DNA of 64,000 bases from the NCBI RefSeq assembly GCF_030341905.1, contig NZ_JATAAF010000001.1, positions 310,001-374,000 of the forward strand, written 5' to 3'. The position numbers and the translations under genes were made by a program. Positions 1 to 64,000 of the stretch are shown in pieces (positions within the stretch are counted from its first letter, which is position 1; the number at the start of each line of letters is the position of its first letter). Below the pieces are notes generated by a model. The model had not been told where the DNA came from, made no database searches, and saw only the letters and a program-made list of their open reading frames with translations. This DNA is from Porticoccus sp. W117 (GTDB taxonomy: Bacteria; Pseudomonadota; Gammaproteobacteria; Pseudomonadales; Porticoccaceae).

Positions 1-182
1 ACTTTGACATGGCAGATTTAAAACACCTGGCAAATTATGCAGGGCTCCCCAGGGGCCGGGAAAAGCGCATTCTTGATGAAGTGCTGGACGGTTTTTCACG
101 CTGGCCAGAACTGGCTAATGAACTGAATATTCCACTGCCGTTGCAAAACCACGTTATGGGCACCTGGCGTATAAAGTGGTAA
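1..182 (+). CDS. HipA-family kinase, C-terminal end only (partial)
   Basis: The reading frame is open from the window edge and stops at 180-182, giving 59 visible residues. The segment has GLPRGREKRILDEV followed by FSRWPELANELNIP, which resembles the end of HipA-type serine/threonine kinases (type II toxins whose partner is the DNA-binding HipB). The catalytic core and any hipB gene lie outside the window, so neither activity nor an antitoxin can be confirmed. It converges on the DUF3299 gene, with five bases between the two stop codons. Confidence 0.6.
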   Translation, partial: FDMADLKHLANYAGLPRGREKRILDEVLDGFSRWPELANELNIPLPLQNHVMGTWRIKW

Positions 183-187
183 GCCGG

Positions 188-874
188 CTACTTTCCATCA
201 TCCGCTTCTGGCGCTTCGGTATAGAGGGTTATCTGCACTTCTGACATTGAATAAGCCGCATTGACACCACTTTTGGACAAACTGGTGGTATGGGCAGTAC
301 CGGCCACCCACACCGGTATAAACAGGTCATCGAGATAAAAACCCTGCGGATACTTGATATGGATAATCTGATTGGGCGGCGGTGGCGGTTCATGGATGCA
401 AGCACCGTAATAGGGAACCAGAAAAAATTCGGTGACGTTCTTGGGGCCGTCCATTTCAATGGGCACCATAAATCCGGGCACGCGGATATGTTCCCCATCC
501 AGCTCCGGCCGCACTTTGCTGGATACCAGCGCCTCCTGAAAAGCGCGGTTTGCCTCGTCCAGCTTGGCCTCCTCATCCAGCTCAAATCCATCCAGAGACA
601 GCCCCTGCATGGGTAGACTGTAATACTCCTCTTCGCCGTCGTGAGTGATTTCTGGAGCATTGAGAATTGCCTGGAGGTCACTGTCAGGCATCAAGTCTGT
701 CCACTGAAGGGTGCGAAATACTTGGTGATCTTCTGCGAGAGAAACCTCAAGAGCCGAGGACGGGGATGGCGACAAAAAGTACACAACCAATGCTATTAAG
801 CAGGCACCAGCACAAACACCCATACCCATACCCACACCCACACCCAATTTCTTCACCCGGTTAGTAACGTTCAC
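188..874 (-). CDS. DUF3299 family exported or membrane-anchored protein
   Basis: A 228-residue protein. A glycine/methionine-rich hydrophobic segment at about residues 10-35 (GVGVGMGMGVCAGACLIALV) should act as a signal anchor and place the rest in the periplasm. The second half carries the hallmark of DUF3299: FFLVPYYGACIHEPPPPPNQ followed by a short beta-rich tail. The biochemical function of this family is not established. The conserved Cys-Ile-His in that motif could bind a metal, which is inference. It is the last gene of a leftward series hemH, DUF523/DUF1722, photolyase remnant, DUF3299, with about 25 bases to the remnant, so co-transcription is likely. The hydrophobic segment is encoded by a hexanucleotide repeat. 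Confidence 0.8.
   Translation of the reverse strand: MNVTNRVKKLGVGVGMGMGVCAGACLIALVVYFLSPSPSSALEVSLAEDHQVFRTLQWTDLMPDSDLQAILNAPEITHDGEEEYYSLPMQGLSLDGFELDEEAKLDEANRAFQEALVSSKVRPELDGEHIRVPGFMVPIEMDGPKNVTEFFLVPYYGACIHEPPPPPNQIIHIKYPQGFYLDDLFIPVWVAGTAHTTSLSKSGVNAAYSMSEVQITLYTEAPEADDGK
818..847 (+). repeat. In-frame hexanucleotide tandem repeat (ACCCAY, about 5 copies)
   Basis: Five consecutive hexamers, ACCCAT twice, ACCCAC twice and ACCCAA, lie inside the DUF3299 gene and encode the alternating Gly-Met/Gly-Val part of its hydrophobic anchor. Because the unit is six bases, slippage would lengthen or shorten the membrane segment without a frameshift. Confidence 0.7.
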
Positions 875-899
875 AATTTATACAACCATACCAATAATA

Positions 900-1088
900 T
901 TAGCTGTCCTTTGACAACGAATTGGACAGAGCATTCTTAAAATGATCTGTCGCCCTTTGGCGAGCTTCGCGGTAATCCAAAACAGGTTGAGGGTAATTGA
1001 GTTGATCGCGGATTGCAGCCGGTGGAAGAACTCCACTGCCAACCGTCGTTATACGCAGGTCGTTGCGAAACCAAACCAGATGGGTCAT
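900..1088 (-). pseudogene. Deoxyribodipyrimidine photolyase remnant with a large internal deletion
   Basis: A 62-residue frame begins with MTHLVWFRNDLRI, the typical N-terminus of class I CPD photolyases. It then jumps to PAAIRDQLNYPQPVLDYREA, which matches the extreme C-terminus of the same family (compare YPQPIVEHKEAR near the end of E. coli PhrB). Known photolyases are about 450-480 residues, so roughly 400 residues covering the antenna-binding and FAD-binding domains are missing and the frame is kept across the join. The product cannot bind FAD or repair DNA. The location supports the origin, since photolyase genes often sit beside DUF523/DUF1722 (YbgA-like) and hemH genes. The deletion could be real or an assembly collapse; the sequence alone cannot decide. 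Confidence 0.8.
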
Positions 1089-1098
1089 AGAAAGTGAT

Positions 1099-2058
1099 TT
1101 AGACCTGATTTCTCAATGCCAGGTTATCGGGGTAAGGGTGCAAATAACGCTGTGAGCGAATGTAGTCGCTGCCGTACTGCTCAATGTGATGGCGCAACAG
1201 GGTGATCGGTGCCACCAGAGGCACCTGGCCGCGGCGATAGTTATCCACCACCTCGACGATGTCCTGGCGCAGGGGGCCGGGAACGGATTGTTTCAGGTAA
1301 CCGAGGATGTGCAGCAGTGTATTGGCGTGCCCCTTGCGCCGGGCCGGTTTGGCGATGGCGGCAAACAATTTCTGAGCATATTCATCAATCACCTGTTGCA
1401 GAGGCTCGTCATGGCCTTTGGCTAACATACGGCCAATATCTCGATAGGCGCTGTAGCTGTGGGCCATCACCAGGTATTTGTAGCGACTGTGGAATTGCAA
1501 CAGATTGTGGTAGCTGGGGCGGTTGCGAACTTGATGGCGATAGTCGTTGTGGGTGAACACCCGCAGAATAAAGTTTTCCCGCAAGTAAGGATCGTTGAGG
1601 CGCCCCTCCTCCTCAAGCGGCAACAACGGCCAGTGTTGCTGAACCGCTTTGGTAAACAGGCCCGCGCTTTTCTGTTCGCTGGGGTAGCCGTTTTCCCGAT
1701 ATACCTTGATGCGTTCCAGGCCGCAACTGGGGGAATTTTTCATCAGGATATAGCCGTCAAGGTCTGCCATCTGTGGCAGTTGCCCCTGAAAGCCGGCAAT
1801 CAGTTTTGCAGACAAGTCACCGGAGCCCTCGGAGAATTGAAGTTGCGGGCTTTCCGGGTCACCCACCAAGCGCATAGTAGGCCGTGGTATGCCAAACCCG
1901 GCAGCCACTTCCGGGCAGAAAGGCTTGAATTGAAAATACTCGGCAAGTGTTTGCAGGCACAATTTCGACTGGCTGTGACCACCGTTATAGCGCACCGGCT
2001 GCCCCACCAGGCAAGCACTGATGCCAACAAGGATAGGGTTTATTTGCGATGCGCTCAT
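1099..2058 (-). CDS. DUF523 and DUF1722 (YbgA-like) two-domain protein
   Basis: A 319-residue protein. The N-terminal half (about 10-160) is DUF523, with three conserved cysteines in ISACLVGQPVRYNG, FCPEVAAG and NSPSCGLERIK. These match the positions that hold a [4Fe-4S] cluster in TudS-type thiouracil desulfidases. The C-terminal half (about 185-310) is DUF1722 (FTHNDYRHQ, HSRYKYLVMAHS), as in E. coli YbgA. A desulfidase or RNA/DNA-damage-related role is possible but not shown. It lies nine bases downstream of hemH and ten upstream of the photolyase remnant, the usual neighbourhood of this fusion, so it probably belongs to a light or porphyrin-stress operon. Confidence 0.85.
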   Translation of the reverse strand: MSASQINPILVGISACLVGQPVRYNGGHSQSKLCLQTLAEYFQFKPFCPEVAAGFGIPRPTMRLVGDPESPQLQFSEGSGDLSAKLIAGFQGQLPQMADLDGYILMKNSPSCGLERIKVYRENGYPSEQKSAGLFTKAVQQHWPLLPLEEEGRLNDPYLRENFILRVFTHNDYRHQVRNRPSYHNLLQFHSRYKYLVMAHSYSAYRDIGRMLAKGHDEPLQQVIDEYAQKLFAAIAKPARRKGHANTLLHILGYLKQSVPGPLRQDIVEVVDNYRRGQVPLVAPITLLRHHIEQYGSDYIRSQRYLHPYPDNLALRNQV

Positions 2059-2067
2059 AGAAGCCTC

Positions 2068-3084
2068 TTACATATTTTCCTCAATCAACCGGGCCATCAT
2101 CTCGATATGACCCGGCGAATCATTGAGGCAGGGGATGTAGTGGAATTGTTCCCCACCGGCTGTGATAAAGGCGTGAAAGTTTTCGCCTTCAATCTCTTCC
2201 AGGGTTTCCAGGCAATCGGAGGAAAACCCGGGGCAGATCACTGCCACATTGGTGACACCCTGCTCCGGCAGGGATTCCAGGGTTTTATCCGTATAGGGCT
2301 GCAGCCAAGGGGCTTTGCCGAAGCGGGATTGAAAGGTTGTTAGCACCTGCCACTCATCAAGCCCCAGGCGCTCGCGCACCAACCGGGTGGTCTGCACACA
2401 AAAACAATAGTAAGGGTCGCCCTGTTCAAGGTAACGCTGGGGTGTGCCATGGTAGGAAAACACCCAGCGTTGGGGCAGGCCGTACTGCTGTATATGTTGA
2501 TGGACGGAAGCACAGAGCGCATCGATATAGGCCGGGTGACTCTGGTAGCCATTGATAAAGCTCACCTTGGGCACCCAGCGATAGTCACTCAAGACTCGCC
2601 CCAGCTCATCGAACGTAGAGCCGGTGGTGCTGCCGCTGTACTGGGGATAGAGCGGCAATACCACCAGATGGCGTGCGCGACTCTCTGCCAGCTCATTCAC
2701 CGCCTCATCCATGGAGGGATTGCCGTAGCGCATACCCAGCACCACTTTCACCTTTCCTTCACCGCAACTGCTGTCCAATCGCTGCTGCAACAGCCCAGCT
2801 TGACGGCGGGAAATATCGAGTAATGGCGAACCTTCGTCAGTCCAGATCTGCTGGTACAGCTTGGCTGAGGCACGGGGTCGCAGAGGCAAAATAAACAGGT
2901 GCAGGATAAACCACCACAGCAGTCTGGGGATTTCCACCACTCGCGGATCGCTTAAAAACTGCCGCAGATACCGACGCAACGCCTTGGGAGTGGGCGCATC
3001 AGGCGTACCCAGATTAGTCAGTAGCACACCCACCGGCGGCTCAGGTAGATTGTGTGGCGGGGTGGTTTGGCCCTTAAAACCCAT
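2068..3084 (-). CDS. hemH: Ferrochelatase
   Basis: A 338-residue protein that inserts Fe2+ into protoporphyrin IX, the last step of protoheme synthesis, at the inner face of the cytoplasmic membrane. It starts with GVLLTNLGTPDAPTPKALRRYL, contains the catalytic-histidine motif FSYHGTPQRYLEQGD and ends with the CPGFSSDCLETLEEI motif that holds the second conserved acidic site. Its length matches the bacterial family. It is first in the leftward series with the DUF523/DUF1722 gene and the photolyase remnant. Heme and photolyase genes are frequently co-regulated by light or oxidative stress in gammaproteobacteria, but no operator is evident here. The 3085-3236 region between hemH and divergent nhaA should hold both promoters. 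Confidence 0.95.
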   Translation of the reverse strand: MGFKGQTTPPHNLPEPPVGVLLTNLGTPDAPTPKALRRYLRQFLSDPRVVEIPRLLWWFILHLFILPLRPRASAKLYQQIWTDEGSPLLDISRRQAGLLQQRLDSSCGEGKVKVVLGMRYGNPSMDEAVNELAESRARHLVVLPLYPQYSGSTTGSTFDELGRVLSDYRWVPKVSFINGYQSHPAYIDALCASVHQHIQQYGLPQRWVFSYHGTPQRYLEQGDPYYCFCVQTTRLVRERLGLDEWQVLTTFQSRFGKAPWLQPYTDKTLESLPEQGVTNVAVICPGFSSDCLETLEEIEGENFHAFITAGGEQFHYIPCLNDSPGHIEMMARLIEENM

Positions 3085-3239
3085 TGTTGACCTCGACTCA
3101 TCGCTTTGGCACGCAGGGTAACCGCTTTACGGCAGAGTGCAAGCGATATAGAAATACCCTTACAAGGAAACAGTATTGACCGAACAGTCGTTTTTTGTGT
3201 TTGATAAGCGACCTGTCGCGCACCGCACTGGAGCAAATG

Positions 3240-4643
3240 ATGGATGAACACCAGATAGTTGACGCCAAACCCCGCAAAGGTCGTGTCTTTAACGCCCCTT
3301 GGGAAAGAGCGTTCGATCGCATTCTGACGCCTTTTGAGGAATTTATTCATCGTCAAACCACCAGTGGCGTACTGCTGATGATTTGCGCCATCGTTGCCCT
3401 GATTATCGCAAACAGCAACTGGTTCGAACAATACAGCCAACTGCTGGCTACCAAAGCCGGTTTTGCTTTTGGCGACGGCGGCCTGAAAATGAGCGTTCAC
3501 CACTGGGTGAACGATGGCCTGATGGCGTTTTTCTTCTTCCACGTGGGTTTGGAGCTGAAGCGCGGCTTTCTGGTGGGCGAACTGTCTACCGTCAAGCACG
3601 CCACCTTACCGATTATGGCGGCCATTGGCGGCATGGTATTCCCCGCCTTGATTTACTACGCCTTTAACCCCAGCGGCATGGGGGCAGCCGGCTGGGGCAT
3701 CCCCATGGCCACCGACATTGCCTTTGCGGTAGGCACCTGCGCCCTGCTCGGCGGTCGCGTCCCGAAAAGCCTGATTGCCTTTTTGGTGGCACTGGCCATT
3801 GTCGACGACCTGGGAGCCATCGCGGTTATCGCCATTTTTTACACCGAGGACATCAACCAGTTTGCGCTGTTGATGTCACTGGTGTGTATCGCCTTCCTGT
3901 GGTTCCTCAACTGGTGGGGTATTCGCCGCCCCCTGCCCTACCTGGTCGTGGGGGTCATGTTGTGGATGCAACTTCACGAAGCAGGAATTCACGCCACCCT
4001 GGCAGGCGTAATCACCGCCTTTGCCGTACCCGCTAAACCCAAATACAACCCGGTGGCCTTCAGCTCACAAGTCAAAGACCTGATCCGTCGCTTTGACAGC
4101 AGCTATCGGCCCGGCGAAAAAATACTGCGCAACGAACATATGCGCGCCTATGTGCGCGCCTTGGGCGACGGTGCACAGTTGGCGGAAGCCCCGCTGCAAC
4201 GCATTGAAACCGCCCTCCACCTGCCAGTGACCTATATTGTGATCCCCGTGTTCGCACTGGCCAACGCAGGCATTCCCCTAGCCGGATTCGCCGGTGAGAC
4301 AGAAATCTTCAACAACATCACCCTCGGGGTTACTCTGGGTCTAGTGCTGGGCAAGCTGATCGGCATTGCCGGTGCCACCTGGGTGGGTTGGAAGCTGGGC
4401 TTGGGGGAATTACCCACCGGCTGCAACTTTTTGCATATAGTCGGCATCGCCTTCCTGGGCGGCATCGGCTTTACCATGTCGATATTCATTGCCGAGCTGG
4501 CCTTTGAAGGTGTAGCCGACGGGCTAGTACTGGCCAAAGCCGGAGTCATCATTGCTTCGCTGTTGGCAGGGATTGCCGGGTTTATTTGTCTGGCGAAGGC
4601 GTCGCCGAAGGTGAAAGCTAAACCAGAAGAACAGGAAGCCTAA
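3240..4643 (+). CDS. nhaA: Na+/H+ antiporter NhaA
   Basis: Inner-membrane antiporter of about 467 residues that exports Na+ (or Li+) in exchange for protons and supports pH and salt tolerance, fitting a marine lifestyle. The protein has about 12 hydrophobic segments and the family signature VALAIVDDLGAIAVIAIFY, which contains the paired aspartates that bind Na+. N-terminal IRRQTTSGVLL-type sequence appears as FIHRQTTSGVLLMICAIVA. It is longer than E. coli NhaA (388) because of a polar N-terminal extension, a cytoplasmic loop insert and a charged tail ending KPEEQEA. I chose the ATG at 3240 because GGAG at 3230-3233 is six bases upstream; an adjacent ATG (3237) and an upstream TTG (3195) are alternatives. 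Confidence 0.93.
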   Translation: MDEHQIVDAKPRKGRVFNAPWERAFDRILTPFEEFIHRQTTSGVLLMICAIVALIIANSNWFEQYSQLLATKAGFAFGDGGLKMSVHHWVNDGLMAFFFFHVGLELKRGFLVGELSTVKHATLPIMAAIGGMVFPALIYYAFNPSGMGAAGWGIPMATDIAFAVGTCALLGGRVPKSLIAFLVALAIVDDLGAIAVIAIFYTEDINQFALLMSLVCIAFLWFLNWWGIRRPLPYLVVGVMLWMQLHEAGIHATLAGVITAFAVPAKPKYNPVAFSSQVKDLIRRFDSSYRPGEKILRNEHMRAYVRALGDGAQLAEAPLQRIETALHLPVTYIVIPVFALANAGIPLAGFAGETEIFNNITLGVTLGLVLGKLIGIAGATWVGWKLGLGELPTGCNFLHIVGIAFLGGIGFTMSIFIAELAFEGVADGLVLAKAGVIIASLLAGIAGFICLAKASPKVKAKPEEQEA

Positions 4644-4660
4644 GGCATCAGGAAACCATA

Positions 4661-4699
4661 AAAAACGGGAGGCAATTTAACAATTGCCTCCCGTTTTTA
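4661..4699. terminator. Bidirectional intrinsic terminator between nhaA and nfuA
   Basis: A near-perfect hairpin with arms AAACGGGAGGCAATT and AATTGCCTCCCGTTT, a very short loop, and A-rich and T-rich flanks. It lies between two convergent genes and can end transcription from both sides. Confidence 0.9.
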
Positions 4700-4720
4700 T
4701 TTGTCTGATGCCTACTTAAC

Positions 4721-5317
4721 CTATTGATAGTACGCCGACGACTTGTCGCTGTGATCGGTAATATCTCGCACCCCTTCCAGCTCTGGAATCTGATCCATCA
4801 GGGATTTTTCCACACCGTCTTTCAACGTCATATCCACCGCGCTACACCCCTGGCAGCCGCCACCAAAGCGCAGTACGGCGATATTGCCGTCCATCATTTC
4901 CAGCGACACATTGCCACCGTGGGCAGCAAGGCCGGGATTTACTTCGCTGTACAGCACGTAGTTGATTTTGTCTTCGATTGGGCTGTCGTCGGAGACTTTG
5001 GGCATGCGCGAATTGGGGGCGCGAATGGTGAGCTGGCCACCCATTTTATCCGGCGAGTAATCCACTTTGGCTTCGTCCAGAAACGGAATGCTGCGCTCCT
5101 CAAACCAGGCATCAAAACCATTTAGTGCCATTTTGGTATCGCCCTCTTTTTCCTCGCCGGGGCGGCAGTAGGCGATGCAGGTTTCCGCTTTGGGGGTACC
5201 AGGATCGGAAACAAACATGCGGATACCGATGCCTTCGCAATCCTGCTTGGCCAGCAAGCCTGCCAGGTATTCTTGAGCGGATTCAGTGATGTCGATATTG
5301 AGTTGTGCCGAGGTCAT
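4721..5317 (-). CDS. nfuA: Fe-S biogenesis protein NfuA
   Basis: A 198-residue Fe-S carrier that receives clusters from the scaffold machinery and delivers [4Fe-4S] clusters to client enzymes. Residues 1-100 form a degenerate A-type domain that has lost the cysteines of IscA-like proteins. The C-terminal Nfu domain (about 110-190) has the cluster-binding CXXC in [19 protein letters not shown]. Length and order match E. coli NfuA (191 aa). The gene is monocistronic by position: the terminator is just downstream and a 97-base gap separates it from the lipocalin gene upstream. Confidence 0.95.
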
Positions 5318-5414
5318 TCTGTAGCGCCTGTATCTGAGAGCTTATACCTTACTAATTTAGTCATGTATTCTACCCCCAGTACATAGCCAGAACAACAATA
5401 CCGAGCAGAAGTCT

Positions 5415-6041
5415 TCAGCGCTCAACCAACGGTTCGCTAGCGCCAATACGTTCTATATCAGCCAGGCGCTGCTGATCATTCTGCCAATTCTGAGGCTGGC
5501 GCTTGATAATAGCCGGGTCATACCCCGCCACTTCGAGCTTGTTCAGCAATTGATTGTATGTATCTTCCGGCATTTCCGGTGTGCGCTGCATAATCCAGGC
5601 ATAGCGCCGGTTGGGGTGAGCAATAACGGTTTGCTGATAGTCCTCCGACAGGTACATCACGATGTAATCCGCTTTGAACGGCCAAAAAAATTGCATACGC
5701 CATTCCGCGTTGGTGTCTTTGTCGTACACAAAGCCAGTGGGCTTCAGGGTTTTTAACTCGCCATCAAAACTGCCTTTGCGAAACTGGTAAGTGGTGAGAA
5801 TTTTGTCTTTTCCACCAGAAGCACTCTTTTTCAGGTAGTAGTGCTCAACACCGTTATGAGCGTTTTTATCCAGGAAAGTGGGGGTATAACCAATCACATA
5901 CCAGGCGCCCATAAAACGCTCCAGGTCGACCTGCTGCGCCCGCGGTAAAGGCTCCGGGTGACTGGCACAGCCCGCCAGAAACAAGGTGGCTCCAAGCCAA
6001 CCCACCGCAGAAGCCTTTCTCTTTTGTGGCAATACCCACAT
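5415..6041 (-). CDS. blc: Outer-membrane lipocalin lipoprotein (Blc family)
   Basis: About 208 residues. The N-terminus is a lipoprotein signal with lipobox LAGC (after GWLGATLF), so Cys becomes lipidated and the protein is probably sorted to the outer membrane. The mature part has the bacterial lipocalin motif VDLERFMGAWYVIGYTPTFL and later VMYLSEDYQQTVIAHPNRRYAWIMQRTPEM, which match Blc. These proteins bind fatty acids or lysophospholipids and are associated with envelope stress. I chose the ATG at 6041 because GGAG lies about seven bases upstream in the coding direction; an ATG six codons further upstream (6059) is also possible. No partner genes adjoin it; metH is divergent. Confidence 0.88.
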   Translation of the reverse strand: MWVLPQKRKASAVGWLGATLFLAGCASHPEPLPRAQQVDLERFMGAWYVIGYTPTFLDKNAHNGVEHYYLKKSASGGKDKILTTYQFRKGSFDGELKTLKPTGFVYDKDTNAEWRMQFFWPFKADYIVMYLSEDYQQTVIAHPNRRYAWIMQRTPEMPEDTYNQLLNKLEVAGYDPAIIKRQPQNWQNDQQRLADIERIGASEPLVER

Positions 6042-6238
6042 AGCTTTTCTCCGCTGCATACAGGTTCCGCATTAAAGCACCGCCATTGTGAAATTCGCGT
6101 CAACGGGAGATTTGGCTCTTTCCAAAAATTTTTCATAGGCAACCCCAAAAATGCTCAAGCAAAAAAGCCTGTGGGCTGACGCTTCGCCACAGCTAAGTTG
6201 GTAAAATGGCCGGCTAATTCGCACATTCAGGTATTCCC

Positions 6239-9200
6239 GTGACTGACCGCAACACCCGTATCGCCGCCCTGCACAACGCCGCTTCCGAACGCATTCTGAT
6301 TCTCGACGGCGCCATGGGCACCATGATCCAGCAGCACAAACTGCAGGAGGCAGATTACCGGGGCGAACGCTTTGCGGATTGGGGGCAGGATTTGGGGGGC
6401 AATAACGACCTTCTGACCCTTACCCAGCCGGATATTATTCGCGATATCCACGATGCCTATCTGGCGGCGGGCAGCGATATTCTGGAAACCAATACCTTTA
6501 ACTCAAACCGCATTTCCCAAGCGGACTACGGCATGGAGGATTTGACGGCGGAGCTAAACCGGGAAGGCGCCCGCCTGGCCCGTGAGGCAGCCGATGCCTG
6601 GACCACAAAAGAGCCCCACAAGCCGCGTTTTGTGGCCGGTGTGCTTGGCCCCACCAGCCGCACCGCGTCTATTTCGCCCGATGTAAATGACCCGGCAGCG
6701 CGCAACACCAGCTTTGATGAGCTTGTAGAAAATTACATTGAAGCGACCGAGGCGCTGATCGAAGGCGGTGCCGATCTGATTTTAATCGAAACCGTATTCG
6801 ATACCCTCAATGCCAAGGCGGCGGTCTACGCGGTGCAGGAAGTATTTGAGCAGCTGGGCTTCGAATTGCCGATTATGATTTCCGGCACCATTACCGACGC
6901 CAGTGGCCGCACCCTGTCCGGGCAAACCACGGAAGCATTCTGGAATTCTCTGGCTCACGCCAAACCGTTTTCCATAGGCTTGAACTGCGCTCTGGGTGCG
7001 GCGGAGCTGCGCTCTTACGTGGAAGAAATGTCGCGGGTGGCAGATACCCTGGTCAGCGCCCACCCCAATGCGGGGCTGCCCAATGAGTTTGGCGAATACG
7101 ACCAAACCGCTGAGGAAATGGCGGAGATTGTCGGTGAATTTGCGGCCAGCGGTCTGCTCAATATTATCGGCGGCTGCTGCGGCACGTCGCCGGAGCACAT
7201 TCGCGCCATTGCCGAGCGAGCCGCCAAGTGCGCGCCCCGCACAGTGCCAGAGTTGGAACCCGCCTGCCGCCTTTCTGGGCTGGAACCTTTTAACATCACC
7301 GCCGACTCCCTGTTTGTAAACGTGGGCGAGCGCTGTAACGTCACCGGCTCCGCCCGTTTTAAACGGCTGATTCTGGAAGAGGATTACGATACCGCCCTGG
7401 ACGTAGCCCGCGCTCAGGTGGAAGACGGCGCCCAGGTGATCGATATCAACATGGACGAGGGCATGCTGGATGCCCACAAAGCCATGGTCACCTTTCTCAA
7501 TCTGGTGGCGTCGGAACCGGACATTTCCCGCATTCCCATTATGGTGGATTCCTCCAAGTGGGACGTGATTGAAGCGGGCCTGAAATGCATTCAGGGTAAG
7601 CCCATTGTGAACTCCATCAGCCTCAAAGAAGGCGAAGCCGAGTTTCTGGAAAAAGCCCAGCTGTGCAAGCGCTACGGTGCTGCTGTAGTGGTAATGGCGT
7701 TCGATACCGAAGGTCAGGCGGACAATCTGCAGCGCCGCATTGAAATCTGTTCCCGCAGCTACGACTTGCTGGTAAATACCGTCGGTTTTAACCCCAACGA
7801 TATTATTTTCGACCCCAATATTTTTGCCGTAGCCACCGGTATTGAGGAGCACAACAACTACGCGGTGGACTTTATCGAAGGCACCCGCTGGATCAAACAA
7901 AACCTGCCGGGGGCGATGATTTCCGGCGGTGTATCAAACGTGTCGTTCTCGTTCCGGGGCAACAACCCGGTGCGCGAGGCGATCCACTCCGTGTTTCTGT
8001 ACCACGCCATTCAGGCGGGCATGAATATGGGCATCGTCAACGCTGGCCAACTGGCGGTGTATGACGACTTGCCGGATGAACTGCGGGAAAAAGTAGAGGA
8101 TGTCATTCTTAACCGACCTGCCGCCAACAATCAGGCTAACACCGAAGCGCTGCTGGATATTGCCGAAAAATACCGCGGCGATGGCAGCACCGGCGAGAAA
8201 AAGGAAGACCTGGAATGGCGTGAATGGCCGGTGGAAAAACGTCTGGAACACGCTCTGGTCAAAGGCATTAACGCCTACATCGAAGAAGACACCGAAGCCG
8301 CCCGCCAAAACGCCAGCCGCCCGCTGAATGTGATTGAAGGCCCGCTGATGGATGGCATGAACGTAGTGGGCGATCTGTTTGGCTCCGGCAAAATGTTTTT
8401 GCCGCAAGTGGTGAAATCTGCCCGGGTGATGAAGCAATCCGTAGCCTATCTACAACCTTATATCGAGGCAGAAAAAGACGGCAAAGCCAAATCCAACGGC
8501 AAAGTGATTATGGCCACCGTTAAGGGCGACGTGCACGATATCGGCAAAAACATTGTCGGCGTGGTGTTGCAGTGCAACAACTTCGAAGTGGTGGACCTGG
8601 GAGTGATGGTACCCGCGGAAAAAATCCTCGACACCGCACAAAAAGAAAACGCCGATATTATTGGCCTGTCTGGTTTGATTACGCCATCTCTGGACGAAAT
8701 GGTGCACGTGGCCAGCGAAATGGAACGGTTGGAGATGAACCTGCCTCTTTTGATCGGCGGCGCCACCACCTCCAAGGCTCACACTGCGGTAAAAATTGAC
8801 CCCAAATTCAATCTCAACCAAGCGGTGTATGTGGCGGATGCCTCTCGCGCCGTGGGGGTTGCCACCACTCTGATGAGCGATGAGCTGCGCAAACCGTTCT
8901 ACACAGAGCTGACCGACGAATACGAAAAAGTGCGAGTGCGTACCGCCAACCGCAAACCGCGGGGCACAGTGTTGCCCTACCCCAAAGCCATCGAGGCGGG
9001 CTTCCAGTGGGATTGGGACAATTACCAACCGCCGGCGCCCACCTTTACCGGCACCAAAGTGTTTGACGATTACCCCCTGGAAGAACTGATCGACACCATC
9101 GACTGGACACCGTTTTTTATCTCTTGGGATCTGGCGGGCAAATTCCCGCGCATTCTCGAGGATAAGGTGGTGGGCGAAGCCGCCACCAGTCTGTATAACG

Positions 9201-9949
9201 ACGCCCAGGCTATGTTGAAAGAGATAGTCGACAAAAAACTGCTGACTGCCAAAGCAGTGATCGGCCTGTGGCCGGCCAACCGGGTAAATGGCGATGATAT
9301 TGCCGTGTATGAGAACTCAGAGCGTTCTACTGAGTTGGTGCAGTTGCACCATATTCGCCAGCAAAACGCCAAGCCCGGTGCCACCATCAAACACCACAGC
9401 TTGGCGGATTACATCGCCCCCAAAGACAGCAACGCAGAAGACTATATTGGCGGCTTTGCGGTTACCGCTGGCATTGGCGCGGAAGAATTGGCCCAGCAAT
9501 ACGAAGCCAACGGCGACGACTACAATGCCATTATGATCAAAGCACTGGCAGACCGATTGGCAGAATCCTTTGCGGAGCATATGCACAAGCGAGTGCGCAC
9601 GGAGTTCTGGGGCTATGTGCCGGACGAAAGTCTGGACAATGAAGCGCTGATCAAAGAAAAATACACCGGTATTCGCCCAGCCCCCGGCTACCCGGCCTGC
9701 CCGGATCACACCGAAAAGGCCACCCTTTTCCGATTACTGGATGTGGAAGAAAGTATTGGTGTATCGTTAACCGACAGCTACGCCATGTTCCCCGCCGCAG
9801 CGGTAAGTGGCTGGTACTTCTCCCACCCGGAATCCCGATACTTCAATACCGGGAAAATACAGCAAGATCAGGTGGAGAGCCTGGCCCAGCGCAAAGGGAT
9901 GGAATTACGGGAATTGGAGCGTTGGTTAACGCCGGTTTTGGGATATTAG
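6239..9949 (+). CDS. metH: Cobalamin-dependent methionine synthase
   Basis: A 1236-residue, four-module enzyme that transfers the methyl group of 5-methyl-tetrahydrofolate to homocysteine via cobalamin. The homocysteine domain (about 10-330) keeps the zinc-ligand cysteines in GLNCALGA and [13 protein letters not shown]. The pterin domain (about 350-620) follows, with [14 protein letters not shown] at its start. The cap and B12 domain (about 650-890) has [15 protein letters not shown], including the cobalt-ligand His. The C-terminal AdoMet reactivation domain (about 900-1230) has [15 protein letters not shown]. Start is GTG at 6239. I looked for a cobalamin riboswitch in the 180 bases upstream and did not recognise one. 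Confidence 0.97.
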
Positions 9950-9952
9950 GAG

Positions 9953-9976
9953 GGGGACAGATTTAAATCTGTCCCC
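9953..9976. repeat. Perfect 24-bp palindrome between metH and the DUF2970 gene
   Basis: GGGGACAGATTT is followed immediately by its exact reverse complement. Motifs of this GGGGACAGATTT type are known as dispersed palindromes near REP-associated transposase genes in many proteobacteria. The right arm ends in GTCCCC and directly abuts the GGAGG ribosome-binding site of the next gene, so an RNA hairpin here could affect its translation or end metH transcription. Confidence 0.75.
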
Positions 9977-9985
9977 GGAGGCAAT

Positions 9986-10198
9986 ATGAAAGAAAGTCAG
10001 CCATCCGAACAAGACAAACCCACCGTCAAGGAGCTGATTGGCAGCACCCTGGCGGCGGGCATCGGTGTACAAAGTGATAAAAACCGCGAACGGGATTTTA
10101 AGACGGGGAGTTTTAAAACCTTTTTGATTTGCGGGATTGTTTTTACAGTTGTTTTTATTTTTGGACTAATCGCAATCGTGAGGCTGGTACTGCCTTAA
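9986..10198 (+). CDS. DUF2970 small inner-membrane protein
   Basis: A 70-residue protein with a charged N-terminal half containing the family signature TLAAGIGVQSDKNRERDF and one C-terminal transmembrane helix (LICGIVFTVVFIFGLIAIVR). This is the DUF2970 layout. No function is established for the family. A strong GGAGG ribosome-binding site lies seven bases upstream. It follows metH by 36 bases, with a perfect palindrome in between, so it may be co-transcribed with metH or separated from it by that hairpin. Confidence 0.8.
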   Translation: MKESQPSEQDKPTVKELIGSTLAAGIGVQSDKNRERDFKTGSFKTFLICGIVFTVVFIFGLIAIVRLVLP

Positions 10199-10212
10199 CT
10201 GAATGATTCCAC

Positions 10213-10302
10213 CGTCATTGCGAGGGGCCGCAGGCGACGCGGCAATCTCCTAAAGGCCGCATCAAAACTGATCGAGATCGCCACGCTGCGCTCGCGATGA
10301 CG
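10213..10302. repeat. Dispersed intergenic inverted repeat (CGTCATTGCGAG type)
   Basis: The left end reads CGTCATTGCGAGG and continues to CGGCAATCTCC. The right end is an imperfect inverted copy, GAGATCGCCACGCTGCGC to CGCGATGACG. The element is about 90 bp and would fold into a long hairpin. Sequences of this type occur in many unrelated bacteria as non-coding repeats. It occupies almost all the space between the DUF2970 gene and the 42-residue gene. Confidence 0.75.
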
Positions 10303-10308
10303 ATTTTC

Positions 10309-10437
10309 TTACTGCTGACTCACCCAATAAATCATTCCCGCCACAACCAAAAGCACAGCGAACAGCGCCGCCATGGCGTCGGTTTTGCCGTTATCGTCAC
10401 TACCGGCAGAGTCTACCTGTTGTTCCTGCTCAGACAT
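10309..10437 (-). CDS. 42-residue single-pass membrane protein (hypothetical)
   Basis: The frame runs MSEQEQQVDSAGSDDNGKTD, then the helix AMAALFAVLLVVAGMIYWVS, then QQ and stop. The polar, acidic N-terminal half and a single hydrophobic C-terminal half suggest a tail-anchored or N-in single-pass inner-membrane protein. GGAGGG lies about seven bases upstream of the ATG, a strong ribosome-binding site, which supports real translation. I do not recognise a family. Its gene is divergent from the antiporter operon and converges on the DUF2970 gene, with the 90-bp repeat between them. Confidence 0.65.
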   Translation of the reverse strand: MSEQEQQVDSAGSDDNGKTDAMAALFAVLLVVAGMIYWVSQQ

Positions 10438-10565
10438 CAAATGTCCCTCCTATCGTTGTAATTGTGGGCCGATTCTAGCTTGTAACAGACCCTATTGCAT
10501 CTTCCTTGCATCCCCCCGGAGAACAAGGGATAGTTGGCAAAGATAAAAACAATTCCGGGCACTCC

Positions 10566-11732
10566 ATGACCGAAACGGTTTTTCAGTCGTTTTTCCTGAT
10601 TTTTACCGGCGCCGCTGTTATCGCCTCTCTGGCGCTGTACGGTCGGCAGCCGTTGCTGGTTGTCTATATTGTGCTGGGCGCAATCATCGGCCCTTACGGC
10701 ATGGGCTGGGTATCTGACATCGGGCTGCTGACGGAAATTTCCCATATCGGCATTATTTTCCTGCTGTTTTTGCTTGGGCTGGATATGCAACCCCAGTCAC
10801 TGCTCAATGTGTTTCGCAAAGTCACCCTGATCACTCTGATTAGCTCCGCCCTGTTTGCCGCCGTGGGCTACCTGATTGGCCTGGTATTTGGCTTCAGCCA
10901 GTTGGAAAGCATCATTATTGGACTGGCGATGATGTTCTCCAGCACCATTATCGGCATCAAACTATTGCCCACTACCATTCTTCACCACCGCCATATCGGC
11001 GACATGATGGTGGGCATGCTGCTGGTGCAGGACTTTATCGCCATTTTTGTCTTGCTGGTGCTACTCAGCGGCTCCGGCGGCGAAATCGACCCACTGCAAA
11101 TTGGCAAAACTCTGTTGGCACTGCCGGTACTGATTGGCATTGCAGTGGTCACGGTGCGCTTTGGGCTGGTGAAGTTGTTCGCCCGATTCGACCGGGTCAG
11201 CGAATACGTATTTCTGCTGGCGCTGGGCTGGTGCCTGGGCATGGCGGAACTGGCAGAAGTAGTCGGTCTCTCCCGGGAGATCGGCGCCTTTCTGGCGGGC
11301 ATTACCATCGCCACCAATCCCATCTCCCAGTACATTGCTCTGAGCCTGAAGCCCTTGCGGGACTTTTTCCTGATTCTATTTTTTGTCGCTCTGGGAGCCG
11401 GCTTTAACCTCGGCTTGCTGGAAGAAATTCTGCTGCCGGCGTTGGTGCTGGGCGCAGTAATGCTGGCCCTGAAACCGGCCACTTTCCGTTTCCTGCTGAA
11501 ATACCAGCACGAAAAACGCCCGCTTGCCTGGGACCTGGGCTTCCGCCTTGGCCAAATCAGCGAGTTCTCCCTGCTGATCGCCTACGTGGCCTTTAACGCC
11601 TCCCTGATTGGCACCCTCGCCTCCCACGCCATCCAGGCGGCGGCCATTCTCACCTTCCTGATTTCCAGCTACATTGTTACCTTCAACTTCCCCAATCCCA
11701 TTGCCGTCAGCGACCGGCTGAGGCGCGACTGA
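10566..11732 (+). CDS. CPA2-family cation/proton antiporter (KefB/C-like membrane domain only)
   Basis: About 388 residues with some 12 hydrophobic segments and the Na+/H+ exchanger domain of the CPA2 family (GRQPLLVVYIVLGAIIGPYG, HIGIIFLLFLLGLDMQP, SREIGAFLAGITIA). These proteins exchange K+ or Na+ for protons. It stops right after the last membrane segment, so it has no C-terminal RCK/TrkA-N nucleotide-binding domain as KefB and KefC do, and gating must differ. I chose the ATG at 10566 (MTETVFQSFF); an upstream frame extension is polar and unlike the family. Its stop codon shares one base with the start of the MlaE-like gene (TGATG), which implies translational coupling to an MCE lipid transporter, an unusual partner. 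Confidence 0.85.
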   Translation: MTETVFQSFFLIFTGAAVIASLALYGRQPLLVVYIVLGAIIGPYGMGWVSDIGLLTEISHIGIIFLLFLLGLDMQPQSLLNVFRKVTLITLISSALFAAVGYLIGLVFGFSQLESIIIGLAMMFSSTIIGIKLLPTTILHHRHIGDMMVGMLLVQDFIAIFVLLVLLSGSGGEIDPLQIGKTLLALPVLIGIAVVTVRFGLVKLFARFDRVSEYVFLLALGWCLGMAELAEVVGLSREIGAFLAGITIATNPISQYIALSLKPLRDFFLILFFVALGAGFNLGLLEEILLPALVLGAVMLALKPATFRFLLKYQHEKRPLAWDLGFRLGQISEFSLLIAYVAFNASLIGTLASHAIQAAAILTFLISSYIVTFNFPNPIAVSDRLRRD

Positions 11733-12844
11733 TGAGCGAGCCGCAATTCGAATTGAAGGTCGAGGGCAACAGCGGCGAACTGCTGTTTAACGGCCCGTGG
11801 CAATTGGCCAGCAAGGGTACAGCCCCCTTTTCCGTGATTGCCAAACAACTGGCGAGGCACGACCTTCAGCAGCTACGCGTCACCATCGCCGATGATTGCC
11901 AGTGGGATTCCCGCCTCAGCGCAGTGCTGCTCAGCTGCCACAATTACTGCACTGAGCAAAACATCGCCTTTGACGGCAGCAAACTGCCGCAGGGGGCTCA
12001 ATCACTGTTAAAACTGGCAACGGCGGTTCCAACACGCCAGCAAAGCAAGCCTCAACAACCGGGCTTTAATCCCTGGCGGGCGCTGACCAGTGGCATGCAA
12101 AAAATGCTGGGTTTCCTGGGCTTTCTCGGCGAGTGCGCCGAAGCCACCGGCAAGCTACTGGTGGGGCGCGCCAATATGCGCTTTACCGATTTGGGGCAAT
12201 TTTTGTTTCTCGCCGGGCCGCAGGCCCTCGGCATTATTACCCTGCTGAGCATACTGGTGGGGATGATTCTCGCCTATCTGGGCGCTGTGCAATTGCGCCT
12301 GCTGGGAGCGGAAGTGTATGTCGCCGACCTGGTGGCCATTGGCATGGTGCGGGAAATGGGCGCCCTGATGACCGCGATTATTATGGCGGGCCGTACCGGT
12401 GCAGCCTACGCCGCACAGCTGGGTACCATGCAGGTCAATGACGAGATCGATGCAGTGCGCACCCTGGGTATTTCCCCCATGGAATTTCTGGTGCTGCCAC
12501 GCATGGTGGCGCTGATTTTGATTATGCCGCTGCTGGTGATCTACGCGAACATTCTCGGCATTATCGGCGGCGCCATTGTCGGCTTGGGGATGGACATCAG
12601 CTTTCTGCAATATGTGGAACAGTCTCGACAGGCACTGGATATGACTCAGGTACTGAGCGGCCTGGTAAAAGCGGTGGTCTTCGCCGCACTGATTGCCATT
12701 GCCGGGTGCCGTGCTGGCATGAGCTGTGGCCGCGACTCCGCAGCGGTTGGCCAGGCCACCACCAAAGCCGTTGTAACCGCCATTGTCTATCTGGTGATCA
12801 GTGATGCCCTGTTGAATATTTTGTATAGCGAGATGGGCATATGA
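11732..12844 (+). CDS. MlaE-family ABC transporter permease with N-terminal STAS-like domain
   Basis: A 370-residue inner-membrane protein. Residues about 1-100 look like a STAS-type domain (LLFNGPWQLASKG...), a common addition in MlaE homologues outside the core Mla system. The rest is the MlaE permease domain with LGTMQVNDEIDAVRTLGISP, the conserved loop that contacts the ATPase. In MCE systems the permease dimer works with the MlaF ATPase and an MlaD ring to move phospholipids or other hydrophobic molecules between the membranes. It starts at the last base of the antiporter stop codon and overlaps the ATPase gene by four bases (ATGA), so the five genes 10566-15169 form one coupled operon. 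Confidence 0.9.
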   Translation: MSEPQFELKVEGNSGELLFNGPWQLASKGTAPFSVIAKQLARHDLQQLRVTIADDCQWDSRLSAVLLSCHNYCTEQNIAFDGSKLPQGAQSLLKLATAVPTRQQSKPQQPGFNPWRALTSGMQKMLGFLGFLGECAEATGKLLVGRANMRFTDLGQFLFLAGPQALGIITLLSILVGMILAYLGAVQLRLLGAEVYVADLVAIGMVREMGALMTAIIMAGRTGAAYAAQLGTMQVNDEIDAVRTLGISPMEFLVLPRMVALILIMPLLVIYANILGIIGGAIVGLGMDISFLQYVEQSRQALDMTQVLSGLVKAVVFAALIAIAGCRAGMSCGRDSAAVGQATTKAVVTAIVYLVISDALLNILYSEMGI

Positions 12845-13665
12845 GCGCGGCAGATACCAAACACAAAGCGCACATCGAAGTGACCGGCCTCACCATGGCC
12901 TACGGTGACACCCTGATTCAGCGAGACCTGACCTTTACGGTAAATCGTGGCGACATTTTTATTGTTATGGGAGGCAGCGGCTGCGGCAAAAGCACCCTGC
13001 TGAAACACCTGATTGGCCTGTTGCAACCGGCCGCCGGGGAAATTTGCTACAACGGCGTGAGCTACTTTGATGCCAGCGCACGGCAGCAGGATGATATGCG
13101 CCGCAGCTGGGGAACCACGTTCCAGACCGGCGGCCTGTTCAGCGCCATGACTCTGGCGGAAAACGTCGCCCTGCCCTTGCAACAAAACACTCAGCTCAGC
13201 AAGGCGGAGATCGCCGATCTGGTGCATTACAAATTGGCCCTGGTTGGTTTGGCGGGGTTCCAGAATTATTACCCCTCACAGATCAGCGGCGGCATGCAAA
13301 AGCGCGCCGGGCTGGCGCGAGCCATTGCACTGGATCCGGAGGTGCTGTTCTTCGACGAGCCCAGTGCCGGGCTCGACCCTCTCAGCAGCAAACTGCTGGA
13401 TGAACTGATTGTGCAGATACAACAAACCACCGGTGCTACCATTGTGGTGGTTACCCACGAACTGGCGAGCATTTTTGCCATTGGCAACAACAGCGTGTTT
13501 CTCGACCCGGAAAGTAAAACCATGCTCGATTGCGGCCACCCGCAGCGCTTGAAAACCGACAGCCCGCACCATCAGGTGAGGAACTTTCTTGCCAGGGGAA
13601 AGCTTTCCAGAGGGCAGCTCGCTCACGATCAGACGGATAACAGCCACAGGGAGAAAACCCCATGA
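12841..13665 (+). CDS. MCE-type ABC transporter ATP-binding protein (MlaF-like)
   Basis: A 274-residue cytoplasmic ATPase that powers the MlaE-like permease. It has Walker A GGSGCGKSTLLKHL, the signature ISGGMQKRAGLARAIALDP and Walker B EVLFFDEPSAGLDPLSS, followed by a D-loop and H-loop (VVVTHELASI). The KRAGLARA version of the signature is typical of the MlaF/Ttg2A branch rather than nutrient importers. The C-terminal extension beyond about residue 240 is polar. It overlaps its neighbours by four bases on each side, consistent with fixed stoichiometric production of the complex. Confidence 0.92.
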   Translation: MSAADTKHKAHIEVTGLTMAYGDTLIQRDLTFTVNRGDIFIVMGGSGCGKSTLLKHLIGLLQPAAGEICYNGVSYFDASARQQDDMRRSWGTTFQTGGLFSAMTLAENVALPLQQNTQLSKAEIADLVHYKLALVGLAGFQNYYPSQISGGMQKRAGLARAIALDPEVLFFDEPSAGLDPLSSKLLDELIVQIQQTTGATIVVVTHELASIFAIGNNSVFLDPESKTMLDCGHPQRLKTDSPHHQVRNFLARGKLSRGQLAHDQTDNSHREKTP

Positions 13666-14618
13666 ATTCCAACAGCAGGCATATTGCCATTGGCGGCTTT
13701 GTGGTGGGCGCACTGGTGCTCGCCGGGCTACTGGCAATTTTTATCAACAATGGCCTGTTTGGCGCCGAACGCAAGCACTTTACCCTGGTGTATGAAAGCT
13801 CCGTGGATGGTCTCAGTATCGGCGCGCCGGTGGCCCTTAAGGGCGTCACCATTGGCGAAGTCACCGACATCACCGTCAACATCGAAACCGCCACCTTTAA
13901 GGTGCTCAACTTTATTACCATCGCCATCAACGAAAACCGGGTCAACCAGGTGGGCACACCGGGGGAGATTCGCGGCCTGGAAGGTTGCGGGCTGGCCGCG
14001 CAACTGCGCCTGCAAAGTCTGCTGACAGGCCTGGTTTATGTGCAGATGGATTACTACCCGGATGCCACACCGCGACTGGTTGAAGTGGACACGGAATACA
14101 CCCAATTCCCCACCGTGCCCAGCGACCTGGAGGCGATCTCGCAAAACCTGCAACAGATCGACCTGAAGGGCATCAGCTCGCGCATCACCACCACCCTCAA
14201 CGGCCTCGACCAGATCGTCAACGATCGCAATACCCAGGAACTCACCAAGAACATCAACACCACACTGGCGGCCTACCAAGGGCTGGCCAGTTATCTGAAA
14301 TTTAAAGTGGGTGAAGTGACCGAGAATATCGACCCTACCCTGCAAAGCCTTAATACCACACTGCAAGGCATCAACCGGGAGCTACCCACCATGTCTGCCT
14401 CGTTGCAGCAAAGTCTGGATACCTTCGCCACCAGCATGAGCAACATTGACCAGGCCTCTGCCAACGCCGCCTATGTGCTGTCGGAGGACTCTCCCATGCT
14501 GCAACAAATGACCCGCGCTGCCGCCGAGCTGGAACGTACCGCCCGCGCCATGCGGCTACTGGCGGAAACTCTGGAACGGGAGCCGGAATCGCTTATTCAA
14601 GGGAAAAACCAGCAATGA
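13662..14618 (+). CDS. MCE-domain substrate-binding protein (MlaD/PqiB-like, single MCE)
   Basis: A 318-residue protein with one N-terminal membrane helix (IAIGGFVVGALVLAGLLAIF, about 9-28) that anchors it in the inner membrane facing the periplasm. One MCE domain follows at about 38-125 (GLSIGAPVALKGVTIGEVTD), then a long helical C-terminal region with heptad-like content (IDPTLQSLNTTLQGINREL, QSLDTFATSMSNIDQAS). MCE proteins form hexameric rings that bind lipids; the longer helical tail could form a needle-like tunnel as in PqiB or LetB-type systems. It is longer than E. coli MlaD (183 aa), so it is closer to the single-MCE, long-tail class. It is coupled by ATGA overlaps to both neighbours. 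Confidence 0.9.
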   Translation: MNSNSRHIAIGGFVVGALVLAGLLAIFINNGLFGAERKHFTLVYESSVDGLSIGAPVALKGVTIGEVTDITVNIETATFKVLNFITIAINENRVNQVGTPGEIRGLEGCGLAAQLRLQSLLTGLVYVQMDYYPDATPRLVEVDTEYTQFPTVPSDLEAISQNLQQIDLKGISSRITTTLNGLDQIVNDRNTQELTKNINTTLAAYQGLASYLKFKVGEVTENIDPTLQSLNTTLQGINRELPTMSASLQQSLDTFATSMSNIDQASANAAYVLSEDSPMLQQMTRAAAELERTARAMRLLAETLEREPESLIQGKNQQ

Positions 14619-15169
14619 AATACCTGACACTTTTCGCAGCCCTGCTGATTGCAGGTTGCAGCAGCACACCGCAAAGCAACTATTACCTGTTAAGCAGCAA
14701 AGCAACAGGCGCCAGTGCGCCCTGCGACTGCTCCATTGGTATTGGCCCGGTGACCGTGGCGGAATATCTGAATCGCCCACAGATCACGGTCAGCTCACAG
14801 GCCGGGCAACTCAACCTGGAACAGTTTCATCGCTGGGGGGAGCCACTGCAAAACAGCATTGAACGCGTCCTGCTGGAAAACCTTGCCACCCTCACCGGAT
14901 CCAGCGAGTTGGTGATACACCCCTGGCGACAAAGCCAGCAACCCCGCTACCGGGTGACGGTTAATGTGCTCACTATGGATAAAACGAATGGCAGTGCTAC
15001 CATCAAAGTGCAGTGGCACCTGACCAATACCGAAAACAAAAACGAGTCACCACAAACCCAGCTGGATACTTTTAGCAGCCCATTGGCGAACGATGAATAC
15101 AGCGCTCTTGCGGAAGGTTTTAGCGATGCTCTTTTGCAACTCAGCCAGAAGATTGCCAACAGCCTGTAG
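14615..15169 (+). CDS. ABC-type transport auxiliary lipoprotein (PqiC/DUF330-like)
   Basis: A 184-residue lipoprotein with signal YLTLFAALLIAGCSS; lipidation at the Cys anchors it, probably in the outer membrane. The mature part, SNYYLLSSKATGASAPCDCSIGIGPVTVAEYLNRPQI, matches the ABC transport auxiliary (DUF330/PqiC) family. These proteins accompany MCE complexes and are thought to dock the periplasmic tunnel at the outer membrane. It replaces the MlaC-MlaB pair of the classical Mla system, so the operon is closer to the Pqi-like class. It overlaps the MCE gene by four bases and is the last gene; a bidirectional terminator follows. Confidence 0.87.
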   Translation: MKYLTLFAALLIAGCSSTPQSNYYLLSSKATGASAPCDCSIGIGPVTVAEYLNRPQITVSSQAGQLNLEQFHRWGEPLQNSIERVLLENLATLTGSSELVIHPWRQSQQPRYRVTVNVLTMDKTNGSATIKVQWHLTNTENKNESPQTQLDTFSSPLANDEYSALAEGFSDALLQLSQKIANSL

Positions 15170-15250
15170 CCCGGGTGGAGCGCAGCGGAACCCGGGGACA
15201 GGGTTGGTTACAAACTTTCCCGGGTTCCGCTGCACTTCACCCGGGCTACA
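15166..15250. repeat. Intergenic GC-rich inverted repeat (TAGCCCGGGTGGAGCG type)
   Basis: The left arm TAGCCCGGGTGGAGCGCAGC continues to GGAACCCGGG. The right arm is its inverted copy, CCCGGGTTCCGCTGC to CACCCGGGCTA. This is a widespread dispersed repeat type in gammaproteobacteria. It overlaps the stop codon of the lipoprotein gene, so the insertion supplies that TAG. Confidence 0.8.
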
Positions 15251-15274
15251 TTCAGAATGACAAGCAAACAGGCA

Positions 15275-15311
15275 CAAAAAAAACCGACGCCTCTCGACGT
15301 CGGTTTTTTTA
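15275..15311. terminator. Bidirectional intrinsic terminator between the MCE operon and ald
   Basis: Hairpin with arms AAAAAACCGACG and CGTCGGTTTTTT and an eight-base loop, placed between convergent transcription units. The flanking A and T tracts allow termination in both directions. Confidence 0.9.
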
Positions 15312-15327
15312 CAGCCTTGAAAACAAC

Positions 15328-16446
15328 TTAGCTATTCAGCGCTTCAGCCGCATCCACATAAGGCAGATCGTGAGCCACACCGACCGCATCGTAGGTAATC
15401 TGGCCTTTGTGCACATTGAGGCCATTGAGCAGGTGCTGGTCTTCCAGCATGGCTTCTTTGGCGCCCTTGTTGGCCAAGGCAATGGCGTAAGGCAGAGTCA
15501 CATTATTCAGAGCCATGGTAGAGGTACGGGCAACACCGCCGGGCATGTTGGCCACGCAGTAGTGAACCACACCGTCAACCACGTAGGTGGGTTCTTCGTG
15601 GGTAGTGGCTTTGGAGGTTTCAAAGCAACCGCCCTGGTCAATGGCCACGTCTACCAGCACTGAGCCGTTTTTCATGCGAGAAATAATATCGCGGGTCAGC
15701 AGACGGGGAGCGGCAGCGCCGGGAATCAGTACCGCGCCAACCACCAGGTCAGCTTCCAGAGCGTACTGCTCTACCGCTGCAGCAGTGGAGTATACGCAGT
15801 TGATGCGGCCACCAAACTCCTTGTCCAGTTCGCGCAGGCGGGGAACCGAGCGATCCAGAATGGTGACATCAGCGCCCATGCCCTCCGCCATGTAGGCCGC
15901 ATTGGTACCAACCACACCACCGCCGATAACCAACACCTTGGCAGGGGCAACACCGGGTACGCCACCCAGCAGAACGCCCTGGCCACCCTGGGCTTTTTCC
16001 AGGTGGTGAGCACCGGCCTGGATAGACATACGGCCCGCAACCTCGGACATAGGTGCCAACAACGGCAAGGTACCCGCATTGTCGGTAACGGTTTCGTAAG
16101 CAATGCAGGTCGCGCCGGATTTAACCAGCAGTTCGGTCTGGCGCAGGTCTGGAGCCAAGTGCAGGTAGGTGAACAACACCTGGCCTTCACGGAGCATTTC
16201 GCACTCGTTGGGCTGAGGCTCTTTCACTTTAACGACCATCTCGGCGCGCTCAAAAACCTCTTGGGCAGTGGCGACAATTTCGGCGCCAGCGGCTTCGTAT
16301 TGACCGTTGTCAAAACCGATGGAAGCGCCACCGTTGGTCTCAACGATCACCTGGTGGCCGTTGCGCACCAGCTCTTTCACGGAATCCGGGGTCAGACCAA
16401 TGCGGTATTCGTGGTTTTTAATTTCCTTGGGTACACCGATCAACAT
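15328..16446 (-). CDS. ald: Alanine dehydrogenase
   Basis: A 372-residue cytoplasmic enzyme that converts L-alanine and NAD+ to pyruvate, ammonia and NADH, reversibly. The start [20 protein letters not shown] and [13 protein letters not shown] belong to the N-terminal substrate domain, with the conserved Lys of VKVKEP. The NAD-binding Rossmann motif is [20 protein letters not shown], followed by the ribose-binding acidic residue in ILDRS. Length matches the family. It is divergent from an Lrp-type regulator 158 bases away, a common arrangement in which the regulator responds to alanine and activates ald. That regulatory link is inference here. Confidence 0.95.
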
Positions 16447-16603
16447 AATTAGCTCCTATCGCGTCATTTCAAATGAGGGTGCCTGCCACCATTTGGCTCA
16501 CACTGTGTTTTCAGGAATTATAGGGATAAAGCACAAAAATGTTTGCTTAATTTTCGATAAAAGCAGAAAATTATCCTGTTTAAATCTAATAGACAGTAAA
16601 TTT

Positions 16604-17089
16604 ATGAAGAAGCGTGCCAAAGAACTCAGCAAGATCGACCGCAACATCCTCAAACTGCTGCAAAAGGATGGCCGCATCAGCTACACCGAACTATCGCGCC
16701 GGGTGGGGTTGTCGGTAACACCCTGTATCGACCGCATCAAACGCCTGGAAAAGGAAGGTGTTATCAACGGCTACACGGCCCTGATCAACCCGGAATTTCT
16801 GGATGCAGCCCTGGTGGTGTTTGTGCAGATACGCCTGTATCGCACCTCCCAGGAAAAGTTTGCTGAATTTCGCGAAGCCGCCGTCGCCCTGCCAGAGGTG
16901 CAGGAGTGCTATCTGGTAACCGGCAACTTTGACTACCTAATCAAGGCCAGAGTGGCCGACATGAGCGCCTATCGGGTGTTTTTGGGGGAAACGTTATTGC
17001 AGCTACCCGGCGTGCAGGAATCCACCAGTTACGTAGTGATGGAGCAATTGAAGGAGACACTGGAAGTGCCGGTGCATGGCAATCGTTAA
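16604..17089 (+). CDS. lrp: Lrp/AsnC-family transcriptional regulator
   Basis: A 161-residue regulator. The N-terminal helix-turn-helix (about 8-60) reads LSKIDRNILKLLQKDGRISY and TELSRRVGLSVTPCIDRIKR, and the C-terminal RAM domain (about 70-150) has YLVTGNFDYLIKARVADMSA, the effector-sensing core. It resembles Lrp more than AsnC in length and in the VTPCIDRIKRLE recognition helix. I chose ATG 16604; the frame is open further upstream but that region encodes nothing like the family and overlaps ald antisense. The divergent position to ald suggests it controls ald in response to alanine or leucine. No Lrp box can be fixed with confidence in the AT-rich gap. Confidence 0.92.
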   Translation: MKKRAKELSKIDRNILKLLQKDGRISYTELSRRVGLSVTPCIDRIKRLEKEGVINGYTALINPEFLDAALVVFVQIRLYRTSQEKFAEFREAAVALPEVQECYLVTGNFDYLIKARVADMSAYRVFLGETLLQLPGVQESTSYVVMEQLKETLEVPVHGNR

Positions 17090-17143
17090 ACGGCGAGGTA
17101 AATCAGCAGCCCACTTCCCAAACGACTGCATACCCCTGTGCCG

Positions 17144-18103
17144 TCAACGATCCTCCCGGCGGCCGCCTAAAGCAGCGGCACAACCCAACAAGCCCGGTTG
17201 CTCTGCCCGGATCATGGCAACCGGTACCGTTTCGCAAAAGGCGCGATAACGACCTTTGTCCGCAAAACGGGTACGGAAGGCATCGGTATCAAACCACTGC
17301 CACACCCTGGGGAGTATGCCACCGGTGAGATAGACACCACCGGATGACAGCGTCAGCAATGCCAAGTCGCCGCAAACCGACGCCAGGATCATCACAAAAT
17401 CATCCAGCGCCTGTCGGCATATGGAATCACCTTGTGCGCAACCGTCCACCACCTGCGGCGCGCTTCTGGTGGATTGCTTACCCTGCAGCTGTGCATTCGC
17501 CCAATAGAGATTTTCCAGCCCCTGGCCTGACAGCAGTCGTTCGTTAGAAATTCGCCCCCCCAGGCGTTTCCGCAGCAACCGGAGCAGATCATCTTCATGG
17601 GCATTGTGGGGAGCAAAGCTGACATGCCCACCCTCAGAGGGTATTAACTCACCATCGGCACTTTGAATAGCGACACCCAGACCGGTTCCAGGGCCAATAA
17701 CCGTTCGCGGCTCACCACCTGCCGGGCGCGGCTCCCCCAACCAGTGAATATGCTCACTGGGCAGGCAGTCAATACTGTATGCCTGGGCACTAAAATCATT
17801 GATAACAGTCACCTCAACACCCAGATCTGCAGAAAGCTGGCTCTTGCTGAACGACCAATGATTGTTCATCAGGTTAATATGGTCACCATTGACCATACCG
17901 GCGATCGCAAAACAGATTTTTTGTGGCACTGTCAGGGAAAAGTCTTGCAGGTAAGCCTGTAGCGCATCCATCAAACCGGGGTACTCTATCGCTTGGTAAA
18001 CCTTGATGTCCCGCAAGACTACCTGCCCTTGTTCTACCCAGGCAAAGCGCGCATTGGTGCCGCCAATATCCGCTACCAGGCTAATGTTGTCAGGCACTCT
18101 CAC
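17144..18103 (-). CDS. glk: Glucokinase
   Basis: A 319-residue cytoplasmic kinase that phosphorylates glucose with ATP to glucose-6-phosphate. The phosphate-binding motif VADIGGTNARFAWVEQG is at the N-terminus. INDFSAQAYS holds the catalytic Asp, and GPGTGLGVA and PSEGGHVSFAP follow as in E. coli Glk (321 aa). It is the last gene of a leftward operon and overlaps the LytTR regulator gene by four bases, so the kinase and the regulator are translationally coupled. This feeds glucose released by the GH3 enzymes of the neighbouring locus into the zwf-edd-eda route encoded 25-30 kb away. Confidence 0.95.
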   Translation of the reverse strand: MRVPDNISLVADIGGTNARFAWVEQGQVVLRDIKVYQAIEYPGLMDALQAYLQDFSLTVPQKICFAIAGMVNGDHINLMNNHWSFSKSQLSADLGVEVTVINDFSAQAYSIDCLPSEHIHWLGEPRPAGGEPRTVIGPGTGLGVAIQSADGELIPSEGGHVSFAPHNAHEDDLLRLLRKRLGGRISNERLLSGQGLENLYWANAQLQGKQSTRSAPQVVDGCAQGDSICRQALDDFVMILASVCGDLALLTLSSGGVYLTGGILPRVWQWFDTDAFRTRFADKGRYRAFCETVPVAMIRAEQPGLLGCAAALGGRREDR

Positions 18104-18969
18104 CCCCCCTGGCTCTCTCCCGACTCGAAGCCGGTTAAAAAATCCTTGATCGTCCCCCGGTAATTACGGCTTACCTTAACCCGCTCAGAACCGCGCAACT
18201 TTAAAAAATACTCACCTTTGGTGTGGGGAAGAATCTGTTCTATACAGTTCAGATTGACAATGGTGGAACGATGAATGCGCTTGAAAACGTCAGGATTTAG
18301 ATGATCCAACAGGTCTTTCAAGGTACTGCGCATAATATGCGTATCACCGGATGCATGGATGCACATGTAGTCTCCGGCGGCATCCACCCACTCGATATCC
18401 GCCTGTTCAATCAATGTCACCACACCCTGATCCTTGACGACAATGTGTGTATTCTGAATACCAGAATCCAGAGTGATTGAACGGTTTGCCAGAGACGTTT
18501 TTTGGTTAATTTGTTCCATGGCGTCAACAATGGCAGATTTGCCATTGCCATGATCGTTTGCACTGCCCCGGCGTTCCATACAGCGATCCACTGCCCGGGT
18601 CGCCCTTTCAAGGTCAATGGGCTTGAGAATGTAGTCCACCGCACAGACATCGAAGGCACTGAGCGCGTATTCGTCATAGGCAGTGACAAAAACAATCAGA
18701 GGCACAATGTCCGCCTGCAATTTGTTGATAACATCAAACCCATTTAAACCGGGCATCTGTATATCGAGAAACACAAGATCTGGCTGGTGTTCAATAATGG
18801 CATCCACAGCCTCACTACCATTGCGACACTCGGCAACAATATCGATAACTGACAAGTTGCCGAGATAGGAACGCAGCAGCTCAAGCGCCAGTGGCTCATC
18901 ATCCACAATAATGGTGCGCAATTTGCTCTCGGCATTCTGGCTTTCTGCAACCACAGGTGGGGTTTCCAT
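18100..18969 (-). CDS. LytTR-family response regulator
   Basis: A 289-residue response regulator. The receiver domain (about 18-130) has the acidic pair in IIVDDEPLALELL, the phospho-acceptor Asp at residue 69 in LVFLDIQMPGLNGFDV, and a later conserved Lys in DYILKPIDL. The LytTR DNA-binding domain is at about 180-280 (VDAAGDYMCIHASGD, FKRIHRSTIVNLNCIEQILP, LKLRGSERVKVSRNYR). LytTR domains bind pairs of short repeats with about one helical turn spacing. The gene follows the LytS-like kinase gene by two bases and overlaps glk by four bases. It probably controls the divergent MFS transporter gene and further parts of the locus. Confidence 0.92.
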   Translation of the reverse strand: METPPVVAESQNAESKLRTIIVDDEPLALELLRSYLGNLSVIDIVAECRNGSEAVDAIIEHQPDLVFLDIQMPGLNGFDVINKLQADIVPLIVFVTAYDEYALSAFDVCAVDYILKPIDLERATRAVDRCMERRGSANDHGNGKSAIVDAMEQINQKTSLANRSITLDSGIQNTHIVVKDQGVVTLIEQADIEWVDAAGDYMCIHASGDTHIMRSTLKDLLDHLNPDVFKRIHRSTIVNLNCIEQILPHTKGEYFLKLRGSERVKVSRNYRGTIKDFLTGFESGESQGG

Positions 18970-18971
18970 AG

Positions 18972-20120
18972 CTATACCAACTCCTCTGCAGAGGCTTCAT
19001 AGGGAATTTCGATGGTGGTTTGCAGGCCGCCGGAATCGCTGCTGCCCAGATCAAAACTGAAATCTTCTCCGTAAGCTATTTTCAGTCGATCCAATGTATT
19101 TTTTAAACCGATACCCCGGCCACCGGAGCGCTTTCCTCTGCTGCTTTCCACTGTTTTGTTGCTGCCGGTATCACTGAGCACGAGCCGCACTCGCTCGCCA
19201 GCCTTGCTGGCTCTGAAGCGAATGGCTCCACCATTGGGGCTCTTGGCAATGGCGTACTTCACTGAATTTTCAATCAGGGGCTGAAACAAAAGGCTTGGAA
19301 GCAGTGCATCCTCTACATCAGGGTCTACCTGAAAATCCAGATGCAAGCGCTCTTCAAAGCGGGTTTTTTCGATCTCCAGATAGAGCATCAGCGCATCAAT
19401 TTCCCTCCGCAAGGGGACTTTAAGGTCTGGATTGTTATCCAATGAATAACGCAGAAAACGGCTCAGCCTGACAATCACTCCGTTGGCCTGTTCGGCTTTA
19501 TTAAGTTGCACCAGAGAGCTAATGGCATTGAGCGTATTGAACAAAAAATGGGGATTCAGTTGGTAGCGCAGCATTTGCAACTGAGCTTCTTTGGCCGCTG
19601 ACTCGGCATTCAAACGCTTGATGTGCTCGGCCCCCACCAAGGCTTCAGCCTGTAATTTCATGTGATGTTCGGAGTCAAGCAGATAGAAGTAGCGGATACC
19701 GTGATACAGGGTGCTCCAGCATAAAAAGATAAAGATGGCGCCAAAGAACCAGCCACCAAAATCACTCCATACATTTTCCTCCTCTGTAATCCACATAAAT
19801 GACGCAATTCTGAACGCTGTCCACGCCAGGGCGACAACAAGCACAGCCAGCAAACCAACTACAATACGCACTGTAATAGGCAATTCCCAAATGGCATTAA
19901 AAATCAGGTGCAAAATAAGCGACAGCAGCGCAGCTATTACCGCCTGCAATAAATTGTGGCCGATATACGCCCAGGAGGTTTGCTCGTACCACAGGGTCAA
20001 GGTTGTAAACGTAACAAGGACGAAGCCGGCCCAAAAAACAATCTGCAAAACCCAGATGTAGTGGAAGCGGTTTTCAGCTCTCAGACGAGGTACAGCCTTT
20101 AATGGACTTTTCAAATGCAA
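18972..20120 (-). CDS. LytS/YehU-type sensor histidine kinase
   Basis: A 382-residue membrane kinase. Four hydrophobic segments occupy about residues 20-145, then a short linker helix (HMKLQAEALVGAEHIKRL) leads to the HisKA_7TM-independent LytS-type phospho-acceptor motif LNPHFLFNTLNAISSLVQLN and an HATPase domain ending with GRGIGLKNTLDRLKIAYGED. The absence of a large periplasmic domain suggests it senses a membrane or transport-related cue rather than binding a sugar outside. The start codon appears to be TTG, preceded by AAAGG in the coding direction. It is first in the operon lytS-lytR-glk. Confidence 0.9.
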   Translation of the reverse strand: MHLKSPLKAVPRLRAENRFHYIWVLQIVFWAGFVLVTFTTLTLWYEQTSWAYIGHNLLQAVIAALLSLILHLIFNAIWELPITVRIVVGLLAVLVVALAWTAFRIASFMWITEEENVWSDFGGWFFGAIFIFLCWSTLYHGIRYFYLLDSEHHMKLQAEALVGAEHIKRLNAESAAKEAQLQMLRYQLNPHFLFNTLNAISSLVQLNKAEQANGVIVRLSRFLRYSLDNNPDLKVPLRREIDALMLYLEIEKTRFEERLHLDFQVDPDVEDALLPSLLFQPLIENSVKYAIAKSPNGGAIRFRASKAGERVRLVLSDTGSNKTVESSRGKRSGGRGIGLKNTLDRLKIAYGEDFSFDLGSSDSGGLQTTIEIPYEASAEELV

Positions 20121-20141
20121 TTGCCTTTTGGTGTAAATACC

Positions 20142-20190
20142 TGGTTTGCAAAACCATACGCCATTTCGTGCCCATGTTTACCAAACATGG
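20142..20190. promoter_or_regulatory. Two GTTT-N3-AAAC dyads between the lytS-like gene and the MFS gene
   Basis: TGGTTTGCAAAACCA (20142-20156) and CCATGTTTACCAAACATGG (20172-20190) are separate perfect inverted repeats around the same core GTTT-N3-AAAC. Their centres are 32 bases apart, close to three helical turns, so a dimer pair could sit on one face of the DNA. They lie just upstream of the LytS operon start and about 150 bases from the MFS start. They may be operators of a sugar-responsive regulator. The LytTR regulator is one candidate, although LytTR sites are normally direct repeats. Confidence 0.5.
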
Positions 20191-20336
20191 CTAAGCAACA
20201 GAATAGTACACAAGAGCATCGAGTCATATTCAAAATCCAATCCATCTTATCCCACCAATTACCCTGTTCACCGCATCAATATTGTTCACAGGATACGCCA
20301 ACAGCAAAATTACCAGGATAAAAAAGGTCCACAACC

Positions 20337-21938
20337 GTGAATAACGATCAAAATCCAGAGAAAAAACCTGCCGACCGAACTTACAGCAAATCGTACGCTG
20401 CCTATGTAGCGCTGATTGTTGCTCTGGGTGGTTTTTTGATGGGTTTTGATGCCTCCGTTATTTCCGGCGTGGTTCGGTTTATTGAACCGGAGTTTAACCT
20501 CAGCAAAATCGAACTGGGCTGGGCCGTTGCCTCTCTGACACTTACCGCCACACTGGGCATGATGGTCAGTGGCCTTGCCAGTGATCGCTGGGGCAGAAAA
20601 ACCGTACTGAAATACGCAGCATTGTTATTTTTTATTTCGGCGTTGGCATCGGCGTTGGCAAATTCGTTTGTCACTTTGGTGATAGCCCGCATGATCGGCG
20701 GCTTCGGCGTGGGTGCTGCATTGATCATCGCCCCCATGTACATTGCAGAAATTGCCCCGCCAAAACTGCGCGGGCGCATGGTGTCATTCAACCAACTGAA
20801 TATTGTGATTGGCATTTCCACCGCATTTTTTACCAATTATCTGATTCTCAAGCTCGGGCAGTCTGAATCTCAGCTGGCAACCACCCTGAATATGGGGCAA
20901 TGGAACTGGCGCTGGATGCTTGGCATAGAGGCCCTGCCCGCCATTGTGTATTTCGGTCTGTTGTTCTTTGTACCGGAAAGCCCCCGCTGGCTAATTATGC
21001 AAAAGCAAGAGAAAAAAGCCCTTGGAATTTTTGCGCGCATAGCTGGCCCCGAAGCGGCAAGCTCCATTGTGGAGACCACCAGAAATAGCATTCTGTCCGA
21101 CACTAAGCCGCAGAAACGCTCGTTTTCAGAACTGCTCCATCCCTCTCTTCGCCTGGTTATGATCCTGGGCATTTCAATCGCCATATTGCAGCAGATCACT
21201 GGTATAAACGCAGTTTTCTTCTACGCCCCAATGATCTTTGAACAGTCGGGAATCGGTACAGACGCCTCCTTTATGCAAGCCATATTGGTGGGTCTCACCA
21301 ACCTTGCATTCACTATTCTGGCCATTCTTCTGGTGGACAAGTTGGGCCGGAAGCCGCTGCTTGTTTGGGGCCTTTCGGGTATAGCCGTATTTATGTGCCT
21401 GCTGGCTTATGGTTTTCATACCGCTACCTATGTGTTGTCTGAGCAAGCGATACAAAGCCTGCCGGAGCAAATTGTTCATCAAGTAGCTCATTTGAATGGC
21501 GTTATCCACGGCGATGACATCAGCTTTAAAGCGGCCATCCTTCAAGCTCTGGGGGATGAACTGGCGAAAATCCATGAGCCCCAATTGATGGCTCTGGCTA
21601 CTCAAATCAATTCACAGCTGATACTGATTGCCATACTGGGCTTTGTCGCCAGCTTTGCCATTTCCATTGGGCCTGTTATGTGGGTGCTGTTCTCTGAGCT
21701 GTTTCCCAACAGAATTCGCGCCTTGGCCATTTCTCTGGTGGGTTTAATCAACTCAGCGGTCAGCTTTCTGGTACAACTTGTCTTTCCATGGAAATTGGCC
21801 ATTCTGGGAGCATCAATCACATTCCTGGCTTACGGGGTATTTGCGTTCATCGGCCTTATTCTGATTATAAAAATACTTCCAGAAACGAAAGATAAGTCTC
21901 TGGAAGAATTGGAAAAATCACTGATTTTAAAAAGTTGA
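20337..21938 (+). CDS. Sugar porter family MFS transporter
   Basis: A 533-residue inner-membrane symporter with 12 predicted membrane helices and the sugar-porter signatures: SDRWGRKTVLKYA after TM2, FFVPESPRWLIM between the halves, LLVDKLGRKPLL in the second half, and PETKDKSLEEL near the end. It resembles H+-coupled glucose or xylose porters. An insert of about 60 residues (ATYVLSEQAIQSLPEQIVHQ onwards) sits between TM9 and TM10. It is divergent from lytS-lytR-glk, so probable glucose or glucoside import is paired with glucose phosphorylation and sensing. It is followed 233 bases later by a TonB-dependent receptor in the same direction. Confidence 0.9.
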   Translation: MNNDQNPEKKPADRTYSKSYAAYVALIVALGGFLMGFDASVISGVVRFIEPEFNLSKIELGWAVASLTLTATLGMMVSGLASDRWGRKTVLKYAALLFFISALASALANSFVTLVIARMIGGFGVGAALIIAPMYIAEIAPPKLRGRMVSFNQLNIVIGISTAFFTNYLILKLGQSESQLATTLNMGQWNWRWMLGIEALPAIVYFGLLFFVPESPRWLIMQKQEKKALGIFARIAGPEAASSIVETTRNSILSDTKPQKRSFSELLHPSLRLVMILGISIAILQQITGINAVFFYAPMIFEQSGIGTDASFMQAILVGLTNLAFTILAILLVDKLGRKPLLVWGLSGIAVFMCLLAYGFHTATYVLSEQAIQSLPEQIVHQVAHLNGVIHGDDISFKAAILQALGDELAKIHEPQLMALATQINSQLILIAILGFVASFAISIGPVMWVLFSELFPNRIRALAISLVGLINSAVSFLVQLVFPWKLAILGASITFLAYGVFAFIGLILIIKILPETKDKSLEELEKSLILKS

Positions 21939-22115
21939 TATAGAAATTTTCGTCAGCTTAGTTTTCATAAAAAAAATAACTTAAATACCATTCAGCGCTT
22001 CTATGCGCTTTAACTTCTGCCTATTTTCCAACTTCATACCGCTTTATCGCACGCAGGAGACGACTTAACGCAAACCTGTAGAGGGTGTTCCTGGCCTGTC
22101 GTAGAGTGTAAACCA

Positions 22116-22147
22116 GTAAATTTCCATCAATGTAAAGTTCCATCAAT
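22116..22147 (+). promoter_or_regulatory. Tandem 16-bp direct repeat upstream of the TonB-dependent receptor
   Basis: GTAAATTTCCATCAAT is followed at once by GTAAAGTTCCATCAAT, a single-base difference. It ends 24 bases before the receptor start and so overlaps the expected transcription or translation start region. It may be a regulator site or a simple duplication; the rest of the 233-base gap shows nothing clear. Confidence 0.45.
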
Positions 22148-22171
22148 AATTATTTACTAAGAGGGTATGCC

Positions 22172-24997
22172 GTGTTTGATAACAAAGTTAAGCTCAACAC
22201 AACCATTCTGCCTGTAGTCGCCATGCTATCGCCGCTCAGTGTGGCGGAAGAAAGCGAAGGGAAAGACGGCAAATCCGTTATGGAAGAAATCGTTGTTACG
22301 GTTGAACGGCGCGAACAATCTCTACAAGACTATGCCGGCACCGCCGCACAAATCAGCGGGGAAGACCTCAAACAACTGGGCGTGGCCACCATCGAAGATA
22401 TCGACGCGTCCATTCCTGGCCTGTCCATCTCCAACAATCAGGGCAATATTGAGGTGTACATTCGCGGTATTGGCTCCTCCAATAACACCGAACTGGGTGA
22501 CCCAGCAGCAGCCACCCACTTGGACGGTGTTTACATTCCTCGCCCCGCCGGCATCGGCGCATCGTTCTTCGATATTCAACGGGTGGAAGTGAACGTGGGG
22601 CCACAGGGTACCCTGCGTGGCCGTAACGCCACAGCGGGAACCGTAAATATCATTCCCTGGTCTCCAGGTATCGGCAATACCGACGGCGCAGTCGATCTAT
22701 CTTTCGGTAATTTTGGTGAACAACGCCTTGAAGGTGTCGCCAACATCGCATTAACCGATAATTCTGCCCTCCGGGTTGCCGGCTTTGTTAGCGAGCACGA
22801 TAGCTACTACAGCAACATATCTCCAACCAGTGATGAACTGGGTTTGGACGTACCAGTGGCAGAAAGCGAAGGCATAGGTGTTGCAGAAGCCGCGGATGAC
22901 GAAGGTGTGCGCATTTCCTACCTGTATAAGCCAACGGATCAATGGGACATGCAACTCACCTACGACCGAGTTGAGCAAAAAGGTACTGGTTATACCGGTT
23001 CTAACTACGCCAACCTGTTGGGCAACGGTATTGACCCGGACAGCATTAGCAATCCCAGAGCGGTATTTGGCCGTGCATTTACCCCCGAAGAAGATACTTC
23101 TCACTGGGGTTTAAAAGGCCGAGTGAAGTACAGTGCCGATAACTTCGATGTGGAATACACCGTTTCCCGTCGTCACCTGATCTACGATTACGAATTCGGC
23201 GGCGCGGCCCTGTCACCGTTCTACCCCGGTGCACTGGATACCTTGCGCAACGACACACCTCCTATTGGAGCCACGCCCTTTAGTGAGACTTTCGATAATT
23301 TCGCCCGGGTGAAATTTATTACAGATTCCGAATCTGATATTCACGAGCTGCGCTTTTCCGGCGATGGTATCGGCTCAGCGAAAGGCTATTGGTCTGCAGG
23401 CGTATTCTACTTTGAAGAATCACAACGAACCTTTTTGGGCGCCACGGCAGACCGCAACGCGTTCTTTGCCGGTAACGAATTTAACCAGACGACTGATACG
23501 GAAAGTATTTCTTACTACACCGATGCCACTTGGGAAATTAGTGAAAAAGTACGTCTGACCGGTGGCTTGCGTTACACATCCGATGAAAAACAACGCTTTG
23601 GCGTAAATGCCCGTTATGTGTTCTTCCAGGGCGTAGAAGGTTTCCAGCTCGGAGCCAGTGCGTTTGGTACAGAAGGGTTTGAGTTTAACGGATTTGATCG
23701 CACCATTTTTAACCCGGACACCGATGGCGACGGTTTGGTGACCAGTAACGAATCCATCGACTTCTTCCTGGACGGCGTTCGCACCTTCGGTGCTCGCGAT
23801 GGGCTGGGCGATATCCTCGCCAATGGCGAAGTACCCGGCGGCGGCGGCGGTGATGTCACTAATCTACCTCTCTGCCCTGATTTATTAGTATCCGCAACGG
23901 GCTGCCCCACAGCTGGCGGCTTTGTAGACGGCATATTCGCGGGCAATGCAGATCGCCTGTCGTTCATTGTTCCCGGTAACGACATCGCTTTGCAAAACGG
24001 CCGCGTAGAAAACGAATTTGTAGACTGGCGCATCCGACTGGAAATGGATGTTTTCGAAGATAGTCTGCTCTACGGCTTGGTGGCCACCGGCCACAAATCC
24101 GGCGGTTTTAATGACAACCTGTCAGGCACCGAAGGTGTAGTTACCCCCAACCCAGCCGGTGGCGCGCCCCGTGCGTTTGATACCGACACCTTGGCACCCA
24201 CCTACGATGAAGAAAAGGTGACTCTGTACGAAGTGGGTTTGAAAAACGCCTTTACTCTGGGTGACATTCCCGCCACATTCAACGCCACAGCGTTCTACTA
24301 CGACTACAAAGATCTGCAGTTGAACACTCTGGTTTCCAGCCTGCAAATCCTTAACTTTGAAGGCTTTGATGTTTCAATGCTCAGCGATGCCGAGCTGGAA
24401 GCACTGGGCGGCAACGTAGTGAACTTTACCTTTAACGCCTCCAATGCAGAAATCAAAGGCGCGCAATTTGAAGGTGGATTTGACTTCCCGGGCGAATGGA
24501 ACTTCCGTTATAACTTGCTGTACATCGACACAGAAGTGAAGGACTCCGTCGAAGTAAGCGACAGCCGCTTCCAGGCAGACGTATCTCCGCTGGACGCGGT
24601 AAACGTTTCCATCGAAGGCAACGAATTGCCCCGCACTCCCAATCTGCAATTCAACGCCTCCCTGTCCAAGGCATATGTTACCAACTACGGTCAATTTGAT
24701 GGTGTGTTGTCCGCTGGCTACCGTTCCGATCAGCACTTGACCATATTCAATGGCATAGACTTCCGTTTCCCCGACGACCCCAGAGGTCGACTGGATGACG
24801 AAATTGAAGGCTACTGGACACTGGATTTCGGACTGGGCTTTTCCTACGGATTTGACAACAAGTATCGTGCAGAGCTTTACGTCAACAACGTCACCGATGA
24901 GCAAAAAGAGCAGGCTATTATCATCACCGAATTTGATAACACCCGCTTCTTCTCACGGCCACGCACCTACGGACTGCGCTTTAGAGCTCTGTTCTAA
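22172..24997 (+). CDS. TonB-dependent outer-membrane receptor
   Basis: A 941-residue outer-membrane transporter that imports large substrates using energy from TonB. The plug domain (about 35-165) has a TonB-box-like MEEIVVTVERREQSLQDYAG, IPGLSISNNQGNIEVYIRGI and VEVNVGPQGTLRGRNATAGT. The rest is a 22-strand beta-barrel, which ends with RPRTYGLRFRALF and a C-terminal Phe as outer-membrane insertion requires. A Ca-binding-like DTDGDGLV is in an outer loop. The N-terminal signal is short and not typical. GTG start at 22172 has an AAGAGGG ribosome-binding site. Given the neighbours, the substrate is probably a beta-glucan oligosaccharide; siderophore uptake is less likely because no iron genes adjoin. 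Confidence 0.9.
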   Translation: MFDNKVKLNTTILPVVAMLSPLSVAEESEGKDGKSVMEEIVVTVERREQSLQDYAGTAAQISGEDLKQLGVATIEDIDASIPGLSISNNQGNIEVYIRGIGSSNNTELGDPAAATHLDGVYIPRPAGIGASFFDIQRVEVNVGPQGTLRGRNATAGTVNIIPWSPGIGNTDGAVDLSFGNFGEQRLEGVANIALTDNSALRVAGFVSEHDSYYSNISPTSDELGLDVPVAESEGIGVAEAADDEGVRISYLYKPTDQWDMQLTYDRVEQKGTGYTGSNYANLLGNGIDPDSISNPRAVFGRAFTPEEDTSHWGLKGRVKYSADNFDVEYTVSRRHLIYDYEFGGAALSPFYPGALDTLRNDTPPIGATPFSETFDNFARVKFITDSESDIHELRFSGDGIGSAKGYWSAGVFYFEESQRTFLGATADRNAFFAGNEFNQTTDTESISYYTDATWEISEKVRLTGGLRYTSDEKQRFGVNARYVFFQGVEGFQLGASAFGTEGFEFNGFDRTIFNPDTDGDGLVTSNESIDFFLDGVRTFGARDGLGDILANGEVPGGGGGDVTNLPLCPDLLVSATGCPTAGGFVDGIFAGNADRLSFIVPGNDIALQNGRVENEFVDWRIRLEMDVFEDSLLYGLVATGHKSGGFNDNLSGTEGVVTPNPAGGAPRAFDTDTLAPTYDEEKVTLYEVGLKNAFTLGDIPATFNATAFYYDYKDLQLNTLVSSLQILNFEGFDVSMLSDAELEALGGNVVNFTFNASNAEIKGAQFEGGFDFPGEWNFRYNLLYIDTEVKDSVEVSDSRFQADVSPLDAVNVSIEGNELPRTPNLQFNASLSKAYVTNYGQFDGVLSAGYRSDQHLTIFNGIDFRFPDDPRGRLDDEIEGYWTLDFGLGFSYGFDNKYRAELYVNNVTDEQKEQAIIITEFDNTRFFSRPRTYGLRFRALF

Positions 24998-25024
24998 ACA
25001 TACAAACCAATCTACCCCCATACT

Positions 25025-25050
25025 TACGCAGCCTTCGGGCTGCGTTTTTT
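25025..25050 (+). terminator. Intrinsic terminator after the TonB-dependent receptor
   Basis: ACGCAGCC, TTCG loop, GGCTGCGT then six T. A compact hairpin 28 bases after the stop codon. Confidence 0.92.
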
Positions 25051-25114
25051 ATGGGCGATCTTAAATGCTTTCATTCTGATTGCAGTGAAGAATCTGCAAT
25101 ATTTTAGAGCGATT

Positions 25115-25158
25115 GGTGGATTACGCTGCGCTAATCCACCCTACGGCTTTTGGCGTAG
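25115..25158. repeat. Dispersed intergenic dyad (GGTGGATTACGCTGCGC type)
   Basis: GGTGGATTA and TAATCCACC flank CGCTGCGC, followed by a second small dyad CTACG...CGTAG. This is a common dispersed repeat in gammaproteobacterial intergenic regions. It lies in the 297-base gap between the receptor and the first GH3 gene; the remaining part of that gap shows a fragment GATCGCCGCGCTGCGG that resembles one arm of the 90-bp repeat at 10213. Confidence 0.7.
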
Positions 25159-25294
25159 TCAATGGAAACATTGAACGGTTAACTTGAAGATATGAAGATC
25201 GCCGCGCTGCGGTAACGGAGATTGTACCCAATACAAAAAAGTGCTGCTTCAAAGAGACAGCATCTCAGGAAACTAGAATTTTTCAGAAAGCTGG

Positions 25295-27106
25295 TTACTG
25301 GTAATTCAAACCATACCCATAAGGAAACAACTCATCGTCTATCCCCGCATCTGCTGATACTTTCTCCGGCCAGGAAAAACTTAACCGGCCCTGGAAGTCA
25401 TAATCACCAAATAACACATCGGCCACCCCCTGCCCTTCTGAGCCAGGCAACCAGGCGGCAACAAAGCTGGTTGAGTCATCCAGCTCCCGATTGACCACCA
25501 AAGGTCGACCAGAAACCAGAACCGTAACCACTGGAATGCCTTTGCTGGCTATACGCTGGATTGTGGCCAGGTCTTCCGGGTGCAATTGGGCCAACTCCAG
25601 AGTGTGACCATAAGGCTCCAATACTTTCATTAACCCCTTGATCTGGGAGCCAGCTTCCACAATCACATCATTGCCATCGCGGATATCACCCATCCCTTCT
25701 GCGTAGGGCAATTCACCGATAACAACAATGGCAACATCGTGTTTTTCCGGATCAGCATCACGGCCATCTTCACTCAACGTTGCACTGGGGCTTTGTTGAT
25801 GAATACCTTCCCAAATGGAGGTGCCACCCTCGATGGTTTCGTTATCCAGGGCACCCTGCCAGGCAACGGTAAAGCCGCCGCACTGATGGCCTCGGTTGTG
25901 AGCATTTTTCCCCGCCACCAGAATATTGGCTTGCTTATTCAGAGGCAGAAGATCACTGTCATTTTTCAGCAGCACCAGAGATTTGCGCACCGCCTCACGG
26001 GCAATGTCGCGATGCTCAGAGCCACCAAAACATTCATGGTTCGACCAGGGGCGTTCAACGGGACGCGGCCGCTCAAACAAGCCGCAGGCAAACTTCACCG
26101 TCAGGATACGCCGCACTGCATCATCAATGCGACTCATTGGCACGGTGCCATCTTGGACGTGCCTTTTCAGATGGCGGAGGAAAGGTTGCCATTCCTCCGA
26201 CACCATAAACATATCAATGCCAGCGTTGACACCCTTGCCGACCGCATCAAAGTAATCTTCCGAAAGGTAGTCAATACCATCCCAGTCAGAAATCACAAAT
26301 CCTTGAAAACCCATTTCGTCTTTCAACAAGTCGCTGATCAGGTAGCGATGGCCGTGGCACTTATCTCCGTTCCAACTGTTAAACGAAGCCATGATGGTCA
26401 TAACGCCGGCATCGATTGCCGCATAATAGGGCTCGATATGGGTACGCTTGAGTTCGTCAAAACTCAACGCAGTATCGCCTTGATCAATACCGTGGGTTGT
26501 ACCGCCATCCCCTACCCAGTGTTTAACACAGGCCACCACACAGTCATCATGGCTATCACTTTGCAGGCCGTTAACGAACTTTTCAGCGTAACTGCCGACA
26601 ATGGTATTTTCTTCCGAATAACTCTCGTAGGTGCGACCCCAACGCTTGTCTCTGGCTACCGCCAAGGTGGGTGCAAACGTCCACTCAACCCCAGTGGCAA
26701 GAATTTCCCGCGCTGTAGCCTGGGCAATTCGCTGCAACAGTTCCGGATCGTTGGCAGCTCCCAAACCAATGTTATGGGGGAACACGGTTGCTCCCAGCAC
26801 ATTGTTATTGCCGTGAATGGCATCGACACCATAAATAATCGGTATCGCCAGGTGCTCGTCACTCTGCTCCATGGAAGCAGCCCAGTAAGCGTCATTCATA
26901 CGCACCCAATCGTCCGGGCGATTATCACCTGGGCAGGAGCCACCGCCACTGAGAACTGACCCCAAGTGGTAGTTTTTTACGTCTTCCGGTGTGCAGGACA
27001 TTCGCTCTGTCTGGGTCATCTGGCCAATTTTTTGATCCAGATTCATCTGTAACAGCAGTGCCTCGACACGAGCTTTAATTTCCGGGTTAGCGAGCGATTT
27101 CTCCAT
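25295..27106 (-). CDS. GH3 beta-glucosidase-type enzyme, two-domain, no signal peptide
   Basis: About 603 residues. It matches GH3 enzymes from the start (ALLLQMNLDQKIGQMTQTER). The substrate-binding region has GVDAIHGNNNVLGATVFPHN and APTLAVARDKRWGRTYESYS, and the catalytic nucleophile Asp lies in GFVISDWDGIDY. The second (alpha/beta sandwich) domain ends at FSWPEKV...YGYGLNYQ, and there is no C-terminal FnIII domain, so the protein is shorter than BglX-type members. No signal peptide is seen, so it should act in the cytoplasm on imported oligosaccharides, unless a non-classical route exists. I chose ATG 27106 (AGG six bases upstream); TTG 27112 is possible. It is last of three leftward glycosidase genes. 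Confidence 0.92.
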   Translation of the reverse strand: MEKSLANPEIKARVEALLLQMNLDQKIGQMTQTERMSCTPEDVKNYHLGSVLSGGGSCPGDNRPDDWVRMNDAYWAASMEQSDEHLAIPIIYGVDAIHGNNNVLGATVFPHNIGLGAANDPELLQRIAQATAREILATGVEWTFAPTLAVARDKRWGRTYESYSEENTIVGSYAEKFVNGLQSDSHDDCVVACVKHWVGDGGTTHGIDQGDTALSFDELKRTHIEPYYAAIDAGVMTIMASFNSWNGDKCHGHRYLISDLLKDEMGFQGFVISDWDGIDYLSEDYFDAVGKGVNAGIDMFMVSEEWQPFLRHLKRHVQDGTVPMSRIDDAVRRILTVKFACGLFERPRPVERPWSNHECFGGSEHRDIAREAVRKSLVLLKNDSDLLPLNKQANILVAGKNAHNRGHQCGGFTVAWQGALDNETIEGGTSIWEGIHQQSPSATLSEDGRDADPEKHDVAIVVIGELPYAEGMGDIRDGNDVIVEAGSQIKGLMKVLEPYGHTLELAQLHPEDLATIQRIASKGIPVVTVLVSGRPLVVNRELDDSTSFVAAWLPGSEGQGVADVLFGDYDFQGRLSFSWPEKVSADAGIDDELFPYGYGLNYQ

Positions 27107-27152
27107 GATCAACCTATAAATCTCAGTGGCGTTTCCATAATGCGTTCACACA

Positions 27153-28475
27153 CTACTTGGTGACATAAAAAGGAATATTGGCGTGTGCAACATGTCCCTT
27201 GTCGTCGTAGGCATAGGCGAATAACCGGTATGCACCCACTCGGCCAGGCGCGGTCAGTTTGACTGATTTACCATCTCCTTTGACCAAACCGGTAATCACC
27301 GGAGGAATGACTTCTTTGGCGCCGCCCGCCTCCGTTGCTTTACTCTCGAACATCAACTCCCAGCGATAGCGCAGTTTGTCCTTGTCTGGATCTTTCACAA
27401 GGAACCGTGCCGTTACCGTCTGATTTGGACTCAAAGCGATGTTGCTGTGGGCATTTCGACCTTTCAACAGCATGGTTTTTACGATCGGTGCCCGATTTTC
27501 CGGCCATTTGTCATTCCATATGTAGTGCATTACATCAACCGTTTCGGTGCTTTCGCCGGACTTCAGAAACATGCTGTACCAAGTGGGCGTGCGCTCCTGT
27601 TTCTGCCCCCAGAGAAACACGTAATTACCAAGCAATTGATTCGATACGGATTCCAGGGTTTTTGTGTAACCCTTCAAATAGTTATCGGCTTTTTCACTGC
27701 TGGTAAATTCCACCGGTGCCTTCCACAAAGTCTTGCCCACTTCCCAATGGCCAACAGCACCCCATTCCGTGACAAAAAACGGTTTTTTATAGTCGATTTC
27801 CTTGAGAAATTTTGGCAGCACGACTAATGAACCATACATTTGAAAGCTGACAAAATCCAACGCTGATGCTCGCTCTTCAATAAAAGCAAGAGCGCGTTTG
27901 TCAAAGCCTGCCAAGGTAGTCGTTGTGGGGTGGTTCGGGTCAACCTCCTTAATCATTTTGGCAATGTCGTTAATTGCATCAAAGACTTTCGGGTTGGTGA
28001 AGTCGTAATTCAGCTCGTTACCAATAATCCAGGTCAGCAGGGCAGGATGGTCTTTGTATTTGAGAACGTGTTTTTTGATTTCTTCGAACTGAGCCGCCAC
28101 CGCGGCTTCATCGCTGTAATCAAACCCCCAGTGTTCTGCACCCAGGGGTAAATTCAGAGAGACCGTCAAACCCAGCTTTTGGGCTTTGTCCAATAGCTCC
28201 TGCCCGGTTCTGCCTTTGCCATCAACAACAGACCAGGTGCGAAAGGAGTTGCCACCATGTTTGGCAAACGCGTCTATGTCACCATCATCTATTCCAGCGC
28301 CTTTAACGTGGTACGGCTGGCCGCCGCGAAGCAAACTGTAAACGCCATCGGTTTGCACCACTTCTACTTTAATCGCCTGGGATGCATTTTGTGTCGCTAA
28401 TACAGGCATACAAAACAACGCAACAAGCATTGCAGTTGATAAGCCAAAGATGAGTTTTTTACCTGCAGCAATCAT
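27153..28475 (-). CDS. Exported clan GH-A-like glycoside hydrolase of unclear family
   Basis: About 440 residues. A signal peptide (KKLIFGLSTAMLVALFCMPV, cleavage near LATQNA) sends it to the periplasm or outside. The catalytic part is a TIM barrel of the GH2/GH5-like clan GH-A. The probable acid/base is Glu154 in LTWIIGNELNYDF and the probable nucleophile is Glu237 in PFFVTEWGAVGHWE, which are the usual positions at strands 4 and 7. GGNSFRTWSV is the early barrel Arg motif. A C-terminal beta-sandwich of about 100 residues (VTARFLVKDPDKDKLRYRWE) looks like an Ig-like accessory domain. I chose ATG 28475 because GGAG is six bases upstream. It is sandwiched between two GH3 genes, so a beta-glucan or beta-glucoside substrate is likely. 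I cannot name the GH family. Confidence 0.72.
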   Translation of the reverse strand: MIAAGKKLIFGLSTAMLVALFCMPVLATQNASQAIKVEVVQTDGVYSLLRGGQPYHVKGAGIDDGDIDAFAKHGGNSFRTWSVVDGKGRTGQELLDKAQKLGLTVSLNLPLGAEHWGFDYSDEAAVAAQFEEIKKHVLKYKDHPALLTWIIGNELNYDFTNPKVFDAINDIAKMIKEVDPNHPTTTTLAGFDKRALAFIEERASALDFVSFQMYGSLVVLPKFLKEIDYKKPFFVTEWGAVGHWEVGKTLWKAPVEFTSSEKADNYLKGYTKTLESVSNQLLGNYVFLWGQKQERTPTWYSMFLKSGESTETVDVMHYIWNDKWPENRAPIVKTMLLKGRNAHSNIALSPNQTVTARFLVKDPDKDKLRYRWELMFESKATEAGGAKEVIPPVITGLVKGDGKSVKLTAPGRVGAYRLFAYAYDDKGHVAHANIPFYVTK

Positions 28476-28486
28476 AGCCAGCTCCA

Positions 28487-30727
28487 CTATTCATCATCGT
28501 AAATATCAAAATCAATCATCAATCGGGCATCTGAATCACCACCAACCCATGCCTGAAAACTTCCCGGTTCGGTGTTTAACTGCATGTCTCTGCCGTAAAA
28601 CGCCAGCTCATCGGTGTGCAGTGTAAAGGTGATGGTTTTTTGCTCTCCTGGCTGCAACAAGACCCGTTGAAATCCCTTTAACTCTTTTACCGGGCGAGTA
28701 ACGCTGCCCACCAGATCACGGATATACAGTTGTACAACTTCCTCACCGGCACAGTGCCCGGTGTTTTTAATATCCGCCACAATCTCAACCTGGCCTCCCA
28801 GGGCCACCTGTTGCCTGGCCATGCGGATGCCTGAGTATTCGAAGCAGGTATAGGACAGCCCATAGCCAAAAGGAAACAGTGGCCGGTAGTTCACATCCAG
28901 ATGGAACGACGCCATACCCAGAGAGGTTTGTTCCGGGCGCTCTGGAATATCTGCCATGGACAGACAGTTCACATCCGACACCGGGCGACCGGTATTTTTG
29001 TGGGCGTAGTAAATGGGAATCTGACCAACCGCACGTGGGAAGGTAACCGGCAACTTCCCGGAAGGCGCCTGAAAACCAAACAGCAAATCCGCAATAGCCG
29101 GGCCGCCCATAGTGCCTGGGTGCCAGGCATAGAGAATGCTATCGGCTTTATCGAGAATATTTTCAATGGTCAGCGGCCGACCGGCCATAACAACAACAAT
29201 CAGAGGCTTGCCTTCTTTCGCCAACGCATCGATCAGTGCCACCTGTTGGCCAGGCAAATCAATACTGGCCCGCGAGTGTGCCTCGCCGGACATAAAGGAT
29301 TCTTCACCCACGACAACGACAGTGGCATCACACTGGGCTGCCAATTCCAGTGCTTCTGAAAACTGCTCACAGGATTCAGAGCGGGTTGTCTGCAGGCCCT
29401 TGCAGTAACGTACATCCAGCTTATCGCCAACCAGGCGCTCAATGGCCGCTTTGCAAGTGACACTGTGGTGAGGATCACCATCAAATACCCAAGTGCCCAA
29501 CTGCTCATAATCATCGTCCGCCAATGGCCCGATCACGGCAATGGAGCTCATCTGATCGGCATTCAATGGCAGCACCTGGTTGTCATTCTTTAGCAGCACG
29601 CAGCTTTTTGCCGCTGATTGCTGCGCCACTTCAAGGTGATCCACATTGACCAAAGCGGGGTAATCCGCCGCTGAGGTATAGGGGTTATCAAACAACCCCA
29701 GGTCGAATTTAAGGGTGAGTATTCTGGCCACCATGCGATCGATCTGCGGAAGGTCGACACGGCCTTCATCCACCAACTGCTGTAAGTGGTGCTTGTAAGA
29801 CCTGCTGGCCATTTCCATATCGACACCGGCGTTAACCGCTTCGCAGGCAGACTCTTTGTCGTTGTGAGTAAAGCCGTGCACGCTGAGTTCAATCACGGAA
29901 TCCCAGTCACTGACAAGCAGCCCACGGTAATCCCACTCTTTTCTCAGTACGTCATCCAGCAACCAGCTGTTGCCGGTAGCTGGCACACCATTGAGATCAC
30001 AGAATGCGGTCATAAAAGACGCCACCCCGGAATCTGCCAATTTTTTGAATGGACGCAGGTACACATTGCGCAACTCATTTTCAGGTACGTTTACGGTGTT
30101 GTAGTCTTTGCCCGCCTCCGCCGCACCGTAAGCGGCAAAGTGTTTGGCACAGGCAGCGATGGCGCCCTTTTCAGACAACTTATCTCCCTGAAAACCATCC
30201 ACCATGGCAGCGCCCAGGGTCGCGCACAAATAGGGATCTTCCCCCAAAGACTCGGCAACACGCCCCCAACGGGGGTCGCGGCTAATGTCGATCATTGGTG
30301 CAAATGTCCAATTAACTCCACAGGAAGCGGCTTCCTGCGCACTGATACGGCAGGTTTGTTTTATCAGTTGTGGATCCCAGCTCGCTGCAAGCCCCAGCGG
30401 AATGGGGAATACTGTTTTGAAGCCGTGAATCACATCGCGGCCAATCAACAGAGGAATCCCCAGGCGGGTTTCCTCAATGCTGATGCGCTGCAATTCATTG
30501 ACAACATCAACATTCACTTCATTCAGTACAGAACCAACACGACCATGGCGGATATCATCTGCAAGGTGGTCAGGGATATGGCCACAGCCCGCTTGCAACT
30601 GGCTCATCTGACCAATTTTTTCATCCAGGTTCATTCTCTGAATCAGCTCAGAGACTTTTTCCTCTGTGGATTGCGGAATGCCAAACTCCCGGTCGTTTTG
30701 AATCGCCACGCTATTACTGCATAACAT
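28487..30727 (-). CDS. bglX: GH3 beta-glucosidase (BglX-type, with FnIII-like C-terminal domain)
   Basis: A 746-residue GH3 enzyme that removes glucose from the non-reducing ends of beta-glucosides. It has ELIQRMNLDEKIGQMSQLQA, FAPMIDISRDPRWGRVAESL, KHFAAYGAAEAGKDYNTVN and the nucleophile motif GLLVSDWDSVIEL. The alpha/beta sandwich ends near YGLSYTCFEYS, and an FnIII-like domain occupies the last 120 residues (VEIVADIKNTGHCAGEEVVQ, GFQRVLLQPGEQKTITF). Unlike many BglX proteins it has no signal peptide, so cytoplasmic action on oligosaccharides brought in by the GPH or sugar-porter transporters is expected. It is the first gene of the leftward trio and is separated by 11 bases from the start of the next gene. 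Confidence 0.93.
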   Translation of the reverse strand: MLCSNSVAIQNDREFGIPQSTEEKVSELIQRMNLDEKIGQMSQLQAGCGHIPDHLADDIRHGRVGSVLNEVNVDVVNELQRISIEETRLGIPLLIGRDVIHGFKTVFPIPLGLAASWDPQLIKQTCRISAQEAASCGVNWTFAPMIDISRDPRWGRVAESLGEDPYLCATLGAAMVDGFQGDKLSEKGAIAACAKHFAAYGAAEAGKDYNTVNVPENELRNVYLRPFKKLADSGVASFMTAFCDLNGVPATGNSWLLDDVLRKEWDYRGLLVSDWDSVIELSVHGFTHNDKESACEAVNAGVDMEMASRSYKHHLQQLVDEGRVDLPQIDRMVARILTLKFDLGLFDNPYTSAADYPALVNVDHLEVAQQSAAKSCVLLKNDNQVLPLNADQMSSIAVIGPLADDDYEQLGTWVFDGDPHHSVTCKAAIERLVGDKLDVRYCKGLQTTRSESCEQFSEALELAAQCDATVVVVGEESFMSGEAHSRASIDLPGQQVALIDALAKEGKPLIVVVMAGRPLTIENILDKADSILYAWHPGTMGGPAIADLLFGFQAPSGKLPVTFPRAVGQIPIYYAHKNTGRPVSDVNCLSMADIPERPEQTSLGMASFHLDVNYRPLFPFGYGLSYTCFEYSGIRMARQQVALGGQVEIVADIKNTGHCAGEEVVQLYIRDLVGSVTRPVKELKGFQRVLLQPGEQKTITFTLHTDELAFYGRDMQLNTEPGSFQAWVGGDSDARLMIDFDIYDDE

Positions 30728-30800
30728 ATTTTTATCGTCTCTTTTTATATCTGCGTTGCAGGGTCAGGTTCGGCCAATCAGTTTTTGACCTGTTGTCTTT

Positions 30801-31067
30801 AGGGCACTTCTAATAATTGCTTGCGGCCTCTGGCTTTCAGGCTGGTTCGCCATCAAGGCGCGGCTTCGCAGGCATGCTGATTGCCTGTCAAGAAGGCGCA
30901 ACACCGAGGGCGGAGCAGCCTGAAAGCCCCGAAGGGCGCGGCCTGACAAGCGTTATCGCCGTGTTGGCTCGCTTGCCAAGGACAACCAGCCTTGCCCTGC
31001 GCGGGCCGCCTTGCGATAACGCTTGTCAGATTGCGCAGAGGCCATAATCAATTTTTAGAAGTGCCCT
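30801..31067. mobile_element. 267-bp MITE-like element with 19-bp terminal inverted repeats
   Basis: The left end AGGGCACTTCTAATAATTG and the inverted right end AGGGCACTTCTAAAAATTG differ at one base. Inside are further exact inverted repeats: 12 bp GGCTTTCAGGCT (30832-30843 with 30917-30928) and a 17-bp arm pair CTGACAAGCGTTATCGC (30943-30959 with 31013-31029). No transposase is encoded; the short open frame inside does not resemble a protein. I see no clear target-site duplication (left flank GTCTTT, right flank TGAGTT). It lies in the 639-base gap between the BglX-like gene and the GPH transporter, whose remaining 260 bases upstream of the transporter show no clear motif. Confidence 0.75.
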
Positions 31068-31366
31068 TGAGTTACAGAGATTGTCACAGTAAAAATTAAA
31101 GTTTCGGTGGCTTATAGACAATACAAACGGGACAGGCTGGTTCGGAGATGAGATAACTCGGACAAACGCATCGCTGCAATCGGAGTTTTGTAGGCAAATA
31201 GCGTAGAAGGCTGTTTTTTCGACTATAAATCAAATATCCCGGCAACCATAAGCCAGTGGCAGCCAACTTGTCTCGCGACAGGTGCCATTCAACGCATATT
31301 CATGTGCTTGCAGAGTGATCCCGGCTAGTCTTGGATCGAAATCATAACAACAGAACATTCTGGCCC

Positions 31367-32815
31367 ATGGCACAGGAACATTACCAAACCGCTCCCCAAG
31401 ACCGCATTCCGCTTGTTAAAAAGCTGATATACGGCACCGGTGCCTTTGTTAATAATCTGCTGGCTGCCGCTATTGGCGGGATGACAATTGTGCTGAATTT
31501 AGGGTTGGGTATGAACCCGGCACTGGTTGGTCTTTTGGGTGCCCTGCCACGACTCACCGATGCCATCACCGACCCACTGATGGGTTATATCTCAGACAAT
31601 ACAAAATCAAAGTGGGGGCGCAGGCGGCCCTATATTTTTTGGGGTGCCATTGCTGCCGGTTTTATTTTTGCCCTGCTGTGGCAGCTGCCTGAAGGGCAAA
31701 GTGAATCTTACTATTTCTGGTTTTTTCTCACCGGGTCTTTCATCTTCTACCTGGCCTATACGGTTTTCGCTACTCCTTGGGTAGCTCTTGGCTACGAGTT
31801 GACACCGGACTATCACGAAAGAACCCGATTGATGGCGGTACAAAACTTTATGGGGCAAATGGCTTATTTAATTGCCCCCTGGTTTCTGTTTTTTATGCAG
31901 CTGGAGTGGTTTGGCGGCATGGTCAACGGGGCCGGCTGGCTAGCCATTATTATCGCGGCTTTCACCATTTTTGTTGGCGTGTTGCCGGCAATCTTTTTGA
32001 AAGAAGTTCACAGAAAACGTCCACCGCCACAACGTACAGAAACTGGCGACAACAACAAAAGTCAATTTGAAGAGTTTCCAACAGGTATAAAAGGATTTTT
32101 TGCGGGCTTTGTCGCCACCATAAAATTTAAACCGTTTCTCTATCTATGCGCTGCTACCTTCCTGGTTTTTAATGGTTTTATGCTGGTTTCATCTTTCCAG
32201 TTTTATGTGATTATTTATTACGTTTTTGGTGGCGACCAAGAGTTGGGGGCACAGTACGCAGGCTGGGCCGGTACGCTATCGGCAATTGCTACATTTTGCG
32301 TTATTTTTATTGTCAGCTGGATGTCGTCCAAAATCGGCAAACGAAATACGTTCTATGTGGCTATCGGTATTTCAGTGGTCGGCTATGGCCTGAAATGGCT
32401 GTGTTACTCACCCGCCACACCATGGTTATTATTGCTACCAACACCACTGATGGCATTTGGCCTCGGCGGGTTATTTACATTAATGGGTTCCATGATCGCC
32501 GATGTCTGCGACATGGATGAACTGGAAACCAAACAACGCCGTGAAGGCATGTTTGGCTCCATTTACTGGTGGGTAGTGAAGCTGGGCATGGCTGCAGCCA
32601 TCGCCATCGGCGGCTTTTTGCTCAATGCCACCGGCTTTGATGTGGCCCTTGAAGGCAACCAAAGCGAACAAACTATTTTCCTGATGCGGTTGTTCGATGT
32701 ACTGATCCCCATGTTCGCCTCACTGCTGGCGATCTGGGCCGTCAGTCGCTACCCAATTACCGAGCAAAAAGCTCACGAAATACGCCTGCAGTTAGAGGCA
32801 AGTCGCTCCGGCTGA
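31367..32815 (+). CDS. GPH-family (glycoside-pentoside-hexuronide) sugar:cation symporter
   Basis: About 482 residues with 12 membrane segments, belonging to the GPH family of Na+ or H+ coupled sugar symporters (MelB/XynB-like branch of MFS). Typical parts are LIYGTGAFVNNLLAAAIGGM at the N-terminus, LPRLTDAITDPLMGYISDNT with the conserved Asp of the cation site, and KSKWGRRRPYIFWGAIAAG. A charged central loop (HRKRPPPQRTETGDNN) separates the halves. It is divergent from the GH3-GH-GH3 trio, so import of oligosaccharides for the cytoplasmic GH3 enzymes is likely. The start is uncertain: ATG 31367 (MAQEHYQTAP) has no clear ribosome-binding site; a TTG at 31331 is the alternative. Confidence 0.85.
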   Translation: MAQEHYQTAPQDRIPLVKKLIYGTGAFVNNLLAAAIGGMTIVLNLGLGMNPALVGLLGALPRLTDAITDPLMGYISDNTKSKWGRRRPYIFWGAIAAGFIFALLWQLPEGQSESYYFWFFLTGSFIFYLAYTVFATPWVALGYELTPDYHERTRLMAVQNFMGQMAYLIAPWFLFFMQLEWFGGMVNGAGWLAIIIAAFTIFVGVLPAIFLKEVHRKRPPPQRTETGDNNKSQFEEFPTGIKGFFAGFVATIKFKPFLYLCAATFLVFNGFMLVSSFQFYVIIYYVFGGDQELGAQYAGWAGTLSAIATFCVIFIVSWMSSKIGKRNTFYVAIGISVVGYGLKWLCYSPATPWLLLLPTPLMAFGLGGLFTLMGSMIADVCDMDELETKQRREGMFGSIYWWVVKLGMAAAIAIGGFLLNATGFDVALEGNQSEQTIFLMRLFDVLIPMFASLLAIWAVSRYPITEQKAHEIRLQLEASRSG

Positions 32816-32890
32816 TAGTCCTATTTCATAGGATTAATGGCAATTACCACCAGAACGACGCCTGGTAACCAAGGGGGAAATACGACGGTT

Positions 32891-33217
32891 TCAGCGAATA
32901 ATGGTAACCGCCAAACTGGTAGCTCGCTCTATGAGTGCAGTCGGAGCCTTTTCAACGAACTCAACACCCCGGCTGTCCACATCCAGCGAGCGCAGTTGGT
33001 GAATTAAAACCACTCCCTGAGAATTTGTTCCCTCAAGCTCAACTTCCAGTGCCATTCCTCGCTTGGTGCTGGTGATAGGAGCGACAATGGCAAACCCCGT
33101 ATGCTCATTGAACATCTGGCGAGAAATCACTAGCGCCGGGCGACGCTTCATAATTTCATTTCCAGCACTGGGGTCAAAACTCAAAGTAACGATGTCTCCT
33201 TTCTCTGGTACGTACAT
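32891..33217 (-). CDS. MazF/PemK-family endoribonuclease toxin
   Basis: A 108-residue protein with the MazF/CcdB-like fold signatures: VPEKGDIVTLSFDPSAGNEI, KRRPALVISRQMFNEHTGF, VAPITSTKRG and QGVVLIHQLRSLD. MazF-type toxins cut mRNA at short motifs and stop growth when the unstable antitoxin decays. The start codon overlaps the last base of the antitoxin gene, the usual coupled order antitoxin then toxin. It stands alone between the GPH transporter and gltD, so the pair was probably acquired as a unit. Confidence 0.9.
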   Translation of the reverse strand: MYVPEKGDIVTLSFDPSAGNEIMKRRPALVISRQMFNEHTGFAIVAPITSTKRGMALEVELEGTNSQGVVLIHQLRSLDVDSRGVEFVEKAPTALIERATSLAVTIIR

Positions 33218-33471
33218 TAGATTTCCTTATCTGTATGGATGGCGTCAATCCACTCCCGATCTTCATCAGTAACCTGAAAGCACTCTCTGGGGCTATTAGC
33301 CAGCAGTTCTTCCAAAGATTGTTCATCTTCAATAGGCGTCAAAACAATCCGGTTATCAACAATGGATAAATCCAGTTTTGAGCCTACCTGTAATCCCAGT
33401 GTTTTGACGATAGCCTTGGGAATGCTGACGATGTTCGCTCCACCTGATTGGCGTACAGCAACGGCTGTCAT
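33217..33471 (-). CDS. MazE-type (AbrB/SpoVT-fold) antitoxin
   Basis: An 84-residue protein. The N-terminal half is the swapped-hairpin AbrB DNA-binding domain (VRQSGGANIVSIPKAIVKTL, LQVGSKLDLSIVDNRIVLTP). The acidic C-terminal tail (EDEQSLEELLANSPRECFQV) should wrap and inhibit the toxin. Such antitoxins repress their own promoter; the 116-base gap upstream to gltD should hold it, but no operator is obvious. It overlaps the toxin gene by one base. Confidence 0.88.
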   Translation of the reverse strand: MTAVAVRQSGGANIVSIPKAIVKTLGLQVGSKLDLSIVDNRIVLTPIEDEQSLEELLANSPRECFQVTDEDREWIDAIHTDKEI

Positions 33472-33557
33472 GGCACTGTCTCCTGATTAAAATGTTTTAC
33501 GATTGTATAACCGAGCAAAAAGTTATACAAGAGTAAAACAAAGGGCTGGGAGCTAAG

Positions 33558-35036
<1,479 letters not shown>

Positions 35037-38000
35037 TTATTCCCCCCGCTTCTGGTAGCTGGACAAAAGGCCTTCCAGATTGGCCGCCTTGGGCTTCACC
35101 AACCAGAACTTGGAACGGTAATCCTCAAAGTTGTCGACGATTTCCCGCGCGTAGGCACTGTCGGTTTCGTCCACCTGCTCTCGTATTAACTGTTTGAGCA
35201 AGGTTCGATAAGCCTGAGCACCTTCGTTGGAGATGCGATTGATATCCACAGAATCCATATTGATGCGATCCATCATGGTGCGCTCCATATCCAGCACAAA
35301 GGCAAAGCCACCGGTCATACCGGCACCGAAGTTGTGGCCCACTTTGCCCAGTACCACCACAATGCCGCCAGTCATGTATTCACAGCAATGATCCCCTGCC
35401 CCTTCAATCACCGCCACGGTGCCAGAGTTGCGCACCCCAAAGCGTTCACCGGCGGTACCGGAGGCATACAGGCGGCCGCCGGTAGAGCCGTACAGGCAGG
35501 TGTTGCCCATAATGGGCGCCAGTTGCGTGGAGAACTGGCTGCCATCCGCCGGGCGCAACACGATCTTGCCGCCAGCCATGCCTTTGCCCACGTAATCGTT
35601 TGCATCGCCTTTCAGGTAAATTTCCAGCCCCGGTGCGTTCCACACCCCCAGGGAGAGGCCCGCCACGCCGTCGAGGTGGAGTTTCAGCGGGTTTGGCAAT
35701 CCTTCGGCGCCGAAGGTACGGGCGATTTCTCCGGACAAACGCGCGCCAATGGAGCGGTCGCAATTGCTCACCGGATAGTGGAATTCGCCGCCCTCGCCAC
35801 TGTGGATGGCTTGCTGGGTGTCTTTGAGAATGCGCTCTGCCAGTTCCGCCTTGTCAAACGGCTGGTTGCGTTCCAGCATGCAGAACCGGGGCTTGCCTTC
35901 CAGCAGGTCATCGGTATGGACGATGGGCGCTAACTGCAAGTGACGTTGTTTGTCGGTGTCGCCGGGCAATATATCCAATAGATCAACGCGGCCAATCAAC
36001 TCTTTCAGGCTACTGACCCCCAGAGACGCCATAATCTGCCGCGCTTCTTCCGCCACGCCGAGGAAGAAGTTCATCACCATCTCCACGGTGCCTTCGAAGT
36101 GTTTGTCGCGCAGTTGTTGATCCTGAGTGGCAACACCAGTGGCGCAGTTGTTGAGGTGGCAAATACGCAGGTATTTACAGCCCAACGCCACCATGGGCGC
36201 GGTACCAAAGCCAAAGCTCTCGGCGCCAAGAATGGCGGCTTTCACCACATCCAGGCCGGTTTTCAGGCCACCGTCGGTTTGCAGCCGCACCTTGTCCCGC
36301 AGGTTGTTCACCTGCAAGGTCTGGTGGGCTTCTGCCAAGCCCAGTTCCCAGGGGGAACCGGCGTAGCGAATGGAGGTAATCGGGCTGGCGCCAGTGCCAC
36401 CGTCGTGGCCGGAGATGGTGATCAAGTCCGCGTAGGTTTTTGCCACGCCGGCGGCGATGGTGCCCACACCGGGGCGGGACACCAGTTTTACCGATACCAG
36501 GGCTTTCGGGTTGACCTGTTTGAGGTCGAAGATCAGCTGGGCCAAATCCTCAATGGAATAAATATCGTGGTGCGGCGGCGGCGAGATCAGGGTCACGCCG
36601 GGTACCGAGAAGCGCAACCGGGCAATCAGGTCGTTGACCTTGTGGCCGGGCAGCTGGCCGCCCTCACCGGGCTTGGCGCCCTGGGCGATTTTGATTTGCA
36701 GTACGTCCGCATTCACCAGGTAGTGCGGCGTTACCCCAAAGCGGCCAGAGGCAATCTGCTTGATGCGGGACATTTTTTCGGTGTTGAAGCGCACCGGGTC
36801 TTCGCCACCCTCCCCGGAGTTGGAGCGCCCGCCCAAGCGGTTCATGGCCACCGCCAGGGCTTCGTGGGCTTCTGGGGACAAGGCCCCCAGGGACATGGCA
36901 GCGGAGTCGAAACAGCGAACAATGTCTGTTACCGGCTCAACTTCATCCAGCGCAATGGCCTGTTGATTCGGGTTCAGCTGCAGCATGTCCCGCAGTGCCA
37001 GCGTCGGCCGGTTGTTGATCAATGCGGCGTAGGGCTGCCAGTGTTCCTGGCCACCGTTGCGTACAGCGTTTTGCAGGGCTTTCACCACGTCCGGATCAAA
37101 GGCGTGTTGCTCCTGGCCGTAGACAAATTTGTGCAGGCCGCCGGGCTCCAGGGTGCGGGTAATCTGCCAGGCACGGGTGGCGTGCACTTTCTGGTCCGCT
37201 TCCAGATCCGCAAAGGTGGCGCCCTCAATGCGGCTGGTGGTTTGCGGGAAGCAACGCTCGGTGATTTCTTTGGACAGGCCAATCACTTCAAACAGCTGGG
37301 CACCGCGATAGGACGCCAGGGTGGAAATGCCCATCTTGGAGATAATCTTCAATAGCCCGTGATTAATGCCCCGTCGATATTGTTTAAAGGCCTTATTGAC
37401 GCTGCAAGATAGTTCGTTGCTGCAGCTGAGGTCGTACAGAGTGTGGTAACTCAGGTACGGGTACACCAGCGAGGCACCAACGCCGATGAGGGTGGCAATC
37501 TGGTGGGCGTCCCTGGCCTGACCGGTACTGGCAACAATATTGGAGTCGCAGCGCAGGCCGGTGTTGATCAGGTGATTGTGTACCGCACCCACCGCCAGCA
37601 GGATATGAATGGGCTGGCAACCAGCGCGGATACTGTGGTCGGAAAGGATACAGACCAGTATGCCCTCGCGGACTTTTTGTTCCACGTCCTCGCAGAGTTG
37701 TTTCAGGGCCGCTTCCAGGTTTATCTCCGTCGGGTCGTAGTTGAGATCAAACTTGTGGGCAAGAAACTCCGGGTGTTCGTTGTGTTTGAGGGCGTAGTAT
37801 TTGCGCGGCGACAACAGCGGGCTGTTGAGGTTAATGCGCACCCCGTGGCGAGGGGTTTCCTCAAACAGGTTGTGTTCGCGACCGGCCACGGTACCCAGTG
37901 ACATCACCGTCACTTCACGGAGCGAATCGATGGGCGGGTTGGTGACCTGGGCAAATTGTTGGCGGAAGTAATCAAACAGGTTGCGCTGCTTGCGAGACAG

Positions 38001-39494
38001 CACCGCGATGGGTGTGTCGTCCCCCATGGAGCCAACCGCCTCCTTACCCCCTTCCGCCATGGGCAGGATGATCTGCTGGCGTTCCTCCATGGAGAGGTTG
38101 AACATCTTCATGTAGGTGCGTATTTGTTCCGGCTCCAGGGTGCCTTCCAGCTCGATGCTCTCGTCTTCCATGGTGGAATCGAGCCGCGTCACGCCCTCAC
38201 GAAGCCACTTTTTGTAGGGATGGCGACTGGCCAAAAAATGTTCCAGATCGTCCCGATGAAAGATGCGACCGGTGTGAGTATCCACGGAGAGAATATCCCC
38301 AGGGCCCAGGCGGCCTTTGGCCACCACGTCCTGAGGCTGTAAGTCACAGACCCCCATTTCCGAGGCCACAATGATGTGGTCGTCACGGGTCAGGGTCCAG
38401 CGGGACGGACGCAGGCCGTTACGGTCCAGAGTACAGATGGCATAACGACCATCGGTGAGCACCAGTCCAGCGGGGCCGTCCCAGGGCTCCATGTGCATGG
38501 CGCTGTATTCATAATAGGCGCGTACTTCCGGGTCGCGATCTTCCACGTTGTGCCAGGCGGGGGGCACCAGCAGGCGCACCGCCCGGTGCATGTCCATGCC
38601 ACCGGTCACCAGCAGTTCCAGCATGTTGTCCAGGCTAAAGGAATCGGAGCCGGAGCTGCTCACCAACTCCCCCGCCTCCAGTAAATCCGGCAGCAGTGGC
38701 GAAGCAAATTTGCTACGCCGGGCCCGCGCCCAGGAGCGGTTGCCTTCAATGGTGTTGATCTCGCCGTTGTGGGCCAGCATGCGGAACGGTTGCGCCAGCG
38801 ACCAGCGCGGCAAGGTATTGGTGGAAAAACGCTGGTGGAAGACGCAAATGCCGGTTTCCAGGCGGCTGTCCGCCAAATCCAGATAAAACTTCGACAGATC
38901 CACCGGCATCATCAGGCCCTTGTAACCCAGCACGCCACTGGACAGGCTGACTACGTGAAAATCTTCATCGGATTCCAGGCGCTGCTCAGCGCGACGGCGG
39001 GCAATCAGCAGGCGGGCTTCAAAGTTGGCCTTGTCTAACTCGTGGGTGGCGACAAACACCTGTTCAATGGCAGGCAGACATTCTTTGGCAATTTCCCCCA
39101 GGCAGCTGTCGTCCACCGGCACATGGCGCCAGCCCACCACCTGCAAGCCCTGGGTCATGATTTCAGCGGCCAACACCTCCTTGGCGACATCGCGCAACGG
39201 TTCGTTCTGGCTCAGAAAAATCGCGCCAACGGCATACACTGAGGGCAGCTCAACCGCAAAATGACTGCGGGCGATATTGCGCAAAAAGCTGTCGGGCTTT
39301 TGCATCAACAAACCGCAGCCGTCGCCGGTTTTACCGTCCGGGGCAATACCGCCGCGGTGGGTCATGCAGGTCAACGCACCGATGGCGTTTTGCAACAACC
39401 CGTGGCTGGGCACACCGCGCAGGTGTGCGATCAAGCCAAAACCGCAGCTGTCTTTGAATTCATCCAGACGATATAACCCTTCAGACACAGTCAT
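35037..39494 (-). CDS. gltB: Glutamate synthase (NADPH) large subunit
   Basis: A 1485-residue enzyme that makes two glutamates from glutamine and 2-oxoglutarate. The class II amidotransferase nucleophile is the Cys of [11 protein letters not shown] at residue 17, so a 16-residue propeptide must be removed. The amidotransferase domain extends to about 430. The FMN/synthase domain (about 820-1200) has [20 protein letters not shown], and the [3Fe-4S] cysteines are in [20 protein letters not shown]. The C-terminal beta-helix domain (GXXGXXXG repeats, [20 protein letters not shown]) completes it. It forms an operon with gltD; its promoter must lie in the 182 bases upstream toward ppc. This is the ammonium-assimilation partner of the AmtB/GlnK genes at 52-54 kb. 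Confidence 0.97.
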   Translation of the reverse strand: [1485 protein letters not shown]

Positions 39495-39676
39495 ATTCCC
39501 CCATAAACTACTCTTGACGCGCGACAGAACATAAAACCCTCAATGAGCCCGGAATTTAAATTACATAAAACAACTTTCGGAGAGCTGGCAAAAAAGCCAG
39601 GTAAGCAAACTTTTTTGGTAACTCGTTTTATCCCTCTCTTACGCAATTGACAATTGGACATAGGTAACAGGCAGCA

Positions 39677-42340
39677 TCAGCCCGTATTGCGCATGCCCGC
39701 AGCAATCCCCGAAATCGTTACCATCAAGGCTTGTTCCAGGGTGTCGTCGCATTCATTTCGGTTGCGGCGCAGCAATTCGGCCTGAATAAAATTCAGTGGG
39801 TCGGTGTAGGCGTTGCGGGAAATCACCGACTGTTTGTTTTCCGGCGCATCATCCATCAAGTCACTGTCATTGGAGATGGCCAGAGCCGTTCCGATGTCCG
39901 CCTGCAGCTGGTTGCGCAGCTGTTCGCCCAGAGAATGCAGTTCGGTGCCAACCAACAGTGAATCGTAGTAAGCGGAAATTTTACTGTCCGTCTTGGCATA
40001 CACCATTTCCAAAAGCGACAAGCGCGTGGAGAAGAAAGGCCACTGTGTACACATGGCCTCCAGCAATTCCTGCTGGCCAGCATCGATGCATTTTTGCAGC
40101 GCCTGCCCGGCACCCAGCCAGGCGGGCAACATCAGACGATTCTGGCTCCAGGCAAATATCCAGGGAATCGCCCGCAGGGTTTCAATGCCACCGCCCTGAC
40201 GGCGCTTCGCCGGCCGCGAGCCGAGAGGTAATTTGGCCAATTCCTGCTCCGGAGTGGCGGAGCGAAAGTACTCAATAAAATCGCTGTCTTCCTGCACCAA
40301 CTGGCGATAGGCATTGCAAGAGTGCTCGGACAGAAATTCCATAACATCGCGCCACTGTTGGCTCGGCACCGGCGGGCGCTCCAGATCAGCGGTAAGAATC
40401 GCACTGCTGTATAGCGCCAGGGTTTTACTGGCCAGTGACGCCAACCCCAGCTGGGCCTGAATCATTTCCCCCTGAATAGTCACTCGCAAACCATTGCGGA
40501 GGGAGCCTGGGGGTTGCGACAACAGGGCTGCGTGTGTGGGCGCACCACCGCGCCCCACGGTACCGCCGCGACCATGAAACAATTTCAGCGCCACATCGGC
40601 CTTACCGCAAACTTCCAGCAGTTGCTCCTGGGCTTTGTATTGCGCCCAGCCCGCCGCCATCATGCCGGCGTCTTTGGCGGAATCGGAGTATCCGATCATC
40701 ACCATTTGCTGGCCCTGAATATGCTCCCGATACCAGGAGTTATCCAACAGTCGCTTTATGGTACTGGCGGCATTGACCAGGTCATCGAGGGTTTCAAACA
40801 GCGGTGCTACCGGCAGAGGTTCCTCAACACCGGAAATTTTCAGCAACAGTTTCACCGCCAGCACATCGGAGGGCTGGCGGGCCATGGAAATCACGTAGGA
40901 AGTGATGGTGCCTTTGGGCTGGCGGGCAATTTCCGCACAGGTATCCAGCACTTCTTTGACCGGCGCCGAGGGTTGCCATTGAGCAGGCACCAGCGGGCGC
41001 TTGTTTTGCAACTCCGCCACCAGAAACTCCTGCTTCTGCTCCTCGCTCCACTGGTTGTAATCACCCAATTCCAGATATTGGGTGAGTTCGGAGAACACAT
41101 CGCTGTGACGGGTACTCTCCTGGCGAACATCCAGTTGCAGCAAATTGAGGCCAAAGCAGGCGATACGGCGCAAGGTATTCAGTAGTTTGCTGTCGGCAAT
41201 AGAGCCCATGTTGCAGGCGTGCAGTGACTGGTAACACAGCTGCAGCGGCTGCCACAGCTGATCCGCTGACTCCAGACCGGCGTGCCCTTTGACGGATTTG
41301 CCACTGAGTTCAGCATCAATATTGCGCAGGGTATTTTTCAGGCGATTACGCAAATCGCGCAACACCACCCGGTAGGGCTCGGCAGCTCCATTGGTGTATT
41401 CCGCCAGTTCGCTGTCACAGGCAGACATGGAAAGTTCATCAATCAGCTCGCGAATGTCTTTCAAATAGAGGTCAATCGCCTTCCAGCGATTCAGCAAAAT
41501 CACTTCGCGGGTGACTTCGGCGGTCACATTGGGGTTGCCATCCCGGTCGCCGCCAATCCAGGAGACAAACGATACGGGTTTGGCATCCAGCGGCAGCGAC
41601 TTGCCGGTAGCTTCTTCCAGGGTGCAAGAAAGGCGGCGCAAAAATTCTGGTACGGCTCGCCACAGTGAATTTTCCACCACCGCCAAGGCCCATTTCGCTT
41701 CGTCTACAGGGGTTGGGCGGGCAGACCGAAATTCATTGGTGTGCCAGATATGGGCCACCAATTCTTGCAGGCGTTTTTCCAGAGCGTCGCGCTCGGCATC
41801 CGCCATGCCATCCAGTTCCAGCTGGCCCAGGCAGTGCTGAATTTCCACGTGTTTGTTAATCAGGCTGCGGCGGGTAATTTCCGTGGGGTGAGCGGTAATG
41901 ACCATTTCCATATGAAGGCTGGCCACCGCATCCGCGATCTCCTGCTCACCGACGCCGCTTTCGGACAATTTGGAAAACACATTGGCCAAAGTGCCGCTGG
42001 CGGAATAAGTCGACTCACTCCAGCGAGACAACCCGTTGTGCTGTTCGGCAATGTTGGCCAGTTTGAGAAAGTGGCTAAAGGCTCGTACCACCGGTAGAAA
42101 TTCTTCTTTCTCCAGACCTGACAACAGATTCAGCAGCTCCTGCTGCTTTACCGGGTCGCCAGCCCTGCCCTGCTTGGCCAATTGGCGGATCATCTCTACT
42201 TTTGCAAAGACACTGTCACCTTCGGCAGCCCTGACGGTATTGCCGAGCATGGTGCCAAGCAGTTGCACATTCTTATGGATAGAATGGTTGTGGAGAGAAC
42301 GCTTGTGCAGGGAATTGTCGTGCAGGGATTGGGAAGACAT
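39677..42340 (-). CDS. ppc: Phosphoenolpyruvate carboxylase
   Basis: An 887-residue cytoplasmic enzyme that carboxylates PEP to oxaloacetate and refills the TCA cycle. Catalytic motifs are all present: TAHPTEITRRSL (His), SWIGGDRDGNPNVT, MIGYSDSAKDAGMMAAGWAQ (Lys), FHGRGGTVGRGGAPTHAALL and the C-terminal MRNTG. Unusually, the first 24 residues consist of four tandem pentapeptides of the form S-L/I-H-x-x before the normal start of homology at NVQLLGTMLGNTV. It lies 33 bases downstream of eda, in the same direction, so it may be co-transcribed with the Entner-Doudoroff operon. That would link PEP use to sugar breakdown. Confidence 0.96.
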   Translation of the reverse strand: MSSQSLHDNSLHKRSLHNHSIHKNVQLLGTMLGNTVRAAEGDSVFAKVEMIRQLAKQGRAGDPVKQQELLNLLSGLEKEEFLPVVRAFSHFLKLANIAEQHNGLSRWSESTYSASGTLANVFSKLSESGVGEQEIADAVASLHMEMVITAHPTEITRRSLINKHVEIQHCLGQLELDGMADAERDALEKRLQELVAHIWHTNEFRSARPTPVDEAKWALAVVENSLWRAVPEFLRRLSCTLEEATGKSLPLDAKPVSFVSWIGGDRDGNPNVTAEVTREVILLNRWKAIDLYLKDIRELIDELSMSACDSELAEYTNGAAEPYRVVLRDLRNRLKNTLRNIDAELSGKSVKGHAGLESADQLWQPLQLCYQSLHACNMGSIADSKLLNTLRRIACFGLNLLQLDVRQESTRHSDVFSELTQYLELGDYNQWSEEQKQEFLVAELQNKRPLVPAQWQPSAPVKEVLDTCAEIARQPKGTITSYVISMARQPSDVLAVKLLLKISGVEEPLPVAPLFETLDDLVNAASTIKRLLDNSWYREHIQGQQMVMIGYSDSAKDAGMMAAGWAQYKAQEQLLEVCGKADVALKLFHGRGGTVGRGGAPTHAALLSQPPGSLRNGLRVTIQGEMIQAQLGLASLASKTLALYSSAILTADLERPPVPSQQWRDVMEFLSEHSCNAYRQLVQEDSDFIEYFRSATPEQELAKLPLGSRPAKRRQGGGIETLRAIPWIFAWSQNRLMLPAWLGAGQALQKCIDAGQQELLEAMCTQWPFFSTRLSLLEMVYAKTDSKISAYYDSLLVGTELHSLGEQLRNQLQADIGTALAISNDSDLMDDAPENKQSVISRNAYTDPLNFIQAELLRRNRNECDDTLEQALMVTISGIAAGMRNTG

Positions 42341-42373
42341 TATGGAATTCTCTGAGACTTACTGGGCGACACG

Positions 42374-43000
42374 TTATTGCACGACACGGGCAACCGTGTC
42401 TCTGGCAATGTCTTCAATGCGTTGCCAATCCCTGTCCGCTATAACACTGCTATTGGCCATCCAGGAACCCCCGACACACACCACGTTGGGCAGCGCCAGA
42501 AAGTCGGTAAAGTTGTCCAGGCTCAAACCACCTGTAGGGCAGAAAGACACGTTGGGCAGCGGCGACGCCAGCGACTTCAACAAGTCCATACCACCGACGG
42601 CCACTGCCGGAAACAATTTAAAGCAGTTCAAACCCATCTCGGTGCCACGCATCACTTCAGACGCGGTAGCCACCCCAGGCAGCAGTGGCAAGCTCAGTGC
42701 TTCGGCTTTTTTCACCAGAGATTCAACGATTCCGGGACTGACCAGAAAATCCACCCCGGCATCGGCGGCCAGCAACGCGTGATCGCCGTTGAGCACGGTA
42801 CCTGCAGACACACTCAGCTCTGGAAGTGCCTGCTTGACGCGAGCAATAGCGGCAGCGGCAGCGGGCGTACGCAGGGTAATTTCCACTGCTTTAATACCAC
42901 CGTTGTGCAAGGCTCGGCAAAGATCAACAGCGAGGCCGTCATCCTCAATAACAAGAACAGGCAACACTTTGATATCGGCAAGTTTTTTGACAAGAGTCAT
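42374..43000 (-). CDS. eda: KDPG aldolase
   Basis: A 208-residue enzyme that splits 2-keto-3-deoxy-6-phosphogluconate into pyruvate and glyceraldehyde-3-phosphate. Key motifs are KAVEITLRTPAAAAAIARVK (catalytic Glu), VSAGTVLNGDHALLAADAGV, and the Schiff-base Lys in LNCFKLFPAVAVGGMDLLKS, followed by FCPTGGLSLDNFTDFL. It is distinct from the KDPGal aldolase (dgoA) at 57892, which lacks the phosphogluconate context. It is fourth in the order zwf-pgl-edd-eda, 18 bases after edd. Confidence 0.95.
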   Translation of the reverse strand: MTLVKKLADIKVLPVLVIEDDGLAVDLCRALHNGGIKAVEITLRTPAAAAAIARVKQALPELSVSAGTVLNGDHALLAADAGVDFLVSPGIVESLVKKAEALSLPLLPGVATASEVMRGTEMGLNCFKLFPAVAVGGMDLLKSLASPLPNVSFCPTGGLSLDNFTDFLALPNVVCVGGSWMANSSVIADRDWQRIEDIARDTVARVVQ

Positions 43001-43018
43001 GGGAAATTACCCTTTCAA

Positions 43019-44827
43019 TCAGGGATCAAGGGAAGAGGCGCCACTGCTGGCTCCCCCTACCGCTTGACGAAAGTTGGCGAACAGATTGCGACCGAGATTC
43101 TGGGTGTCCCTGGGAGCAGTGGCGGGCTCTCTTTGGGCCAGTTCCTGATCGCTCAGATTTACGTTGAGAATGCCCTGCTCCGCATCCAGGGTAATCAGGT
43201 CGCCGTCGCGCAAGCGCGAGATGGGCCCTTGATCCACCGCCTCAGGAGACAGGTGAATGGCCGCAGGCACCTTGCCTGACGCGCCGGACATACGGCCGTC
43301 GGTAACCAATGCCACCTGATAACCGCGATCCTGCAACAGCCCCAGATAGGGCGTCAGCTTGTGCAATTCGGGCATGCCGTTGGCTTTTGGCCCCTGAAAG
43401 CGCACCACTGCAATAACATCGCGATCCAACTCACCGGCATCAAAAGCAGTTTTGATGTCGTCCTGGGCGTGAAAAATACGACAGGGGGCGGACACCACCC
43501 GGTGCTCCGGTTTCACCGCGGAGACTTTGATTACCGACTCTCCCAGATTGCCTTGCAATACCCGCAGGCCACCTTCTTGGTCAAAGGGTTCTGCAACACC
43601 GGTCAGCACCTCTGGCAAACGGGATTCGAGCACGTTGTGTTGCCAGGCAATGCGCCCATCATCCGTCAGCTGAGGTGCCAGCTCGAAACTGTCCAGACCC
43701 TCACCCATCAAGGAATGCACGTTCTCATTCAGCAGCCCGGCAGAACGCAACTCGCGCACCAGGAAGGCCATACCACCGGCTCTCTGGAAGGCATTAATGT
43801 CGGCTTCGCCATTGGGGTACACGCGGGCCAGCAAAGGCACCGCACGAGACAAGTCATCAAAGTCCTGCCAGCGCAAATCGATACCGGCAGCGGCAGCAAT
43901 GGCTACCAGGTGCAAGGTGTGGTTGGTGGAACCGCCAGTAGCCAACAAGGCAACCACGGCGTTGACCAGCGATTCCTCAGTGACGGTTTCGCACAGGGGC
44001 CTGATACCACTGGCAGGGTCGGCGGCGGCGATTACCTTGAGCACAGACTCTCTGGTAAGCGCTGCTCGCATCGGGTCTTCCGGGTTCACAAAAGAACTGC
44101 CGGGCAATTGCACACCGAGCATTTCCATCAACACCTGGTTGCTGTTGGCCGTACCGTAAAAGGTGCAAGTACCAGGGCTGTGGTAGGAGGCAGATTCCGC
44201 TTCCAGCAATTCTTCGCGAGAGGCTTTGCCCTCGGCAAAACGCTGGCGCACAGCGGCTTTTTCTTTATTGGGGATGCCCGAAGGCATGGGGCCGGCCGGG
44301 ACAAAAACCGTGGGCAAGTGACCAAATTGCAATGCGCCGATGATCATACCGGGGACGATTTTGTCGCACACTCCGAGGCACAGCACACCGTCAAACAGGT
44401 TGTGGCTGAGGCCAACCGCAGTGGCCATGGCCACCACATCGCGGCTAAACAGGCTCAATTCCATACCCGGTTGACCCTGGGTGACCCCATCGCACATGGC
44501 GGGAACACCACCGGCCACCTGAGCGCTGCTGCCAACTTCTCTGGCCACTGCTTTGATTTGCTCCGGGTAATCCAGCAATGGTTGGTGGGCTGACAACATA
44601 TCGTTGTAGGAAGTAACAATGCCCAGATTGGCACTGTTCATCAAGCGTATGGTCTGCTTATCCTGCTCACCACAAGCCGCATACCCGTGGGCCAAATTGC
44701 CACAGGAAAGGCGTTTTTTGGGGGGATTCTCTTCCCGCGTCTGCGCCATGGCAGCCAGATAATCTGCCCTGCCCTGGCGACTGCGCTCGCGTATACGGGC
44801 CGTTACCTGCTCAACAACTGGATTCAT
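43019..44827 (-). CDS. edd: 6-phosphogluconate dehydratase
   Basis: A 602-residue [4Fe-4S] enzyme of the IlvD/Edd family that dehydrates 6-phosphogluconate to KDPG. Motifs include SYNDMLSAHQPL, PAMCDGVTQGQPGMELSLFS, GVCDKIVPGMIIGAL and NSPGTCTFYGTANSNQ-type YHSPGTCTFYGTANSNQVLM; the cysteines of these motifs hold the cluster. GGSTNHTLHLVAIAAAAGI and SGASGKVPAAIHLSPEA are further family signatures. It overlaps pgl by four bases (ATGA). Iron-sulfur dependence makes this step sensitive to oxidative stress, and NfuA (4.7 kb) is a likely cluster supplier. Confidence 0.96.
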   Translation of the reverse strand: MNPVVEQVTARIRERSRQGRADYLAAMAQTREENPPKKRLSCGNLAHGYAACGEQDKQTIRLMNSANLGIVTSYNDMLSAHQPLLDYPEQIKAVAREVGSSAQVAGGVPAMCDGVTQGQPGMELSLFSRDVVAMATAVGLSHNLFDGVLCLGVCDKIVPGMIIGALQFGHLPTVFVPAGPMPSGIPNKEKAAVRQRFAEGKASREELLEAESASYHSPGTCTFYGTANSNQVLMEMLGVQLPGSSFVNPEDPMRAALTRESVLKVIAAADPASGIRPLCETVTEESLVNAVVALLATGGSTNHTLHLVAIAAAAGIDLRWQDFDDLSRAVPLLARVYPNGEADINAFQRAGGMAFLVRELRSAGLLNENVHSLMGEGLDSFELAPQLTDDGRIAWQHNVLESRLPEVLTGVAEPFDQEGGLRVLQGNLGESVIKVSAVKPEHRVVSAPCRIFHAQDDIKTAFDAGELDRDVIAVVRFQGPKANGMPELHKLTPYLGLLQDRGYQVALVTDGRMSGASGKVPAAIHLSPEAVDQGPISRLRDGDLITLDAEQGILNVNLSDQELAQREPATAPRDTQNLGRNLFANFRQAVGGASSGASSLDP

Positions 44828-45558
44828 GACTCACCTGTGTAAAAGAGGTTTACAGGAACCTTGTTCTGCCGCAACACAGCAGAAACCGGGTAAGAGGCCT
44901 GACTGGCCATACCCAGGGCTTTTTGGAAAACCCGCCACTTGTTGCTGCCTTCGAAATGCAAGGCGAGAAAGCGACAGTTGAGAACCGCAGGCAGCGACAA
45001 CGTCATTCTGTCGTGAGGAGCCACCGGAGGCGTGGTAGGCAAGCAGAGACGCTCACCCTCCATATCCAGCACTTCTTCCAGATTGTCGGCTTGGGGAAAG
45101 AAGGAGGCAGTATGGCCGTCATCACCCATGCCCAGTACCACCACATCAAACGGCAATGGCAGCTCTTGCAAACTTTGCTCGACTTCGTTGACACCATCGA
45201 AAGGCGTTTCGCTGCTGTTTTTAAGTGGCATAAAACGCGCTTTGTGCGCCCGATTTTGCAACAGCTGTTCGGCCACCAGGCGAGCGTTAGAAGCCGGATG
45301 ATCCGCATCCACCCAGCGCTCATCAACCAAGGTCACGATGACGTGCTGCCAGGGCAGCTCCCTTCTGGAAAGCGCCTGAAAGAAAGCCTTCGGGGTACTG
45401 CCACCGGAAACAGCCAGGGTAGCTACACCGCGCTCGGTGACAGCGTCCCGTAGTTCACGGGCGACGGTGGCCGCCAGCTGCTCGGCCAGTTGATCCGAAG
45501 ACGAATAAGAGGCAATTGAGACCGTATCCGTCAGAACTTTGCGTATTCCGTTGACCAT
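44824..45558 (-). CDS. pgl: 6-phosphogluconolactonase
   Basis: A 244-residue DevB/SOL-type lactonase that hydrolyses 6-phosphoglucono-lactone from the Zwf reaction. Signatures are LAVSGGSTPKAFFQALSRRE, VTLVDERWVDADHPASNARL and DVVVLGMGDDGHTASFFPQA, all typical of the family. Length is normal. The start codon follows the zwf stop codon directly and its end overlaps edd by four bases, so its production is coupled to both enzymes. Confidence 0.96.
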   Translation of the reverse strand: MVNGIRKVLTDTVSIASYSSSDQLAEQLAATVARELRDAVTERGVATLAVSGGSTPKAFFQALSRRELPWQHVIVTLVDERWVDADHPASNARLVAEQLLQNRAHKARFMPLKNSSETPFDGVNEVEQSLQELPLPFDVVVLGMGDDGHTASFFPQADNLEEVLDMEGERLCLPTTPPVAPHDRMTLSLPAVLNCRFLALHFEGSNKWRVFQKALGMASQASYPVSAVLRQNKVPVNLFYTGES

Positions 45559-47004
45559 TTAAATGTCCTCGTACCATTGGCGGTCATCTTTCGCCAGCAA
45601 TGCGATGGCAGCGGTAGGCCCCCAACTGCCAGCGGTGTACTGAGCCACGTTTTGGCCAACTTCCTGCCAGGCGGAGCGGATGCCATCCACCCATGTCCAG
45701 GCTGCTTCTACCTCATCGGAGCGCACGAACAGGGTCGGATTGGAGTTGATCACATCCAGCAGCAAGCGCTCGTAGGCGCTCACCCCCTGCTCACCCGCAA
45801 AAATTTCGGAGAAGAACAAGTCCAGTGGCACCGCCTTTAAATCCATTCCCTTTTTCAGCCCCGGCACCTTGCTCATCAAGCTCAGCTGGATGCTATCGTT
45901 GGGCTGCAGGCGAATGGTCAGGCGGTTGGGTTCGCTGGTGGAGCCGCTAAAAATGGAGTGAGGAATCTCTTTGAACTGGATAACAATTTCGGAATAACGC
46001 ATGGGCAGACGTTTGCCGGTGCGCAAGTAGAATGGCACGCCAGCCCAGCGCCAGTTATCCACTTCCGCCTTCAGGGCAACAAAGGTTTCGGTATCGGATT
46101 TCTGAGCTGCCCCCTCCTCTTGCCGATACCCGGGAACCGGTTCACCAGCAACAGCCCCGGCGGCGTATTGGCCACGCACCACAGTTTCTTTGAGGTTGCT
46201 GGCAACAATGGGTTTGAGGCAACGCAGCACTTTCAGTTTTTCATCGCGTACCGCATCCGCAGCCAGCTCCGCAGGTGGTTCCATGGCGGTGAGGCAGAGC
46301 AACTGCAACAGGTGATTCTGCACCATATCGCGCATCGCACCGGCTTCGTCATAAAAACCCCAGCGCCCTTCCACACCGACGGTTTCGGCAACGGTAATCT
46401 GGATGTGGTCGATGTAATTGTTATTCCACAATGGCTCAAACAGGGCATTGGCAAAGCGCAGCGCCAGCAGGTTTTGTACCGCCTCTTTACCCAGATAATG
46501 GTCGATGCGATACACCTGGCTTTCATCAAAAATCTCCGTCAGGTGGCAGTTGATCTCCCGGAATGACTCGCGATCATCCCCCAGAGGTTTTTCAACCACG
46601 ATACGCGTACTGGGCCGATTTAGACCCACCGCTGCCATTGACTGGCAAATAGGCGCAAAGATGTTGGGTGGTGTTGCCAGGTAAACCATCAGTTCGCGAC
46701 TGCCGTCGGAAAAGTACTGCTCTTTAATCGGGCGCAGGTCATCGGCAACGGTGGCATCGGCAAACACCAGTTGAAGCCGATCAAGAAAGCTCTGCCAGGC
46801 ATCCGCGTCAATGTCTTCGTTGCGGGAAATGCCCTGGCGAATCTCTGTGAGAAACTCCTCTTCCGGGATTTCCCGCCTGGAAACACCAAAAATTCGCAGG
46901 CCCTCCGGCAGACTGCCGTTTTTATCCAGCTTGTATAAAGACGGGTACAGCTTGCGATACGCCAAATCGCCCACACCGCCAAAGATCAATACATCACAAG
47001 CCAC
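45559..47004 (-). CDS. zwf: Glucose-6-phosphate 1-dehydrogenase
   Basis: A 481-residue enzyme that oxidises glucose-6-phosphate with NADP+ to the lactone. The dinucleotide-binding motif is IFGGVGDLAYRKLYPSLYKL, and the substrate motif is VYRIDHYLGKEAVQNLLALR with the catalytic His close by. GWRWAGVPFYLRTGKRLP-type sequence appears as NWRWAGVPFYLRTGKRLPMR. The start is GTG at 47004, with GAGG about seven bases upstream. It heads the zwf-pgl-edd-eda operon and is divergent from hexR. A HexR-like site lies in between. Confidence 0.96.
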   Translation of the reverse strand: MACDVLIFGGVGDLAYRKLYPSLYKLDKNGSLPEGLRIFGVSRREIPEEEFLTEIRQGISRNEDIDADAWQSFLDRLQLVFADATVADDLRPIKEQYFSDGSRELMVYLATPPNIFAPICQSMAAVGLNRPSTRIVVEKPLGDDRESFREINCHLTEIFDESQVYRIDHYLGKEAVQNLLALRFANALFEPLWNNNYIDHIQITVAETVGVEGRWGFYDEAGAMRDMVQNHLLQLLCLTAMEPPAELAADAVRDEKLKVLRCLKPIVASNLKETVVRGQYAAGAVAGEPVPGYRQEEGAAQKSDTETFVALKAEVDNWRWAGVPFYLRTGKRLPMRYSEIVIQFKEIPHSIFSGSTSEPNRLTIRLQPNDSIQLSLMSKVPGLKKGMDLKAVPLDLFFSEIFAGEQGVSAYERLLLDVINSNPTLFVRSDEVEAAWTWVDGIRSAWQEVGQNVAQYTAGSWGPTAAIALLAKDDRQWYEDI

Positions 47005-47069
47005 AACAACACCTCGTTAATTAAGTGGATTACAAATTACCGACAAAAATCACAAAAAACAACATTTTT

Positions 47070-47084
47070 TGTAATTTATTTTCA
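47070..47084. promoter_or_regulatory. HexR-like operator between zwf and hexR
   Basis: TGTAATTTATTTTCA matches the known HexR consensus TGTAATTAAATTACA at 12 of 15 bases. It lies about 65 bases upstream of zwf and 97 upstream of hexR, so it could control both divergent genes. KDPG releases HexR in other gammaproteobacteria. Confidence 0.6.
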
Positions 47085-47180
47085 TTTTTGCTAGCGTGGC
47101 TTTCACACCAACAGCAACGAACGTATCATGACGACACCAATCCAACACCAGAATTCAACCCAGACACCAGGCACAGCCCC

Positions 47181-48026
47181 ATGAATTTGCTGCCATTACT
47201 GAAAAGCCCAAACCTTCACCTGAGCAAGTCGGAACGCAAAGTGTGCGAGGCGGTACTGGCGGCCCCGGAAGATGCGATACACACTCCGATTGCCGTTATC
47301 GCCAAACAAGCCGGTGTCAGCGAGCCTACCGTCAACCGCTTTTGCCGTAGCATGGGCTGTAAGGGCTACCCGGACTTCAAAGTAAAACTGGCCAAAGAGC
47401 TGTCCAACGGACAGCCTTTAATGACACGGGACGTCACCCCCTCAGACAGTCTGAGCACCCTGGCGGAAAAAATCTTTGAATCCACCCGCGCAACACTGCA
47501 CACGACGCAATCTTCACTGGATATCCCATCTCTGGAAATGGCGGTAAACGCCCTGGCTCAGGCCAAATGCATTGTGTTTTTTGGGCTTGGCGCCTCCGGC
47601 TCGGTAGCCATGGACGCACAACACAAGTTCTTTCGCTTCAACACCCCGGTCATCGCCCACACCGACATCCTCAATCAACGCATGAGCTGCTCCGCCATGG
47701 GGCAACAGGATACAGCGGTATTTATCTCATACACCGGGCGCACCAAGGCAATCATCGAAAATGCCGAAGTCGCTAAAGAAACCGGTGCCACAGTGCTCGG
47801 TATCACCGACGCACGCTCCCCACTGGCCAAGCAGTGCGATATCGTACTCCCGGTAGACACCCCGGAAGACACCGACCTCTACACACCCATGACGTCACGC
47901 ATCAACCACCTGGTTCTGATCGATGTACTGGCCACCGCAGTGGCGGTAAAACGAGGCCCGCAGTTCTCCAACCACCTGAAAAAAATCAAAGACTCACTTC
48001 TGGCCACACGAAAACACAAAAGATAA
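47181..48026 (+). CDS. hexR: HexR-type RpiR-family transcriptional regulator
   Basis: A 281-residue regulator. The N-terminal HTH_6 domain (about 1-80) has LSKSERKVCEAVLAAPEDAI and AKQAGVSEPTVNRFCRSMGC. The C-terminal SIS domain (about 125-260) has CIVFFGLGASGSVAMDAQHK and VFISYTGRTKAIIENAEVAK, which bind phosphosugars such as KDPG. HexR represses zwf, edd, eda and gap in Pseudomonas and Shewanella when sugars are scarce. I chose the ATG at 47181 (MNLLPLLKSPNLHLSKS); the frame is open upstream, but that part runs through the operator-bearing region and is unlike the family. A second HexR-like site follows the gene, upstream of gap. Confidence 0.95.
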   Translation: MNLLPLLKSPNLHLSKSERKVCEAVLAAPEDAIHTPIAVIAKQAGVSEPTVNRFCRSMGCKGYPDFKVKLAKELSNGQPLMTRDVTPSDSLSTLAEKIFESTRATLHTTQSSLDIPSLEMAVNALAQAKCIVFFGLGASGSVAMDAQHKFFRFNTPVIAHTDILNQRMSCSAMGQQDTAVFISYTGRTKAIIENAEVAKETGATVLGITDARSPLAKQCDIVLPVDTPEDTDLYTPMTSRINHLVLIDVLATAVAVKRGPQFSNHLKKIKDSLLATRKHKR

Positions 48027-48086
48027 CTCGCAAAAATCTAAATAACTTTCAATTTTCAACAAATAATCAAAAATTAACGTTGATTT

Positions 48087-48101
48087 TGTAATTTAATTAC
48101 T
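48087..48101. promoter_or_regulatory. HexR-like operator upstream of gap
   Basis: TGTAATTTAATTACT matches the HexR consensus at 13 of 15 bases, with perfect GTAATT/AATTAC arms. It lies 43 bases upstream of the gap start, between hexR and gap, the right place to block the gap promoter. Confidence 0.72.
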
Positions 48102-48143
48102 AAATACTGCGCGCATGTCAATTTTGCTTGCAGGTGTCTTGTC

Positions 48144-49145
48144 ATGATCAGGGTAGCAATTAATGGTTTTGGCCGTATCGGACGCAATGTCCTTAGAGCC
48201 TGTTACGAAGGCGGCTACAACGACCGCATACAGATTGTCGCCATCAACGATCTGGGCTCCCCGGAAATCAATGCACACCTGTTGCGCCACGACACGGTGC
48301 ACGGCCACTTTGGCCGCACGGTCGCGGTAACCGAACACGGGCTGCTTATCGACGGCGACACCATTCAGGTATTTGCAGAACGCAACCCTGAAGAACTGCC
48401 CTGGGAAAGCCTGGAAATTGATTTGGTGATGGAGTGCACCGGCCTCTTTACCAAACGCCCGGATGCCAGCAAGCACCTGGCGGCTGGCGCCAAACGCGTA
48501 CTGGTTTCCGCCCCCGGCACTGATATGGACGCCACCGTGGTACACGGCGTCAACCACCAGATTCTTTCCGCAGAGCATCGGGTTATCTCCAACGCTTCCT
48601 GCACCACCAACTGCCTGGCACCCATTGCCAAGGCGTTGCACAGCGCGGTGGGTATTGAATCCGGCCTGGCCAATACGGTGCACGCTTACACCAATGACCA
48701 GGTATTGAATGACATTTACCACACGGATTTGCGTCGTGCCCGCTCTGCCACCCAATCGATGATTCCATCAAAAACCGGTGCCGCTGCCGCCATTGGCGAT
48801 GTTATTCCAGAGCTGCGCGGAAAACTGGATGGCCTGTCGGTACGGGTGCCAGTGATCAACACCTCTTTGCTGGATTTGACGTTCAAGGCGAGCAGAAGCA
48901 CGTCGGTGGAAGAAATCAATCACGCGGTTGAAGAAGCCGCCCACGGAGAAATGGGATCTGTGCTGGCGGTTAATGACCTGCCACTGGTATCCACAGATTT
49001 TAACCACAATCCGGCATCGTCTATTTTTGACAAGACCCAAACCAAAGTGATTGGCGATCAGGTGAAAATTCTCGCCTGGTACGACAACGAGTGGGGCTTC
49101 TCCAACCGCATGCTCGACAACGCACTGGTTATCGGCGACCTTTAA
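48144..49145 (+). CDS. gap: Glyceraldehyde-3-phosphate dehydrogenase (type I)
   Basis: A 333-residue enzyme that converts glyceraldehyde-3-phosphate and phosphate to 1,3-bisphosphoglycerate. It has the NAD-binding [18 protein letters not shown], the catalytic Cys motif [15 protein letters not shown], and AYTNDQ and [12 protein letters not shown] near the end. The Asp in [10 protein letters not shown] fits NAD preference. It is most like the Pseudomonas Gap linked to the Entner-Doudoroff pathway. It has its own HexR-like operator, and a terminator separates it from pgi. Confidence 0.96.
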
Positions 49146-49174
49146 CGACTTAAGATATCGAATTTTCGTTTTCC

Positions 49175-49246
49175 GGACTTATGCCTAGCTGTAACAGGAA
49201 ACCTACCCCTCGACAGGTGGTTTTGGCATAAGTCCTTTTTTATTTT
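49175..49246 (+). terminator. Terminator between gap and pgi
   Basis: Outer arms GGACTTATGCC and GGCATAAGTCC enclose a smaller hairpin and are followed by TTTTTTATTTT. A strong intrinsic terminator for gap transcripts. Confidence 0.85.
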
Positions 49247-49263
49247 CTGCTACAGTGGCCGGC

Positions 49264-50859
49264 ATGACGAATACCAATACAGATTTCGATCCCTCCTCTA
49301 CCGAGCAGTGGAAGCTGTTGAAGGCACAAGCCAGCCGTGCTGGCGATCTGAGTATCGCCAACCTGCTGGAAAGTGATCCTGGCCGTGCCCAACAAATGAG
49401 CGTTGCCTGGCAAGGTTTGTTTTTCGACTATTCCAAAAGCCTGATCAACAGTAGCGTTCTAGGCACCCTGTTCAGCCTGGCGGAAGTATCCCCCCTGGCA
49501 AGCAGCATCAAAGCCATGGTCAGCGGTGAACCCATCAACCGTTCAGAGGGTCGCCCGGTACTGCATAGCGCACTGCGCAACCCGGCGAAGTTCGACTTTT
49601 CTGTAGACGGTGGCAATGTTGCCGAACTGGTGGACAAAGGCCAGGCCCAGATTAAAGACGTCAGCGACCGCATTCGCAGTGGCCAATGGCTTGGCAGCAG
49701 CGGAAAACAGATTACCGATGTGATCAATATCGGTATTGGCGGCTCGGATCTGGGGCCGAAAATGGCCTGTCGAGCCCTGCAGCAGTACGCTCATGCAGGT
49801 GTGCGCTGTCACTTTATCTCCAACGTCGATGGCGCCGAGATCAACACACTGCTGAAATGCCTCAATGCAGAAACCACCCTGGTGGTGATTGTCAGTAAAA
49901 CCTTCACCACCCAGGAAACCCTGCTCAATGCAAAAACCGCCCTCGCCTGGCTGAACCAGCAATTGGGCCTGGCAAACCCCGAGTCCAGCAGCCATGTTCT
50001 GGGCATTACCGCCAACCGTGACAACGCACTGAATTACGGCGTACCCGGAGACCAGATTATCGAGTTTGGCAACTGGGTAGGCGGCCGCTACTCCCTGTGG
50101 AGCGGTGTTGGCCTGTCGATTGCCATCAGCGTCGGCTACGATCGTTTTGTGGAATTGCTGGATGGCGCCAAGGCCATGGACGAGCACTTTTTTAACACGG
50201 ATTTCAGCGAGAACATGCCGGTCATACTGGCGTTGCTGAATATTTGGTACAACAATTTTCTCAATGCAACATCGACTGCGGTAATCCCCTACTGTGAGCG
50301 CCTGAACTTCCTGCCGCCTTATTTGCAACAACTGGAAATGGAAAGTAACGGCAAGTCCGTCACCCAGAATGGCGATGACATCTCCTATCGCACCGGCGGT
50401 GTTATCTGGGGGGAACCGGGCACTAACGGCCAGCACGCGTTTTTCCAGCTGCTCCATCAGGGCACCCAACTGATACCGGTGCAATTTATCGGCGCGGCCA
50501 AAGACACATTGAGCAGCGAAGAACACCACCGCATTCTGCTGCAAAACATGCTGGCCCAGGGAGCGGCTTTGATGAAGGGCCACAGCGAGGCAGACACCCC
50601 AGCACACGCTCGCTACCCCGGCAACCGCCCTTCCACCACGTTGCTAATGGACGAGCTCACACCTTTCAACCTGGGCGCCTTGATTGCTCTTTACGAGCAC
50701 AAAGTGTTTGCCGAAGGCGTTATCTGGGGCATCAACTCCTTTGACCAATGGGGCGTGGAACTGGGCAAGAAAATTGCCAGGCAGCTTGCTCAACAAGATG
50801 GTGACAGCAGCTGGGATGCGTCTACGGCACAACTGCTGAAACGAGTGACGGCCAGCTAG
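49264..50859 (+). CDS. pgi: Glucose-6-phosphate isomerase
   Basis: A 531-residue cytoplasmic enzyme that interconverts glucose-6-phosphate and fructose-6-phosphate. It has NIGIGGSDLGPKMACRAL, SKTFTTQETLLNAKTALAWL, NWVGGRYSLWSGVGLSIAIS and SFDQWGVELGKKIARQL, all family signatures. Next to zwf/edd/eda it allows fructose-6-phosphate to enter the Entner-Doudoroff route or to be recycled. I chose ATG 49264; a GTG three codons upstream is possible, and no strong ribosome-binding site favours either. It converges on the FGE-like gene with only 24 bases between. Confidence 0.96.
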   Translation: MTNTNTDFDPSSTEQWKLLKAQASRAGDLSIANLLESDPGRAQQMSVAWQGLFFDYSKSLINSSVLGTLFSLAEVSPLASSIKAMVSGEPINRSEGRPVLHSALRNPAKFDFSVDGGNVAELVDKGQAQIKDVSDRIRSGQWLGSSGKQITDVINIGIGGSDLGPKMACRALQQYAHAGVRCHFISNVDGAEINTLLKCLNAETTLVVIVSKTFTTQETLLNAKTALAWLNQQLGLANPESSSHVLGITANRDNALNYGVPGDQIIEFGNWVGGRYSLWSGVGLSIAISVGYDRFVELLDGAKAMDEHFFNTDFSENMPVILALLNIWYNNFLNATSTAVIPYCERLNFLPPYLQQLEMESNGKSVTQNGDDISYRTGGVIWGEPGTNGQHAFFQLLHQGTQLIPVQFIGAAKDTLSSEEHHRILLQNMLAQGAALMKGHSEADTPAHARYPGNRPSTTLLMDELTPFNLGALIALYEHKVFAEGVIWGINSFDQWGVELGKKIARQLAQQDGDSSWDASTAQLLKRVTAS

Positions 50860-50883
50860 CCTTTAATATCACCCTGATGCTGT

Positions 50884-52047
50884 TTATTGCTTCATCCTGA
50901 TGCAACGAAACCCGGTATGTCCAAGGCCGGTATAGGCATCTGATCCGGCACTGTGGGCCGGGCGGAAAGCGGCGCAATAAACGTCGCTGCACAGGTAGGA
51001 ACCTCCACGCTGGGTTCGATACCCTGACTCCGCCGGGTAACCCGGAGCCAGATCGTCTACCCACTCCCAAACATTGCCCGCCATGTCGTAAATACCAAAC
51101 CCATTGGCCGGGAAACTGCCTACCGGCGCTGTGCTCACAAAACCATCGGCCTTATTGTTGGCCTGTGGAAACTCTCCCTGCCAGATATTCGCCTGGTATT
51201 CGCGGCCACTTTCACCGCCTTTGCCAAGCTGCGCTTCCCCCCAGACAAACTCCTTGCCCACCAGGCCACCGCGAGCGGCAATTTCCCATTGATGAGTATT
51301 GGGCAACTGCTTGCCCGCCCACTCAGCATAGGCCTTGGCGTCGTACCAGGACACATTAACCACCGGGTGGTCCATCATGTCAGCAATATCACTGCCCGGC
51401 CCTTTGGGGTACTTCCAACTGGCACCGGGCACATAAGACCACCACTGCAAAAACTGATTGAAAGTATCCAGCTCAACTGCGTGATCGGGGGGTGTAAATA
51501 CCACGGCTCCGGGTTTGAATGTGGCTCTTACCTCGGCAAGCTGCTGGGCACTCAAGCCGGGGAAGTCTGCCGGATCGAAAGGCTTTTCCGCAGTGGTGAC
51601 ATAACCGGTAGCATCCACAAACTGTTTGAATTCCGCGTTAGTCACCTCGTGAGCGTCAATCCAGAAGGCTTCTGTTTCATAGGTATACACGGGCGGGCGA
51701 TTAAAGCCCCGACGGGCCAAAGGGCTCATGGTGCTGTGGGTAACGGTATCGCTCAGGGTATAAGTGCCAGCAGGGATCAATACCATCCCTTCCGGTGTAC
51801 CACCATCTGCCTTTGGCTGTGAATCAGCCACCTGTTTTACCTGTTGCATTGCTTGTTGTCGGGGAGACAGCTTGCCCAGATCACCGCAGGAGGTGCATAC
51901 CACCGGCTGCGACGCAGCCTGATCAGAATATGGGGCAGAGACTCCAGCTCCCGACCCACCTTCTCTTTCGCAACCAACCAGCAACAAAGCAACAGCCAAC
52001 CCGGAAAGTTTGGGGAGTAAAAACTTTTCTTGTTTTGTGCTCTTCAT
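50884..52047 (-). CDS. Formylglycine-generating-enzyme-like lipoprotein (SUMF1 domain)
   Basis: About 387 residues. A lipoprotein signal (KLSGLAVALLLVGCERE, lipobox LVGC) is followed by a Gly/Ser-rich linker and the FGE/SUMF1 domain (about 95-385). That domain starts with EGMVLIPAGTYTLSDT and has the AFWIDAHEVTNAEFKQFVDA, HPVVNVSWYDAKAYAEWAGK and YDMAGNVWEWVDD motifs. RGGSYLCSDVYCAAFRP keeps both active-site cysteines of formylglycine-generating enzymes in Cys-x4-Cys spacing. The downstream substrate-binding segment differs from true FGEs. No sulfatase gene lies in the window. I chose ATG 52047, which gives a normal signal; a longer frame starts at 52083. It could activate sulfatases or be a distinct periplasmic oxidase; uncertain. 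Confidence 0.85.
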   Translation of the reverse strand: MKSTKQEKFLLPKLSGLAVALLLVGCEREGGSGAGVSAPYSDQAASQPVVCTSCGDLGKLSPRQQAMQQVKQVADSQPKADGGTPEGMVLIPAGTYTLSDTVTHSTMSPLARRGFNRPPVYTYETEAFWIDAHEVTNAEFKQFVDATGYVTTAEKPFDPADFPGLSAQQLAEVRATFKPGAVVFTPPDHAVELDTFNQFLQWWSYVPGASWKYPKGPGSDIADMMDHPVVNVSWYDAKAYAEWAGKQLPNTHQWEIAARGGLVGKEFVWGEAQLGKGGESGREYQANIWQGEFPQANNKADGFVSTAPVGSFPANGFGIYDMAGNVWEWVDDLAPGYPAESGYRTQRGGSYLCSDVYCAAFRPAHSAGSDAYTGLGHTGFRCIRMKQ

Positions 52048-52125
52048 TACTGAGCCCTCGAATACAACCACAGGCGACGTCATACCAGCTGCAAAGCATG
52101 GTAACAGATACTAAGTCGCTCCAGA

Positions 52126-52464
52126 CTACAGCGCATCCACCCCGGTTTCCCCGGTACGAATACGAACCACTTCCTGCAGGTCAGATACAAAGATTTTGCC
52201 GTCACCAATTTTTCCGGTAGCCGCAGATTTGATGATCGCTTCCACCACCACATCCACCTGATCACCGGAAACCGCGATATCCAGGCGAACCTTGGGCAGA
52301 AAATCCACCACGTACTCGGCTCCACGGTACAGCTCTGTGTGCCCTTTCTGGCGTCCAAAACCCTTTACCTCTGTTGCGGTGATACCTTGTACGCCCACTT
52401 CCGCCAGGGCTTCGCGCACATCATCCATTTTGAATGGCTTGATAATTGCCGATACTAATTTCAT
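52126..52464 (-). CDS. glnK: Nitrogen regulatory P-II protein
   Basis: A 112-residue trimeric signalling protein that reads 2-oxoglutarate and [26 protein letters not shown] is the classical start. The T-loop is [20 protein letters not shown], with Tyr51 as the uridylylation site, and [20 protein letters not shown] is the B-loop region. I chose ATG 52464, one codon inside the open frame, to give the standard start. It is downstream of amtB here (the order in many bacteria is glnK-amtB), 41 bases away. GlnK binds AmtB to shut ammonium entry when nitrogen is plentiful. Confidence 0.96.
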
Positions 52465-52504
52465 CACTTTATCCTCTTTACACTTGTCTCGTTAAACGAG
52501 TCCA

Positions 52505-53770
52505 TTAACGGTTAGTGAATTCCGGGTATGCCTCCAGACCACACTCAGCCAGATCGGCACCGTCGTATTCTTCATCTTCGGAGATGCGAATACCCATAGT
52601 CACTTTCAGCAACAACCAAACCACAGCACTGGCACCAAAGGTCCACAAAGCGATGGTTGCCGCACCAGCGAGCTGGCCGCCAATGGTGGCACCGTCATTG
52701 GTGACAGGAACCAGCAACAGCCCCAACAAGCCAACCACACCGTGTACGGAAATAGCACCCACCGGATCATCGATTTTCAGCTTGTCCAGCATCACAATGC
52801 TGTGCACCACCAATACACCACCCAGCGCACCAAACAGAGTGGCCTGCAAAGGAGTCGGGGTAGAAGGCTCTGCGGTAATGGCCACCAGGCCCGCCAGCGC
52901 ACCGTTCAGACACATGGTGAGATCTGCTTTTTTGAAAATCAGCTTGCTTACCAACAGAGCAGCCACCAAACCACCGGCCGCCGCCGCATTGGTATTGGTA
53001 AACACCATGGCCACCGAATGAGCACTGGAAATATCACCCAGTTTCAGCACTGAACCGCCATTAAAACCAAACCAGCCCATCCACAGGATAAAGGTACCCA
53101 GGGTTGCCATCGGCAGGTTGGCACCGGGAATGGCGACAACACTGCCATCTTTGCGGTACTTGCCCTTACGAGGGCCAAGCAATAACACACCAGCCAACGC
53201 AGCCGCGGCACCAGCCATATGCACAATGCCGGAGCCGGCAAAATCACTGAAACCAAGGTCACCCAGGTTAAACAGGCCAAAGACGTCTTTGCCGCCCCAG
53301 GTCCAACCACCTTCCAGCGGGTAGATAACGCCAGTCATGACCACCGCGAACAACAGGAACGCCCACAGTTTCATACGCTCGGCCACCGCACCGGAGACAA
53401 TGGACATAGCGGTAGCCACGAACACCACCTGAAAGAAAAAGTCTGAGGCACCGGAATAGACGGAATCACCGCCAAAACCGTTTTCTGCAGAAGCCGCCAG
53501 TTGCTCAGCCGCGTAGTTTTCACCACCGCCGATACCGGACAGGAACCAGCCACCGTCGTACATAAACTGGTAGCCGCACACCAGGTACATGGTGCAGGCC
53601 ACCGCAAACAGGGCGACGTTTTTGGTGAGAATTTCGGTGGTATTTTTGGCACGCACCAAGCCGGATTCCAGCATGGCAAAGCCCGCCGCCATCCACATTA
53701 CCAGCGCGCCACACACCAGGAAGTAAAAGGTGTCCATGGCGAACTGAAGTTCAAAAATTTGATTTTCCAC
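52505..53770 (-). CDS. amtB: Ammonium transporter AmtB
   Basis: A 421-residue inner-membrane channel with 11 predicted helices that conducts ammonium into the cell. Signatures include CGALVMWMAAGFAMLESGLV, DFAGSGIVHMAGAAAALAGV (first pore His region), LGTFILWMGWFGFNGGSVL and VGAISVHGVVGLLGLLLVP. The C-terminal tail is cytoplasmic and should contact GlnK. GTG start with GGGAG eight bases upstream. It lies between the TorF-like porin gene (60 bases upstream) and glnK, under the probable NtrC/sigma-54 control upstream of the porin. Confidence 0.95.
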   Translation of the reverse strand: MENQIFELQFAMDTFYFLVCGALVMWMAAGFAMLESGLVRAKNTTEILTKNVALFAVACTMYLVCGYQFMYDGGWFLSGIGGGENYAAEQLAASAENGFGGDSVYSGASDFFFQVVFVATAMSIVSGAVAERMKLWAFLLFAVVMTGVIYPLEGGWTWGGKDVFGLFNLGDLGFSDFAGSGIVHMAGAAAALAGVLLLGPRKGKYRKDGSVVAIPGANLPMATLGTFILWMGWFGFNGGSVLKLGDISSAHSVAMVFTNTNAAAAGGLVAALLVSKLIFKKADLTMCLNGALAGLVAITAEPSTPTPLQATLFGALGGVLVVHSIVMLDKLKIDDPVGAISVHGVVGLLGLLLVPVTNDGATIGGQLAGAATIALWTFGASAVVWLLLKVTMGIRISEDEEYDGADLAECGLEAYPEFTNR

Positions 53771-53830
53771 AATGGTTCTCCCAAGCGCTTTTCAGGAAAA
53801 TGATTACCCGTTAGTTACATGGACTTGTAA

Positions 53831-54520
53831 TTACAGAGACTTGCTGATGGCGAACACCAGACGGTCATCCGCCAGCTCATTACCGGAACCAATATCAGTG
53901 CCGTAGTACCCCAAGCTGAAGTCGGCGCCACCAAAGTTCTTGGTAACGACTGCAGACCAGTCGATGTAGCTGTCGTCGCCAGTGCCATCAAAAGTGATGT
54001 CCATATCGTCGGCACTGTTGAAGCCCAGGTGCAGGTCGAGGGCGTACTCTTGAGGCAGGGAAATGGAGTACCCGGAAGACAGATAAACAAAGCTCTCACC
54101 GCCTTCACCCAGGTATTCGTCGGAATACACCAACCCAAGACTCAAATTAGACAGGCTTACCGAAAAGGTCAGCTCCTGATAGTCCAGCGCACTCTCACCG
54201 GTGTAGCTGTAATAGATGTAGCCAATGTCGTAATCCACTGACTCAGAAAAAGACCCGGCATAACCGCCGTAAAAGTCCACTTCCGCCTGGGCGGAAGAAC
54301 CAAAGTCCACAGTGGACGCCCAGGCACCGGCGTAAAAGCCGCTATCAGCGCTGTAATCAAAACCGCCCTGAATGGCACCGTGCTCACCGGTTTGGGACTG
54401 GCCGCGAAATATGTAATCGGTAGTGAGGCTGACATTGGCAGAAATAACATCTTCCGCCTGAGCCATACTGGCAGGCAGAATCAAAGCAGCGAGAAGGGAT
54501 TTAAAAGTAACGTTGCGCAC
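53831..54520 (-). CDS. TorF-family putative outer-membrane porin
   Basis: A 229-residue beta-barrel candidate. A signal peptide (FKSLLAALILPASMAQA) is cleaved before EDVISANVSLTTDYIFRGQS, the conserved start of the TorF (gcw_chp, TIGR02001) family. The rest alternates short strands and ends with DRLVFAISKSL, close to a C-terminal aromatic or hydrophobic pattern for outer-membrane insertion. Function of the family is not known in detail. Its placement upstream of amtB and glnK, with a sigma-54-like promoter and two NtrC-like sites before it, suggests that it brings ammonium or another nitrogen compound across the outer membrane. Confidence 0.85.
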   Translation of the reverse strand: MRNVTFKSLLAALILPASMAQAEDVISANVSLTTDYIFRGQSQTGEHGAIQGGFDYSADSGFYAGAWASTVDFGSSAQAEVDFYGGYAGSFSESVDYDIGYIYYSYTGESALDYQELTFSVSLSNLSLGLVYSDEYLGEGGESFVYLSSGYSISLPQEYALDLHLGFNSADDMDITFDGTGDDSYIDWSAVVTKNFGGADFSLGYYGTDIGSGNELADDRLVFAISKSL

Positions 54521-54568
54521 GGTTGTGTACTCCTTTTAGAGGGTTAGTTAAATTTCTAACCTTCTATT

Positions 54569-54584
54569 ACACATACCGTGCCAA
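54569..54584 (-). promoter_or_regulatory. Sigma-54-like promoter of the TorF-amtB-glnK unit
   Basis: On the minus strand TTGGCACGGTATGTGT matches the sigma-54 pattern TTGGCAC-N5-TTGC, with the -24 GG exact and the -12 GC read as GT. It lies about 50 bases upstream of the porin start. Two NtrC-like sites are 70-120 bases further upstream. Confidence 0.7.
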
Positions 54585-54646
54585 TTTTTATTTTTATTTA
54601 TTTTTCAAACAGTTAAGAAGAATCAAAGCATTCACGATAAAATTTA

Positions 54647-54702
54647 TGCACAAATGTAGTGCATAAATATCATTTAAACCATAGTTGCACAAATATAGTG
54701 CA
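54647..54702. promoter_or_regulatory. Two NtrC-like enhancer sites
   Basis: TGCACAAATGTAGTGCA (54647-54663) and TGCACAAATATAGTGCA (54686-54702) are 17-base dyads that match the NtrC pattern TGCAC-N7-GTGCA exactly in the arms. Their centres are 39 bases apart. They sit about 80 and 120 bases upstream of the sigma-54-like promoter, the usual enhancer position, and predict induction under nitrogen limitation. Confidence 0.8.
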
Positions 54703-54746
54703 ACTCAAAAAAAATAGGATACTTTCAGGGCAGCTACTTAGCCCCC

Positions 54747-55568
54747 CTAAACCCGCCCGCCGTCGATAATGAGTGATTGTCCGGTAATCATGGCTGATGC
54801 ATTGGCAGCAAGAAAGAGCGCCGATTGGGCAACATCTTCACATGAAATGGTGCTTTTCAGCGATTGCTGATCCAGGCATTCCTGCAAAGCCTCAGGCGTT
54901 ACCCACAGCTTTTTTTGGCGCTCGGTCATCACCCACCCTGGAATCAAGCAATTCACCCGAATATTGTCCGGGCCTAGCTCCCGCGCTAGTGCCTTGGTCA
55001 AACCAATAATGCCTGCCTTTGAAGCAACATAAGCCGGGTAGCCAGACAAGCCGAGAATGGCAGAATTTGAGCCCAAGTTGATAATGGAGCCACCCCCAAC
55101 TTTGCGCATACCATCTACAGCATATTGAGCTGTGAAATAATGTGGTCGAAGGTTGGTATTCATAGCATCATCCCACTGCTCTGGTGTATAGCTGCTCACA
55201 TCGTGACGCGTGTCTCTGGCAGCGTTATTAACAAGCACCCTGATGGGAGCAATATCTTCCTGAAAGCTCCTCATGATGTTACCCAGGTTGTAAATATCGC
55301 GAATATCACATGGGTAATAGTGAGGGCGATTGCCGGTCTGCTGCTCTACATCCTCACAAAGCTGATTAGCCGGCTCTTGAGTCAGCGACACAAAACCCAC
55401 CTTAGCCCCCTGAACAGCAAAGGCTGCAACCATAGCGGCGCCAATTCCCGACCCACCACCAGTAATAAAGACCCCCACTTCGGAAAGATCTTTGTATTTC
55501 GGGAAAAAATCATTTGTCGCGTTATCCAGTGTTCCTTTGGCATCACTTATAAAATCTGGCGAACTCAT
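54747..55568 (-). CDS. SDR-family oxidoreductase, likely D-galactose 1-dehydrogenase
   Basis: A 273-residue short-chain dehydrogenase. The NAD(P)-binding motif is FITGGGSGIGAAMVAAFAVQ, NNAARD is the structural motif, and the catalytic Ser and Tyr-x3-Lys are in NLGSNSAILGLSGYPAYVAS and the following K. GQSLIIDGGRV ends it. The genes around it encode the rest of the De Ley-Doudoroff galactose pathway, so it probably oxidises D-galactose to galactono-lactone. Substrate choice cannot be read from the sequence, so this is inference. I chose ATG 55568; TTG 55574 with GAGG five bases upstream is also plausible. It follows dgoD on the minus strand by about 60 bases. Confidence 0.82.
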   Translation of the reverse strand: MSSPDFISDAKGTLDNATNDFFPKYKDLSEVGVFITGGGSGIGAAMVAAFAVQGAKVGFVSLTQEPANQLCEDVEQQTGNRPHYYPCDIRDIYNLGNIMRSFQEDIAPIRVLVNNAARDTRHDVSSYTPEQWDDAMNTNLRPHYFTAQYAVDGMRKVGGGSIINLGSNSAILGLSGYPAYVASKAGIIGLTKALARELGPDNIRVNCLIPGWVMTERQKKLWVTPEALQECLDQQSLKSTISCEDVAQSALFLAANASAMITGQSLIIDGGRV

Positions 55569-55629
55569 TTCCAATCTTGCCTCTGCTATTGATCTGGCTC
55601 ACTTTTTAGTGGCGATTAATATTTATCTG

Positions 55630-56778
55630 TTACCACTCCGCGACACAACCATCATCATGGCGCCATAGCGGATTCTTCCAATTCATAGGCCGTTCGGCGG
55701 CCTCTTTGACGGCCTCTTCGTCAATAACCACTCCCAAGCCAGGGCCAGGCAGTGGTTTAATATTGCCGTCAGTCATAGCGAAGTCGTCTTTATTGACTAC
55801 ATAGTCCAGGAGATCCGCTTCTTGATTGTAATGAATACCCATAGACTGCTCCTGAATGACCGCATTGTAGGAAACGAAGTCCACTGCCAGGCAAGAAGCC
55901 AAGGCTATTGGCCCCAATGGGCAGTGCGGCGCCAGGCCAACATCGTAGGCTTCTGCCATGGTGGCAATTTTCAAGCATTCGGTAATACCCCCTGCGTGGG
56001 ACAAGTCCGGCTGAATAATTCCCAACCCGCCATCTTGTAGTACGTGCTTAAATTCAAAACGGCTGTACATGCGCTCACCAGCTGCCAGAACGATACTGGT
56101 CTGCCTGCCAAGTTTGGCATACTGTTCATATTGTTCAGCAAGTACCGGCTCCTCTACGAATAAGGGGTGAAACGGCTCTAATTCTTTCAACAGAACCTTG
56201 GCCATAGGAACCGAGACGCGACCATGAAAATCCAGGCCGAAATCGATGCGGCTGCCAAAGGCTTCCCGAATGGTGGCGATTCGTTCTACAACTTTATCAA
56301 CTGCCCTGAAGGTATCGATCAATTTTAGGGCACCGCAACCATTTAACTTGAAAGTATCCCAGCCCAGCTCCAGCCTCTCTTCCATTTGACGCACTTCATC
56401 ACCAGGATCATCACCACCTACCCATGCGTAGGTTTTCATGCTGTCCCGACAGGTACCGCCCAGCAATTCATAGACTGGTTGCCCCAAGGCTTTACCTTTG
56501 ATATCCCATAGCGCCTGATCAATGCCTGCAATTGCCGACATAAGGATTGGCCCACCTCTATAGAAACCACCGCGATAGAGCATTTGCCAAATATCATTAA
56601 TTTGGCGTGGGTCTTTATCAATCAGGTAGAGCGAAAGCTCTTCAACTGCTGCAACTACCGTAGCGGCACGCCCTTCAATAACAGGCTCCCCCCACCCCGT
56701 AATTCCTGCATCGGTGTCAATTGCCAGAAACACCCATCTTGGCGCCACAGGATATAAGCGAATGCCTTTGATTTTCAT
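55630..56778 (-). CDS. dgoD: D-galactonate dehydratase
   Basis: A 382-residue enolase-superfamily enzyme that dehydrates D-galactonate to 2-keto-3-deoxygalactonate. It is very like E. coli DgoD over its full length: the N-terminal capping part ends with [20 protein letters not shown], and [40 protein letters not shown] (metal-ligand Asp and His), [44 protein letters not shown] and the C-terminus [14 protein letters not shown] are conserved. It is first of two minus-strand genes that diverge from the dgoK operon. A dyad in the 148-base gap could serve the regulator. Confidence 0.95.
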
Positions 56779-56849
56779 GCATGAACACCTTGCTTATCAG
56801 GAATGGAATGACGAATAAATCATCAGTGGACTCTCATCAAAAATTATAA

Positions 56850-56866
56850 TAGTATTTATATTACTA
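56850..56866. promoter_or_regulatory. Candidate operator in the dgoD/dgoK intergenic region
   Basis: TAGTATTTATATTACTA is a 17-base inverted repeat (arms TAGTA/TACTA) midway between the two divergent starts. FadR-type GntR regulators bind short inverted repeats in such positions, so this may be the DgoR site. The assignment is tentative. Confidence 0.45.
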
Positions 56867-56926
56867 AATAACAACACCAAGCTCACACAGAATATATTAG
56901 CGATCGATGAACGAGTGCCTCCCAAA

Positions 56927-57862
56927 ATGACAGAAAGCCGCACTACGGGCACAACCGCCTGTTACATCGTTGGCGATTGGGGCACAACCAATCTGCGTCT
57001 GTTTTTACTGGATAGTGCTTCAAAGCAGTGTCTCGATAGACGCAATGGTCCCGGCATAGCCAATACCAACCCGGATCAAATTCCCAAAATATTGGCCAAA
57101 CTGATAAAACCCTGGATTGGGCAAAACATTGAACAAATATTGTTATGCGGCATGGTAGGCTCCACCATTGGTTGGCTGGATGCCGGATATATAAATTGCC
57201 CCCTACCCTTGGCTACACTGAAAGATCATCTTTTTCGTGTACCCACTCATGGCATTCCAACACAAATTGTTCCCGGTATTCGTTGCACCAGTCCCACTGG
57301 TACCATCGATGTTATGCGCGGTGAAGAAACCCAACTATTAGGGGCACTGCAATGCCAGGCTCACCTCAACAGTGGAAGTCATTTACTTTGCCTGCCAGGT
57401 ACACACAGTAAATGGGTGCAGATAAGCAGCGGCGTTGTGGAGAGCTTTTTAACCAGCTTAAGTGGTGAGTTGTACGCCACATTGAAACGCCACAGCATCC
57501 TCGTACCGAATACTGAAAATAACCTTCCGGACGAAGCTGTTTTTATACAAGGTATTCAGCGCAGCATAGAACAAAGTAGCTGCGACCTGCTTCATCTGCT
57601 GTTTGAAACCCGCAGTCGGCAAATTACCGGAGAGATATCTGCAGAGCAGGCAGCAGACTTTCTTTCCGGACTAATTATTGGCAAAGACATTCAGAATGCG
57701 ATCAAGTTATTTGGCTCAACCCATTCTCAAAGTCAGATACATTTCATCGCGAACAAATCACTAAATCATCTTTACAGCCTCGCTTGCGAACACTGCAAAA
57801 TACCCTGCCAAACTCTGGACGGCGACCAGCTCTCTCTGGCAGGCATGCAAACACTGCGATAA
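56927..57862 (+). CDS. dgoK: 2-dehydro-3-deoxygalactonokinase
   Basis: About 311 residues. This kinase phosphorylates 2-keto-3-deoxygalactonate. The start region YIVGDWGTTNLRLFLLD is the ASKHA-type phosphate-binding motif of the DgoK family, followed by GMVGSTIGWLDAGYINCPLP, CLPGTHSKWVQISSGVVESF and LSGLIIGKDIQNAIKLFGST. The length fits E. coli DgoK (292) with a small N-terminal extension. I chose the ATG at 56927; a GTG at 56915 is also open. It is first of the plus-strand operon, and 29 bases separate it from dgoA. Confidence 0.93.
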   Translation: MTESRTTGTTACYIVGDWGTTNLRLFLLDSASKQCLDRRNGPGIANTNPDQIPKILAKLIKPWIGQNIEQILLCGMVGSTIGWLDAGYINCPLPLATLKDHLFRVPTHGIPTQIVPGIRCTSPTGTIDVMRGEETQLLGALQCQAHLNSGSHLLCLPGTHSKWVQISSGVVESFLTSLSGELYATLKRHSILVPNTENNLPDEAVFIQGIQRSIEQSSCDLLHLLFETRSRQITGEISAEQAADFLSGLIIGKDIQNAIKLFGSTHSQSQIHFIANKSLNHLYSLACEHCKIPCQTLDGDQLSLAGMQTLR

Positions 57863-57891
57863 TCTCATCACGTTCACAGGTCACTCAAAAT

Positions 57892-58521
57892 ATGCCTTTC
57901 GATCCTCTGCAGTTACTGACACAACACCCTGTCGTCGCCATATTGCGCGGCATTCGCCCCAACGAAATTCTCGATGTTTCTGAAGTTCTGGTGGCTGAAG
58001 GGATACGGGTAATAGAAGTCCCCCTTAACTCCCCTGACCCTTACACCAGTATCAGGCTGTTATGTGAACGCTTCGGTAATACCTGCCTGTGCGGAGCCGG
58101 CACTGTGGTCACAGTGGAGCAAGTGGAGCAAGTACACCAAGCCGGGGGCAAATTAATAGTAGCTCCAAACACTGATCCGGACATTATTCGACGCAGCCTG
58201 GAATTGGGCATGATTCCAGTACCAGGCTTTAACACACCAACTGAGGCCTACCAGGCCATCCATGCCGGCGCTACTTATTTGAAAGTATTCCCTGCGACCA
58301 GCATCGGGCCAGATTACTTCAAGTCCATTTCTGCGATTTTGCCCACGAACGTAGGCGTAGTGGCCACCGGTGGCATAAATCCCGAAAACATCTGTGACTG
58401 GCTGAAGATGGGTGTCACTGCTGTTGGTATTGGCGGCGACCTTTATCAGCCCGGTGTAGCTCTGGAAGAATTGCAGCAAAAGGCACAGGCGTTGGTCACT
58501 GCAACAATCCGCGCACAATAA
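57892..58521 (+). CDS. dgoA: 2-dehydro-3-deoxy-6-phosphogalactonate aldolase
   Basis: A 209-residue aldolase of the KDPG/KHG family that splits KDPGal into pyruvate and glyceraldehyde-3-phosphate. It has VAILRGIRPNEILDVSEVLV, EGIRVIEVPLNSPDPYTSIR (catalytic Glu), and the Schiff-base Lys in GATYLKVFPATSIGPDYFKS, then VATGGINPENICDWLKMGVT. The EVPLNSPDP and TSIGP versions of these motifs fit DgoA rather than Eda. The start is ATG 57892; the open frame extends upstream into dgoK, which is not likely to be used. Confidence 0.94.
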   Translation: MPFDPLQLLTQHPVVAILRGIRPNEILDVSEVLVAEGIRVIEVPLNSPDPYTSIRLLCERFGNTCLCGAGTVVTVEQVEQVHQAGGKLIVAPNTDPDIIRRSLELGMIPVPGFNTPTEAYQAIHAGATYLKVFPATSIGPDYFKSISAILPTNVGVVATGGINPENICDWLKMGVTAVGIGGDLYQPGVALEELQQKAQALVTATIRAQ

Positions 58522-58543
58522 TTGAAAAACAGGAGGGTGAACT

Positions 58544-60106
58544 GTGAATTTATCTACGCTGGATTTATCTGTGATTGGCGTTTACGCGCTGTTTATTATT
58601 GGCCTGGCCCAGTGGGTTAGCCGGGAAAAACCCGGCCACGATAAAACCACTGAAGATTATTTCCTGGCGGGCAAGTCCCTGCCCTGGTGGGCCATTGGTG
58701 CCTCGCTGATTGCCGCCAATATTTCTGCGGAACAGATTATCGGCATGTCCGGTTCCGGCTATGCACTGGGCCTGGGGATCGCCTCTTACGAATGGATGTC
58801 TGCCATAACCCTGCTTATTGTTGGCAAATATTTCTTGCCGATTTTTCTCAAGCACGGCATTTACACCATGCCCCAGTATCTGGAGCAACGCTACGATCAC
58901 CGGGTACGGATGATCATGGCGGTGTTCTGGCTATCGCTTTATGTGGTCGTTAATCTCACTGCCATTCTCTGGCTCGGCGCTTTGGCCATCAATACCGTTA
59001 CCGGCCTAGATCTGGTCTACGGTCTGGTGATTCTGGGCGTACTGGCCACCGCCTACTCGCTGTATGGCGGCCTGAAAGCAGTGGCATTTACCGATATTGT
59101 GCAGGTGGTTCTGTTGGTATTTGGCGGCCTGCTGATCACTTACCTGACACTGGACAAAATCGGTGGCGACAGCGGCGTTGTCGGTGGCTTTAACGAACTC
59201 ACTGCCAAGCTGCCAGAAAAGTTCGATATGATCCTGTCGCCGGATAATCCCTTCTACAAAGACCTGCCCGGCATCTCTGTGCTGGTGGGCGGCATGTGGA
59301 TTATGAACCTGTCTTACTGGGGCTTTAACCAGTACATCATCCAGCGTGCACTGGCCGCCAAAAGCGTTCAGGAAGCACAAAAAGGCATCGCCTTTGCCGC
59401 TTACCTGAAACTGTTGATGCCGGTTATTGTGGTGTTGCCCGGTATTGCCGCAGTGATGCTGGCACCGGACCTCAGCTCACCGGACAAGGCTTACCCGGAA
59501 ATGATGAAGCTGGTACCCGCCGGTTTGAAGGGCCTGGTATTTGCCGCTTTGATTGCTGCCATCCTGTCTTCTCTGGGTTCCATGATGAACTCAATTTCCA
59601 CCATCTTTACCATGGACATCTACCGCCACTTCAAACCAGATACCGATACCAATAAGCTAGTCTCTATTGGCCGTATAGTGGCTCTGACTGCAATCGTCAT
59701 TGCCATGATTATCGCCAAGCCCCTGCTGGGTAATTTCAGCCAAGCCTTCCAGTTTATCCAGGAATTCACCGGCTTCTTTACGCCTGGCATTGTGGTGCTG
59801 TTCCTGCTGGGCATGTTCTGGAAAAAAACCACTGCCACTGCTGCACTGACGGCTGCGGTAGGCTCCTTTGTTTTATCCCTGCTGGGCAAACTGTTCTGGC
59901 CAGAGCTGCCGTTTATGGATCGGGTCGGTCTGGTTTTCCTGGCCTGTACGGTACTGGCCGTGGTGATTTCCCTGCAGTCCAGGCAGGAGGTCAAAGGTGA
60001 AACCGTCAATGTGGGCGAAGTCAATTTCTCCACCAGCAACGGCTTTAATATAGCTACTGTGGGCGTTGTGCTGATTCTCTCAGCCCTGTATGCAACCTGG
60101 TGGTAA
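58544..60106 (+). CDS. vSGLT-like Na+/galactose symporter (SSS family)
   Basis: A 520-residue inner-membrane symporter with about 13-14 hydrophobic segments. It is strikingly similar to Vibrio vSGLT: TEDYFLAGKSLPWWAIGASL, IAANISAEQIIGMSGSGYAL, GIASYEWMSAITLLIVGKYF, MNLSYWGFNQYIIQRALAAK and AALIAAILSSLGSMMNSIST. The conserved Asn/Tyr/Trp pattern around the sugar and Na+ sites in these segments supports galactose as the substrate. In the dgo operon it supplies galactose to the dehydrogenase. A gap of 22 bases separates it from dgoA, with GGAGG before its start. Confidence 0.93.
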   Translation: MNLSTLDLSVIGVYALFIIGLAQWVSREKPGHDKTTEDYFLAGKSLPWWAIGASLIAANISAEQIIGMSGSGYALGLGIASYEWMSAITLLIVGKYFLPIFLKHGIYTMPQYLEQRYDHRVRMIMAVFWLSLYVVVNLTAILWLGALAINTVTGLDLVYGLVILGVLATAYSLYGGLKAVAFTDIVQVVLLVFGGLLITYLTLDKIGGDSGVVGGFNELTAKLPEKFDMILSPDNPFYKDLPGISVLVGGMWIMNLSYWGFNQYIIQRALAAKSVQEAQKGIAFAAYLKLLMPVIVVLPGIAAVMLAPDLSSPDKAYPEMMKLVPAGLKGLVFAALIAAILSSLGSMMNSISTIFTMDIYRHFKPDTDTNKLVSIGRIVALTAIVIAMIIAKPLLGNFSQAFQFIQEFTGFFTPGIVVLFLLGMFWKKTTATAALTAAVGSFVLSLLGKLFWPELPFMDRVGLVFLACTVLAVVISLQSRQEVKGETVNVGEVNFSTSNGFNIATVGVVLILSALYATWW

Positions 60107-60108
60107 CT

Positions 60109-60999
60109 GTGAGCGCTGAGTTAATTCATAGCATTCCCGTACACAACACTCTCGGCGAGGGCGTTGTGTGGGACGCCCGCAGCCAAGCTGCGTGGTGGAC
60201 AGATATTCAGGAAAGCCGCCTGTTCTGCATGGCTTACCCAAGCCTGGATATTGAGTACTTTGATACCCCAGAGCGGCTGTGTTGTTTTGCGCTAACTGAC
60301 AACCCGGACAAACTACTGGTGGCTTTTGCCAGCGGGTTTGCCCTTTACGAGTACAGAACCGGCAACCTGCAATGGCTGCATCGCCCAGAAGAATTACAGC
60401 CCGGCAGCGGCCGCCGCCTCAACGATGGCCGCCTGGATCGCCAGGGACGCTTTTGGGTGGGCGCCATGGTGGAAGACAAAGGTGCCGCTACTGGCAAGCC
60501 GGCCAATCTGTACTGCCTGGACAGCAACGGTGAACTCTCTATACACAAATCCGATATTGCCATCTCGAACGGTATTTGCTGGGCGCCGGATAACAGCACA
60601 TTCTATTTTGCTGATTCCCCTAAACAGCACATTTATTCTTATAAATACGATATTTCACGTGGTAGCATATCTGAGCAAAAACAGTTTTCAGCAACACCAG
60701 TAGGCCAGTTTCCCGATGGGGGCATAACCGACTCTAACGGGCATGTATGGAGTGCACATTGGGGAGGCCATTGTGTCGTACGTTACACACCTCAAGGTCA
60801 GATCACAGAGAAAGTGGCAATACCAACTCAGCAACCCAGTTGCCTAGCCTTTGGTGGGGCAGATATGAAAACCCTGTTTGTCACGTCTGCACGTCAGGGT
60901 TTAAACAGCCAGCAATTGGCCAAAGACACACAGGCGGGGAATTTGTTTGTGCTGGAAACAACTATAACCGGATTGCAAGAGCCTATTTACCAGACGTGA
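60109..60999 (+). CDS. SMP-30/gluconolactonase-family lactonase, likely galactonolactonase
   Basis: About 296 residues forming a six-bladed propeller of the SMP-30/LRE type. Metal-site motifs are HNTLGEGVVWDARSQAAWWT (Glu), RRLNDGRLDRQGRFWVGAMV (Asn, Asp) and ISNGICWAPDNSTFYFADSP (Asn, Asp), as in bacterial gluconolactonases. In the dgo context it should open galactono-lactone to galactonate, which links the dehydrogenase to DgoD. I chose the GTG at 60109, which has GGTGG five bases upstream; an overlapping GTG at 60100 exists. Confidence 0.85.
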   Translation: MSAELIHSIPVHNTLGEGVVWDARSQAAWWTDIQESRLFCMAYPSLDIEYFDTPERLCCFALTDNPDKLLVAFASGFALYEYRTGNLQWLHRPEELQPGSGRRLNDGRLDRQGRFWVGAMVEDKGAATGKPANLYCLDSNGELSIHKSDIAISNGICWAPDNSTFYFADSPKQHIYSYKYDISRGSISEQKQFSATPVGQFPDGGITDSNGHVWSAHWGGHCVVRYTPQGQITEKVAIPTQQPSCLAFGGADMKTLFVTSARQGLNSQQLAKDTQAGNLFVLETTITGLQEPIYQT

Positions 61000-61024
61000 A
61001 AATACGATTCCAAGAGTAAAACAA

Positions 61025-61732
61025 ATGGTTTCTACCCAAAATTTGACACAAACCATTGTCCAGGAACTGGGAAAGGATATTGTCACTGAGCGTTACACCG
61101 CTGAACAACCATTTCCTATTGAAGCAGAGCTGTGCGAAACATTCGATGCCTCCCGCACCGTACTGCGCGAAGCAGTCAAAATGCTTACTGCAAAAGGTTT
61201 GCTAAGTGCCCGCCCCAGGCAGGGAACCCGGGTGCAGCCAGAAGAACATTGGAACCTGCTGGACCCGGATGTACTGAGCTGGCTGCTGGAGCGTAAATTT
61301 TCCCTGCCGCTACTGGCGGAGTTTGCCGAAATGCGCCTTGCCATTGAGCCCATGGCGGCAGGATTGGCTGCTCAATCCGCATCAGCTGAGCAGCTTGCTG
61401 ACATTGAAAAAGCCGTCAAACGAATGGAAGCTGCGGAAGCAGGGCTTGACGACCCCCTGGACTCCGACATTGCCTTTCATGTGGCAGTGTTAAATGCCAG
61501 TGGCAATCGCTTCTTGACCCAGTTCCACCAAATGATTAGTACTGCCCTGAAGTTCAGCATTCGCTTTACCAATAGTTTGAAGGGTGTACGGATTGCCAGC
61601 GTAGCTGCCCACCGATCCACCTACGAAGCGATAAAGTCCGGCCATCATAAAAAAGCAAAGCAATTGATGGCAGCGATGAACCAGGAAGCTCTGGATATGT
61701 TTCGCAAAGCCATTGCCAAAGAACAAACTTAA
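61025..61732 (+). CDS. dgoR: FadR/GntR-family regulator, DgoR-like
   Basis: A 235-residue repressor. The winged helix (about 10-80) has [20 protein letters not shown] and [20 protein letters not shown], followed by [20 protein letters not shown], as in E. coli DgoR (NQWNYLDTDVLQWVLEN). The FCD ligand domain (about 95-220) has [20 protein letters not shown] with conserved Asp/His metal or acid positions. It should repress the dgo genes and be released by galactonate. It is followed 13 bases later by mgsA. Confidence 0.92.
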
Positions 61733-61745
61733 CAGGTCACCACTT

Positions 61746-62156
61746 ATGCAAATCGGCTTAGTTGCCCACGACGAAATGAAAAATACCCTGCTCGATTGGG
61801 TAAAAATCCATCGCAGCCAGCTGGCCAACTGTGACATTGTTGCCACAGGAACAACCGGTGGATTGATACTGCAGACTTGCCCGGAATTGAATATAGAGCT
61901 GTTAAAAAGTGGTCCATTGGGCGGAGACCAACAAATTGGGGCACGCATTTGTGAAGGCAGACTCAACGCCCTGATTTTCTTTATTGATCCACTCTCCCCT
62001 ATGCCCCACGATGTGGATGTGAAAGCCCTGACCCGACTGGCAACTCTTTACAATATTCCTCACGCCTATAACGAGGCTACGGCCAACTTAATTGCCGAAA
62101 ACTTCGGTCGCCTGCCTATAACTGACGGCATTCCGGTTAATCCAAACCCCCGCTAA
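61746..62156 (+). CDS. mgsA: Methylglyoxal synthase
   Basis: A 136-residue enzyme that converts dihydroxyacetone phosphate to methylglyoxal and phosphate. It has [60 protein letters not shown] and [20 protein letters not shown]; Asp and His of these motifs are catalytic. It is slightly shorter than E. coli MgsA (152). I chose ATG 61746; the open frame extends 11 codons upstream into the dgoR gene. It is the last gene of the dgo operon. It may relieve triose-phosphate or phosphate stress when galactose floods the pathway. The 200 bases downstream contain no clear gene. Confidence 0.93.
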
Positions 62157-62357
62157 CAAGCAAGTTTAAACACACTACCACCAACCCACCTCATGCTTTG
62201 ATGCAAGCTGGCTTTGCCTACATAACAATGTGGCAAGACTGGTTGTGAGAAATCAATCTAAAAGAAACAGAGGAGAGTACCACTATGATTTTGATGTTCG
62301 CACTAGAATTGACAAAAAAACCCTTTTACTCGCTTACTGCCAACTAAGTTCAAGAAT

Positions 62358-63692
62358 TTATTCATAGTCGTTGATTTCAATCTGAGTAATCGCCTGATAA
62401 ACCAGGCTGCGTAGTTTCTGGTGAGCATCCACGCCCTTGGCCGGAACAAGCTGCGTCATAAAAACCACGAGCAGTTCTTCCCGGGGATCGACCCAATAGG
62501 TGGTGAAGTAGGCGCCACCCCAGCCATATTGGCCAACAGAACCAAGCTCACCGCTGGCACCTAAATCATGGGTCACATAAAAACCCAAACCAAAACCGTT
62601 GCCTTTGTTAAAGGGCAGACCATCCAGGTGATTCACGGTCATCAGTTCAACGGTTTTGGGAGAGAGGATACGCTTGCCGTCTAGCTCGCCGCCGTTCAGT
62701 AACATTTGCAGATAGCGCGAATAATCCATGGCGGTGGACAGTAGCCCCGCGCCCCCGGAAAAGCTTTTTCTGGGGCCGTTCAGGTAAGCCCCCTGACCTA
62801 TGTGTGTACCGGGATTGGGCGCCCGCTCGATATCGTCTTTGTCGGTGGACGAGTACACCACCGCGAGACGCGCCTTTTTACTTTTTGGCAGGTAGAAATG
62901 AGTATCGTGCATCCCCAAGGGTTCGAATAGGCGGGTCTTTAGAAAGGCATCCAATGTCTGACCAGAGGCCTTTTCGATCACAACCCCTAAAATGTCGGTG
63001 CTGTAGCCATAGACAAACTTCTCGCCCGGCTGGGCCTCGAAGGGTAAGGCCGCCATGCGGTTAACAGTCTCGGCGATAGGTTCATCCCGATCCGCAAAGT
63101 AATAACCCTGAATACCCGCTGCTTTCCAGCGATCCGCTGCCAAACCCTCGCCATAGCCAACACCGGCAGTATGAGTCAGCAGGTCGCGAATGGTAATAGG
63201 ACGTTTAGCATCAACTACTTGATAGCCGCCCGCTTCATCGACCACCGCAACGGTGGTCTTGGCAAATTCAGGCAGGTATTTATCCACCGGGTCTGAGATC
63301 AGCAAGCGCCCTTCTTCCTGCAGCAACATAATGCCCACACTGACCAGGCTTTTCGTTTGCGAAGCGATGCGAAACAGGGTATCGCGTTGCATGGGCTGGT
63401 TGGACTCCAGATCGCGATAGCCAAAGGCTTTCCAGTAGGCAACCCGCCCCTTGCGCGCCACCAAGGCCACGCTTCCGGCAAGTTTCTTATTGTCCACATA
63501 GGCCTGCAACTGCTTATCCAAACGCTGCAGGCGATCGGAAGACATGCCCAATGCTTCGGGCGACGCCGCAGGCAAATCGCCTGCCCTGACCAGGGAGCAG
63601 GCCAGCAGTAACGACAGCACCCACAAGACCGACGCGGGAATGCTAATTGCCTTACTCGTTTTTGCGCCAAGAAATAACACGGATGATTTCAT
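62358..63692 (-). CDS. Exported serine hydrolase of the beta-lactamase/class C family
   Basis: A 444-residue protein with a signal peptide (SIPASVLWVLSLLLACSLVR, cleavage near RAG). The beta-lactamase-like fold has the catalytic SxxK in IASQTKSLVSVGIMLLQEEG, the second catalytic motif YxS in FVYGYSTDILGVVIEKASG, and GGAGLLSTAMDYSRYLQMLL; the third motif appears as YGWGGAYFTTYWVDP. This set is typical of the large family that includes EstB-like esterases, D-aminopeptidases and transpeptidase-like proteins. Antibiotic hydrolysis cannot be assumed. It lies downstream of the truncated gene at the window edge, about 20 bases away, and may share its transcript. Confidence 0.87.
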   Translation of the reverse strand: MKSSVLFLGAKTSKAISIPASVLWVLSLLLACSLVRAGDLPAASPEALGMSSDRLQRLDKQLQAYVDNKKLAGSVALVARKGRVAYWKAFGYRDLESNQPMQRDTLFRIASQTKSLVSVGIMLLQEEGRLLISDPVDKYLPEFAKTTVAVVDEAGGYQVVDAKRPITIRDLLTHTAGVGYGEGLAADRWKAAGIQGYYFADRDEPIAETVNRMAALPFEAQPGEKFVYGYSTDILGVVIEKASGQTLDAFLKTRLFEPLGMHDTHFYLPKSKKARLAVVYSSTDKDDIERAPNPGTHIGQGAYLNGPRKSFSGGAGLLSTAMDYSRYLQMLLNGGELDGKRILSPKTVELMTVNHLDGLPFNKGNGFGLGFYVTHDLGASGELGSVGQYGWGGAYFTTYWVDPREELLVVFMTQLVPAKGVDAHQKLRSLVYQAITQIEINDYE

Positions 63693-63711
63693 CTACTTCT
63701 CTTTATTTTTC

Positions 63712-64000
63712 TTACTCGGTTTTTTCAGCCAGTGCTTTCTCGGCCTGCGCTTTTTCAAACGCTTCGTGACGTTTTATGTCTCGTTTTTCGCGCTCCGAGA
63801 GTTTCTTTTTCTTCGCTTCCAGCAGTGTCCACACTTTTTCCTGCATATCGCGCATGCGCGCTTCAAGGGGCTGTAATGGTGGTAAGTTACTAACTGGGCT
63901 GTCTAAATAAAAGTAACTGGTGGCTGACACGTCATCCGTGCGGTAGTAGTTCACCCCCCAGCCTTTTCTTTCATAAGGATCCAGGCTGTCATCATCTAAA
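63712..64000 (-). CDS. C-terminal part of an unidentified protein (partial)
   Basis: The frame is open to the window edge and stops at 63712, giving about 95 residues. It contains WGVNYYRTDDVSATSYFYLD and SPVSNLPPLQPLEARMRDMQ, then a highly charged helical tail (LLEAKKKKLSEREKRDIKRH). The first part resembles the end of DUF2961 (GH172-like) proteins, and the tail looks like a coiled coil. This resemblance is weak. The rest of the gene is outside the window. Confidence 0.4.
   Translation of the reverse strand, partial: LDDDSLDPYERKGWGVNYYRTDDVSATSYFYLDSPVSNLPPLQPLEARMRDMQEKVWTLLEAKKKKLSEREKRDIKRHEAFEKAQAEKALAEKTE

Follow-up and report, generated by a model that had tools for sequence, protein, structure and literature searches.

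A MITE-like element with IS5-type ends and a conserved two-hairpin interior between sugar genes of Porticoccus sp. W117

MITEs and ERIC sequences are already known; how ERIC-type repeats are moved, and why they have retained their fold, are to our knowledge still open questions. NEMIS are short, have terminal repeats and give a folded transcript. The Correia and YPAL elements answer to the same description in two papers (PMC10969869 and PMC2759123), and the likeness of all three to the element analysed in the present study is by description only. For ERIC, the same papers report a TA duplication (PMC2759123) and a host range of Enterobacteriaceae and Vibrionaceae (PMC10969869), and the mechanism of ERIC transfer is stated there not to have been elucidated (PMC2759123). 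A paper of 2011 that deals with ERIC in genomes of Gammaproteobacteria, cited in PMC10969869, may overlap with the present work. In the open-access literature we recognised no paper describing the family reported below outside ERIC and, as far as these searches show, an IS5-type parent for the family, its two-module form and a core common to different ends within the order are new.

The element lies at positions 30801–31067 of the window, by which we mean the whole 64000-nucleotide stretch of Porticoccus sp. W117 DNA that was analysed, between a divergent GH3 glycosidase gene and an MFS sugar transporter gene. A preliminary description of this DNA had placed it between divergent glycosidase and transporter genes, which was correct, and had called it a MITE-like element with inverted repeats, which was borne out by the terminal repeats, a second copy, an empty site and the target duplications of the family (see below). 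As that description had also stated, the outermost 19 bp read inward from both ends differ by one mismatch; the extended terminal arms reach 32 nt (88%). Its two internal pairs of hairpin arms exist as well, 30832–30854 with 30906–30928 (23 nt, 87%) and 30936–30959 with 31013–31036 (24 nt, 88%), but they had been called perfect, whereas they contain perfect runs and are not perfect over their full length. Like a MITE, the element is short, has terminal inverted repeats and carries no transposase gene; two open frames (76 and 61 aa) fall within it or overlap it. As a single strand it was far more stable than its shuffled versions (z of −10.3 as DNA and −10.3 as RNA), with none of 200 shuffles as good in either case. 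The earlier account did not recognise that the interior has a conserved fold, which other elements share. The features are as follows.

28487..30727, minus strand: GH3 glycosidase gene, its start 74 bp from the element
30798..30801, unstranded: presumed 4-bp target duplication, left copy (TTTA), from flank comparison over 72 elements; three of four bases equal those of the right copy
30802..30831, plus strand: left terminal inverted repeat and outer stem, starting GGGCACTTCTAA; the same end type occurs on IS5-family IS
30832..30928, plus strand: module A, an inner hairpin with the loop pair CAAGGCG / CAACACCG at 30854–30906 on the plus strand
30929..30935, unstranded: short link joining the two hairpins at the junction
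30936..31036, minus strand: module B, an inner hairpin that matches the 140-bp core, with the loop pair at 30959–31013 on the minus strand
31037..31066, minus strand: right terminal inverted repeat and outer stem
31067..31070, unstranded: presumed target duplication, right copy (TTGA), from flank comparison
31331..32815, plus strand: MFS sugar transporter gene

The preliminary description had proposed to look for further copies in the genome and for empty sites in relatives, and had named a single copy kept at this same place in relatives as the contrary outcome; on both counts the opposite was found. The same genome contains, on another contig and between different flanks, a second copy (G000:C21:15017-15283) that is 96% identical. 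In the one comparable genome of the same genus (G001, transporter protein 96% identical), the orthologous intergenic region aligns on both sides and is without the element; G002, the only other genome of the genus searched, gave no transporter match. Matches to this long form were obtained in 4 of the 112 genomes of the bacterial family, own genome included, that in G001 being short and weak. Exact 4-bp duplications flank 33 of 72 elements with such ends (shuffled mean 5.7, maximum 13) and 5-bp duplications none of the 72, the end pairs having been collected from the examined loci by a tolerant pattern that kept in a few chance pairings (e.g. 413 and 414 bp). At the window copy, three of the four bases match (TTTA versus TTGA). 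Exactly 140 bp was the length of 32 of the 72 end pairs. Neither the plasmid nor the phage collection contained a match to the window element or to a 140-bp relative, and a 236-bp relative had none among the plasmids.

Other sizes were seen in particular genomes. Elements of 140, 188 and 236 bp, in steps of 48 bp, occur in G127 (L131–L141 and others), where those of 188 and 236 bp have exact 4-bp duplications in 11 of 11 cases. In G145 (L128, L129 and L130), palindromes of 34–36 bp consist of two ends only and carry private mutations common to both arms; two of three have exact 4-bp duplications. Sizes in G296 apparently range from 140 to 290 bp when the listed ends are paired; the ends matched 50 times there and 0 times in the control.

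We consider it probable that the window element is a non-autonomous miniature transposable element, served in trans by an IS5-family (NF033581-type) transposase and carrying a selected two-hairpin structure between its ends. The GGGCACYTCTAA ends would be what the transposase recognises, and insertion would duplicate a mostly AT-rich target of 4 bp. Between the ends, the selected structure would comprise two opposed hairpins with a common conserved internal-loop motif, the same type of core that, singly, makes up the 140-bp relatives and that resembles the centre of ERIC. We infer that it is as a folded strand that this structure acts, RNA made by read-through transcription being the most likely form.

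The preliminary description could not name a parent; an IS5-family IS with the same ends can now be given. A 1201-bp IS of G296 is bordered by ends of this kind and encodes a 334-aa transposase, which belongs to the IS5 family by NCBIfam (NF033581, transpos_IS5_4; 251 bits, cut-off 140) and matches DUF772 and DDE_Tnp_1 of Pfam. The ends of this IS are imperfect (GGGCACCTCT / GGGAACCTCC), and its flanks hold no exact 4-bp duplication. A scan of genome contigs yielded 70 loci with relatives. Among them, the IS copies of Azotobacter vinelandii CA (L319–L323) have perfect GGGCACCTCTAAAAAC ends in five of five cases and exact 4-bp duplications in four of five, and an IS copy in a Bacteroidetes MAG (L360) has GGGCACTTCTAAAAAC ends and a TTAA duplication; at many other loci the ends were unreadable by the search or different, e.g. 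GGGCACCTCGAA in Duganella and others. Thus some IS members of the NF033581 type share GGGCACYTCTAAAAAC ends and a 4-bp target duplication with the element, but are approximately 1.2 kb long with a transposase of approximately 330 aa, whereas the element has none. A transposase of this family above the cut-off was found in 6 of the 18 carrier genomes searched; in the window's genome no intact NF033581-type transposase was detected, only two fragments below the cut-off. A transposase of this type probably moves the window element. The family member in G145 has one readable end, GGGCACCTCTAAAAAT followed by TTAA; it is apparently truncated, because its match stops at profile position 259 of 285 and the examined stretch showed no second end. 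An IS5-type IS of G010 (ends GGGAACCTCTGA) was rejected as a parent, since its ends and its CTAG-type target differ. A scan of viral contigs for the ends yielded 18 contigs but no convincing IS, a few poor chance partners at 985–1777 bp having been set aside.

The commonest form of the family here is shorter. By DNA similarity, a form of approximately 140 bp, running from GGG to CCC, was present in 16 of the 144 relatives, own genome included. RNAalifold analysis of 29 such elements gave 49 pairs, 21 of them with compensatory changes. With E limited to 1e-5, a covariance model (R1) built without the window element detected the fold in 75 of the 341 genomes from the order, which fall into 45 of 131 genera, a survey that counts genomes rather than copies, with nine candidates scored per genome in the matches shown. 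On 62 loci, 81 R1 matches had an E of 0.001 or less. For covariation, R1 was rerun on 59 of the 62 loci and 60 matches with E up to 4e-14 were kept; this left out the modules in L001, L002 and L040, one further match in L215 and matches to the opposite strand of elements already counted. In these 60 matches, whose alignment was fitted to the structure and leans towards it, 93.9% of the cells pair, two-sided changes occur in 43 of the 49 pairs (39.3 in shuffles) and the covariation score is 0.691, compared with 0.217 when shuffled and at most 0.12 when slid. The unpaired loop letters AAGG, GAG, AC and TGA are largely conserved while the stems change.

The ends of the 140-bp elements differ between lineages, and a length of close to 140 bp is found again, as is the core, with quite different ones (GGAACCTCTGA, CAGGCTGTTGA, GAGACCTTTGCACGA, AAACCTGATTAAAAACG and others). 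Cores were 86–91% identical while the ends were unlike in the contrasts on which we rely (L241 or L258 versus L233, L234 and L225); L241 versus L258 and L224 versus L214 or L223 were set aside as one-base register shifts. At L230:1501-1839 (G354) several cores stand head to tail. L211 and L217 have a similar right flank at a reading-frame end, but the sequences of their outer stems are different and yet remain paired, which looks like an in-place change of one element. The first internal loop has a k-turn-like look, judged by eye, on which no claim is made.

R1 matched the window once, at 30936–31036 on the minus strand (31.1 bits, E of 1.5e-5 in 64 kb), and a second model built from the 60 short-form matches (R2) gave the same module 32.0 bits. 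Module B matches the short core. For module A there are the loop-pair motif and a weak R2 match (30823–30939, plus strand, 22.1 bits), lower than that of an unrelated palindrome (23.2 bits). Each strand of the long form has one loop pair CAAGGCG..CAACAC(C/G)G, and for this reason we read the sequence as probably containing two cores in opposite orientation within one pair of ends. Six long elements from four genera (67–96% alike) have a three-way junction in common. Over these six sequences, two-sided changes were seen in 35 of 104 pairs (19.3 when shuffled), with a covariation score of 0.346; shuffling gave 0.152 and sliding no more than 0.10. The long form is a two-module, three-way-junction variant of the family, without the apical hairpin of the short core, and many paired changes in both forms indicate, at the level of aligned sequence, that the fold is kept.

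The core of the short form also recalls ERIC. A 44-base sequence, which we take to be the ERIC centre, was found in 5375 of 5426 E. coli genomes, and one ERIC locus, between ybhJ and ybhI, was analysed in four E. coli isolates (two variants) and K-12. The matches to ERIC lay at the element borders with both models, with 15.2 and 14.0 bits for R1 and 26.2 and 23.2 bits for R2. An unrelated plain palindrome at 15165–15250 of the window also gave 23.2 bits with R2, so that part of any R2 score reflects a mere hairpin and bits alone are indecisive. In 100 kb of K-12 (two 50-kb stretches, one chosen to contain the ybhJ–ybhI ERIC and one arbitrary), the single R2 match at E up to 10 was ERIC, end to end, with 23.2 bits and an E of 0.0041. 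The 140-bp relatives and the ybhJ–ybhI locus share the motif order AAGG – AG(C/T)NTA – TANRTGA – GAG – RACRN. This five-part motif, written after seeing ERIC, is present in 34 of the 60 and 16 of the 29 elements and in the ERIC loci, occurs in the 100 kb of K-12 only in ERIC and was found neither in 600434 background bases nor in 20000 random sequences. Judged from the one ERIC locus examined, the core and ERIC are likely to be of common descent. ERIC, like the family, is an imperfect palindrome, and it is intergenic at the locus read; comparison with this one locus favours an ERIC-like central core and palindromic fold for the 140-bp relatives, but only partly for the long form of the window. 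Unlike ERIC, the window element is built of two modules between IS5-type ends, with no apical ERIC-like hairpin; its family duplicates 4 bp, not the TA given for ERIC in PMC2759123. In Rfam, the E. coli ERIC copy L262 matched V_AS5 (RF02818) over its full length with 46.4 bits (gathering score 96). No Rfam family was found in window 30501–31401 at E up to 1, in six sources with E limited to 0.5 or, in seven further relatives, over the element, and neither the window element nor the relatives searched reached the gathering score.

The recurrence of one core under different ends suggests that many intergenic repeats in the order may be one structured family, and one structured core may well be common to elements using several transposases. 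As a wider and tentative reading, which we regard as a serious possibility, one structured motif, probably RNA, would be found throughout the Gammaproteobacteria in miniature elements, ERIC included, whose many ends are unrelated and whose transposases differ; selection would act on this motif as a mobile RNA module changing vehicles, and the ends would be interchangeable. With IS5-type ends, matching IS copies in the laboratory organism Azotobacter vinelandii and a measurable conserved core, the questions of how ERIC-type repeats move and why their fold persists become testable.

The strand data bear on whether the core acts as RNA. In the RNAalifold structure of the short form there were 144 G-U cells and 10 A-C cells, and the same strand folded better in 29 of 29 elements; part of this contrast comes from the prediction itself, since it fell to 19 versus 6 when the structure was predicted without G-U pairs. 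The 60 short-form matches had 238 G-U and 54 A-C cells. In the long form, with the structure predicted for the plus strand, the counts were 15 versus 1 for module A and 16 versus 13 for module B, and the strand preference of the short form was not seen in module B. The short-form contrast argues against action as double- or single-stranded DNA (a protein site or a cruciform) and hints at RNA, although single-stranded DNA could give the same contrast. The orientation of 83 elements with flanks, on crude gene calls, showed no clear preference relative to neighbouring genes (upstream 33 same and 43 opposite, downstream 32 and 43; seven inside a frame, others counted), which favours action as DNA, as does the occurrence of the loop pair once per strand in the long form. 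Action as DNA, which is compatible with the other readings, is thus possible, if somewhat doubtful.

It is unlikely that the element is an ordinary MITE with a passive interior, in which the pairing would come only from a palindromic origin and arm-to-arm correction. The ends and target duplications would suffice for mobility, and the interior seems unneeded for insertion because the ends-only palindromes of G145 exist, two of three with exact duplications. However, loop letters that are conserved where stems change, and a length and core that recur with other ends, speak against a passive filling. Moreover, no core was found by R1 or R2 in 25 PF01609 transposase loci or by R2 in 13 loci with the parent type of IS, and so the core is not an IS leftover in those loci.

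That the element is instead a fixed, non-mobile regulator of the sugar genes, as its position between them might suggest, is very improbable and was already disfavoured given the copy on another contig, the empty orthologous site in G001 and the result of a simple scan of 30700–31400, which found no sigma-70-like match (0.8 expected) and leaves the earlier proposal of the element as a promoter source unsupported.

Two further features of the window were noted. A near-perfect palindrome of approximately 90 bp with CCCGGGT arms, at 15162–15253, is a distinct repeat that appears to the fold model as a plain hairpin. At 32891–33471, on the minus strand, two small adjacent genes have the look of a MazE/MazF-type pair, judged from their reading frames.
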